Below are positions 1 through 40,075 of a DNA stretch of 40,075 bases, in pieces. A program made the translations under genes and the position numbers. Numbering within the stretch: the stretch's first letter is position 1; the number at the start of each line of letters is the position of its first letter. Source of the DNA: an uncultured Saprospiraceae bacterium (GTDB lineage: Bacteria > Bacteroidota > Bacteroidia > Chitinophagales > Saprospiraceae); NCBI GenBank assembly GCA_937918905.1, contig CAKZSH010000072.1, forward strand, positions 1 through 40,075, given 5' to 3'. The notes beneath the pieces are model-generated. The model worked only from the letters and a program-made list of their open reading frames with translations, was not told where the DNA came from and made no database searches.

Positions 1-748
1 CATCATCCTTCTTCGTATTGATTCCAGCTACTGAAAGTAATTCTTGTTGTAGAGGTGGTTGCAGTTTTTCCAAATTTTTAAATCCTTTGGCCACTAAATA
101 TAAATCTGTCATTTGCGAAAGCATCTTATCTACCCAATTGACATTACCACCTTGTAGCAATTGCATTGATTGGATTTTTCTACCAATTCCACTTAGCTTT
201 GCATCTACCATTCGAGCTGAAATATCTTTCCAAAATTCATAACCTTGTCTTTCCGTCGAAGCCAACCCTTGTCGAATAGTATCGGTCAACCACATTTCTA
301 AATCCTCCAAACCTGCTTCCATTTGAATCATTCTTTTGGAACGAGTTTTTGTTTTTTGTTCACTCCGTTTTTGTTCTGCTTCTTTTTCAGCAGTCTCATC
401 TTTAGGAGTTGGAGGTGTATTGGAATCTCTTTTCTCCAACCATTCATTTACCCAATCAACAACATCCGTAGTGATATGAAATGCATCCGTATTATTTGCA
501 ATCAACAACATCAATCCCATGGAATGTTTACATGGAAACTTTCGACTTGGACAATTACATTTAAAGGCAGGTCCTTTCAAATCAATAGCAGTTTGATAAT
601 AAGAAGCACCACTACTTTTACATTCTCCCCAAACGACTCGGTCATTGCCTTGGAGATTTCGCCATTGCCGAATGGTCGCTAATTTTTGCCCACGTTGTGC
701 AGTTCCAGCATCAGGAGCGAAGGAGAGTATTTGTTGAGTGGTCCACAA
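1..748 (-). CDS. SWIM zinc-finger protein, 3' end beyond the window
   Basis: I translated this frame directly; it is open for at least 249 residues and runs off the left edge, so the C-terminus is missing. The SWIM signature CxC-x6-CxH is at C64, C66, C73 and H75, followed by a hydrophobic stretch (GLMLLIANN). A charged, Lys/Glu-rich linker follows (about residues 110-130), then a helical region. SWIM fingers bind zinc and are thought to contact DNA or protein; the exact role of this bacterial family is not established. The start is a TTG at 748-746, because an in-frame TAG lies three codons upstream and no ATG fits before the conserved part (APDAGTAQRGQKLA, residues 11-24). Confident on family, moderate on start. 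Confidence 0.8.
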   Translation of the reverse strand, partial: MWTTQQILSFAPDAGTAQRGQKLATIRQWRNLQGNDRVVWGECKSSGASYYQTAIDLKGPAFKCNCPSRKFPCKHSMGLMLLIANNTDAFHITTDVVDWVNEWLEKRDSNTPPTPKDETAEKEAEQKRSEQKTKTRSKRMIQMEAGLEDLEMWLTDTIRQGLASTERQGYEFWKDISARMVDAKLSGIGRKIQSMQLLQGGNVNWVDKMLSQMTDLYLVAKGFKNLEKLQPPLQQELLSVAGINTKKDD

Positions 749-770
749 ATTGTTCTAAAATTTTTGATTA

Positions 771-860
771 ACCACGGAGGCATCGAGGTTGGACACGGAG
801 AAAAAGAGAACACAATTTTTTCTCTATTTTCTCCGTGTCCATTCTCCGTGCCTCCGTGGT
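771..860. repeat. Nested palindromic intergenic repeat
   Basis: Outer arms ACCACGGAGGCA (771-782) and TGCCTCCGTGGT (849-860) match perfectly. Inner arms GGACACGGAGAAAA and TTTTCTCCGTGTCC also match perfectly, so the 90 bases can fold into one long interrupted hairpin. It lies between the start of the SWIM gene and the terminator behind rnc. Whether it is mobile cannot be told from one copy. Confidence 0.8.
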
Positions 861-872
861 ATTATTACACAA

Positions 873-919
873 AAATAAAAAGAGCGCAACGAATATTAAT
901 CATTGCGCTCTTTTTATTT
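873..919. terminator. Bidirectional intrinsic terminator (rnc side)
   Basis: Perfect 17-bp arms (873-889 and 903-919) have a GC core (GAGCGCAA/TTGCGCTC), A-rich on the left and T-rich on the right, with a 13-base loop. On the minus strand it ends the rnc transcript about 60 bases after the stop. It would also work on the plus strand. Confidence 0.85.
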
Positions 920-943
920 GAAAAAATGAAGCGATTAAGAAGT

Positions 944-977
944 CATTCAAAATTCTTCATTCAAAATTCAAAATTAA
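944..977. repeat. Heptamer-type repeat (TTCAAAA)n at the rnc gene end
   Basis: Three ATTCAAAATT blocks spaced by a few bases lie directly after the rnc stop codon. Relatives occur at 3516-3556, 8463-8614, 13384-13500 and 35136-35198. Confidence 0.6.
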
Positions 978-980
978 TTT

Positions 981-1733
981 CTAGGCATTCACCTTTTCTT
1001 TCTTATTAGCAGTCTTAATTAATCCAAGAGAATGCATTGCTTTTTCAGAAGCAGTTTGTTCAGCACTCTTTTTATTAAAATCATCTGCTGTCGCGTATTT
1101 TTTTCCATCGATCATCACGGCCACTTTAAAGCGATCCCGTTTATCGAATTTGTACTTTGCCAACATTTTGTAAGTAACCACCTGTCCATTTTTTTGACAG
1201 TACTCCAAAAGTTGACTTTTGTAATTATCATCGTACTCTTCAAGTCGATGAATGTCAAGATAGTTTCGCAAAATTTTCTGGATAACATACTGTTTGGTTC
1301 TATTATAACCACATTCCAGATAAACCGCACCAACCAATGCTTCTAAAGCATTTCCCAACATCGAACGACTCAAACGTGTTTGGTTGTATTCATTTAAAAT
1401 AACATCCAAGCCCATTTTATCGGCGATTTGGTTGAGTGATTGACGCTTCACAATTTTGGAGCGCATCTTCGTTAAGAAGCCTTCATTTTTGTTCGGATAT
1501 TTTTTAAAAAGATATTCCGCCACAATTGTTCCCAAAACTGCATCTCCAAGATATTCCAACCGCTCATTACTTGTAATAGCAGTCATTTTATCATTAGCCG
1601 CAGATTTATGGTAAAAGGCTAATTTAAAAATATGAATTTTTGATGGTGTAAAACCGATCAAGTCCTTCATTTTTCTGGCTAAACTTTTATCTGCTGAGAA
1701 ATAATAGTTATAGCCTCTAAATAAGAATTTCAA
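981..1733 (-). CDS. rnc: Ribonuclease III
   Basis: This endonuclease cleaves double-stranded RNA in rRNA and mRNA maturation. The 250-residue protein has the family signature NERLEYLGDAVL at 56-67, which supplies the metal-binding E and D. The second catalytic motif, NALEALVGAVYLE (128-140), keeps E131 but has N128 where E. coli has D114. A double-stranded-RNA-binding domain fills about 165-238. Length is normal for Bacteroidota, slightly longer than the E. coli enzyme. It is third in the leftward acpP-fabF-rnc cluster, a common order. A 386-base gap separates it from fabF, so it may have its own promoter. An intrinsic terminator follows at 873-919. Confidence 0.96.
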   Translation of the reverse strand: MKFLFRGYNYYFSADKSLARKMKDLIGFTPSKIHIFKLAFYHKSAANDKMTAITSNERLEYLGDAVLGTIVAEYLFKKYPNKNEGFLTKMRSKIVKRQSLNQIADKMGLDVILNEYNQTRLSRSMLGNALEALVGAVYLECGYNRTKQYVIQKILRNYLDIHRLEEYDDNYKSQLLEYCQKNGQVVTYKMLAKYKFDKRDRFKVAVMIDGKKYATADDFNKKSAEQTASEKAMHSLGLIKTANKKEKVNA

Positions 1734-2119
1734 ACGTTAATTAAAATTTTTAGCGTTGAGCTGATAATGAAAATCTAAATGAAATCCACAACTAAGCTCA
1801 ATACATTGGTAAATTAATGTTTGGCTATCAGGTTACTATGTATTGTCGAAACGTACATAAAAAACATATCGACCGTAAATGAATAGTTTTATTAATGGGA
1901 AAACTACAACCCAATATATAAGACACTTCGTGCAGATAAGAAATTAGATGTAAAATAATAACCTAATAACCAAATGTAATTGCACATCAAAAAATAATTA
2001 ACTGAACGAAGTGTTACTGTCAATTTTTATAAAAGGCATAGAATGTTCAATTTCGGGCTAATATGATCGGGTATGAAGGGAAAAGTGAATGTTTTATGAG
2101 GTTTGAGTCATAAAGATAA
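1734..2119. other. Intergenic gap between fabF and rnc with an inverted repeat
   Basis: No credible gene. Arms ACACTTCGTGCAG (1923-1935) and CTGAACGAAGTGT (2002-2014) pair at 12 of 13 positions across a 66-base loop. Within the loop is a minus-strand TACATTTG box (1971-1978). The rest is AT-rich without recognisable structure. Confidence 0.5.
1971..1978 (-). promoter_or_regulatory. Putative rnc promoter -7 box (TACATTTG)
   Basis: Exact match to the Bacteroidota TAnnTTTG box on the minus strand, inside the inverted-repeat loop, about 240 bases before the rnc start. No clear -33 TTTG at the usual distance. Confidence 0.35.
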
Positions 2120-3361
2120 TCATATTTTCTTAAATACCACAGAGGAATTATGTCCTCCAAACCCAAAGGTATTGCTCAATACTGCTTTTACTTCCCTTTC
2201 TTGAGCTTGATTAAATGTAAGGTTCAATTTGTTGTCGAGGGCTGGATCATCAGTAAAATGATTAATCGTAGGTGGAATAAAATTATGAGTGATGGCCAAA
2301 ATTCCAGCAACTGATTCAATTGCTCCGGCCGCTCCTAATAAATGTCCCGTCATTGATTTGGTAGAACTGATGTTCATCTTGTAGGCATGATCTCCGAATA
2401 CTTGTTTAATCGCTTTCGTCTCTGCCACATCTCCCAACGGAGTAGAAGTTCCATGTACGTTTACGTAACTAATATCCTCAGGGTTCATTTTTGCATCTTT
2501 TAATGCCATCTTCATTACGTTTCTCGCACCCAACCCTTCTGGATGAGGGGCTGTAATATGATAAGCATCTGCTGTTGCACCTGCACCTACAATCTCAGCA
2601 TATATTTTTGCCCCACGTGCTTTTGCATGTTCATACTCTTCCAGAACTATACCAGCTGCACCTTCTCCCAAAACAAATCCATCTCGATCTAAATCAAAAG
2701 GTCGGGATGCCGTTTGAGGAGTATCATTTCGAGTTGAAAGTGCTTTCATTGAATTGAATCCACCAATACATAATTTTGTAACTGTTGCCTCAGAACCTCC
2801 AGTCATTACAACATCCGCACGCCCCAATCGAATATAATCAAAGGCATTACTTATAGCATGAGATGATGAAGAACAAGCAGAAACGGTGGAATAATTCACT
2901 CCTCTGAAACCATATTTGATAGAAATATGCCCTGCTGCAATGTCTCCGATTATCTTAGGAATTACAAATGGATTATATCTAGGAGTACCATCACCAGCCA
3001 TATAATTTTCCACCTCATCTTCCAAAGTTTGCAATCCTCCAATTCCAGAAGCCCAAATAACTCCACATTTATCAAGATCTATTTTCTCAACATCCAAACC
3101 AGAGTCTTGCATGGCTTCTTCTGCAACTACCAATGCAAATTGAGAAAAACGATCTAATCGACGAGATTCCCTTCGATGCAAATGTTCAGAAACATCAAAC
3201 CCTTTTACTTCACAAGCAAATTGAGTCTTAAATTTAGAGGCATCAAAAAGTGTAATTGGTGCAGCTCCGCTGACACCATTTTGCAACCCTTCCAAATAAC
3301 CTGAAATAGTATTGCCAATAGGAGTCAATGCTCCTAGTCCTGTTACGACGACCCTTCTCAT
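2120..3361 (-). CDS. fabF: 3-oxoacyl-[acyl-carrier-protein] synthase II
   Basis: FabF condenses malonyl-ACP with an acyl-ACP to elongate fatty acids in the cytoplasm. The 413-residue length is typical. Catalytic residues are visible: C163 in VSACSSSSHA, H303 in NVHGTSTPLGD, K335 in TKSMTGH and H340 in the same motif. The conserved GFGGHN (400-405) closes the fold. It lies downstream of acpP, whose product carries its substrate. The 308-base gap between them holds an intrinsic terminator, so transcription is not simply co-operonic. The ATG start gives the normal MRRVVVTGLGALTP N-terminus. Confidence 0.98.
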   Translation of the reverse strand: MRRVVVTGLGALTPIGNTISGYLEGLQNGVSGAAPITLFDASKFKTQFACEVKGFDVSEHLHRRESRRLDRFSQFALVVAEEAMQDSGLDVEKIDLDKCGVIWASGIGGLQTLEDEVENYMAGDGTPRYNPFVIPKIIGDIAAGHISIKYGFRGVNYSTVSACSSSSHAISNAFDYIRLGRADVVMTGGSEATVTKLCIGGFNSMKALSTRNDTPQTASRPFDLDRDGFVLGEGAAGIVLEEYEHAKARGAKIYAEIVGAGATADAYHITAPHPEGLGARNVMKMALKDAKMNPEDISYVNVHGTSTPLGDVAETKAIKQVFGDHAYKMNISSTKSMTGHLLGAAGAIESVAGILAITHNFIPPTINHFTDDPALDNKLNLTFNQAQEREVKAVLSNTFGFGGHNSSVVFKKI

Positions 3362-3669
3362 ATTTTGTATTTTTGAAAATTCAACATTCGGTTAAAATAA
3401 TTTTGATAAAAGAATTAATGGCGTTGTCTAATTCTTTTTCCTTTCTTAATTAACGCAGTATGTTTAAGGGAAAATATATCCCAAAATTTGGGACTGATAT
3501 GACGAAATTTTGAATGATTCGAAATTTAAAAATAATGAAACAATCATTCAAAATTATTTTAGAAAAGAAATTCTCTTTACAAAAAACCACAAACCAGAAG
3601 GGCGTCCTTCTGATTTGTGGATTGGTTAAATAACTCTAATTGTTATTTGCATAGTAATTTGGAGCTCAA
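3362..3669. other. acpP-fabF gap: repeat plus terminator
   Basis: It holds an AATTTTGAATGATT / AATCATTCAAAATT inverted repeat (about 3516-3556) and the acpP terminator (3581-3620). A minus-strand TAATTTTG (3549-3556) overlaps the repeat and could be a -7 box for fabF, though the repeat sequence itself creates it. No gene is seen. Confidence 0.5.
3581..3620 (-). terminator. Intrinsic terminator after acpP
   Basis: Stem arms 3587-3601 and 3606-3620 pair over 15 bases with one mismatch and a 4-base loop. On the minus strand the stem is followed by six T (3586-3581). It lies 50 bases after the acpP stop and before fabF. Confidence 0.8.
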
Positions 3670-3909
3670 TTAAGCTCCTACTTTTTCTGACAAATAAGAA
3701 ACTGCATCACCTACAGTTGCAATTTTTTCAGCTTGCTCATCAGGAATACTGAGATCAAATTCTTTTTCGAATTCCATAATTAATTCAACAGTATCTAGTG
3801 AATCTGCTCCTAAATCATTGGTGAAACTCGCTGCTGCTACAACTTCAGATGCATCTACACCTAATTTGTCAATGATAATTTTGTTTACTCTTTCTGCAAT
3901 GTCTGACAT
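3670..3909 (-). CDS. acpP: Acyl carrier protein
   Basis: This small acidic protein carries growing acyl chains on a phosphopantetheine arm. At 79 residues it is standard length, with the attachment motif [10 protein letters not shown] placing the modified serine at S37. It is first in the leftward acpP-fabF-rnc cluster and divergent from pyk. The terminator just downstream suggests much of its mRNA is monocistronic, in keeping with the high abundance usual for ACP (inference). Confidence 0.98.
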
Positions 3910-4262
3910 GTTAAAACGCTTTTGAAGCTTGTTTTCTTTTACTTTGAAAATTCCCTCTTTACTTTTGATTTATTTTGCGCTTAAAGCAACTCTGTTTAGA
4001 GAAAATAAAAAATCAAATCAGTAAAAAACAACAAGCATTGTTAATAAAATGCTGTGCAAAATAAGCTATAAGTCCTAGCATAACCAAAGTTTTTAAGGAC
4101 TTTTTTCCGCTAACACTTTTGATAAAAGAATAATGAAACGTACATTTACACTACCTAATTGTAAAACCTACACTAAGTTATTTCACACATCTAACCGTTT
4201 GACTTGACATTTTAGTGAAAGTAACGTTCATCATCAAATCACATATTTAAACATTTCTACAT
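3910..4262. other. Divergent acpP/pyk control region with two hairpins
   Basis: Two small plus-strand hairpins follow each other: AGCATT/AATGCT (about 4034-4052) and AAGTCCT/AGGACTT (4070-4076 with 4096-4102), the latter followed by TTTTTT. A possible pyk promoter is TTTG (4198-4201), a 20-base spacer and TAACGTTC (4222-4229), a weak match. No coding region is seen. Confidence 0.4.
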
Positions 4263-5702
4263 ATGGAAATAGTTAGCAAACAAAGCACTAAAATAGTTGC
4301 CACCATTGGTCCAGCTTCCGATTCTTATGAAAAACTCCTTGATTTAGTTAAAGCAGGTGTTGATGTTTTTCGCCTAAATTTTTCTCATGGTACACATGAA
4401 GATCACCTCAAAGTTATTAATCACATTAATTACATCAATGAAAAATACAACTTGCATGTTAGCATTTTATGTGATTTACAAGGGCCAAAATTAAGGGTTG
4501 GAAAAATAAAAGACAATGCATTAATAATAAACCCAGGTGATATATTGACCTTTGTCAATGAAGAATGTATTGGAACGAAAGAAAAAATTTACATGGCGTA
4601 TCCACAATTCGCAAGTGATGTTGAAGTTGGGGAAAAGGTTTTAGTTGATGACGGGAAGTTAATGTTTGAGGTAGTTAAAACGAATAAAAAAGATACCGTT
4701 CAATTAAAAGTTTTATTTGGAGGAACACTCTCATCTAATAAAGGTGTCAACCTCCCAAATACAAAAATTTCTCTCCCATCTTTAACTAAAAAGGATCGAA
4801 AAGATTTAGATTACATTCTGACCATTCCTTCTGTGAATTGGATTGCACTTTCCTTTGTGCGTTCCGCAAAAGATGTAAAAGACTTAAAAGCAATTGTTCG
4901 AAAGGCTGGACATCAAGCTAAGATTATGTCTAAAATAGAAAAACCAGAGGCCATCGAACGTATTGATAAAATTATCAAAGCTTCAAATGCAATTATGGTT
5001 GCACGTGGGGATTTGGGTATTGAAGTACCCATCGAACAGTTACCGAATTTGCAAAAAGATATTATCATGAGATGCCGTCAACGAGCACGTCCTGTAATCG
5101 TTGCCACACACATGATGGATAGTATGATTACAAATCCTATCCCAACTCGTGCAGAAGTTACTGATGTTGCTAATGCCGTTTTGGATGGAGCTGATGCAGT
5201 TATGTTGAGCGGTGAAACTTCAGTAGGAAAGCACCCTGCAAAAGTGGTAGAAGAAATGAATAAAATTATTTTTGAAGCAGAAAAAGGATATATCGTTGCC
5301 AGAGAAAAACGTCCAAAAGCTTCTTCAAAATCTCGCACATTTTACTCTGATGCCATTTGTCGTCATGCCGCAAAAATGGCAGAGGAAATTAAGGCTAAGG
5401 GAATTGTTGGAGTTACCAGTTCGGGATATACTGCATTTAAAATATCGAGTTACCGCCCAGATGCAAGGATGTTTATTTTTTCTGATAGTAATCATATGTT
5501 AGGTATTTTAAATTTAGTTTGGGGCGTGAAATGTTTTTACTATGATAAATTCACTACAACCGATGAAACGATTTATGACCTTGCAGAAATGTTGAAAAAA
5601 TCTGGAGATGTAAAAGAAGGTGATGTCGTTATTAATACAGGAAGTATGCCTTTAGCCAAAAGACATCGAACGAATATGGCAAAAATTACAGTTGTGGATT
5701 AA
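4263..5702 (+). CDS. pyk: Pyruvate kinase
   Basis: Converts phosphoenolpyruvate and ADP to pyruvate and ATP at the end of glycolysis. The 479 residues cover the full family fold. Visible active-site elements are R37, N39, S41 and H42 (RLNFSHG), the catalytic lysine K224 and metal ligand E226 in SKIEKPEA, D250 in MVARGDLGIEVP and T282 in ATHMMDSM. The C-terminal effector domain is present (about 355-479). The gene stands alone, divergent from acpP, with its own terminator at 5740-5771. Confidence 0.98.
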   Translation: MEIVSKQSTKIVATIGPASDSYEKLLDLVKAGVDVFRLNFSHGTHEDHLKVINHINYINEKYNLHVSILCDLQGPKLRVGKIKDNALIINPGDILTFVNEECIGTKEKIYMAYPQFASDVEVGEKVLVDDGKLMFEVVKTNKKDTVQLKVLFGGTLSSNKGVNLPNTKISLPSLTKKDRKDLDYILTIPSVNWIALSFVRSAKDVKDLKAIVRKAGHQAKIMSKIEKPEAIERIDKIIKASNAIMVARGDLGIEVPIEQLPNLQKDIIMRCRQRARPVIVATHMMDSMITNPIPTRAEVTDVANAVLDGADAVMLSGETSVGKHPAKVVEEMNKIIFEAEKGYIVAREKRPKASSKSRTFYSDAICRHAAKMAEEIKAKGIVGVTSSGYTAFKISSYRPDARMFIFSDSNHMLGILNLVWGVKCFYYDKFTTTDETIYDLAEMLKKSGDVKEGDVVINTGSMPLAKRHRTNMAKITVVD

Positions 5703-5739
5703 AATTCAAAGTAAGGAATAGAAAAATAGCAACAAAATG

Positions 5740-5771
5740 AAATGCACTCTAAACAATTAGGGTGCATTTTT
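5740..5771 (+). terminator. Intrinsic terminator of pyk
   Basis: AAATGCACTC (5740-5749) pairs with GGGTGCATTT (5760-5769), one mismatch, then a short T run. It overlaps the GTG at 5762, which argues against that codon as the start of the next gene. Confidence 0.75.
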
Positions 5772-5791
5772 ATTTCTATAATGTTGTGCAA

Positions 5792-7102
5792 ATGTTTATC
5801 TATTTCCAACAAATTAAATATTCTTTGAAAAATCTTTCTACAATAATCTTACTTTTTATTGCTAACTCCATATCAGGAGTGGCTCAAGGAATAAGTATGA
5901 TTGCCATTCCTTGGTTTTTTGTAAAACAAGATGCCACGGAAACATTTGGTTTATTTTATATCGTAACCAACATCCTTTGTTTCTTTTGGGTACCTTATTG
6001 TGGAACACTCATTGACCGTTTTAATAGAAAAAACATTCTGCTAATTTCCACTTTAATTAGTGGGATTTTTTTAGGTAGTGTTTCGGTATTTGGATTTTAT
6101 AATGATGGGCTTTCGATGACAATGGTAGCGTCTATTTTTACAATGACCTTCCTAAATTATAATATTCACTACCCTAACCTCTATGCATTTATCCAAGAAA
6201 TTTGCGAAAAAGAATGGTATGGTCGTATCGCTTCTTTCATCGAAATTCAAGGTCAAGTCACTTCAGTTTTAGCAGGTGCTGGTGCTGCGATGTTATTGGA
6301 AGGAACAGATAACGGAATCATCAATCTATTTGGATTACGAATAAATATTGGAATAGATATTCCAGCTTGGCAAATTCATGAAATTTTTGCCTTGGATACT
6401 TTGACATATATTTTAGCATTTGTTTGTATTCTTTTCATGAAATTTCAACCACTAAAAAAACGGAAGAAAGAATTGAAAAGCGTTTTGGAACAACTCAAAA
6501 TCGGTTATCAATATTTGAAAGAACATGCTACAGTTTTTATTTTTGGAGTAGCTTCTTATTCTATTTTTGTAGTGACTTTAATTTGTAACTTTTACCTAGC
6601 TGCCGTTTATGTTGAACAACAATTGAACATGGGAGGTAATGTTTATGCTGCATCAGAAATGTATTATTCTGTAGGTGCTATTTTTGCAGGAGTCGCTATT
6701 CAATCTATATTCAGAAAAATACGGATTCCGTTAGCGATAATTATTTTGACCATTTTAACGGTTTTACTTTTATGTAGTTTAGCTTGGTTTGCACATGAAT
6801 TTATTTTTTATATCATGATTGGTATTTTAGGATTGACAAATGCAGGAACAAGAGTATTGCGCGTAACTTTTCTTTTTTCACACGTACATAATCATGTGTA
6901 TGGTCGCGCAAATAGTATTTTTATTTTAACAAATATTGCTTTTCGAATTTTATTTTTATCGATTTTTGCAATGGCATTTTTTCATGAGAGTAATCATATT
7001 ATTTATTCTTTTTTAGTTCTAGCAGTTTTCCTTTTATTGACTGTTTTTGTTTTAGTAAAAAATTATTCGAAAATGATTTTATTAAAACCTATTGAAGAAT
7101 GA
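5792..7102 (+). CDS. Major facilitator superfamily transporter
   Basis: A 436-residue integral membrane protein with about 12 hydrophobic segments in two halves, split by a basic cytoplasmic loop (KKRKKELK, around residue 225). The first loop has GTLIDRFNRKNIL, the MFS motif A variant after helix 2. It resembles the MFS_3/EntS-type exporter group; the substrate cannot be read from sequence. I chose the ATG at 5792 because a longer GTG start at 5762 lies inside the pyk terminator. No neighbour suggests a pathway. Few charged residues in the membrane helices; no sign of truncation. Confidence 0.85.
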   Translation: MFIYFQQIKYSLKNLSTIILLFIANSISGVAQGISMIAIPWFFVKQDATETFGLFYIVTNILCFFWVPYCGTLIDRFNRKNILLISTLISGIFLGSVSVFGFYNDGLSMTMVASIFTMTFLNYNIHYPNLYAFIQEICEKEWYGRIASFIEIQGQVTSVLAGAGAAMLLEGTDNGIINLFGLRINIGIDIPAWQIHEIFALDTLTYILAFVCILFMKFQPLKKRKKELKSVLEQLKIGYQYLKEHATVFIFGVASYSIFVVTLICNFYLAAVYVEQQLNMGGNVYAASEMYYSVGAIFAGVAIQSIFRKIRIPLAIIILTILTVLLLCSLAWFAHEFIFYIMIGILGLTNAGTRVLRVTFLFSHVHNHVYGRANSIFILTNIAFRILFLSIFAMAFFHESNHIIYSFLVLAVFLLLTVFVLVKNYSKMILLKPIEE

Positions 7103-7179
7103 ACTTATAATAATCCAAAAAAATGATATTTATTCAACGGGTTTAATATAAAAAAAATGCACTTGAAGCGAAATTTCGC

Positions 7180-7187
7180 TAAATTTG
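7180..7187 (+). promoter_or_regulatory. Promoter -7 box TAAATTTG for the acyl-CoA dehydrogenase
   Basis: Exact TAnnTTTG match, 92 bases before the ATG. A TTG at 7163-7165 could be the -33 element but is closer than usual (14 bases). Confidence 0.6.
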
Positions 7188-7193
7188 TAGCAT

Positions 7194-7247
7194 GTAATTA
7201 TAACCATTTAATTAATTTTCGTAATTATAACCATTTAATTAATTTTC
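7194..7247 (+). repeat. Perfect 27-bp tandem duplication in the 5' leader
   Basis: Units 7194-7220 and 7221-7247 are identical, each running from GTAATTATAACC to AATTAATTTTC. The pair begins just after the -7 box, so it is transcribed as the 5' leader of the following gene and ends 24 bases before its ATG. Confidence 0.95.
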
Positions 7248-7271
7248 TAAGAAACTCTTAAATCAACAGAT

Positions 7272-8459
7272 ATGAATTTTGAATTAACCGAAGAACAATT
7301 AGCAGTAAGAGATGCTGCAAGAGATTTTGCTCAAAATGAATTAAAGCCTGGTGTCATCGAAAGAGATTCAACTATGGCGTACCCGACTGAACAAATAAAA
7401 ATGATGGGAGAGTTAGGATTTATGGGAATGATGGTTTCTCCTGAATATGGTGGAGGTGGAATGGATACTGTTTCCTATGCATTAGCAATGGAAGAAATTT
7501 CAAAAATAGATAACTCCTGCTCTGTAACAATGTCTGTTAACAACTCATTAGTTTGTTGGGGTTTGGAAACTTTCGGAACTGAAGATCAAAAACAAAAATA
7601 CCTGACCAAATTAGCAACTGGAGAATGGATTGGAGCATTTTGTCTTTCTGAACCTGAAGCAGGAAGTGATGCTACAAGTCAACGAACTACTGCAATTGAC
7701 ATGGGAGATCATTATCTGCTTAATGGTACTAAAAATTGGATTACCAATGGAGCCAAATCAAAAGTACATTTAGTGATTGCACAAACGGATACAGAAAAAG
7801 GACACAGAGGAATCAATGCTTTTATCGTAGAAACAAGTTGGGATGGAGTAGCGATTGGAGCAAAGGAAGACAAATTAGGAATTCGTTCTTCTGACACACA
7901 TACGATTATGTATAATGATGTAAAAGTGCCAAAAGAAAATAGAATTGGTGAGGATGGTTTTGGTTTTAAATTCGCAATGAAAGTTTTGACTGGTGGTCGA
8001 ATTGGAATTGCAGCTCAAGCATTGGGAATTGCAGCGGGCGCTTATGAATTGGCGGTTGCATACTCACATGATCGTACTGCTTTTGGAAAACCAATCAATC
8101 AACATCAAGCAATTGCTTTCAAGTTAGCTGATATGGCTACTGATATTGACGCGGCTCGAATGATGGTTCACCGAGCAGCTTGGATGAAAGATAATCATAT
8201 GGATTATACGATGGCTGCTGCAATGGCAAAAGTATTTGCTTCAGACGCTGCAATGAAACATACTGTTGAAGCAGTTCAAGTCCATGGTGGATATGGTTTT
8301 GTAAAAGAGTATCATGTGGAACGTTTGATGCGAGATGCTAAGATTACTCAAATTTATGAAGGAACTTCTGAGATTCAACGAGTGGTGATTTCTAGAGAAA
8401 TTTTAAAGAAAGGAAATTTATATGCACCTATTTTAGGTTCAAGTAAAATGACTGTTTAG
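7272..8459 (+). CDS. Acyl-CoA dehydrogenase (short-chain/butyryl type)
   Basis: FAD enzyme that makes the trans-2,3 double bond in acyl-CoA during beta-oxidation or branched-chain amino acid breakdown, passing electrons to EtfAB (encoded at 33.3-35.1 kb). The 395 residues match the family. Seen: the FAD/substrate motif CLSEPEAGSDA, the WITNGAK loop, and IYEGTSEIQRVVISREIL near the C-terminus, where E363 is the expected catalytic base. The position of that glutamate is that of short/medium-chain enzymes, not isovaleryl-CoA dehydrogenase. Exact chain length is not readable. It has its own promoter and leader with a tandem duplication; a strong terminator follows. Confidence 0.93.
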   Translation: MNFELTEEQLAVRDAARDFAQNELKPGVIERDSTMAYPTEQIKMMGELGFMGMMVSPEYGGGGMDTVSYALAMEEISKIDNSCSVTMSVNNSLVCWGLETFGTEDQKQKYLTKLATGEWIGAFCLSEPEAGSDATSQRTTAIDMGDHYLLNGTKNWITNGAKSKVHLVIAQTDTEKGHRGINAFIVETSWDGVAIGAKEDKLGIRSSDTHTIMYNDVKVPKENRIGEDGFGFKFAMKVLTGGRIGIAAQALGIAAGAYELAVAYSHDRTAFGKPINQHQAIAFKLADMATDIDAARMMVHRAAWMKDNHMDYTMAAAMAKVFASDAAMKHTVEAVQVHGGYGFVKEYHVERLMRDAKITQIYEGTSEIQRVVISREILKKGNLYAPILGSSKMTV

Positions 8460-8462
8460 TAA

Positions 8463-8614
8463 TAATTTTGAATGATGAATTTTGATTTTTAAATGATCTA
8501 AATTCGTGAAATTTTATTTACAAAAAACTCCTGCATAAAATTTATGCAGGAGTTTTTTATTTGTAGGTACAATGCAATTTTGAAATAATCAAAATCCATT
8601 ATTCAAAATTTTTA
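8463..8614. repeat. Imperfect inverted repeat enclosing the terminator
   Basis: AATTTTGAATGATGAATTTTGATT (from 8464) and its inverted relative AATCAAAATCCATTATTCAAAATT (ending about 8610) flank the terminator. One arm starts just after the acyl-CoA dehydrogenase stop, the other abuts the stop of the OmpA gene. Confidence 0.65.
8522..8558. terminator. Bidirectional terminator between convergent genes
   Basis: Perfect 18-bp arms 8522-8539 and 8541-8558 (core CTCCTGCATAAA) with A and T flanks on both sides. Serves the acyl-CoA dehydrogenase and OmpA-family genes. Confidence 0.9.
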
Positions 8615-10240
8615 TTGTAAAAACGCAAACTCAACTCTTCTATTCAACATCTTTCCTTCTTCAGATGAATTATCATGTTTAGGTTCAGAAGCACCAAACC
8701 CTTCAAATGACATTCTGTAAAGATCAATACCTTGAGCAGCTAAATATTTATAACATCTTCTTGCACGTCGCATTGAAAGTGTATCATTTAAATCCATATC
8801 TCCAGTATCATCAGTATGCCCTTTGATCTTTAAATTATAATGAGGATTAGCTTTCATCAATCTTGCAACTTCATCTAACTTTCTAGTTTCCTCATCAATA
8901 ATTTTTACTCGAGTATTTCTGAAATATACATCTTCTACTAAATAAGTGTAAGTATTCACAACTGGCGGAGCAATTTCTTCACCTTTACTTACAAGTACTT
9001 CTGGGCATCCTTTATTACTATGAATACCTGCTGTACTAGGACAATTATCATAGCGATCAGCGATACCATCTCCATCACGATCTGGGCAACCATTTGTACT
9101 ATTCAGACCTGGGGTCTCTGGACAATTATCAAAGGCATCAGCAATGCCATCTTTATCTGTATCAGGACAACCATTAACGTCTCCTTTTAAGTTAGGACAA
9201 TTATCTGCTATATCATAAACACCATCGCCGTCAGTATCATCAGGACAACCATTACTAGCTAGTGAACCTGCAAGTTCAGGACAGTTATCTTTATTGTCAG
9301 CGATACCATCTGCATCATTATCAGGACAACCTCCAAGTGCTTGTGCTCCAGCTAATTCAGGACATTCATCGTTGATATCGGCAATGCCGTCTGCATCCGC
9401 ATCAGGACAACCATTTAGGCTTTTCTCTCCAGCTAGATTAGGGCAGTCATCTTTAAGGTCTGCAATACCATCCGCATCTGCATCAGGACAACCTCTAAGT
9501 GTACCTACTACTAAAGGACATTGGTCTCTATCATCGTTAATTCCATCACCATCTGTATCCACAAATTTTGGAGGGATAGATCCAATTTTATACCCTAAAG
9601 TAAGACCACCAAATACGAACCAGTCATTTTTATCAGCATTTGCTGATTCACTAATTCCATCTAGGTAATCTGTTAAAGGAAAATGACTTGAAGCTTCTAG
9701 CCCAAGTGAAATTCTCTCTGAAAGATCCACATTAATACCTCCTCCAATTGGGAAAGAAAAATGACTCGCAGGATAATGACCTGGTTCCAATTCAACAGCA
9801 TTGGCATCTAACTGAGCCAAGTTATTGGTAGGGTTAGTAAATGCAGCTCCAATCCCTGCAAAAATATAAGGTCGAATTTTTGTTCTTTTAGTCGTATTTC
9901 CTAAAAAATGCCATTCAGGTGTAAAAGATACTTCAACAACTGGTGTTGAGAAATTTAAAGCTCTGTTAGCACGCCATGCTGCCTCATTTGTGAAATTTAA
10001 ATCATCACCCTTAAGTTTCGTGTAAAAAACGTTACCTCTTAAAGTAAACTTACGATTCAAATGGTATCGAGCATATAAGCCGCCACCTACTTGTGTTTGT
10101 TTGAAAGAGTATACTTTTAATGAAGCTAAATCTCCTTGGTAATTGGCTCCTCCTAGAAAAAGTCCTATTTCGCTTTTTTGTTGTGCTGATAATAGGAAAG
10201 GGAAGCTGAATAAAAATGTAAGTAATATCAGTTTGTTCAT
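8612..10240 (-). CDS. OmpA-family outer membrane protein with thrombospondin type 3 repeats
   Basis: I take the ATG at 10240 (MNKLILLTFLFSFPFLLSA), which begins directly with a signal peptide; an upstream ATG at 10279 would add 13 residues before it. From that start (542 residues): an outer-membrane beta-barrel-like N-terminal domain (about 20-220, DUF6089-like), seven Asp-rich calcium-binding TSP3 repeats (about 228-413, pattern DxDxDGIxDxxDxCP), and a C-terminal OmpA peptidoglycan-binding domain (about 430-542; IKGHTDDTG, RRARRCYKYL, NRRVEFAF). It likely tethers the outer membrane to the cell wall. Repeat number can vary by recombination because the repeat DNA (9002-9559) is self-similar. 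Confidence 0.92.
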   Translation of the reverse strand: MNKLILLTFLFSFPFLLSAQQKSEIGLFLGGANYQGDLASLKVYSFKQTQVGGGLYARYHLNRKFTLRGNVFYTKLKGDDLNFTNEAAWRANRALNFSTPVVEVSFTPEWHFLGNTTKRTKIRPYIFAGIGAAFTNPTNNLAQLDANAVELEPGHYPASHFSFPIGGGINVDLSERISLGLEASSHFPLTDYLDGISESANADKNDWFVFGGLTLGYKIGSIPPKFVDTDGDGINDDRDQCPLVVGTLRGCPDADADGIADLKDDCPNLAGEKSLNGCPDADADGIADINDECPELAGAQALGGCPDNDADGIADNKDNCPELAGSLASNGCPDDTDGDGVYDIADNCPNLKGDVNGCPDTDKDGIADAFDNCPETPGLNSTNGCPDRDGDGIADRYDNCPSTAGIHSNKGCPEVLVSKGEEIAPPVVNTYTYLVEDVYFRNTRVKIIDEETRKLDEVARLMKANPHYNLKIKGHTDDTGDMDLNDTLSMRRARRCYKYLAAQGIDLYRMSFEGFGASEPKHDNSSEEGKMLNRRVEFAFLQ

Positions 10241-10573
10241 GTTGTTATGGGAATTTTTATAAAATAAATTAATGTTCATAATTTCTCTCTTAATAAAATA
10301 TACAAAATGGGTTACATAAATGAGCCATACTCATGAATATGCATGTTTGGTTAATAGGGGGAGGATGAACAGTTTAGAAATGTAAGAAAAAAAAGGTGAT
10401 AGAATTAATGTCTAGGATAGTTAGGTGAAAAGGGTTACTTTCGACATTAAGTGTGTAAATCTCATTGCTTTTGGAAACGCAAAGATATAAAAAAATATTA
10501 TTTATTATTTCTAATATTTGATGTTTTTTCAAAAACTTAAATACAAATTACAATCTTTTTAAGAAAAAAGAAA
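10241..10573. other. Divergent control region (OmpA gene / suhB)
   Basis: It contains a minus-strand TATCTTTG box (10480-10487). I see no gene and no strong hairpin. The part next to suhB is very AT-rich and shows no exact plus-strand TAnnTTTG. Confidence 0.4.
10480..10487 (-). promoter_or_regulatory. Putative promoter -7 box (TATCTTTG) for the OmpA-family gene
   Basis: Exact match on the minus strand; it would give a leader of roughly 230 bases. No convincing -33 element. Confidence 0.4.
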
Positions 10574-11383
10574 ATGAATTCACAAAAATTAGAAGACATA
10601 ACTAAAAAAACGATTAAAGAAATAGCTTCGGTAGCTAGCTTTATCCGCAATGAATTAGAGCAAGTAAATCCCCAAGATATTGAGACCAAAAGTCTAAATA
10701 GCCTAGTTAGCTATGTCGATAAAAACGCTGAAATACAGTTGGTAAAAAAGCTCGAAAAAATTGTACCTCAAGCTACATTTTTAACAGAAGAAGAAACCAT
10801 TGCTCAACAAGAAGGAGATTATAGATGGATAATTGACCCATTGGATGGGACTACCAATTTTTTACATCAACTTCCTTTTTTTTCCATAAGTGTTGCATTG
10901 GAACATAAAGGGGAAATTATCTCTGGAGTAGTATATGAAGTCATGCGGAAAGAATGTTTTTATGCATGGAAAGATGGCGGCGCATTTTTAAATCAAAAAA
11001 AAATCACAGTCAGTAAACGAAGTCAGATAGAAGATACCTTAATCGCAACGGGGTTTCCTTATTATGATTATCGAGGTGTTGAATCTTATTTTAAAGCCTT
11101 AGAATTTTTTATAAAAAATACCAGAGGTGTTCGTAGATTTGGATCAGCTGCTTTGGATTTAGCATATGTTGCCTGTGGTCGTTTTGATGCTTATTATGAG
11201 TATAGTTTAAATGCTTGGGATGTTGCAGCAGGGGTGATTTTAGTCAAAGAAGCAGGAGGGAAATTATCGGATTTTCAAGGTGGAAATAATTATATTTTTG
11301 GTAAAGAAATGATTGCAGCAAGTCCATCTGTTTTTAAACAAACTTTAGACGTTGTAAGCAATGCATTTGATGAAAATCGGTAA
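10574..11383 (+). CDS. suhB: Inositol monophosphatase family protein
   Basis: Mg-dependent, Li-sensitive phosphatase family that hydrolyses inositol phosphates or related sugar phosphates. The 269 residues are typical. Metal-binding residues are visible: E72-E74 (TEEE), D88/D91 in DPLDGTTNF (88-96) and D216 in AWDVAAG (215-220). Substrate could also be a nucleotide such as PAP (CysQ-type); the sequence WDVAAG favours IMPase/SuhB. It starts a rightward series suhB-permease-nadD with gaps of 101 and 78 bases, possibly one transcript. Confidence 0.9.
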   Translation: MNSQKLEDITKKTIKEIASVASFIRNELEQVNPQDIETKSLNSLVSYVDKNAEIQLVKKLEKIVPQATFLTEEETIAQQEGDYRWIIDPLDGTTNFLHQLPFFSISVALEHKGEIISGVVYEVMRKECFYAWKDGGAFLNQKKITVSKRSQIEDTLIATGFPYYDYRGVESYFKALEFFIKNTRGVRRFGSAALDLAYVACGRFDAYYEYSLNAWDVAAGVILVKEAGGKLSDFQGGNNYIFGKEMIAASPSVFKQTLDVVSNAFDENR

Positions 11384-11484
11384 AACTTACTTGTTTATCG
11401 AACAAAAACACCTGTGATTCTATTTTCAAATAATAACCTAAAAAAAGTAGCTACCTTAGGGCTTGCATAAAATTATCTATTCTA

Positions 11485-12723
11485 ATGAAACTCATAGAAA
11501 ATATAAAAATTGCCCTCAACAATGTTCGATCTAATTTACTTCGAACCATTATTACTATGTTGATTATTGCGTTTGGGATTACTGCATTGGTTGGTATTTT
11601 AACTTCCATTGACAGTATGATATATTCTATGAATGATAGTTTTTCAAATATGGAAGCGAACTCTTTTCGTATCGAACCTAAGCGAGATGGAGTAAGTGGG
11701 CGACGAAGAGGAAGACAAGCAAAACGAGGAGAAATTATTGATTTCAAACAAGCGATGGAGTTTAAAAAGAAGTATGATTTTCCATCAAAAATTGCAGTCT
11801 ATTGTTGGGGAACTGGAATTGCTACAGCAAAATTTGGAAACGAAAAAACAAATCCTAATGTAATGGTTTGGGGAGTAGATGATAATTATTTAAGTGTAAA
11901 AAGCTATGATATTGCAGTAGGTAGAAATTTTTCGGAGGCAGAAGTTATTAGCGGACAGAGTAAAGCCATCATAGGAAATGATATTGTAAAAGCATTGTTT
12001 GCAGATAATCCAGATCGTGCTTTAAATAAATATATTTCCGTAGGAAATGTAAAATATAAAATTATAGGTGTATTGGATTCCAAAGGTGCTTCAATGGGAA
12101 TGAGTCAAGATCGTAGAATTTTAATTCCCCTGGTTAAAGCAAAAACCTTGTATGGACATTCTAATAAAAACTATAGTATAGCAGTAGCCCTAAGTAGCTT
12201 AGAAAGAATGGAGGATGCTATTTCTGATGCCATTGGAGTGTTTAGAAATATTAGAAAACTAAAGTTGGCTCAGGATAATGATTTTGAAATCAGAAAAAGT
12301 GATGGCTTGATTGAGGTACTAAAAGAAAATACAGCAGTCATTCGATTGTCGGCAATTGGAATTGCATTGATTACATTATTAGGCGCAGCTATCGGATTGA
12401 TGAATATCATGTTGGTATCTGTAACTGAAAGAACTAAGGAAATTGGAATTTGTAAAGCACTAGGCGCTACTCGTAAAAATATTTTGACTCAATTTTTGAC
12501 CGAGGCAGTTGTCATCTGTCAGCTTGGAGGATTGGTTGGAATAGTCTTTGGAATTTTAGCAGGTAATATTCTAACCTTTATAATTGGAGGATCATTTTTG
12601 ATTCCTTGGGCATGGATTTTATTAGGCGTAACCACCTGCTTGGTTGTAGGACTAATTTCAGGATTGTACCCTGCCTTAAAAGCTTCAAGACTCGATCCTA
12701 TTGAGTCTTTACGATATGAATAA
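11485..12723 (+). CDS. ABC transporter permease (MacB/FtsX type)
   Basis: A 412-residue protein with the MacB layout: one N-terminal membrane helix (about 18-40), a large periplasmic MacB_PCD domain (about 45-275), and the FtsX domain with three helices at the C-terminus (about 280-400). The coupling region ERTKEIGICKALGATRKNIL is visible before helix 3. Such permeases act in lipoprotein release, export of peptides or mechanotransmission. The ATPase partner is not adjacent. The Arg/Lys-rich insertion (RRRGRQAKRGEI, about 73-84) is unusual but in frame. Confidence 0.92.
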   Translation: MKLIENIKIALNNVRSNLLRTIITMLIIAFGITALVGILTSIDSMIYSMNDSFSNMEANSFRIEPKRDGVSGRRRGRQAKRGEIIDFKQAMEFKKKYDFPSKIAVYCWGTGIATAKFGNEKTNPNVMVWGVDDNYLSVKSYDIAVGRNFSEAEVISGQSKAIIGNDIVKALFADNPDRALNKYISVGNVKYKIIGVLDSKGASMGMSQDRRILIPLVKAKTLYGHSNKNYSIAVALSSLERMEDAISDAIGVFRNIRKLKLAQDNDFEIRKSDGLIEVLKENTAVIRLSAIGIALITLLGAAIGLMNIMLVSVTERTKEIGICKALGATRKNILTQFLTEAVVICQLGGLVGIVFGILAGNILTFIIGGSFLIPWAWILLGVTTCLVVGLISGLYPALKASRLDPIESLRYE

Positions 12724-12801
12724 TCGTGAAAAAATATTATTAATTTTCCATTCCTTAATAACCTTCCTTGTAGGAAATTTATAATTTTAATTCTTTGGCA
12801 A

Positions 12802-13386
12802 ATGAGTAAAAAGAAGATCGGATTATTTTTTGGATCATTTAATCCTATTCATGTAGGACATTTGATTATTGGTAATTTTATGGCGACTCAAACAGATTTA
12901 GACGAGGTCTGGATGATCGTTTCTCCGCAAAATCCTTTAAAGAAAAAAAATACATTAGCACGAGATTTTGATCGATTACATTTGGTTCGGTTAGCTGTTG
13001 ATGAATGTCCAAATTTAAAAGCATCTAATATTGAATTTGATTTACCAAAACCATCTTATACCATTGACACTTTAACCTACTTAACAGAGAAACATCCCGA
13101 TAAAGAATTTGTGTTGATAATGGGAGGCGATAATTTAGCTACCTTGCATAAATGGAAAAATTACGAACAGATTTTAAAATACTATCAAGTCTATGTTTAC
13201 CAAAGACCAAGTTATGAACTAGGTGAATTAGAGCATCATCCCTCCGTCAAAACTTTTGAAGCTCCTTTGATGAAAATCTCGGCAAGTTATATTCGAAAAT
13301 GTATCAAAGAAGGACACTCCATTCAATATTTAGTTACCCAACCTGTATATGAATATGTGATGTCTAGCAGCATGTACAAGGCTTAA
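12802..13386 (+). CDS. nadD: Nicotinate-nucleotide adenylyltransferase
   Basis: Joins ATP and nicotinate mononucleotide to give deamido-NAD in NAD synthesis. At 194 residues it is of family length. The nucleotidyltransferase motif GSFNPIHVGH is at 11-20 and the second ATP motif ISASYIR at 159-165; PSYTIDTLTYL is the typical substrate loop. The stop codon runs directly into an inverted repeat with six GAAT units. Confidence 0.97.
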   Translation: MSKKKIGLFFGSFNPIHVGHLIIGNFMATQTDLDEVWMIVSPQNPLKKKNTLARDFDRLHLVRLAVDECPNLKASNIEFDLPKPSYTIDTLTYLTEKHPDKEFVLIMGGDNLATLHKWKNYEQILKYYQVYVYQRPSYELGELEHHPSVKTFEAPLMKISASYIRKCIKEGHSIQYLVTQPVYEYVMSSSMYKA

Positions 13387-13500
13387 TTTTGAATGAATGA
13401 ATGAATGAATGAATTTTGAATGCGACGAATATTATTGATACCAAACCTATTCAAGATTATCGTCATATTTAAAATTCATTCATTCAAAATTCAAAATTAA
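13384..13500. repeat. Inverted repeat with a (GAAT)6 microsatellite
   Basis: The left arm starts at the nadD stop codon (TTAATTTTGAATG...), includes six GAAT units (13391-13414), and is answered by an inverted arm ending AATTCAAAATTAA at about 13500. It separates nadD from the porZ promoter. The unit count differs between arms (six against about two), which points to slippage. Confidence 0.8.
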
Positions 13501-13551
13501 GTGGGTCGGTGAACTGACAGAAAGTATTAATGTTTTTACAGAAAACAATAA

Positions 13552-13559
13552 TACATTTG
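13552..13559 (+). promoter_or_regulatory. Promoter -7 box TACATTTG for porZ
   Basis: Exact TAnnTTTG match placed 35 bases before the porZ ATG; the T-rich TGTTTTTAC (13531-13539) lies where the -33 element is expected. Confidence 0.65.
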
Positions 13560-13594
13560 TAGTGTAGTTCTTTTTGAAATAAACTTATCGAAAA

Positions 13595-15937
13595 ATGACA
13601 AGCCGAAAAAATCCATTCTTCATAATCATTTTCCTTTTAATGAGCTTTAATTATCTTCAAGCTCAAACGGATATTAGCATTGGTGAATGGAAATCCCACC
13701 TACCTTATCAGATTGGGAAATATGTTACCCAAAGTAATGATGATATAATATACGCAACTGATGGTGGAGTGATTTACATTTCAAAACAAGATAATTCCAT
13801 TAAAACTTTAGATAAAAAAGATGGATTAAGTGGAGTGGGTATAGAACGCATTAAATATAATCAAGCCAATGATATATTAATGATAGCTTACTCTAATAGT
13901 ATTATTGATTTGGTTAAGCCACGTGAAATTATTACACTTTCTGATATTCAACGATTCAATAATATCTCTGGTGATAAAAGTATTTATGATATATTTTTAG
14001 ACTCGGATTCTACAGCCCTTTTAGCTACTGGTTACGGCATTTCAAAGATCAATCTAAATCAAGATATTTTTCTGTTCAGTACTTTTACAGGAGTTCCTAT
14101 TAATGGCGTTACCGTACATGATGATCTGATATATGCTACTACTGATGAAGGTACTTATAGAGCACCTAACCAATCGAATGTCAACCTTCAAGATTTCGGA
14201 ATTTGGGAATATTTAGACTCCATTAATGGATTTCCAAATGACTACTTCTCAGGTGAACTTATTTCATTTAATAACAACCTTTATTTAAATGTCGATACTG
14301 CACTTTATAGATATGAAAATGGAACATTAAATCATATTTACTCCCCTGAAAATAATTATAAAATTAATTTCCTCTCTGCTGATGGGGAACACTTAGTCGT
14401 AGGCTTAATTTGTGGAGATGGTGGCTGTGATGGAAGTTTAGTTTTTTTTGATACCAATGAAAATTTCTCTGAAATTCAGAATGATTGTGTTGACCGTCCA
14501 TCCCATGCTGTTCAAGATGAAAAAGGAGATTTATGGATAGCTGACGAATGGTACCGATTCCGTAGATATAATGTTACAAGTCAATTGTGTGATCCTGGTT
14601 TTGTTTTAAATTCTCCTTTTGTTGCAAAAAATTATGATCTAGCAATTAAAGATGGAGAGCTTTGGGTCACCGCAGGTGGTGTAGATATTCGAAAATATTT
14701 TCAATTTTGGTATGAAGGACTTTTTACTAAAATTGATGGCGAATGGAATTACTACAATCGTTTAAATCGACAAGATTTAGCAGGTACTTTAGATTTTTTA
14801 AGAATAGCATTTCACCCTGAGAAAGACATTACTTATATCAGTACTTACTTTGATGGTTTATTAAAATATGAAAATGATGTTTTTGAAATTTTTGATAACT
14901 CCAATTCTTCTCTTGGAAATAATACCATTAGCGATACTGCTCGAACTAGAGTGGCTGGATTAGCTTTTGATGATAATAATAATCTTTGGATTGCCAATAC
15001 TGCAGCTGATAGTGCAATTTCTGTTTTTACTGATGATGGGGAAATGATAAAATTTGCAATAGCTAGTAATGTGAATCCTGATCCGCCACTAGGACTTTTT
15101 GAGGTTGTAATTGATGACTTTGGCAATAAATGGTTTACTGTTGCTGAAAACTCCGCAGGACTTTTTGTTTTTAATGAAACAAATTTAGAAGTGACTGGAG
15201 ATGAACAAAGGAGCTTTATCTCAACAGCAAATAGTTCTCTTCCAACTAATAATGTCAATGCCTTAGCAAAAGATTTAGATGGAGATATCTGGGTTGGTAC
15301 AGGTGATGGAATAATTATTTTCGAATGTGGTAGTAATGTTTTTGATCGAGAACAATGTAAAGGCACTCGAAAAATTGTAGAGCAAGATGGAATACCCGCA
15401 TACCTTTTAGTAGGAGAAGATGTAAGAGCAATTACTGTTGATGGAGCTAATCGAAAATGGGTAGGAACAAATAATGGTGTCTTTGTACTCTCTGAAGATG
15501 GTGAAGAATTAATTGCAAGATTCAATGAAGATAATAGTCCAATTTTCGACAACTCCATAACTGATATTGAAATTGATCCAGAATCTGGAGAAGTGTATAT
15601 TGGTACTGAGGAAGGAATTATTTCCTATCGTTCTGATGCAACTTTAGGAGGAAATTTACATCGAGAAAATGCTTTGGTTTTTCCAAATCCTGTTCGCCCT
15701 GAATACGAAGGCCCTATCGCCATCAAAGGATTGGCAAGAGATTCTAATGTAAAAATTACTGATATTAATGGTCAATTAGTTTACGAAACCACAGCCTTGG
15801 GAGGTCAAGCTATTTGGAATGGAAGAGATTATACAGGAAGGAAAGCTGCTTCAGGCGTCTACTTAGTTTTGGGTACGACGACTAAAAATTTCGAAGAACC
15901 TGAAAGTATTGTCGCTAAAATTTTATTTATAAATTGA
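13595..15937 (+). CDS. porZ: PorZ-like type IX secretion component with beta-propeller
   Basis: In Porphyromonas, PorZ is part of the surface attachment complex (with PorU, PorV, PorQ) that processes T9SS cargo and links it to anionic lipopolysaccharide. The 780-residue protein has a signal peptide (1-24, ending LQAQ), two blocks of propeller repeats (WIADE, LWIANT, IWVGTGDG, KWVGTNNG), and a T9SS sorting domain at about 695-780 (FPNPV, DINGQLVYE, ASGVYLV). The N-terminal IGEWKSHLPYQIGKYVTQ and KDGLSGVGIERIKYN segments fit PorZ rather than a two-component hybrid sensor. It has its own promoter. Confident on family. Confidence 0.87.
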   Translation: MTSRKNPFFIIIFLLMSFNYLQAQTDISIGEWKSHLPYQIGKYVTQSNDDIIYATDGGVIYISKQDNSIKTLDKKDGLSGVGIERIKYNQANDILMIAYSNSIIDLVKPREIITLSDIQRFNNISGDKSIYDIFLDSDSTALLATGYGISKINLNQDIFLFSTFTGVPINGVTVHDDLIYATTDEGTYRAPNQSNVNLQDFGIWEYLDSINGFPNDYFSGELISFNNNLYLNVDTALYRYENGTLNHIYSPENNYKINFLSADGEHLVVGLICGDGGCDGSLVFFDTNENFSEIQNDCVDRPSHAVQDEKGDLWIADEWYRFRRYNVTSQLCDPGFVLNSPFVAKNYDLAIKDGELWVTAGGVDIRKYFQFWYEGLFTKIDGEWNYYNRLNRQDLAGTLDFLRIAFHPEKDITYISTYFDGLLKYENDVFEIFDNSNSSLGNNTISDTARTRVAGLAFDDNNNLWIANTAADSAISVFTDDGEMIKFAIASNVNPDPPLGLFEVVIDDFGNKWFTVAENSAGLFVFNETNLEVTGDEQRSFISTANSSLPTNNVNALAKDLDGDIWVGTGDGIIIFECGSNVFDREQCKGTRKIVEQDGIPAYLLVGEDVRAITVDGANRKWVGTNNGVFVLSEDGEELIARFNEDNSPIFDNSITDIEIDPESGEVYIGTEEGIISYRSDATLGGNLHRENALVFPNPVRPEYEGPIAIKGLARDSNVKITDINGQLVYETTALGGQAIWNGRDYTGRKAASGVYLVLGTTTKNFEEPESIVAKILFIN

Positions 15938-16042
15938 GGCCGGTCGCTGCGCTTGACGAATCGAATAATATTGATCTTCTCTGAGTCTTCGCAATTTGTT
16001 TCTTCAACACTTTGCGTAAAATTAAACTACCAATTTTCTAAC

Positions 16043-16088
16043 AAAAAAAACTCGTTCCGATTTGAATTTCGGAACGAGTTTTTTTTTT
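16043..16088. terminator. Bidirectional terminator porZ / bshA
   Basis: Arms 16043-16060 and 16069-16086 match perfectly (core CTCGTTCCGA/TCGGAACGAG), flanked by eight A on one side and ten T on the other, between convergent genes. Confidence 0.93.
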
Positions 16089-16122
16089 CAAAATTATTGG
16101 AATCCGTCAAGCGAAGCGTACG

Positions 16123-17256
16123 TCAATAAACTGCTGTCGCTAAAATGTGTTCATAATATTGTTCGTACTGAGGGAGGATATATTTGATGTCAAATTTTTC
16201 AGCATTATTCAATGCGTTTTTACTGAATTTTTTCAACATCTCATCATTACTTAAAAGTTGTATCGCATGTTTTGCCATAGAGTCTACATCTCCCACATCA
16301 CTTAAAAAACCAGTTTCTCCATGAATATTTACCTCGGGCAAACCTCCCGCATTTGAAGAAATTACAGGAACTTCACACGCCATCGCTTCCAAAGCTGCCA
16401 AACCAAAACTTTCATTAGCACTAGGCATGATAAACAAATCAGAAACAGCCAACAATTCTTCTACCGCATCTTGTTTTCCTAAAAATCTAATTTCATCACA
16501 TAGACCAATTTCTCTACACAATTCTTCCAAATTCCTTCTTTCAGGGCCATCACCTACTAGCAACAATTTACTTGGAATTTCTTTAAAAACTTGTTTGAAA
16601 ACATGGATGACATCCTGCACTCTTTTTACTTTTCTAAAATTAGACGTGTGGACTAAAATTTTTTCTCCATTTGGGGCAATCGCTTTTTTAAAATGATCTT
16701 TATTGATTTTTCTAAACCGATCAAAGTCAATAAAATTATGAATCACTTTGATCTCATTTTTTATATCAAAATTTTCATTCGTTTGTTTTTTAAGACTATC
16801 GGAAACGGCGGTTACACCGTCAGATTTATTGATGGAAAAAGCTACAACGGGCGCAAATGATTTGTTTTTTCCAACCAAAGTAATATCCGTACCATGCAAG
16901 GTGGTTACAACTGGAACATACTTTCCTTCTGCCAATAATATTTTTTTTGCCATGTACGCTACGGCAGCATGCGGTATTGCATAGTGAACATGTAACAAAT
17001 CTAAATTTTCATATTTGATTACATCCACCAGTTTACTCGCCAATGCTGTATCATAGGGAGGATACTCAAACAAAGGATAATCCTCTGCATTGACCTCATG
17101 ATAAAAAATATTCTCCTGAAAATGTTTTAGTCGAGCTGGCCGCCCATAAGTTATGAAATGAATTTTGTGCCCTTGCTTCGCTAAACCTAGACCTAGCTCA
17201 GTTGCAACAACACCACTTCCTCCATAAGTAGGATAACATACAATTCCGATCTTCAT
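16123..17256 (-). CDS. bshA: N-acetyl-alpha-D-glucosaminyl L-malate synthase
   Basis: First enzyme of bacillithiol synthesis; transfers GlcNAc from UDP-GlcNAc to L-malate. The 377-residue GT4 glycosyltransferase starts MKIGIVCYPTYGGSGVVATE, the N-terminal glycine-rich loop diagnostic of BshA. HVHYAIPHA (about 95-103), TTLHGTDITLVG (about 128-139) and the C-terminal ESFGLAALEAMA and NAGGLPEV motifs are present. Bacillithiol is made by many Bacteroidota. No other bsh gene is in the window. It lies convergent with porZ and is separated from the upstream cargo gene by a terminator. Confidence 0.95.
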   Translation of the reverse strand: MKIGIVCYPTYGGSGVVATELGLGLAKQGHKIHFITYGRPARLKHFQENIFYHEVNAEDYPLFEYPPYDTALASKLVDVIKYENLDLLHVHYAIPHAAVAYMAKKILLAEGKYVPVVTTLHGTDITLVGKNKSFAPVVAFSINKSDGVTAVSDSLKKQTNENFDIKNEIKVIHNFIDFDRFRKINKDHFKKAIAPNGEKILVHTSNFRKVKRVQDVIHVFKQVFKEIPSKLLLVGDGPERRNLEELCREIGLCDEIRFLGKQDAVEELLAVSDLFIMPSANESFGLAALEAMACEVPVISSNAGGLPEVNIHGETGFLSDVGDVDSMAKHAIQLLSNDEMLKKFSKNALNNAEKFDIKYILPQYEQYYEHILATAVY

Positions 17257-17420
17257 TTTATCGTGCCGTTTTAGAAGTTGTTATTTTTGATTCTTTGACA
17301 AATTCTATGATCAGTTAAAGAACGTTTTTTTTAATAAACTGTTTTTAAAAAAATCCCTAAAATGTATTTAATTGGTAAAATATTTAAATACTCACAGGAC
17401 AATTTTTGCCAAAAATAAAC

Positions 17421-17457
17421 AAAAAAAGGTATCCGAACTGTCGGATACCTTTTTTTT
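17421..17457 (-). terminator. Intrinsic terminator of the large T9SS cargo gene
   Basis: Arms 17421-17436 and 17441-17456 pair perfectly (GGTATCCGA/TCGGATACC) with A and T flanks. Lies 35 bases beyond the cargo-gene stop and upstream of bshA. Confidence 0.9.
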
Positions 17458-17491
17458 ATTACTAGTCAAATGAAAGTTTAACTAGTATAAT

Positions 17492-20400
17492 TTACGGTTG
17501 ACCTTTCATCAGTTTTTTAACCGTAGTTTGATCGTCCACTTTTATTCTCACGAAATACATTCCATTAGGGAAGTTTTGTAAATCAAGCGTCAATTGTTCT
17601 TGATCTGTTTTCATAATAGAAGTTTCGTAAAGTATTTGTCCAATCGTATTGATAACATGAACTTGAACATCTACTGATTTTGAAAAAGTCATATCCAAAG
17701 TAGCGACATCAATAGTCGGATTCGGAAATAAATTGATTCGATGCAGTTCCTCTAAATCTTTAGTTTTCACTTCTAAATCAACTATTACTTCTGCTGTTTC
17801 AGAACAACCAAAAACATCAGTTACCGTTACGAAATAAGTTCCTGCCACAAGACCAGTTACTTGAGAAGTCGTCGCTCCAAAATCCCATTCGTAGGTGTAA
17901 GGTCCTCTATCATTATTAGCAGTTACAGATGCAGTACCATCACCCAATGAGAGCGATTCCATATTCGAAGCAGTCTCTAAATTTAACGGAGTACATTGGA
18001 ACACATTGATATTATCCAAATCAATAAAATAATCACCTGAAGCCCAAGTCGCAAGGAATCTAAATTTCACTCCTTGTCCTACAAAACTAGCAAGGTCTAA
18101 ACGTATTCTCGTTAGTTCATTAGTATTATTATGATTAGCTCCTGAAATTGTAAAAATAGTGCTGTAACTCATTCCACAATCCGTAGAAACTTGAATCTTT
18201 AAAGAATCATCAAGACTTAAATTAGTTGCAGCAATTCCATCTGTAACAAAATTCACATAACGATAATCAAAAGCCAAAGAGTCGCCTACTCCAATTGGTC
18301 CAATCGGAGGTGAGACTAATTCAAAACTGACATCATTGTCAGATAAATTATCAAAAGCAACAAATGACATATTGTTATGCGTATTATTTACTGGAGCAAA
18401 TTCATCAGACGACCATCCTTCTGGTAAAACTGCACCTTCAAAATCTTCACGGAAAGGCAATACTTTATAAGTTGAAAATGAACTTGTAATTGTATCATTT
18501 GTAATATTGACTTCTCCTGCTAAATCCGTCCAAGCAGAGATATTAAATGTACCCGTTGCAGTAGAATTAAATGAAGTTAAAAAAGTGTACGTTCCTGTTT
18601 CATTCGGTGCAAGGGTGAGTCCTCCTACATTTTCTATTACAGCAGCTCCTCCATTAACTTGATATCCTACATCAAAACCTGTTTGCGTTGCTGTTCCATT
18701 ATTTACAAAAGTAATAGTCACTTGATCGACTGGGTTACCACATTCTAAACTGGTATTGGAATTAACTACTCCTACTGCTCCTAGGTCATTTGCCTCAGGA
18801 GTCGAAATCCAGATATTATCAAATCCGATTCCATCAAAAGTACTCACCGAACCATCAGAATCAAATGCAAATCTCAAACGCACATCCGATTCCCCAGCCG
18901 TTCCAATTAAAGGATGCTTTGCAAAAATCCAACCTCCTGAATTACCTGACCAAACATCACCAACTCCAATATTATTATTATACCAATTAAATCCAGATCC
19001 AATTGTTCCTACTTTATCCCAAGTATTTCCTCCATCAATAGACACTTCTAACCAACCTCCATCCCAGTTCGTTTCTGTTTCATGGATAAGAGAAAAGGAT
19101 AAATCAGGATCAACACTTAAACTAGAAAAATCAAAACAGTTAGAGACTACAAAGGATAATTCATTGTTAAGGTAATCTCCTCCTAGATTAGTTACCCAAG
19201 CATTGACTCCACTTGCAGCACTAGAAATGAATGTTCCTGCTGGTTCTCCAAAATCCCATGTTGGATTTTGGCTATTATCAGATACGACCCAACCGCCATT
19301 ATCATTTTCAAAATCTTGAGCAAAAGGAAAACTATTGACTAATGGAATATTTGTAATGGTAAAAAAAGTAGTGTCATTAGAAATATCAGAATCATTATCC
19401 ATCTCCGTCCATGCAGCGATCACATATTCTCCTGGTTGAGAAAGATCAGCAGTCGCATCAAAATCTAAAACAATCATACTATCTTTTCCTATTACATTTG
19501 TAAAATATCCATCAAGCGGGATCGTAATCGAAGCAGGTTGACCATTGATACTATAATAAAAAGGAATCAATGCTTGTGGGTTAGCTCCAAAATTTTGCAT
19601 CGTAACTGAAATTACTTCTGAAGATGTCAATCCACAACCTGATAGTGGAGAACTAATTGCAACAATACCTACATCATTTAATGCAATGGTTTTAAAAGTA
19701 TCAGGACACCCTAGACCACTCGTATCACCATTCATACAAATACTACTTACATAAAAATCATAATCAGTATTTTCATCTAAACCTGTAAGTGTAATAAATT
19801 CATCCGTAGTAGTTTGACTTGTTCCTGAACCTGGTAAAAAACCAATAGGTCCAAATTCCACTTGATAAGTATCTGTTGGCCCTGACCCAGTCCAACTTAA
19901 ATCTGCAGATTCTCCAAACACCTCATCAACCATCACATCTGAAGGGCCTGCACAAGTAGGACAAGCAAATAATTCAAGGATGGTTCCAGTCGTAGGATTA
20001 GGGCCATCTGAATAAATAACGTTGCCCATTGGGTCAAGAATGTTAAAAGTAACTTCTCCTTCAAATGTTCCTGGAGAATAGGTAAAAGTCATTGGTAAAT
20101 TAGCACCTGAGTTAATTACAAAAGTAGCTTCATTACCTGTTGTAAAAGTATATTCTGTTGAAATACATCCCACAGTAACCACAATGTCAGAACCATTCCA
20201 TCCATCTCCAAATGAGTCAAACATCTCGATGGTATAATCACATGGATTATTGAATATTGTATTGAATGAATTGACAGGAGAGTCACTTACCTCTGTATCA
20301 CAATCAGCAATTACGTAAAATTCGTAAGCGGTATTTTGATTCAATCCTGTAAGTGTAATATTTGTCATCGTTGTATTCACAACCGTTCCAGTTCCTAATG

Positions 20401-21376
20401 CAAATCCAACTGAACCATATTCCACATTATAACTAGTCGCACCAAATGAAGCCGTCCAACTTACATCAGCAGTTGTAGGTGTAATATTGTTAACCATCAC
20501 CCCATCAGGAGCCGGACAAGTCAAGAGTGTCGTAAAAGGAAAAGGCCCCGCATTGTTACTAAACTCTCCGCCTCCACAATCTGATTGAATATAAAATTGG
20601 TAATCTGTATTTTGAGTCAGCCCCGTAATATTATAAAATAAATCAGTAGTGTTATCCATTGTACCAGTACCTAATGCAAATCCTGCTTCGCCATATTCTA
20701 TATTATAAGAATCAGCAGAATCCGCAACCATCCAAGTTACATCAGCAGAATTATTGGTAATATTTCCTACTGAAATATTTGGCGGAGCCAAACAATTTAA
20801 ATTAGTACCACAAGGCAAATTATCACCAGGGTGTGTAGCACCACTTGCTACAGTAATATCTGCTTCCCATCCAAAATCACTTACTACTCCTGTTGCAAAA
20901 AAGAAAACAGTAATACATCCCGTTGTTCCTGTAAATGAAGAACCTCCGCTTGAGGCAATCATGTCATCTAAATCCTGATCGTTAGCATTAGCACCTCCTG
21001 TTCCATTATTATAAAGTAATGTCCCCGAGGTGTTATCTCCATCGTATATTTCAACAAAATCAAAAGTGGCGAATACATCAAAGGAAGTAAAATCAATAGT
21101 AATGGCACTACCGTCTGGTGAGCATAATGTGGTTACTGTTTCGCAAGCACAGTTAAAATAATCTCCTTCGTTACCTGCTTCCATATTAATAGGATTAGCA
21201 ACTGTACCTCCATTATCAACAAACACACCTCCATTACCTGCTACAAAACATTCCGTCGCACCTTGTGTAGGAATAGTTTGTGCAAGAGTATTGTTAGACA
21301 AAAAGCATCCAACAATAAATAGTAATAAAATTTTTGAGGTGATTTTTTTAAAAGAATTAAAGTAGAATGATTCCAT
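17492..21376 (-). CDS. Large secreted T9SS cargo protein with CUB-like, fibronectin III and SprB-type domains
   Basis: A 1294-residue surface or secreted protein. In order: signal peptide (about 1-32), CUB-like domain with paired cysteines (about 60-178), three fibronectin III domains (about 196-285, 288-375, 475-565) each with the pattern NTxYxFYVxxxC, a cysteine-bounded jelly-roll-like insert between the second and third, CARDB/Ig-like and laminin-G-like segments (about 570-1130), an SprB-type repeat (about 1140-1205, PYTYEWDFG and GTYFVTVTD), and a T9SS type A sorting domain (about 1215-1294, LFPNPT and NGMYFVRI). Likely an adhesin; the ligand is unknown. Rich in Asn, Thr and Gly, poor in Lys, as usual for such proteins. 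Confidence 0.88.
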   Translation of the reverse strand: MESFYFNSFKKITSKILLLFIVGCFLSNNTLAQTIPTQGATECFVAGNGGVFVDNGGTVANPINMEAGNEGDYFNCACETVTTLCSPDGSAITIDFTSFDVFATFDFVEIYDGDNTSGTLLYNNGTGGANANDQDLDDMIASSGGSSFTGTTGCITVFFFATGVVSDFGWEADITVASGATHPGDNLPCGTNLNCLAPPNISVGNITNNSADVTWMVADSADSYNIEYGEAGFALGTGTMDNTTDLFYNITGLTQNTDYQFYIQSDCGGGEFSNNAGPFPFTTLLTCPAPDGVMVNNITPTTADVSWTASFGATSYNVEYGSVGFALGTGTVVNTTMTNITLTGLNQNTAYEFYVIADCDTEVSDSPVNSFNTIFNNPCDYTIEMFDSFGDGWNGSDIVVTVGCISTEYTFTTGNEATFVINSGANLPMTFTYSPGTFEGEVTFNILDPMGNVIYSDGPNPTTGTILELFACPTCAGPSDVMVDEVFGESADLSWTGSGPTDTYQVEFGPIGFLPGSGTSQTTTDEFITLTGLDENTDYDFYVSSICMNGDTSGLGCPDTFKTIALNDVGIVAISSPLSGCGLTSSEVISVTMQNFGANPQALIPFYYSINGQPASITIPLDGYFTNVIGKDSMIVLDFDATADLSQPGEYVIAAWTEMDNDSDISNDTTFFTITNIPLVNSFPFAQDFENDNGGWVVSDNSQNPTWDFGEPAGTFISSAASGVNAWVTNLGGDYLNNELSFVVSNCFDFSSLSVDPDLSFSLIHETETNWDGGWLEVSIDGGNTWDKVGTIGSGFNWYNNNIGVGDVWSGNSGGWIFAKHPLIGTAGESDVRLRFAFDSDGSVSTFDGIGFDNIWISTPEANDLGAVGVVNSNTSLECGNPVDQVTITFVNNGTATQTGFDVGYQVNGGAAVIENVGGLTLAPNETGTYTFLTSFNSTATGTFNISAWTDLAGEVNITNDTITSSFSTYKVLPFREDFEGAVLPEGWSSDEFAPVNNTHNNMSFVAFDNLSDNDVSFELVSPPIGPIGVGDSLAFDYRYVNFVTDGIAATNLSLDDSLKIQVSTDCGMSYSTIFTISGANHNNTNELTRIRLDLASFVGQGVKFRFLATWASGDYFIDLDNINVFQCTPLNLETASNMESLSLGDGTASVTANNDRGPYTYEWDFGATTSQVTGLVAGTYFVTVTDVFGCSETAEVIVDLEVKTKDLEELHRINLFPNPTIDVATLDMTFSKSVDVQVHVINTIGQILYETSIMKTDQEQLTLDLQNFPNGMYFVRIKVDDQTTVKKLMKGQP

Positions 21377-21718
21377 AAATAAAAGATTTACGCTCCAATA
21401 AGCAATTGAAAATTATGTGATTAGGAAGTACTTTATTAGATTAATTTGAATTATCCTGTTTTAAGGAAAAGTACTTGAAAGAAAAATTCTGATAAATTTA
21501 CGCAATTAAAGTTTTTTCAGTTACTCAAAATCGTATAATTTCGGTTGAAATAGACAACATAACACCATTTCAAGCAATTCTTCCTTTTTTTTATTAAACT
21601 TTTTCCAGAAAAAACTGTTTCCATCCTGCAAACTACTTATTCTCACTATTTTTTATTGTATTATTTGGCACAATAATTTTATAAAATTTTAAAAAATACG
21701 CTAAATAAATAACTCAAA
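21377..21718. other. Divergent control region (cargo gene / MerR gene)
   Basis: Two copies of the 8-bp palindrome AAGTACTT (21426-21433 and 21469-21476) lie 43 bases apart. TTTG at 21664-21667 followed by TAAAATTT (21682-21689) is a weak promoter candidate for the MerR gene. No coding region. Confidence 0.45.
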
Positions 21719-22618
21719 TTGGCTGTTTATTCCATCAAAGATTTAGAAAAATTGTGTGGTATCAAGGCGCATACCATCCGAATATGGGAGTCTCGCTATG
21801 GCATTGTCAAGCCGAAGCGGACTAAGACTAATATTAGATATTATATGGATTCCGATTTGAAGTTATTGCTTAATGTAGCTTTGTTGAATCGAAATGGTAT
21901 CAAAATTTCAAAAATTGCAAAAATGGAACAAGAGGAGATTGTAGAAAAAGTATCTGCAATTTCTGAAATTAATTTTGACGGAAGTGCGCAATTAGACGCT
22001 TTGACTTTGTCTATGATTGAAATGGATGAGTTAAAATTTGATAGAATTGTCAGTACCAATACTCGCCAAATTGGTTTTGAAAGAACCATGCTAGAAGTTA
22101 TTTATCCTTTCCTTGATAAGTTAAGTTTACTTTGGCTTACAGGTTCTATCGTTCCTGCTCAAGAAAATTTCATCAGTAATTTGATTCGTCAAAAAATCAT
22201 GATGGCTATTGATAATGAGCCGATTGCTTCTGGTCGAGATTGTAATAAATTTTTAGTTTACCTACCTGAAGGAGAGAAGCAAGAATTGAGTATGTTATTT
22301 ATGCACTACCTTATCAAGTGTCGAGGCAATCAAGTAGTTTACCTCGGTCAAAATGTAGGCATCAATGATCTCCTTGACGCAAATCGAATCACTAAGCCCA
22401 ATTATATTTTTACAATGATTACTGAAACGTATTCGAACAAACCAGTTCAACAATACGTCGATCAATTATCCACATCTTTCCCTGACGCTAAAATTTTACT
22501 TTCAGGTTATCAAGTAGTTGCACAAGATGTCCAAAGTGTAGATAACATCACCATTCTTAAAAGTCTTTTTGAAGCAATCGAATTACTTGATGATTTAAAA
22601 ACGTCAGGTAAGAAGTAA
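21719..22618 (+). CDS. MerR-family regulator with a B12-type domain lacking ligand histidines
   Basis: 299 residues: a MerR DNA-binding domain (1-75; YSIKDLEKLCGIKAHTIRIW), a four-helix cap (about 85-165) and a Rossmann-type B12-binding domain (about 175-290). This is the LitR/CarH architecture, in which adenosylcobalamin makes the regulator light-sensitive. Here the cap motif W-x9-EH reads W139-x9-E149-N150, and the ExHxxG ligand motif reads E186-K-Q188-E-L-S191, so both key histidines are absent. It probably works without cobalamin. The start is TTG at 21719: the conserved domain begins at once and no ATG precedes it. It faces the YfhO gene. Confidence 0.88.
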   Translation: MAVYSIKDLEKLCGIKAHTIRIWESRYGIVKPKRTKTNIRYYMDSDLKLLLNVALLNRNGIKISKIAKMEQEEIVEKVSAISEINFDGSAQLDALTLSMIEMDELKFDRIVSTNTRQIGFERTMLEVIYPFLDKLSLLWLTGSIVPAQENFISNLIRQKIMMAIDNEPIASGRDCNKFLVYLPEGEKQELSMLFMHYLIKCRGNQVVYLGQNVGINDLLDANRITKPNYIFTMITETYSNKPVQQYVDQLSTSFPDAKILLSGYQVVAQDVQSVDNITILKSLFEAIELLDDLKTSGKK

Positions 22619-22624
22619 TGTATC

Positions 22625-22720
22625 TGTTTAGGTGTTAATGTTGTCGAATACTTTTGATCTGAATTTGCTCCTTAGCCGTCGGATTTACACACGACAGCTA
22701 AGGAATAAAATATTATTGAC
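22625..22720. repeat. Relic of the 36.7-kb palindromic element
   Basis: It shares TGTTTAGGTGT (22625-22635) and TCGAATACTTTTGAT (22644-22658) with the outer arm of the element at 36748-37077, and then CGTCGGATTTACA and CGACAGCTAAGG with its inner right part. The element's centre and right outer arm are missing. Confidence 0.65.
22670..22703. terminator. Hairpin between MerR and YfhO genes
   Basis: CCTTAGC (22670-22676) pairs with GCTAAGG (22697-22703), extended by GTCG/CGAC after one mismatch. No T run follows, so termination is likely but not proven. Part of the repeat relic. Confidence 0.45.
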
Positions 22721-22732
22721 ATTCTCTTTTGA

Positions 22733-24892
22733 CTACGGGGTTCGAGGGTTTAAAATGTTCTTAAAACCAAGAAAAAATATCCCAATCACTACTACCAACC
22801 AACTCACTCCCCATCCATAAAAAGTCATTTTTTCAATTTCAGGTTCAAAAGAAAATCGAATTCCATTCTTTCCATGCGGAATGGAAGTAGATAAAAATGT
22901 TTTATTGCACAATGCTGGGTTCTCCTCTTTTCCATTCACATATACTTTCCAATCAGGATGATAATTTTGAAGATAAACTAAAACCATTGGTTGAGTAAAA
23001 TCCGTTTCTACATCTATTTGATTAGGAGTGAATTTTGTGATTTTTAGCTTTTGAAAAGAAAGTGTATCAATTGTTGATTCCGTTAAAATGCCATTTGAAC
23101 TCATCTCTTCTGCTGCAAAAATCAAAGGGTACTCAATTGTTTTTTGATACAAATCATCTTGACTCGCTTCATTTGTTGATTTAAAATGTAGAGGACTTCC
23201 ACCATTCGGAGTTGGTATTTTATGAAAATGATTTAGATTCACATGAAGGTGTACAAAGTCAAAATTGGCAACACGATGCAAATTTTTAAAAGGTTGATCG
23301 AGTGGAGGGATTGGATAATCTTTTGGAGAAAATTTATAAAAAGCTTCATTCACAATTTTAGGATTGACATCATGAACAACTGTGGCGCGTACATTTAATT
23401 GGACTGAAAAAAATAAATCCACACTCACAATTGCCAACAACAAACCTTTTTGAAAACTTTTTTTCTTCAAAAAAAAGAAGCCCAATACGACTATCAAAAG
23501 CAATATAAAATGCAATAAGCCTTGCGTACTAATATTACTAAAAAATTGTGCATCAGCTAATAATTCCCATTTTCCATTCCGTTCCACCATTGTACCGCCA
23601 TCTACGTTTGCTTTGTTTTTTGCCCAAAAAGAAACACCTAAAATTAATACTGCAATTGCAAGTATCGGTTTGTAAATGTATTGTTGAGACTTTTGATAAA
23701 AAAAAGAATCGAGCACGAAACCACTTGCAATCAAGAAAAAGAAAATTCCAATGATGCGAAAATAAGATGGCAATCTAAAAATATCCATCAAAGGAAGGAC
23801 TTCATAAATAAAGTATCGTAGTGGTAAATCATTTCCCATTGCAATTCCGAAAAACAGAATCCCTACTAGCAAATACGAAACTACTTTTTGAAATTCCATT
23901 TTCCGTTTTTGAAAAATAGATTGAAATAAATAGATCACTAGAAAAGAAAAAGGAATCAAGCCAAAATAACAATTAATCAATGTTACATCGGACTCCCAAA
24001 TCAATCCTCCCGCCGTAGTTGCAAATGGAAATAAAAAAGTCGTCATTGCTTCCCATGGCAGAGAACCAGACAAGACAGACTCAATACTCATACTTTCTCC
24101 TCGATTAATCATCCCCGATAATCGCCACATACTCACCCATGCTACGGAAGTGAGTAATAAAAATGTAACCCCTGAAATAAAGGCTGAACGAATTATTTTT
24201 TTTAAAAAAATAAAATCTTGCTGTCGCCACGTTTGAATTATTTTAAAAATAAAAAAACATAACAATAAATACACGAACGCAATAAAAATACCTGGATAAC
24301 TACTCAAAAACATTAATGCTGCTATTACCGCTAAAATTATTGCAGTAAAAAAAGAAGGTGTTTTTTCCCATTTTTTATAATTCAAAAACAGCCACGGCAA
24401 CCATGATGCTCCAACTACCCAACCTAAATGTTGGGCATTTCCAATCATAAAACCAGATAACATAAAACTAGAAGCGGTCACCAAACAGATAGCCCTCGAC
24501 CATCCAAAGAATTTTCCTAAATGATAAAATCCAATTCCTCCCAGCCATAAATGTCCCAAATATTGAAATTGGATAACGATAGGATCATAACCAAAAAAAC
24601 ATCCGATCAACCAGGTGATAGGATTCCAAGTATCGTTAACTCCCATTTGAGCAAAACCTCCGTTGATAAATGGATTCCACATAGGAAGTTCACCATTCGT
24701 GATACATTCGGTTATAAAATAGTTCCATGGAAGGGTGATGTCCATAATATCCCATTTCATGGTAGCTTGAAGAAAGGCAACTTGCCACAAACTTCCAATC
24801 AATAGAAAAAATAAAAACAAATAATCTAACCAATGATTTTTTTTCAACAGTTTCATTATCATTAAATCAAAAAAAGAATTTTTTTTAAACAT
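22733..24892 (-). CDS. YfhO-like polytopic membrane protein
   Basis: 719 residues with about 12 hydrophobic helices in the first 520 residues, then a soluble C-terminal part (about 525-690) and one last helix (about 697-714). The first periplasmic loop carries WDIMDITLPWNYF and NGELPMWNPFINGG, the pattern seen in GT-C-type glycosyltransferases and in YfhO (linked in Bacillus to lipoteichoic acid glycosylation). The C-terminal LQNYHPDWKVYVNGKE is also a YfhO-family trait. The natural substrate here is unknown, perhaps a lipid-linked sugar. Start may be the ATG at 24892 or 24856; both give an N-terminal helix. Confidence 0.82.
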   Translation of the reverse strand: MFKKNSFFDLMIMKLLKKNHWLDYLFLFFLLIGSLWQVAFLQATMKWDIMDITLPWNYFITECITNGELPMWNPFINGGFAQMGVNDTWNPITWLIGCFFGYDPIVIQFQYLGHLWLGGIGFYHLGKFFGWSRAICLVTASSFMLSGFMIGNAQHLGWVVGASWLPWLFLNYKKWEKTPSFFTAIILAVIAALMFLSSYPGIFIAFVYLLLCFFIFKIIQTWRQQDFIFLKKIIRSAFISGVTFLLLTSVAWVSMWRLSGMINRGESMSIESVLSGSLPWEAMTTFLFPFATTAGGLIWESDVTLINCYFGLIPFSFLVIYLFQSIFQKRKMEFQKVVSYLLVGILFFGIAMGNDLPLRYFIYEVLPLMDIFRLPSYFRIIGIFFFLIASGFVLDSFFYQKSQQYIYKPILAIAVLILGVSFWAKNKANVDGGTMVERNGKWELLADAQFFSNISTQGLLHFILLLIVVLGFFFLKKKSFQKGLLLAIVSVDLFFSVQLNVRATVVHDVNPKIVNEAFYKFSPKDYPIPPLDQPFKNLHRVANFDFVHLHVNLNHFHKIPTPNGGSPLHFKSTNEASQDDLYQKTIEYPLIFAAEEMSSNGILTESTIDTLSFQKLKITKFTPNQIDVETDFTQPMVLVYLQNYHPDWKVYVNGKEENPALCNKTFLSTSIPHGKNGIRFSFEPEIEKMTFYGWGVSWLVVVIGIFFLGFKNILNPRTP

Positions 24893-24920
24893 TAAACTGC
24901 TAATTTACTTTTTAAAAGTA

Positions 24921-24928
24921 TAAATTTG
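24921..24928 (+). promoter_or_regulatory. Promoter -7 box TAAATTTG for the YceI gene
   Basis: Exact TAnnTTTG match, 75 bases before the ATG, in the divergent region with the YfhO gene. Confidence 0.55.
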
Positions 24929-25002
24929 CGGCTTAAAAGTGACGATAAGGCTTTTGTTGCAAAATCGTTACAATTTCATTCAATCATAAATAAAAATTTA
25001 TC

Positions 25003-25662
25003 ATGAGGACATTAATTAAATTTTCTTTTGTATTTGTATTGTTAGCATTAGTTGCTAGCTGTAAAGGTGACAAAAGTAAAGCAGCTAAAACAGGAGATGC
25101 TGTTGACACTAAAGCTACTCCAACTGCTGCGGCAAAAACGTATTCTGTTGCAGAAGGAACTATTAACTGGACAGGTACAAAAGTAGCTTACGGCCACTCT
25201 GGTACTTTGAATGTAAAATCTGGAACTCTTTCGGCTGAGGGTAGTAAAATCAAAAGTGGAGATTTTATTATTGATATGACTACCATCAAAAATACTGATA
25301 TTCCTGAACCAGAAAAAGCAAGTAATTTAGAAGGACACTTAAAAAATGAAGATTTTTTCGATGTAGCTAAATTTCCAACGGCAGCATTTGCTATTACTTC
25401 GGTTAAAGATTTAGATATTTCTAAAGGAGACAACAATGCTGAAATTACTGGAAATTTAAGATTGAAAGGAATTGAAAAAAGTGTTACTTTCCCTGCTACA
25501 GTTATGGCTAAAGCGGATGGAACATTAACTGCAATTTCTGACAAATTTACAATTGACAGAACTGAGTGGGATATTAAATTTAGCTCAGGTTTGGCAGGCG
25601 CAGTAGGCGATAAAATTATCAGCAATGATATTACTTTGCAAATTAGTTTGACTGCTAAGTAA
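25003..25662 (+). CDS. YceI-family lipoprotein
   Basis: 219 residues. A lipoprotein signal ends in LVASC with the lipidated cysteine at C20, followed by a flexible Lys/Ala/Thr linker (21-45). The YceI lipocalin-like barrel fills about 46-219 (GTINWTGTKVAYGHSG, KSGDFIIDM, LEGHLKNEDFFD, LKGIEKSVTFP). Related proteins bind polyisoprenoid lipids, but the cellular role is not settled. The gene stands alone with its own promoter. The inverted repeat after the stop lies between it and the convergent lipoprotein gene. Confidence 0.93.
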   Translation: MRTLIKFSFVFVLLALVASCKGDKSKAAKTGDAVDTKATPTAAAKTYSVAEGTINWTGTKVAYGHSGTLNVKSGTLSAEGSKIKSGDFIIDMTTIKNTDIPEPEKASNLEGHLKNEDFFDVAKFPTAAFAITSVKDLDISKGDNNAEITGNLRLKGIEKSVTFPATVMAKADGTLTAISDKFTIDRTEWDIKFSSGLAGAVGDKIISNDITLQISLTAK

Positions 25663-25677
25663 TTTCTTGATTAAGAA

Positions 25678-25722
25678 TTTAAGATTGTGGATTTAGTATT
25701 TTTCTAAATCCATAATCTTAAA
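25678..25722. repeat. Inverted repeat between convergent genes
   Basis: 19-bp arms (25678-25696 and 25704-25722, TTTAAGAT.ATGGATTTAG type) with one mismatch and a 7-base loop. No T run on either side, so it is a weak terminator at best. Confidence 0.7.
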
Positions 25723-25738
25723 TCCATAATCAAAAAAC

Positions 25739-26674
25739 TCATCTATAATTAAATACATAAATCTTCCCCTTCTTTTCTTTTTTCCCTTCATTACTGATGT
25801 ACATCGTACCATCTTTATCAAAAGCAATTCCCTCTGGTTGACGATGAATCCTTTTATCTAGTTTTTCTATCCATTTAATTTCCCCATCAGGATTTAAAAC
25901 AATGACCGTTTTCCCTTTGGAGGATAAAATAAAAATATCTTCCGAAAGAGGATGTACTGCTAATGCTGATGGATGAAAATGTAAATGTCCATCATCTTTA
26001 TCAATAAAATCTTCAAAATTATTTTCAGCCAATTCAGGTTTATTCTTTTTTAAAAAATTGGTAACCGCTTCGGTAGTAATATCAAAGGCTGGCTTCTTAG
26101 CCACTCTATTTCTATTCATATCCATTCGGTAGACAGATTTCTTAGTCAAGCATCCTGCAATTGTACAACCATTATGTAAACATGCTCTACCTTTGCAAGC
26201 AAAAAGGAGTTGATTATTTTTAGCATCGTAACCGAGTCCTTCAGTATCGTTTTCTTTTTTCAATAAATATTTTTCTTTCTTAAAAGTCACAGAATCTTTT
26301 TCTATATCATCTATTTTGTAAACGGTACCCGTACTTTTTACAATAAAAATACTTTTCCCTACGGTTTCAATTCCTTCATAATCCCCATTTTTATGAAACT
26401 TTAATTCCCTTGTCACGCCACCTATTTTTTTATCAATAAAATAAATAATTCCATATTCATCATTGATTGCACAAAGCTCCTGCCCATCAGGTGATAAGGT
26501 CAATCCTGAAATTTCTCTTAAGCTTTCAGGCAAATCAAAAGTACGATCAGGAGTATCAAAACTATAAATTTCATTTCCAGATTTCAAAGTGAATTCAGGA
26601 CTAGCGGTAGGTTTTTGAGCTTTACAACTCAATAGAAATGTTCCCAAAAGGAACATAAAAAAAATAAATCTCAT
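25739..26674 (-). CDS. SdiA-regulated-type beta-propeller lipoprotein
   Basis: 311 residues. Lipobox FLLSC gives lipidation at C17. The rest forms six-bladed propeller-like repeats (REISGLTLSPDGQELCAINDEYGIIYFID, NDTEGLGYDAKNNQLLFACKG, HPSALAVHPLSEDIFILSSKG, RQPEGIAFDKDGTMYISNEG), as in the SdiA-regulated and SMP-30-like families. It may be a calcium-dependent hydrolase or a binding protein; no catalytic residues can be named. A CNHGC-like pair (CLHNGCTIAGC, about 162-172) is a cysteine cluster not needed for a propeller. It lies downstream of the cyclase gene, separated by a long palindrome. Confidence 0.82.
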   Translation of the reverse strand: MRFIFFMFLLGTFLLSCKAQKPTASPEFTLKSGNEIYSFDTPDRTFDLPESLREISGLTLSPDGQELCAINDEYGIIYFIDKKIGGVTRELKFHKNGDYEGIETVGKSIFIVKSTGTVYKIDDIEKDSVTFKKEKYLLKKENDTEGLGYDAKNNQLLFACKGRACLHNGCTIAGCLTKKSVYRMDMNRNRVAKKPAFDITTEAVTNFLKKNKPELAENNFEDFIDKDDGHLHFHPSALAVHPLSEDIFILSSKGKTVIVLNPDGEIKWIEKLDKRIHRQPEGIAFDKDGTMYISNEGKKEKKGKIYVFNYR

Positions 26675-26700
26675 TGCTTGGGTTTTAAAGCAAAATTTAG

Positions 26701-26787
26701 TTTTAATAAATTTGTAAATCGTGATTAGTGACTCGTTATCCGTATCGAATTACGAGTCACTAATCACGATTTACAAATTTATTAAAA
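26701..26787. repeat. Perfect 36-bp palindrome at the cyclase gene end
   Basis: Arms 26701-26736 and 26752-26787 are exact inverted copies with a 15-base loop. The right arm ends on the base before the cyclase stop codon complement (26788). There is no GC clamp with a T run typical of terminators. Confidence 0.95.
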
Positions 26788-29700
26788 TTAAACAGCACTA
26801 AGTTCTTTAATACGTTCTTTAAATAGATAAAGGGGAGTTTCTACATAGAGTTCGTTATAACGTTGGAGAGACTTCTTTTTATATATCTCTTTCTGAGTAA
26901 TTTGGTATAACCAATAATAAATGTCGGCTTGCTCGTAATTACTCGTAAAGTCTTTTACTAGTTTTTCTAAAATCTGTTGCGCCATTTCTTTTTCATCCAT
27001 TTCCAAGGCTAACTTTGAAGAAAATATTTTTGCCCTAAAAATTAAATCAGGATTCCCAAGAGGCTCAATAATTCCAAGTGCTTCATGATGAATTGCTTCT
27101 GCTTCTTCCATCTGTTTTGAAAGTAAAAGGGCTTCGCCTTTCTCAACCAAACTTTCGCCAAGGACAAGTTTGTTATTAATTAATCGAGACACCTCAATAG
27201 CCCGATCATAATATTGAATAGCTTTATCATATTCATTTCGAACCATAAAAATATCAGCTAAAGCATTGACCGCTTTGGCAATACCTTTTCGATAATTTAG
27301 TTCTTCCGAGAGTTCAAGATTTTTTTCTAAATAACCAATAGCTAAATCAAATTCACCTTCCTCGCTTCGTAATTCTCCCAACAAACCTAGAGCGATTGCA
27401 ATACCTTGTTTATCGCCCAATTCTTCGCTGATCGTCAAGTCTTCTAAGAAATGATCAGAAGCTTTTGCATAATCTCCTTTGCGTTGATACACACTTCCAA
27501 TACACCCAATAGCAATGGAGACCAATAATTTATTACCCAATTCTTCACTTAACTTTAACCCTTTTTCATAACAATCCAGCGCCTCATCATAATCCCCCTT
27601 TTCAAAATAAACAATCCCCATATTGGTGTACAACGTTGCCATACCTTGAGAGTCGTTGGTCTTTTTACAAATCTCTAATTCCCTTTGTTGCCAACGAATT
27701 GCTTCATCATAATCGCCTTGATTCATATGTGCCAATCCAAGATTAGCAACAATATTGGCTTTGGGTTTATTTGGATTTTCTTTATGGCTAAGTTGGATAC
27801 TTTTTGTAAAATAGGATTTAGCATCTTCGTAAATACCTTGACGGAAAAACAGTTTTCCTAAATTACCATACACTTTATATTTTCCAATTGTATCATCCGA
27901 AAATTCAAAGTGAGTAGCTGCCGCCTCAAGGTGAGTTCGGGCTTCTTCATAATTACCTTTGAGCGTCAATAACTCACCAAGCAAATTATGAATACGTCCA
28001 ATATAAACTTTATCATTTTGCTCTCGTACCAAGTCCATCGCCTCTTCATAAACCTTTTGGCAACGATCCCATTCTCCAATTAATTGAAGTACACTTGCTT
28101 TTTTTAACAATACTCTTACAAGTTGTTTTTTATCAGCAGTAGGCTTCCGTAAATTTTTAGCTAGTTGGGTGAAAAGTTCTAAAGCCCTCTGGTTTTGATA
28201 TTTTAAACGATTGAACTTTGCAGCTTTCAATAAATACTCATTCGTTTTGTCTTCCACTTCTGCTTGTCCAAAATGGAAAGCTAAATCTGCATATCGTTCT
28301 TCTATTTTTTCTGCATATAATTTTTCAATTGCTTCTGCAATTAAGCGATGCAAATGACGAAGGCTTGCTCGAAGCTGCATATCATACACCGCTTCTCGAA
28401 GCAAAGAGTGTTTGAAAATATATCGCAATTCATTAACCGCTCTCCAGATTTGTCCTTTCTCAGCAGTTTGAATTTGTTCTTTTAAAACTAGTGCAGAATC
28501 GCCATTTCGAGCCACAAATTCTTTTTGCACTTTCATCACTTCATTCAAAACAGGAACTTCAAATTCTCGCCCAATCACAGCAGCAGCCTTTACGGTTTCT
28601 TTTACCAAGGCTGACAACCGATCAATTCTAGCCATCAAAATAGCATTGATCGAGCTACTTAATTTGACACTATTATCTTTAATATTCCAAACGTTCCGCT
28701 TTTTTTCCAACAAATTACTTTCCGCAAAATATTCAATAATCTGTTCTGCATAGAATGGATTTCCATTCGTAGTCCGTAAAAGTAATTCCTTAAAATCCTT
28801 ACTGATGGGAGCTTGTAATTTTATTTCTGCAAAATCTTTTATAGCCTCAGGTTGGAGAATATTTAAATCCAGTTCGTAGGTTCTAAATTTTAAATTATTC
28901 AAAGTTGTTTCAGAAAAAAGATGCACCTTCTCACCATTGTCATTGTAGCGACTAGTGACCAAAACAAAGATGGGATAGCGAGTCATCTTTTTTGCAAACT
29001 CTTGTAAAAATGCAACAGAATCTTGATCGAACCAATGCGCATCTTCCAACTCCAAAACAATAGGTTGTAAACAAGCCTCGGCTACCAACAAGTTGCTCAA
29101 TGCGGCTAGCGTATTTTCATATCGACCTTTGGCATCCAATTGTTGCCATAGAGAAGAGGAACTATTAATTCCCACTTGTGCAGCGAGGATAGATTTTGTT
29201 CGAGAAAGTTCTTTTCGAATTTGATCGGCTTCAGGATGCTCTACCAATCGTTCGTCATGATAGAGTTCTAAATATATTTTTTCAAAAGCAGAAATATTTT
29301 CTCCTTCTGTTTTTTCAAAAGATTGTTCGAAATAATTCTTTAAAAAATAAATAAATGGATTGAGTGGCTTTTTCAAAATTTGATCCGCTTGGCATGTAAA
29401 CCAACTCAAGCTACCCATCTTACGCAACCGTGCACGCATCTCAAAAGACAATCGACTTTTCCCTATTCCTGCCTCTCCAAAAACAGATGCAACTCCTGCA
29501 AAGTCATTGTTAAGAATGGGTTTGGAAAACTCAATTAGGTCAGTCAGTTCTTTTTGTCGACCTACCATTTTTCCACCAAATACTTGTTGCTCTTCAATAT
29601 TTTTACCCAACAATTCATAGGTTGGAATATCTTCTTCAATTCCTTTGTATTGCACGTCGCCTTTATGTTCAAATCTAAACCCAAGGCTTCGTTGGATGGT

Positions 29701-30816
29701 TTCATCAACAAGGACTTGCTCATCCTTCGCCTTAATCATGAGTCGAGCAGCTAAGTTGACTCGATTTCCTACTGCAGCATATTGACATCTTTCCACGCCT
29801 CCTACAATACCCGTAAAAGCATCTCCTGATGTAAGTCCAATTCTATATCGTAAAGGTGTCTTACGTTTTAAATCTTGTAATTCATATTGAAGGGAATTGA
29901 CAAATTCTAAAGCTCTTTCCACATTATTTTCAAAGGCAATAGGTGCTCCAAAAAAAGCAACCAAAACACCACCTTTATCTCCAAAATCTACTTCTTTAAA
30001 ATAGCCTGAAAAGTCAATCACTTCATCCAACACTATACTTACAAAATCATCCAATGCCTGATGAGAGTCCACCCCACTAAATGAAATAAATACTGAAATC
30101 ACATTTCGAAACTCTCCACTTCCATTGTATTTTGTGACTGATTTTGGGAAAAAATTAGACACTACTTTTGATTCTAAATCAGATTGTTCGTTGACACAAA
30201 CTTCAATATCTGGAAGTGCTGTAGTTGCTGTGAAAATAAAATTTCCTTTCCCTTTGGATTCAAAGGAGGTTAAAAATGAGGGGTATTTATTTTTTAAATT
30301 TTCATTAAAAATAATTTCCTGCTCCGCAGCATGATGCTGGCAAAAGGCTGCGGCATCAATTGCCTCACCTCGAAAATAAAAAGACTTTTTTTTGTTTCCG
30401 ACTATTCCCCATTCGACATTACCTTCTCCCAATCCAATTTTTATCCCAAATTGGAAATCTCCAAATCGAGTTTTCCGAAAGCCTTTCTTTTTAAAATAAT
30501 CTCGAAGTTGTTGAGCCGTTTTTAGAAGTAGTTCAGGAGTGTCATTTTCTTCTTTTAGAAAAACAGCAGTAAAGGAATCTCCTGCAAAATAAGGGATAAA
30601 ACCGCCTTCACAATAGACAAGGTTGACGAGAGGTTCAAAGATATCATTCAAGCTAAATGAAAGTTGTTCTGCACCTTCATTTCCATGTTTCATCAACGTC
30701 TCCGTCAGAGAAGTAAAACCAGATAAATCAATAAACATGGTAAACGCATTGAAGTTACCATACTTATTGCCGGCCTTATGTTGTTGTTGAATAAAATGTG
30801 GGATAAGATTTCTCAA
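26788..30816 (-). CDS. Tandem class III cyclase / AAA ATPase / TPR protein, like soluble adenylyl cyclase
   Basis: 1342 residues, no membrane helix. First cyclase domain (about 20-200) keeps both metal aspartates, D30 (FIDLSGFT) and D80 (YFAGDSF). The second (about 238-405) lacks those aspartates (FISFSG) but supplies K281 (GDKGG), N354 and R358 (GNRVNLAARLM). So the two halves would build one active site, as in mammalian soluble adenylyl cyclase ADCY10. An ATPase follows with Walker A GEAGIGKSR (447-455) and Walker B LELEDAHW (about 587-594), then winged-helix and 8-10 TPRs (about 900-1290). Likely makes cAMP under control of the ATPase/TPR part. The ADCY10 bicarbonate-site lysine (K95) is Y76 here. 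Confidence 0.9.
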   Translation of the reverse strand: MRNLIPHFIQQQHKAGNKYGNFNAFTMFIDLSGFTSLTETLMKHGNEGAEQLSFSLNDIFEPLVNLVYCEGGFIPYFAGDSFTAVFLKEENDTPELLLKTAQQLRDYFKKKGFRKTRFGDFQFGIKIGLGEGNVEWGIVGNKKKSFYFRGEAIDAAAFCQHHAAEQEIIFNENLKNKYPSFLTSFESKGKGNFIFTATTALPDIEVCVNEQSDLESKVVSNFFPKSVTKYNGSGEFRNVISVFISFSGVDSHQALDDFVSIVLDEVIDFSGYFKEVDFGDKGGVLVAFFGAPIAFENNVERALEFVNSLQYELQDLKRKTPLRYRIGLTSGDAFTGIVGGVERCQYAAVGNRVNLAARLMIKAKDEQVLVDETIQRSLGFRFEHKGDVQYKGIEEDIPTYELLGKNIEEQQVFGGKMVGRQKELTDLIEFSKPILNNDFAGVASVFGEAGIGKSRLSFEMRARLRKMGSLSWFTCQADQILKKPLNPFIYFLKNYFEQSFEKTEGENISAFEKIYLELYHDERLVEHPEADQIRKELSRTKSILAAQVGINSSSSLWQQLDAKGRYENTLAALSNLLVAEACLQPIVLELEDAHWFDQDSVAFLQEFAKKMTRYPIFVLVTSRYNDNGEKVHLFSETTLNNLKFRTYELDLNILQPEAIKDFAEIKLQAPISKDFKELLLRTTNGNPFYAEQIIEYFAESNLLEKKRNVWNIKDNSVKLSSSINAILMARIDRLSALVKETVKAAAVIGREFEVPVLNEVMKVQKEFVARNGDSALVLKEQIQTAEKGQIWRAVNELRYIFKHSLLREAVYDMQLRASLRHLHRLIAEAIEKLYAEKIEERYADLAFHFGQAEVEDKTNEYLLKAAKFNRLKYQNQRALELFTQLAKNLRKPTADKKQLVRVLLKKASVLQLIGEWDRCQKVYEEAMDLVREQNDKVYIGRIHNLLGELLTLKGNYEEARTHLEAAATHFEFSDDTIGKYKVYGNLGKLFFRQGIYEDAKSYFTKSIQLSHKENPNKPKANIVANLGLAHMNQGDYDEAIRWQQRELEICKKTNDSQGMATLYTNMGIVYFEKGDYDEALDCYEKGLKLSEELGNKLLVSIAIGCIGSVYQRKGDYAKASDHFLEDLTISEELGDKQGIAIALGLLGELRSEEGEFDLAIGYLEKNLELSEELNYRKGIAKAVNALADIFMVRNEYDKAIQYYDRAIEVSRLINNKLVLGESLVEKGEALLLSKQMEEAEAIHHEALGIIEPLGNPDLIFRAKIFSSKLALEMDEKEMAQQILEKLVKDFTSNYEQADIYYWLYQITQKEIYKKKSLQRYNELYVETPLYLFKERIKELSAV

Positions 30817-31105
30817 CTTGTCTCTTTTTCAGCTAGGTTTAAAATTACAAATATTGTAAAATTCGGATTTTTCTTAAAACACTAAAGTAAGGATTATCTA
30901 AATTAATCATACCAATTTTAATAGATTAATTTATCTAAAGATTTTTAGTGAAAGATGGAAAAGAAATAGAAAAGTTGCCCAAATAAATGGTATTTGAGAA
31001 TATTATAGCTTTTTGCGTATTTATTCAGAAGTGGATTAGTGAATGGGGTGAATCATCTACAAACTGGGACAGCCAGCCCTCTGGGCTTTTCTTTAAGTAA
31101 CGGTC

Positions 31106-31257
31106 AAATAATCTACCCAGATGACGAGGTTGTTTTTTTCTTTGAGGAAATGGAAAAATTAAGGCATACCCTGCGGTACGGCTTCATTTTTTCATGAAGT
31201 CAAAGAGAAAAAGAAGCCGTCAGGTGGGTAGATTATTTATTTCCTACTCCCTTATTA
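31106..31257. mobile_element. MITE-like palindromic element, copy A
   Basis: Perfect 14-bp terminal inverted repeats, AAATAATCTACCCA (31106-31119) and its complement (31225-31238), continue imperfectly inward to about 35 bases. The interior has nested palindromes (ACGGCTTC 31178-31185 with GAAGCCGT 31213-31220; TACC-CTGC-GGTA). A near-identical copy in reverse orientation is at 39954-40075, and similarity extends outward through the AGGGANTAGG core to about 31257. No coding capacity; a transposase would have to act in trans. Confidence 0.75.
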
Positions 31258-31420
31258 TCCGCAATTTGGATTAATTCACTAATTTCATCATATAAAAAAT
31301 ACATGCTATTCGGTATTTCCCATCGTTTATCTTTATTGTATTTTTATAGTACCAAAAATAAAATTCCCGCCTATTTTAAAAATCCCATTTATAACTAAGA
31401 TGATGATTAACAATAGGTGA

Positions 31421-31484
31421 TTTGGACTAATTTTCAGTCCAAACAATTAGATTTAACCTTCTCCAGTTGGAGAAGGTTTTTTTA
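31421..31484 (+). ncRNA. Candidate small RNA end: hairpin plus intrinsic terminator
   Basis: An 8-bp hairpin (TTTGGACT 31421-31428 with AGTCCAAA 31436-31443) is followed by a perfect terminator stem (31455-31465 with 31468-31478) and seven T (31477-31483). No plus-strand protein gene precedes it, as the cyclase gene points away. TATCTTTA (31328-31335) is a one-mismatch -7 box, suggesting a transcript of about 140 bases. Confidence 0.35.
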
Positions 31485-31561
31485 TTTGATATTGACCGCT
31501 TCCCAAATTATGAATGACCAATTTTTAAAGATTTTACTTTCAATCTTTTGTTGAAGCATTT

Positions 31562-31591
31562 AGGGAGTAGGAAATAAATAACCTACTCCCT
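31562..31591. repeat. AGGGANTAGGAAATAAATAA hairpin, copy H1
   Basis: 10-bp perfect stem (31562-31571 with 31582-31591) and the loop AAATAAATAA. Core shared with 31225-31254, 33259-33288 and 39954-39984. Confidence 0.8.
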
Positions 31592-31639
31592 TATGATAAA
31601 AAATTCATTGTAAATCATTACATTTACATATAACTAAAA

Positions 31640-31743
31640 ACATCACGCTCTAAATAAGACGGCATGACCTGCAAAGGAAAACGTCAGAAATTTTTAGAGA
31701 TACAAAATAGAGTAGTCAAGCTCCGCTTGACTACTTTTTTTTT
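31640..31743 (+). ncRNA. Candidate structured RNA ending in an intrinsic terminator, upstream of dapF
   Basis: Nested pairing on the plus strand: CTCTAAA (31648-31654) with TTTAGAG (31693-31699); inside it GACG (31658-31661) with CGTC (31682-31685); inside that CCT-GCAA-AGG (31668-31677), capped by a GNRA tetraloop. A terminator follows: AGTAGTCAAGC (31711-31721) with GCTTGACTACT (31725-31735) and nine T. It could be a free small RNA or a riboswitch-like attenuator of dapF, which starts 53 bases later. Membership of a known class such as Flavo-1 needs an Rfam search. Confidence 0.5.
31711..31743 (+). terminator. Intrinsic terminator 53 bases before dapF
   Basis: Perfect 11-bp stem, 3-base loop and a run of nine T (31735-31743). 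It rules out the longer in-frame dapF start at 31664 unless the terminator is read through. Confidence 0.9.
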
Positions 31744-31795
31744 GCAAACTCTTATTTTATTTGTTTCTTACCTTTTTCTTAAAAAACACTTATTT

Positions 31796-32578
31796 ATGAT
31801 TCCATTTTTTAAATATCAAGGCACAGGCAACGATTTTGTCATGATCGATCAACGTGATAAAAAATTTATTAAAAAAAAGGATACCGAATTGATTGCAAAA
31901 ATCTGTGATCGTAAATTTGGTATTGGTGCTGACGGATTAATCTTATTACAAAATCGCAAAGGATATGATTTCCAAATGATCTATTTCAATGCAGATGGGC
32001 GGGAGAGTTCAATGTGTGGAAATGGTGGTCGCTGTATTTCAGCTTTTGCAAAACAACTCGGCATCGTAAAATCTAAATGCCATTTCCTTGCAATTGATGG
32101 GCCACATGATGCCAATATTAAAAAGGACAATTGGGTAGAGCTAAAAATGTCGGATGTAAAAAATATTGAAATTGGAAATGATTATTTTTTGATGGATACA
32201 GGTTCTCCTCACTACATTGTCTTTGTTGAGGATATTGACGACATCAATGTTTTTGAAAATGGACAAGCTATTCGATATTCCAAACGATTTAGAAAAAAGG
32301 GAGTCAATGTTAATTTTGTTGAACCTACCAAAGAAAATATTATTGTCGCTACCTACGAAAGAGGTGTCGAAGCTGAAACGCTTTCCTGTGGAACTGGAGT
32401 AACCGCAGCTGCAATTGCTCATTATTTTAAAAATCCAAATCGTAGAAAAAAACAAAATATTCCTATTCAATCAAAAGGTGGAGAACTGGCGGTAAGATTT
32501 GAACCAAATGGTAAAGATGGAGCTTCGAATATTTGGTTATGTGGAAAAGCAGAATTGGTTTTTGAGGGAAATTTTTAG
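31796..32578 (+). CDS. dapF: Diaminopimelate epimerase
   Basis: Converts LL- to meso-diaminopimelate for lysine and peptidoglycan. 260 residues from the ATG at 31796, which gives the family N-terminus MIPFFKYQGTGNDFVMID; an upstream in-frame ATG at 31664 would add 44 unrelated residues across a terminator. The two catalytic cysteines are C74 (SSMCGNGGRC) and C198 (LSCGTGVTAAA). The last codons overlap a 37-base inverted repeat. Expression may depend on the structured RNA and terminator just upstream (inference). Confidence 0.96.
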   Translation: MIPFFKYQGTGNDFVMIDQRDKKFIKKKDTELIAKICDRKFGIGADGLILLQNRKGYDFQMIYFNADGRESSMCGNGGRCISAFAKQLGIVKSKCHFLAIDGPHDANIKKDNWVELKMSDVKNIEIGNDYFLMDTGSPHYIVFVEDIDDINVFENGQAIRYSKRFRKKGVNVNFVEPTKENIIVATYERGVEAETLSCGTGVTAAAIAHYFKNPNRRKKQNIPIQSKGGELAVRFEPNGKDGASNIWLCGKAELVFEGNF

Positions 32579-32667
32579 CCGCAGATTATCGCTGATTTTT
32601 TATGACTATCGAATAACGCAATTGAGAAAATCATAAAAAATCAGCGATAATCTGTGGCTAAAAATTT
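32569..32667. repeat. 37-bp inverted repeat overlapping the dapF stop
   Basis: Arms 32569-32605 and 32631-32667 match at 36 of 37 positions, with a 25-base loop. The left arm starts inside the last codons of dapF (stop at 32576-32578) and the right arm ends 5 bases before the TPR gene stop. Probably acts as a 3' stabilising or terminating hairpin for both convergent genes. Confidence 0.9.
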
Positions 32668-32671
32668 ATTT

Positions 32672-32995
32672 TCAAAAGTCATCACTCAAAAATTCCAACG
32701 CCCCTCGCAACTCGCCATATGCATGTTTTTCACCTGCCGCCTTAGCGACTTCCATGCCTTTTTGATAAGTGGATTCAGCAGATTCCCATTCCTCGGCACG
32801 TTCATATAATTTTCCTAGATGATAATAAGTCCCCACATAATCCGTATGATTATCAGTCAATTTTAGATAGTAAGACTTAGCTTTTTCGTCATTTTCCAAT
32901 CCTTCATATTCTTTCGCAATAGCAAAGAGTAAAAAAGCATCCTCAGGACGTTCTTCTAGAAATTGATATAGTTGTTCCAGTCGGTTCGAATTCAT
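32672..32995 (-). CDS. Small TPR-repeat protein
   Basis: 107 residues with two to three tetratricopeptide repeats (about 5-38, 39-72, 73-100; AFLLFAIAKEYEGLENDEKAK, GTYYHLGKLYERAEEWESAE). Such proteins are protein-binding scaffolds; the partner is unknown. A longer start at 33094 would add 33 Tyr/Phe-rich residues, but an exact minus-strand TATCTTTG promoter box (33016-33023) lies inside that extension, so I use the ATG at 32995. It is convergent with dapF and divergent from etfB. Confidence 0.85.
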   Translation of the reverse strand: MNSNRLEQLYQFLEERPEDAFLLFAIAKEYEGLENDEKAKSYYLKLTDNHTDYVGTYYHLGKLYERAEEWESAESTYQKGMEVAKAAGEKHAYGELRGALEFLSDDF

Positions 32996-33015
32996 ATTTG
33001 TAATATTATTTTTAC

Positions 33016-33023
33016 CAAAGATA
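33016..33023 (-). promoter_or_regulatory. Promoter -7 box TATCTTTG for the TPR gene
   Basis: Exact match on the minus strand, 21 bases before the ATG at 32995, giving a leader of about 15 bases. Confidence 0.55.
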
Positions 33024-33175
33024 TGAATTGGATTAAAATAGGATAATAAATACTTATAAAAAACTAAAAACTTTTGCTCAATCAACCATAACACATTGAT
33101 AATCAGAATCTTATAGTTAGAATGACGAAAAAAATCAAACTTTTTTTCTTCCTCGCTTTTTAGATGGATTTTATC

Positions 33176-33183
33176 TATATTTG
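33176..33183 (+). promoter_or_regulatory. Promoter -7 box TATATTTG for etfBA
   Basis: Exact TAnnTTTG match. A TTTTT run (33157-33161) sits near the -33 position. It predicts a leader of about 140 bases that contains hairpin H2. Confidence 0.6.
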
Positions 33184-33258
33184 CAGCGTTTTTCAGAACC
33201 CTTATTAAATATGTTCGTTATACTTTTTAGAACATTTTTCAGATAAAAACCATTTAAG

Positions 33259-33288
33259 TTAGGGGATTAGGAAATAAATAATCCCTAA
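33259..33288 (+). repeat. AGGGANTAGGAAATAAATAA hairpin, copy H2, in the etfBA leader
   Basis: Stem GGGATTA (33263-33269) with TAATCCC (33279-33285), extendable to ten pairs with one bulged G; loop GGAAATAAA. Stem bases differ from copy H1 on both sides while pairing is kept. It ends 42 bases before etfB. Confidence 0.75.
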
Positions 33289-33330
33289 TTCAAAAATATA
33301 TTTTTCCTTAAAAAAAATTTCAAATCAATA

Positions 33331-34071
33331 ATGAAGTTATTAGTATGTGTTACTCAAACACCTGAAACTACCACAACTCCATCTTTTTCCGCTGATAATA
33401 CTGAATTCAATACCGCAGGAGTCAACTATATTATGAATCCTTACGACGAGTGGTATGCTTTGGTACGTGCATTAGAATTAAAAGAAGCTGCTGGTGGTTC
33501 TGTGTCTATTGTTAATGTTGGTCCAGGTACAAATGATACTGTTATTCGAAAAGGATTAGCAATCGGAGCAGATGATGCAACAAGAATCAATGCTGAACCT
33601 AAAAGCGCAATGTATGTTGCAAAGCAAATTGCAGAATTTGCAAAAGCTGGAGGTTATGATGTTATTTTCTTAGGAAAAGAATCCATCGATTATAATGGTG
33701 CTGAAGTAGGTTCCATGTTAGCAGAATATTTGGACATGCCATTTGTATCTTTCGGAACTAAATTAGAAATGAATGGAAATACTGCTACCATCAACAGAGA
33801 CATCGAAGGTGGTGAAGAAGTAGTGGAAGTTGCAACTCCATTTGTCATTAGTGCAGCAAAAGGATTGGCCGAACAACGTATTCCAAATATGCGTGGTATC
33901 ATGATGGCAAAAAGAAAACCACTTAATGTAGTTGAACCTGTTGCCTTTGATGATCCTGCAGTTGTAGTCAGTTACGATTTGCCAAATGCTAAATCTGCTG
34001 TTAAAATGGTTGATCCTGAAAACATGGATGAACTTGTACGTTTACTACACGAGGAAGCGAAGATCATTTAA
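33331..34071 (+). CDS. etfB: Electron transfer flavoprotein subunit beta
   Basis: With EtfA, accepts electrons from acyl-CoA dehydrogenases and hands them to ETF:quinone oxidoreductase. 246 residues; N-terminal MKLLVCVTQTPETTT, NPYDEWALxxALELKE-like segment (37-54) and the signature VATPFVISAAKGLAEQRIPNMRGIMMAKRKP region (about 168-199) are seen. Upstream of etfA with an 82-base gap, so cotranscribed. The gap contains a TGTTAAACG palindrome and a CCCGAA/TTCGGG mini-hairpin, which may set the subunit ratio (inference). Confidence 0.95.
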   Translation: MKLLVCVTQTPETTTTPSFSADNTEFNTAGVNYIMNPYDEWYALVRALELKEAAGGSVSIVNVGPGTNDTVIRKGLAIGADDATRINAEPKSAMYVAKQIAEFAKAGGYDVIFLGKESIDYNGAEVGSMLAEYLDMPFVSFGTKLEMNGNTATINRDIEGGEEVVEVATPFVISAAKGLAEQRIPNMRGIMMAKRKPLNVVEPVAFDDPAVVVSYDLPNAKSAVKMVDPENMDELVRLLHEEAKII

Positions 34072-34108
34072 TCTTTCTGTTAAACGTTAAACGTTTTACA
34101 GATCATTC

Positions 34109-34125
34109 ATCCCGAATCTTCGGGA
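34109..34125. repeat. ATCCCGAA-type mini-hairpin between etfB and etfA
   Basis: CCCGAA-TC-TTCGGG, a compact 6-bp stem. A relative (ATCCCGAAGTTTCAGGAT) interrupts the inverted repeat at 38181-38198. No T run follows, so it is not a terminator. Confidence 0.7.
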
Positions 34126-34153
34126 CAAAATTAATCATTCATAATTATCTATT

Positions 34154-35110
34154 ATGGTATTAGTATATGCAGAAAGCCCAAAAGGGCAATTTAAAAAAGC
34201 AGCTTTCGAAGCTGTGACTTATGGAAAAAAAATAGGCGACGCAATGGGTAAACCTTGTGTAGCTTTAGTTATAGGCAATGCTGAAAATGCTGGTCAACTT
34301 GGCGTTTACGGTGCATCGCAAGTAGTTCAAGCCAATGGTGCTTTCGAAAATTTCGATAGCCAAATCTTTTCAGAAGTGATTGCTTCTGTTGCCAAACAAA
34401 TGGGGGCAGAAGTAGTCGTAGTAAATCACTCTTCATCTGGAAAATCTTTATTGGGTCGAATTGCAGTAAAACTAGAAGCAGGTTCTGTTTCAGGAGTAAA
34501 TACAATGCCTACGCTTGACGGAGGATTCAAAGTAAAGAAAAATGTTTTTTCTGGAAAAGCTATTGCTCAATACGAAATTAAAACTCCAGTAAAAGTACTT
34601 TCATTGATGGGGAATTCTTTCCCTCCAGTAGCATCAGGTGCTGACGTAGCTGTTCAAGCCCTTGACATTACTGCACCTGCTGCAAGAATTACAGTTAAAG
34701 CGGTAGAAACTGTAGATGGTACGGTTCCTCTTCCAGAAGCGGAATTGGTAGTATCAGCAGGTAGAGGAATGAAAGGCCCTGAAAATTGGGGAATCATTGA
34801 AGACTTAGCCAATGTGGTAGGCGCAACAACTGCTTGCTCTCGTCCAGTTGCTGATACGGGTTGGAGACCTCACCACGAACACGTAGGACAAACAGGTGTG
34901 GCGATTCGACCTAATTTATATTTTGCAATAGGAATCTCAGGTGCGATTCAGCACTTGGCTGGTGTCAATAGTTCTAAAGTGATTGTTGTTATCAATAAAG
35001 ATCCTGAAGCTCCTTTCTTTAAAGCTGCTGACTATGGAGTATGCGCTGACTTATTTGATGTGGTTCCTCGATTGACGGAAGCATTCAAAAAATTCAAAGC
35101 TGAAAATTAG
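34154..35110 (+). CDS. etfA: Electron transfer flavoprotein subunit alpha
   Basis: FAD-binding partner of EtfB. 318 residues. The C-terminal FAD domain (about 185-318) is well preserved: VVSAGRGMKGPENW, ACSRPVADTGWRPHHEHVGQTG, and YFAIGISGAIQHLAGV, where SRP, QTG and GAIQH contact FAD in the family. The downstream 23-bp inverted repeat probably ends the transcript. Physiological partner in this window: the acyl-CoA dehydrogenase at 7.3-8.5 kb. Confidence 0.96.
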   Translation: MVLVYAESPKGQFKKAAFEAVTYGKKIGDAMGKPCVALVIGNAENAGQLGVYGASQVVQANGAFENFDSQIFSEVIASVAKQMGAEVVVVNHSSSGKSLLGRIAVKLEAGSVSGVNTMPTLDGGFKVKKNVFSGKAIAQYEIKTPVKVLSLMGNSFPPVASGADVAVQALDITAPAARITVKAVETVDGTVPLPEAELVVSAGRGMKGPENWGIIEDLANVVGATTACSRPVADTGWRPHHEHVGQTGVAIRPNLYFAIGISGAIQHLAGVNSSKVIVVINKDPEAPFFKAADYGVCADLFDVVPRLTEAFKKFKAEN

Positions 35111-35135
35111 GAATCAAATTTGAAGTAAAGACCAC

Positions 35136-35198
35136 AATTATGAATGATAAAATTTGAATTAGGAATAACTCAAATTTCAAATTTTATCATTCATAATT
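35136..35198. repeat. 23-bp inverted repeat after etfA
   Basis: AATTATGAATGATAAAATTTGAA (35136-35158, here given with 23 arm bases) is repeated inverted at 35176-35198 without mismatch; 17-base loop. Related to the TTTTGAATG gene-end repeats and to 34126-34152. Confidence 0.85.
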
Positions 35199-35373
35199 TA
35201 ATATGTTTGAGATTTAAAATATTTAATTGTAAATTTAGTTGAAAGATTCTGAGGCAGAATAGATGGAGTTATAAAATTCGGGAACCAATATTATTTGAAA
35301 TACTACTTCCCCCTTATCACATCTTAATAATTCCAGCGACTTTTACCTATTAGTTAAACATAGGAATTCGAAT

Positions 35374-36018
35374 ATGAAAAAAATAGAATTGGACATCGTT
35401 GCTTTATCTCATAGTGTTACTCAATCACATAATTATGCTGTGGTGCTAGGTGAACAAGAAGGGTCACGTAGGTTGCCTATTGTGATTGGTGGTTTTGAAG
35501 CACAAGCAATTGCGGTTGCTATGGAACGAATGACTCCTAATAGGCCATTAACGCATGACTTATTTAAGAATACTTTAGAGACTTTTGATATCGAATTAAA
35601 AGAAGTAATTATCAATAACCTTTTGGATGGTATTTTTTATGCAAGATTGGTTTGCCTAAAGGATGGAGAAGAAATCGAAATAGATAGCCGAACATCTGAT
35701 GCTTTGGCGATGGCAGTTCGATTCAATTGCCCTATTTACACTTACGAGTTTATTTTAGATGCTGCAGGTGTAATTTTAGAAGATACTGAAGATGATGATG
35801 ATGCAATTGAGAAAAAACAACCTACTACTAGCAGCAGCAGTAGTAGTAAAAGACCTCGTCGTAAAAGAGCGGTCTCTTCTACTAGCGGAGGAAATACTTT
35901 ATCTAGTTACTCGGTTGAAGATTTAAATAAAATGCTCGAGGAGGTGTTAGGTGATGAAGATTACGAAAGAGCAGCGAAGATTAGAGATGAAATTCAAAGA
36001 CGGGAAGGGAAATCATAA
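35374..36018 (+). CDS. Bifunctional nuclease (DUF151) family protein with UVR motif
   Basis: 214 residues. The BFN/DUF151 domain spans about 1-140 (LPIVIGGFEAQAIAVAME, TSDALAMAVRFNCPIYTY); characterised plant members have DNase and RNase activity. A low-complexity Ser linker (about 152-160) and basic RPRRKRA segment follow, then a UvrB/UvrC-type UVR motif at about 181-212 (LNKMLEEVLGDEDYERAAKIRDEI). This pairing is common in Bacteroidota; the role in the cell is not known. Its own strong terminator follows at 36031-36077. Confidence 0.9.
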   Translation: MKKIELDIVALSHSVTQSHNYAVVLGEQEGSRRLPIVIGGFEAQAIAVAMERMTPNRPLTHDLFKNTLETFDIELKEVIINNLLDGIFYARLVCLKDGEEIEIDSRTSDALAMAVRFNCPIYTYEFILDAAGVILEDTEDDDDAIEKKQPTTSSSSSSKRPRRKRAVSSTSGGNTLSSYSVEDLNKMLEEVLGDEDYERAAKIRDEIQRREGKS

Positions 36019-36030
36019 TTCGTTTTTTAT

Positions 36031-36077
36031 AAAAAAAAAGACCTGCTAGAGAATGAATTCTAGCAGGTCTTTTTTTT
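36031..36077 (+). terminator. Intrinsic terminator of the BFN gene
   Basis: GACCTGCTAGA with TCTAGCAGGTC, flanked by nine A and eight T; 8-base loop. Works in both directions in principle. Confidence 0.92.
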
Positions 36078-36181
36078 ACCCAACCAATTCAAGTTCGTCA
36101 ATAGTCTTTCTGGTTAAATCCTTTGATAAATTTAATGTTGATTAGTTGATTAAGTCATATTGTGATCGAATACTCTACTCG

Positions 36182-36333
36182 ATGATTTTTACATGCCGTT
36201 CCTCTGGAACTCAAAAACCGACAAATATCTTGATTTCTTTCTACCGATATTTCGTACCTCTGGCACTTGTCTAGATCTTGAAAATGCCAGAGGCACTCCG
36301 AAAAGTTTCAGAGGAACGGCATATAAAAATCAT
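36182..36333. repeat. Doubly nested palindromic element (CCTCTGG type)
   Basis: Outer arms 36182-36211 and 36304-36333 pair over 30 bases with about two mismatches (core ATGCCGTTCCTCTG). Inner arms CCTCTGGCA (36257-36265) and TGCCAGAGG (36285-36293) are perfect, and AAATATC/GATATTT forms a third pair. Note CCTCTGG recurs in both layers, so the element looks built by duplication of one unit. Confidence 0.8.
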
Positions 36334-36379
36334 AAACCACATAAAATCATCTAGATTCTATTTTTACAAAAATCTACTC

Positions 36380-36748
36380 ATGAAAAATTTTCTATTCATT
36401 ATCATTGCTTGCGCTTTTATTTTTACATCATGTAAAAAGAAGGGCGATGAAGTTAAAGACCCCACTTGCGATATAGAAAATCCATTGGAAACTATTCAAT
36501 GGTTAAAGGATATTCATTTTGCCTTTCAAGCATCGGCAAGTCCACAAGCTACTAAAATTGTTCAATACACTTACCAAGGAGAATGTGCTTTTTATATTGA
36601 TAATTGCGTGACCTGTCCTGATGGTGGACAAATTGTTTACAATGAAGCTGAAGATATCCTTTGTGAGTTTGGAACAATTGCAGGGTTGAATACTTGCCCC
36701 GATTTTTTTAATGAAGCTACTGATGAAGTTATTCTTTGGGGAAATTGA
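36380..36748 (+). CDS. Small lipoprotein of unknown function
   Basis: 122 residues from the ATG at 36380, which starts right at the signal sequence MKNFLFIIIACAFIFTSC (lipidation at C18); a longer start lies inside the repeat element. After a KKKG linker come four further cysteines (C30, CAFYIDNCVTCPDGG), which suggests disulphide bonds or metal binding. It resembles the short Bacteroidota lipoproteins of the YHWD... type only in general layout; I cannot name a family. It is followed at once by the 36748-37077 palindromic element. Confidence 0.75.
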   Translation: MKNFLFIIIACAFIFTSCKKKGDEVKDPTCDIENPLETIQWLKDIHFAFQASASPQATKIVQYTYQGECAFYIDNCVTCPDGGQIVYNEAEDILCEFGTIAGLNTCPDFFNEATDEVILWGN

Positions 36749-37077
36749 AAAAATGTGTTTAGGTGTATGAGTGTATAGGTGTATATGTTTTCGAATACTT
36801 TTGATTCTAAATATTTTGAGACTGTTCAAAAAAGTATGTCCATAGTATTTTGCTCTGTGACTGTCGGATGTAAATCCGACTCTCTCAATCGAAAATCGTA
36901 ACGATTTAACGGATTGATTATCATAGCATTATGTCAAAATATTTTCGTCTGAGAGAATCGGATTTACATCCGACGGCTAAGGATAAAAATACCAATGACG
37001 AACTTTGTGGGATAGTCCCATCAAAAGTATTCGAAAACATATACACCTATACACTCATACACCTAAACACATTTTTT
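36748..37077. mobile_element. 330-bp nested inverted-repeat element with perfect 57-bp ends
   Basis: Outer arms 36748-36804 and 37021-37077 are exact inverted copies. Inner arms (36863-36886 and 36951-36975, GTCGGATGTAAATCCGA type) match with one mismatch, and each inner arm is itself a palindrome. The centre has AAATCGTAACGATTT. No coding capacity. The right end supplies the last codons and the TAG of ltaE (37063-37065), and the left end abuts the lipoprotein TGA. A partial relative is at 22625-22720, also between convergent genes. Confidence 0.8.
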
Positions 37078-38079
37078 TAAAATCTCCCCCACCCTTTCCA
37101 CCATATCTTTTGATACATCAAGATGCATCACAAAACGAACCGTCTGTGGCCCAAAAGGTGCAGCAGCAATCCCAGCCTCGCTTAATTTTTCTAAAAAAGA
37201 CGCAGCAGTCCAAGGGCTTTTTACATCAAAAATTAAAATATTAGTTTTTACAGGACGGATATTTTCAACATAATCCAAACTAGCTAAAACTTGACTCAAC
37301 TGTCGTGCATGCTCGTGATCTTCTTTTAATCGATCTACATTATTATCCAATGCGTAAATTCCAGCAGCAGCTAAATATCCTGCTTGCCGCATTCCTCCAC
37401 CCATCACTTTCCGTTGTCGCCTAGCTTGTTTGATAAAAGATTCAGTTCCTAATAACAATGAACCCACGGGCGCACCTAATCCCTTCGATAAACAGATGGA
37501 AATACTATCGAATTGTTCTCCCCATACTTTTGGATTTTCCCCAGACTCTACCAAAGCATTAAATAATCTTGCGCCATCCAAATGTAATCCTAATCCATTT
37601 TCATCACAAACTTGTCGAATAGGGACAATCTCATCTATCGTATAAAAACTTCCACCACCTTTATTACAAGTATTTTCGATAACGACTAATTTACTTTTTG
37701 GTAACCAATCATAGTCAGGTCGAATCGCAGCTTGTACTTGATCCGCATTTATTTTCCCAAAATCCCCTGACAATAAATTCATTGCGATTCCAGAATTAGC
37801 CGCATAGCCACCAGTTTCATATTGATACACATGTGAATATTCATGACAGATCACTTCCTCTAATCTTCCCGTATGAACATTCATTGCGATTTGGTTAGTC
37901 ATCGTTCCTGAAGGGCAAAATAAAGCCGCTTCCATCCCAAATAGATTAGCTGCTTTTTCTTCCAAGGCATTCACAGTTGGGTCTGCTCTAAAAACATCAT
38001 CTCCCACTTCAGCATTCATCATTGCTTGAAGCATATCAGGAGTTGGTTTGGTCAAAGTATCACTTGTAAGGTTTATCAT
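37063..38079 (-). CDS. ltaE: Low-specificity L-threonine aldolase
   Basis: PLP enzyme cleaving L-threonine or allo-threonine to glycine and acetaldehyde. 338 residues, normal length. The PLP lysine is K199 (ICLSKGLGAPVGS); D168 in LHLDGARLFN binds the PLP nitrogen; H83 (HEYSHVYQYE) is the cofactor-stacking histidine; PSGTM TNQ (57-63) holds the phosphate. The final residues KKCV and the stop are within the palindromic element, so the native C-terminus may have been altered by its insertion. Divergent from the Nudix regulator. Confidence 0.95.
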   Translation of the reverse strand: MINLTSDTLTKPTPDMLQAMMNAEVGDDVFRADPTVNALEEKAANLFGMEAALFCPSGTMTNQIAMNVHTGRLEEVICHEYSHVYQYETGGYAANSGIAMNLLSGDFGKINADQVQAAIRPDYDWLPKSKLVVIENTCNKGGGSFYTIDEIVPIRQVCDENGLGLHLDGARLFNALVESGENPKVWGEQFDSISICLSKGLGAPVGSLLLGTESFIKQARRQRKVMGGGMRQAGYLAAAGIYALDNNVDRLKEDHEHARQLSQVLASLDYVENIRPVKTNILIFDVKSPWTAASFLEKLSEAGIAAAPFGPQTVRFVMHLDVSKDMVERVGEILKKCV

Positions 38080-38104
38080 TTTAAAATAGTTTTTAACAAA
38101 AATT

Positions 38105-38210
38105 CAATCAAAATCAAAATGACAATCAAAATCAAAAATTGAAGAAGTCGTTTTCAAGTTTACTTATTTTGATTTTGATTATCCCGAAGTTTCAGGATGA
38201 TTGTCATTTT
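38105..38210. repeat. Inverted repeat with an inserted mini-hairpin
   Basis: CAATCAAAATCAAAA occurs twice directly (38105-38119, 38123-38137) and once inverted (38167-38180). GATTGTCATTTT (38199-38210) continues the inverted arm, but the two parts are separated by 19 bases that form ATCCCGAAGTTTCAGGAT. Without those bases the arm would match the left arm continuously. Confidence 0.7.
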
Positions 38211-38302
38211 CTTCCTTGGTGTACAAAATACACTTATCAGCTCTAAATTTAGGAAAAAAGCATAGAAAGCCCTATTTTCGAGCAAAATACAAACAAAACT
38301 GA

Positions 38303-39001
38303 ATGTTTAATTTTGAAGATTACGCTAAATCCGCTTTTACAGTTGATAACATCATTTTCGGATTTGACCAAGGAGAATTAAAAATTCTCCTGATCAAAAG
38401 AGGAGAACCGCCTTATACCAATCAATGGGCACTCCCGGGTAACTTTGTTTACCCTAATGAAGATTTGGATGCTGCTGCTGAAAGAGTTTTAGGAGAATTG
38501 ACTGGCTTGAAAGATGTTTATCTCGAGCAAGTTAGAACCTTTGGAGAGGTGAATCGTCACCCACTTGGACGTGTAATCACGGTTGCCTATTACTCCCTCG
38601 TCAAGATCAAAGGATATAATCTTAAAGGGACTTCTCCCCTTTCTCAAAAAGCAAAATGGGTTTCAATTGAAAATGCCACCAATCTAGCATTCGACCACGA
38701 TCAAATATTCGAGGCATGTTTTCGTCGCCTCAAACGAAGAGTTCGAACTCGCCCATTGGGATTTGAATTGTTACCTCGAAAATTTACACTTACCGAATTG
38801 CAACAACTTTATGAAGCCATTTTACAACCTGAGAAAAAAATAGATAAAAGGAATTTTAGAAAAAAAATCCTTTCTATGAAAATTCTTGTTGACCTCAATG
38901 AAGCCCAAGAAGGAGTGGCTCATCGACCTGCCAAACTATATAAATTTGATAAGAAAAAATATGAAAAATTTGTAGCGGAAGGTTTTAATTTTGAAATATA
39001 A
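38303..39001 (+). CDS. Nudix-like transcriptional regulator (NrtR/AraR type)
   Basis: 232 residues: an N-terminal Nudix fold (about 1-140) and a C-terminal winged helix (about 145-225; FTLTELQQLYEAIL, KRNFRKKIL). This is the architecture of NrtR (NAD synthesis) and Bacteroides AraR (arabinose) regulators, which sense a ligand with a Nudix domain. The Nudix box is degraded: G46-N47 instead of GG, R61-V62 instead of RE, E65-L66 instead of EE. It therefore probably binds a ligand without hydrolysis. The target is unknown; no sugar or NAD operon is adjacent. TATTTTCG (38273-38280) is a one-mismatch promoter box. Confidence 0.88.
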   Translation: MFNFEDYAKSAFTVDNIIFGFDQGELKILLIKRGEPPYTNQWALPGNFVYPNEDLDAAAERVLGELTGLKDVYLEQVRTFGEVNRHPLGRVITVAYYSLVKIKGYNLKGTSPLSQKAKWVSIENATNLAFDHDQIFEACFRRLKRRVRTRPLGFELLPRKFTLTELQQLYEAILQPEKKIDKRNFRKKILSMKILVDLNEAQEGVAHRPAKLYKFDKKKYEKFVAEGFNFEI

Positions 39002-39118
39002 CAATTCAATTACAAGTGGTTGTTTCAACGTTTTACGTTACACTTTTTTCAAATACTATTGACTCGATTCGCCATAACGAACGTACAAAGTCTATCGCTC
39101 ATCGTTTTTACAAAACTT

Positions 39119-39898
39119 TTACAAAACCTCCCCTTTTGAAGTAAATATTTTAAAATCAATATTAGGATAAAGCGATCTATATTCAGAAAGAATGGTTTGC
39201 AACTCTATCAGATTATCTTGAAAAGCAAATCCAAAGGACTGGTTATAATCCATTGCAATATCTTCATCATGGATAGCCAATGAATTATTTTCAACTGAAA
39301 AATATCCATAATACCCATCTTCATAATCATAACCATTAGAAATATTTTCTACCTCTGCAATAAAATTATCAACAGCCACTTCGGCATCAGTCGTTGCATA
39401 AGATGCATACCCCCAAATAGTTTCAGTAGGTATTTTATATAATCTTTGATTCGGTATAATTATTCCATCTGAATCAGTCATTTGAATATCATAATATTCA
39501 TCAGTCACCATTAAATTTCCAATATTGTGAACTAAATTTTTTAAACTTATTTGTAGTGAATATTCGGTAAGATTTAGATTTCCAACTTCAAAATCAGCAT
39601 GAGCTGGAAAAATAGGTGCTGGACAATCAGGTTCAGGTATATCAAGAATGGTAAGCGTAATTTTACTTCCTACTGCATTTGGAGTCAAATCAATAAGAGC
39701 ATTTTCACAGGATTGAGATTGAATAGTTTCAATATTGAGGTGGAATTTTCTAGAGTCAGGTTCTAAACTTTCCCAAGGCAATATTTTAAATTCATCCTCA
39801 ATCGTAACGTTTCGCCCATCATCATTTGGATCATCTTTACATCCAAAATTAAACACCAAAAGCAAGATAATTACTCCTAAAATAGCACACTTATTCAT
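39119..39898 (-). CDS. Lipoprotein of unknown function
   Basis: 259 residues. The signal peptide ends FNFGC, lipidation at C20, followed by an acidic linker (KDDPNDDGR). The rest is mostly predicted beta strand (HLNIETIQSQSCENALIDL, SKITLTILDIPEPDCPAP) with two cysteines that could pair, and a Tyr/Asp-rich stretch (SNGYDYEDGYYGYF, about 187-200). I recognise no family. Monocistronic by position; a MITE-like element starts 56 bases upstream of its start codon and may carry or disturb its promoter. Confidence 0.7.
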   Translation of the reverse strand: MNKCAILGVIILLLVFNFGCKDDPNDDGRNVTIEDEFKILPWESLEPDSRKFHLNIETIQSQSCENALIDLTPNAVGSKITLTILDIPEPDCPAPIFPAHADFEVGNLNLTEYSLQISLKNLVHNIGNLMVTDEYYDIQMTDSDGIIIPNQRLYKIPTETIWGYASYATTDAEVAVDNFIAEVENISNGYDYEDGYYGYFSVENNSLAIHDEDIAMDYNQSFGFAFQDNLIELQTILSEYRSLYPNIDFKIFTSKGEVL

Positions 39899-39953
39899 TA
39901 TTAGCTTTTCTTTTATTAAATAGTCAAATTCTTAAAAAAACAAATTTCTTTTA

Positions 39954-40075
39954 TTAAGGGACTAGGAAATATATAATCTACCCACCTGACGGCTTCTTTT
40001 TCTCTTTGAATTCATGAAAAAATGAAGCCGTACCGCAGGGTATGCCTTAATTTTTACATTTCCTCAAAGAAAAAA
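39954..40075. mobile_element. MITE-like palindromic element, copy B (cut by window end)
   Basis: Reverse-orientation copy of 31106-31257: the 122 bases seen match it with only a handful of substitutions, including the TACCC-ACCTGACGGCTTC end, the CATGAA and ACCGCAGGGT middle, and the outer AGGGACTAGG core. The second end lies beyond the window. Confidence 0.8.

Follow-up and report, generated by a model that had tools for sequence, protein, structure and literature searches.

The lysine riboswitch precedes genes of the pathway to which dapF, the gene of diaminopimelate epimerase, belongs, and has a multi-helix core far larger than the RNA element considered here. Other structured RNAs of Bacteroidetes have been described, among them Flavo-1 (RF01705), tabulated in PMC2864571 as a likely RNA that is not cis-regulatory. 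Excerpts of PMC9723704 present Rfp18, an independent intergenic small RNA of Flavobacterium psychrophilum, as required for the precise expression of protease, and in Pelagibacter, according to a passage of PMC2704228, dapF adjoins a different motif. To judge by titles and the opening parts of abstracts, the full-text literature on dapF, riboswitches and Bacteroidetes, or on small RNAs or riboswitches of Saprospiraceae, gives no description of the present element. A full-text search for small RNAs of Saprospiraceae found no paper; riboswitches do get a mention in the literature on this family, according to the same titles and abstract beginnings.

The element precedes dapF in the window, i.e., in the whole analysed stretch of 40,075 nucleotides. 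An earlier note on this DNA had left the choice between a small RNA that is free and a riboswitch controlling diaminopimelate and lysine synthesis by attenuation, and the first of these fits the data better, the second less well. In our opinion, comparison of the genomes and predicted folds point, with a probability of roughly 60%, to a free small RNA gene of about 105–115 nt restricted to one genus.

Layout and predicted fold of the element

The features of the locus are collected in Table 1. The name dapF is that of the earlier note and agrees with the protein family to which we take the product to belong.

Table 1. Features of the locus, in positions of the window
Feature	Position	Strand	Basis and remarks
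RNA1, second conserved terminator-ended element, tandem upstream	31368..31484	+	terminator stem 31455-31478
Possible -7 promoter box TACATTTA	31619..31626	+	5 of the 6 fixed bases of TAnnTTTG; inferred
Structured RNA body	31648..31699	+	fold of terminated transcripts, homologous fold in G004; by folding of 31638-31745: P1 31648-31654/31693-31699 (7 bp), P2 31658-31661/31682-31685 (4 bp), P3 31668-31670/31675-31677 (3 bp) closing the GCAA loop 31671-31674
Linker ATACAAAAT from body to terminator	31700..31708	+	kept in G004 save for a 3-nt insertion there
Intrinsic terminator (13-bp stem, 3-nt loop, nine T)	31709..31743	+	arms 31709-31721/31725-31737 (13 pairs), T run 31735-31743; homologous stems in G004 and G001
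Unconserved spacer from terminator to dapF	31744..31795	+	TACCTTTT box at 31769-31776 within it
dapF, diaminopimelate epimerase, 260 aa	31796..32578	+	open frame; relatives

The nested stems with their GCAA loop, described in the earlier note, were reproduced by folding, and the description of the terminator as perfect and followed by nine T is likewise correct. Its position before dapF stands, with a distance of 52 bases from the last T to the ATG in place of the 53 given previously. It had also been stated that there is no protein gene upstream on this strand, and in the window none is convincing for about 980 bases, the nearest upstream gene (26788-30816) lying on the minus strand; in G004, a related genome described below, a plus-strand gene does precede the element, unlike in the window. 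The GNRA cap is not conserved; in G004 the place of GCAA is taken by a 9-nt loop of non-GNRA type.

The whole element of the window has a folding z of -4.55, with one of 200 dinucleotide shuffles folding as well, and much of this value is due to the terminator. The hairpin alone gives z -2.38 in the window and -2.29 in G004, and in each case 4 of 200 dinucleotide shuffles were as good. The body is only modestly unusual by folding alone, and it is conservation that raises it above chance.

The predicted fold of the window depends on the length of the transcript. With the transcript end placed at 31745 or 31760, the mean pair probability of P1-P3 goes from 0.96 to 0.85, and it is 0.00-0.02 once the end lies at 31780 or beyond; the best fold of 31600-31800 is devoid of P1-P3, the strands of the body being paired with the spacer that leads to dapF. 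Over 31600-31780 the refolded form is predicted at -39.2 kcal/mol vs -35.3 kcal/mol for the form retaining the body. This refolding spares the terminator stem and is absent in G004, where the stems of the body keep a pair probability of 0.80-0.81 across all five transcript lengths tried. According to these models, terminated transcripts of both genomes favour the body, and among read-through transcripts only that of G004 does so.

The -7 consensus of Bacteroidota is given in an excerpt of PMC9723704 as TAnnTTTG. The G004 copy is preceded by a box similar to that of the window, TATATTTA. Of shuffled 80-base stretches, about 60% contain a box with 5 or 6 matching bases, and such boxes are only slightly more frequent before genes of the genus (36 of 51), while the exact consensus was found at 4 of the 51 genes (8%) vs 5% of shuffles; the boxes of the element match at 5 of 6 bases and are singly no better than chance. 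All four dapF copies of the genus have a box 11-19 nt before the ATG, namely TAACTTTG (6 of 6 bases) in G002 and 5 of 6 bases elsewhere, and it is suggestive only that TACCTTTT may be the -7 box of dapF itself.

According to the listing of open reading frames, a frame of 304 aa that takes in dapF is open from 31664, i.e., from within the body, so that a short peptide gene or an N-terminal extension of DapF might be considered. An indel shifts the matching frame of G004, which stops, and the frame into dapF is broken there; the window and G004 have no frame in common that runs through the element. Moreover, the dapF start ATGATTCC is common to all four copies of the genus, and translation of the element is scarcely credible.

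Copies in the genus and their conservation

The genus sample comprised the genome of the window and four other genomes, G001-G004. A complete element was found upstream of dapF in G004 (uncultured Saprospiraceae, contig CALJOK010000044.1), with a BLAST E of 8.2e-13 and 45 bits by a covariance model derived from the window sequence only. In G001 a contig breaks off at this place, leaving a homologous terminator 37 nt ahead of dapF, and the body would lie beyond the sequence available; the apparent contig end of this locus (L089, G001:C70, 2230-2359) is just upstream of dapF, inside the homologue of the element. In G002, dapF is intact (its protein is 83% identical) and has neither the element nor a terminator in the roughly 260 nt before it. 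The locus is kept in this genome, but another gene sits between dapF and a decayed upstream remnant. In the 66% complete G003, neither dapF nor the element was seen. In all three genomes carrying the element or its terminator the position is directly upstream of dapF, with spacings of 37, 52 and 134 nt.

Since the dapF DNA of G004 is closer to that of G002 (84.6% identity) than to that of the window (78.4%), the simplest view is that the ancestor of the genus had the element and that G002 lost it. Identities among four genomes, which are not a tree, make it probable that the element was already present in the ancestor of this single Saprospiraceae genus and disappeared from one or more of its members.

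Between the window and G004, local alignment of the body scored 49 vs a maximum of 21 in 200 single-base shuffles. The stretch before the body, between the two RNAs, reached 20 vs 32 in shuffles, and that from the terminator to dapF 21 vs 32. As the element was kept and its flanks were not, this comparison of sequences indicates that the element was under selection. In the block that the window and G004 have in common, just two BLAST matches have no long open frame beneath, namely the element and RNA1.

A structure-aware alignment of the two full copies, fitted to the structure of the window, retained pairing in 98.1% of 54 pair cells; 2 of the 27 pairs were changed on both sides and one was broken. 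As many as 123 of 500 shuffles were as good, and with two sequences this control is powerless. Three species preserve the terminator stem, its bases varying in step: U-A, U-G and C-G occur at one pair, and G-C is changed to A-U at another. From the window to G004, the hairpin preserves the sequence of its 3' strand, while P2 and P3 have shifted 5' strands. Of the conservation and covariation that the earlier note had made decisive for the RNA claim, the former is present in G004 and the latter has little power with two full copies. These two copies, the only full ones known beside a single fragment, share a conserved fold and a terminator outside coding sequence, with no conserved reading frame.

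RNA1 is 85% identical to its G004 counterpart over 117 nt vs 78% for dapF DNA, and its alignment between the two genomes scored 143 vs 29 in shuffles. Its folding z is -5.73. The RNA1 core, with up to 3 mismatches allowed, was matched in 2 of 296 family genomes; a tiny open frame (MINNR, then a stop) is readable in both copies, and G002 holds a decayed remnant. In addition, a decayed counterpart of the epimerase-like gene located before RNA1 in G004 was noticed in G002 (L087, G002:C25:195000-214000, about 11300-12240, minus strand), with 69% DNA identity, no open frame of 100 aa and the other gene lying between it and dapF.

Several repeats surround the locus. An imperfect palindrome of about 147 bp at 31106-31255 (predicted fold -63.4 kcal/mol) occurs at 40 or more places of the genome of the window, its own included, with 87-100% identity among the 40 scored of 274 candidates; several copies lie at contig ends, another copy is at 39952-40075, and by its sequence it looks like a MITE or REP element. 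A 25-nt inverted repeat (96%) at 31228-31252 and 31562-31586 brackets RNA1, its left arm overlapping the end of this dispersed palindrome. Another palindrome (32569-32667, 42-nt arms) overlaps the stop of dapF, extends beyond it and is found at tens of places of the genome with about 73-89% identity (40 of 120 candidates scored).

Searches in other genomes and RNA families

A search of 298 Saprospiraceae genomes, with strict filters and scoring of at most 12 first-look candidates in each genome listed, gave matches at E of 0.05 or below in at least 17 genomes: that of the window, G004 and 15 others having no body. Among the matches listed from these family genomes there is no further credible copy, and the G001 fragment was missed by the search. 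A strict pattern scan of a contig collection of 84,980 species returned 6 matches; only the G004 contig is real, and the sequence surrounding the other five contains no terminator-ended copy. The scan of viral contigs with a pattern one base longer than the window copy, which would miss the window itself, gave 0 matches, and no match to the element was found in phage and plasmid collections.

Covariance models were built from the window only (R2) and from the window and G004 (R3). Weak matches were obtained by R2 at 13 other places, the reverse-strand terminator of the window itself apart, and by R3 at 15 other places. When aligned with the two bodies in either orientation, 26 of these 28 did not outscore their 25 shuffles, and they were rejected as copies. 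Most weak matches are bare terminators, many of them at gene ends in family genomes; one more rejected candidate, L097, is a gene end. The loci L077 (30 vs 27) and L102 (25 vs 23) slightly exceed their shuffles, the true pair having 49. On the minus strand of L077 (G001:C46, about 1540-1566), 25 nt resemble the 3' half of the body and are followed by a linker and a terminator. It was rejected as a copy, its 5' half being missing and the place being an apparent gene end; judging from the alignment, the resemblance is probably due to chance and possibly marks a diverged relative.

For the region upstream of dapF, 32 loci were taken, namely the 30 best-scoring of 87 genomes with dapF and 2 added ones; 24 could be placed and scanned (20 of them from other genera), and 8 were dropped for missing the GTGNDF motif. 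The loci L051 and L089 offered only 64 and 106 upstream bases. Among the 24 loci, the body is present only in the window and G004, and in none of the 20 regions from other genera, and the 260 nt or so before dapF contain a terminator in the window, G004, G001 and L039. The earlier note had asked whether homologues sit before dapF or at random. Every known copy adjoins dapF, but all of them represent one inherited locus of a single genus, not recurrence before dapF or related genes in independent contexts, and in G002 the gene stands without the element.

The Rfam scan proposed in the earlier note brought no known class to its cut-off. No family reached its gathering score anywhere in the 40-kb window; at E up to 10, the region 31400-31900 gave 27 matches, and at E up to 1 the G004 region gave 6, all below cut-off. 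Neither Flavo-1 nor the lysine riboswitch was among the 27, which agrees with the remark that the element was not recognised as the lysine riboswitch and speaks against the suggested identity with Flavo-1. The ribosomal protein L10 leader (RF00557, gathering score 44) weakly spans the element, with 15.1 bits and E 4.8 in the window and 21.2 bits and E 0.37 in G004. This identity was rejected, as the scores are below the gathering score, the model matches RNA1 too in both the window and G004, and the downstream gene is dapF, not that of a ribosomal protein; the match is taken as a chance one on a terminator and A-rich sequence.

Alternative readings and comparison with known systems

The position of the element directly before dapF in three genomes is what would be expected of a cis-acting leader, in which the sensing of a signal would fall to the hairpin and the attenuation of dapF transcription to the terminator, as a riboswitch or a protein-bound attenuator would do. 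The body lying just ahead of the terminator, the conserved linker and the refolding of the read-through transcript in the window are also in favour of such a leader. However, the three placements are not independent, the spacer to dapF is unconserved and free in length, dapF of G002 is intact having neither the element nor a nearby terminator, and the body is missing before dapF in other genera. Besides, a leader controlling dapF should be able to undo the terminator by another pairing, and the two full copies (n=2) have none with a terminator arm in common: the best pairing with the 5' arm is -8.1 kcal/mol in the window vs -2.9 in G004, and that with the 3' arm -5.1 vs -9.1 kcal/mol, and the terminators themselves (-16.9 in the window and -12.8 kcal/mol in G004) are stronger than all alternative arm pairings. 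The refolding leaves the window terminator intact and does not take place in G004. A cis leader seems rather unlikely to us. Its bolder version, in which RNA1 and the element are tandem regulated terminators before dapF that sense lysine or diaminopimelate, act by read-through refolding and form a new leader class restricted to the genus, is highly improbable.

An ordinary terminator with an incidental hairpin, which stops read-through from upstream (from RNA1 or, in G004, from the epimerase-like gene) and insulates dapF, is also doubtful. Intrinsic terminators are common in these genomes, and the folding of the hairpin alone, at z about -2.4, would allow it to be incidental; nevertheless, some 170 nt before the body there is already the good terminator of RNA1, and the body is kept in G004 well beyond shuffles, its flanks being not.

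Because there is no shared antiterminator, and the refolding spares the terminator and is absent in G004, an independent trans-acting small RNA is favoured. Its transcript would start at a promoter of its own just upstream of 31640, fold into a three-tier hairpin and, as suggested by the sequence and the predicted fold, end with the intrinsic terminator, at 31743. If flavobacterial small RNAs, as they are presented in excerpts of PMC9723704, are a guide, such an RNA would most likely act in trans by conserved unpaired stretches pairing with target mRNAs, the candidate stretches being CACG before P1, AGAAATT inside P1 and ATACAAAA after P1. As for targets, the body pairs beyond shuffles with neither the start region of dapF nor RNA1. 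The adjacency to dapF would then probably reflect inheritance of the locus, dapF having a promoter of its own past the terminator. Among the points against the small RNA are the small number of copies and the promoter boxes, which singly do not exceed chance. In addition, every known copy lies beside dapF, as a cis role would also predict, and the displacement of the window body in read-through could be read as a switch.

If transcribed, the element adds one unnamed small RNA, and RNA1 probably a second one, to those of Saprospiraceae. Together they make up a concrete pair of loci for tests of RNA regulation in Bacteroidota, and no new mechanism is indicated.

Compared with known systems, the element resembles the lysine riboswitch in its placement before a gene of the same pathway and differs from it in the smaller core and in having no Rfam match to it. 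It shares with the L10 leader a weak match over the element in both species and differs in the score, which is below 44, and in the downstream gene. Flavo-1 is likewise a small structured RNA of Bacteroidetes, and its covariance model does not match the element at E 10. The small RNAs of the Rfp18 type from flavobacteria, which are likened here by their description in excerpts of the source, not by sequence, were seen by RNA-seq, whereas the element is known from sequence alone; like the element in our reading, they are freestanding, likely structured, conserved at the level of a genus and belong to the same phylum.
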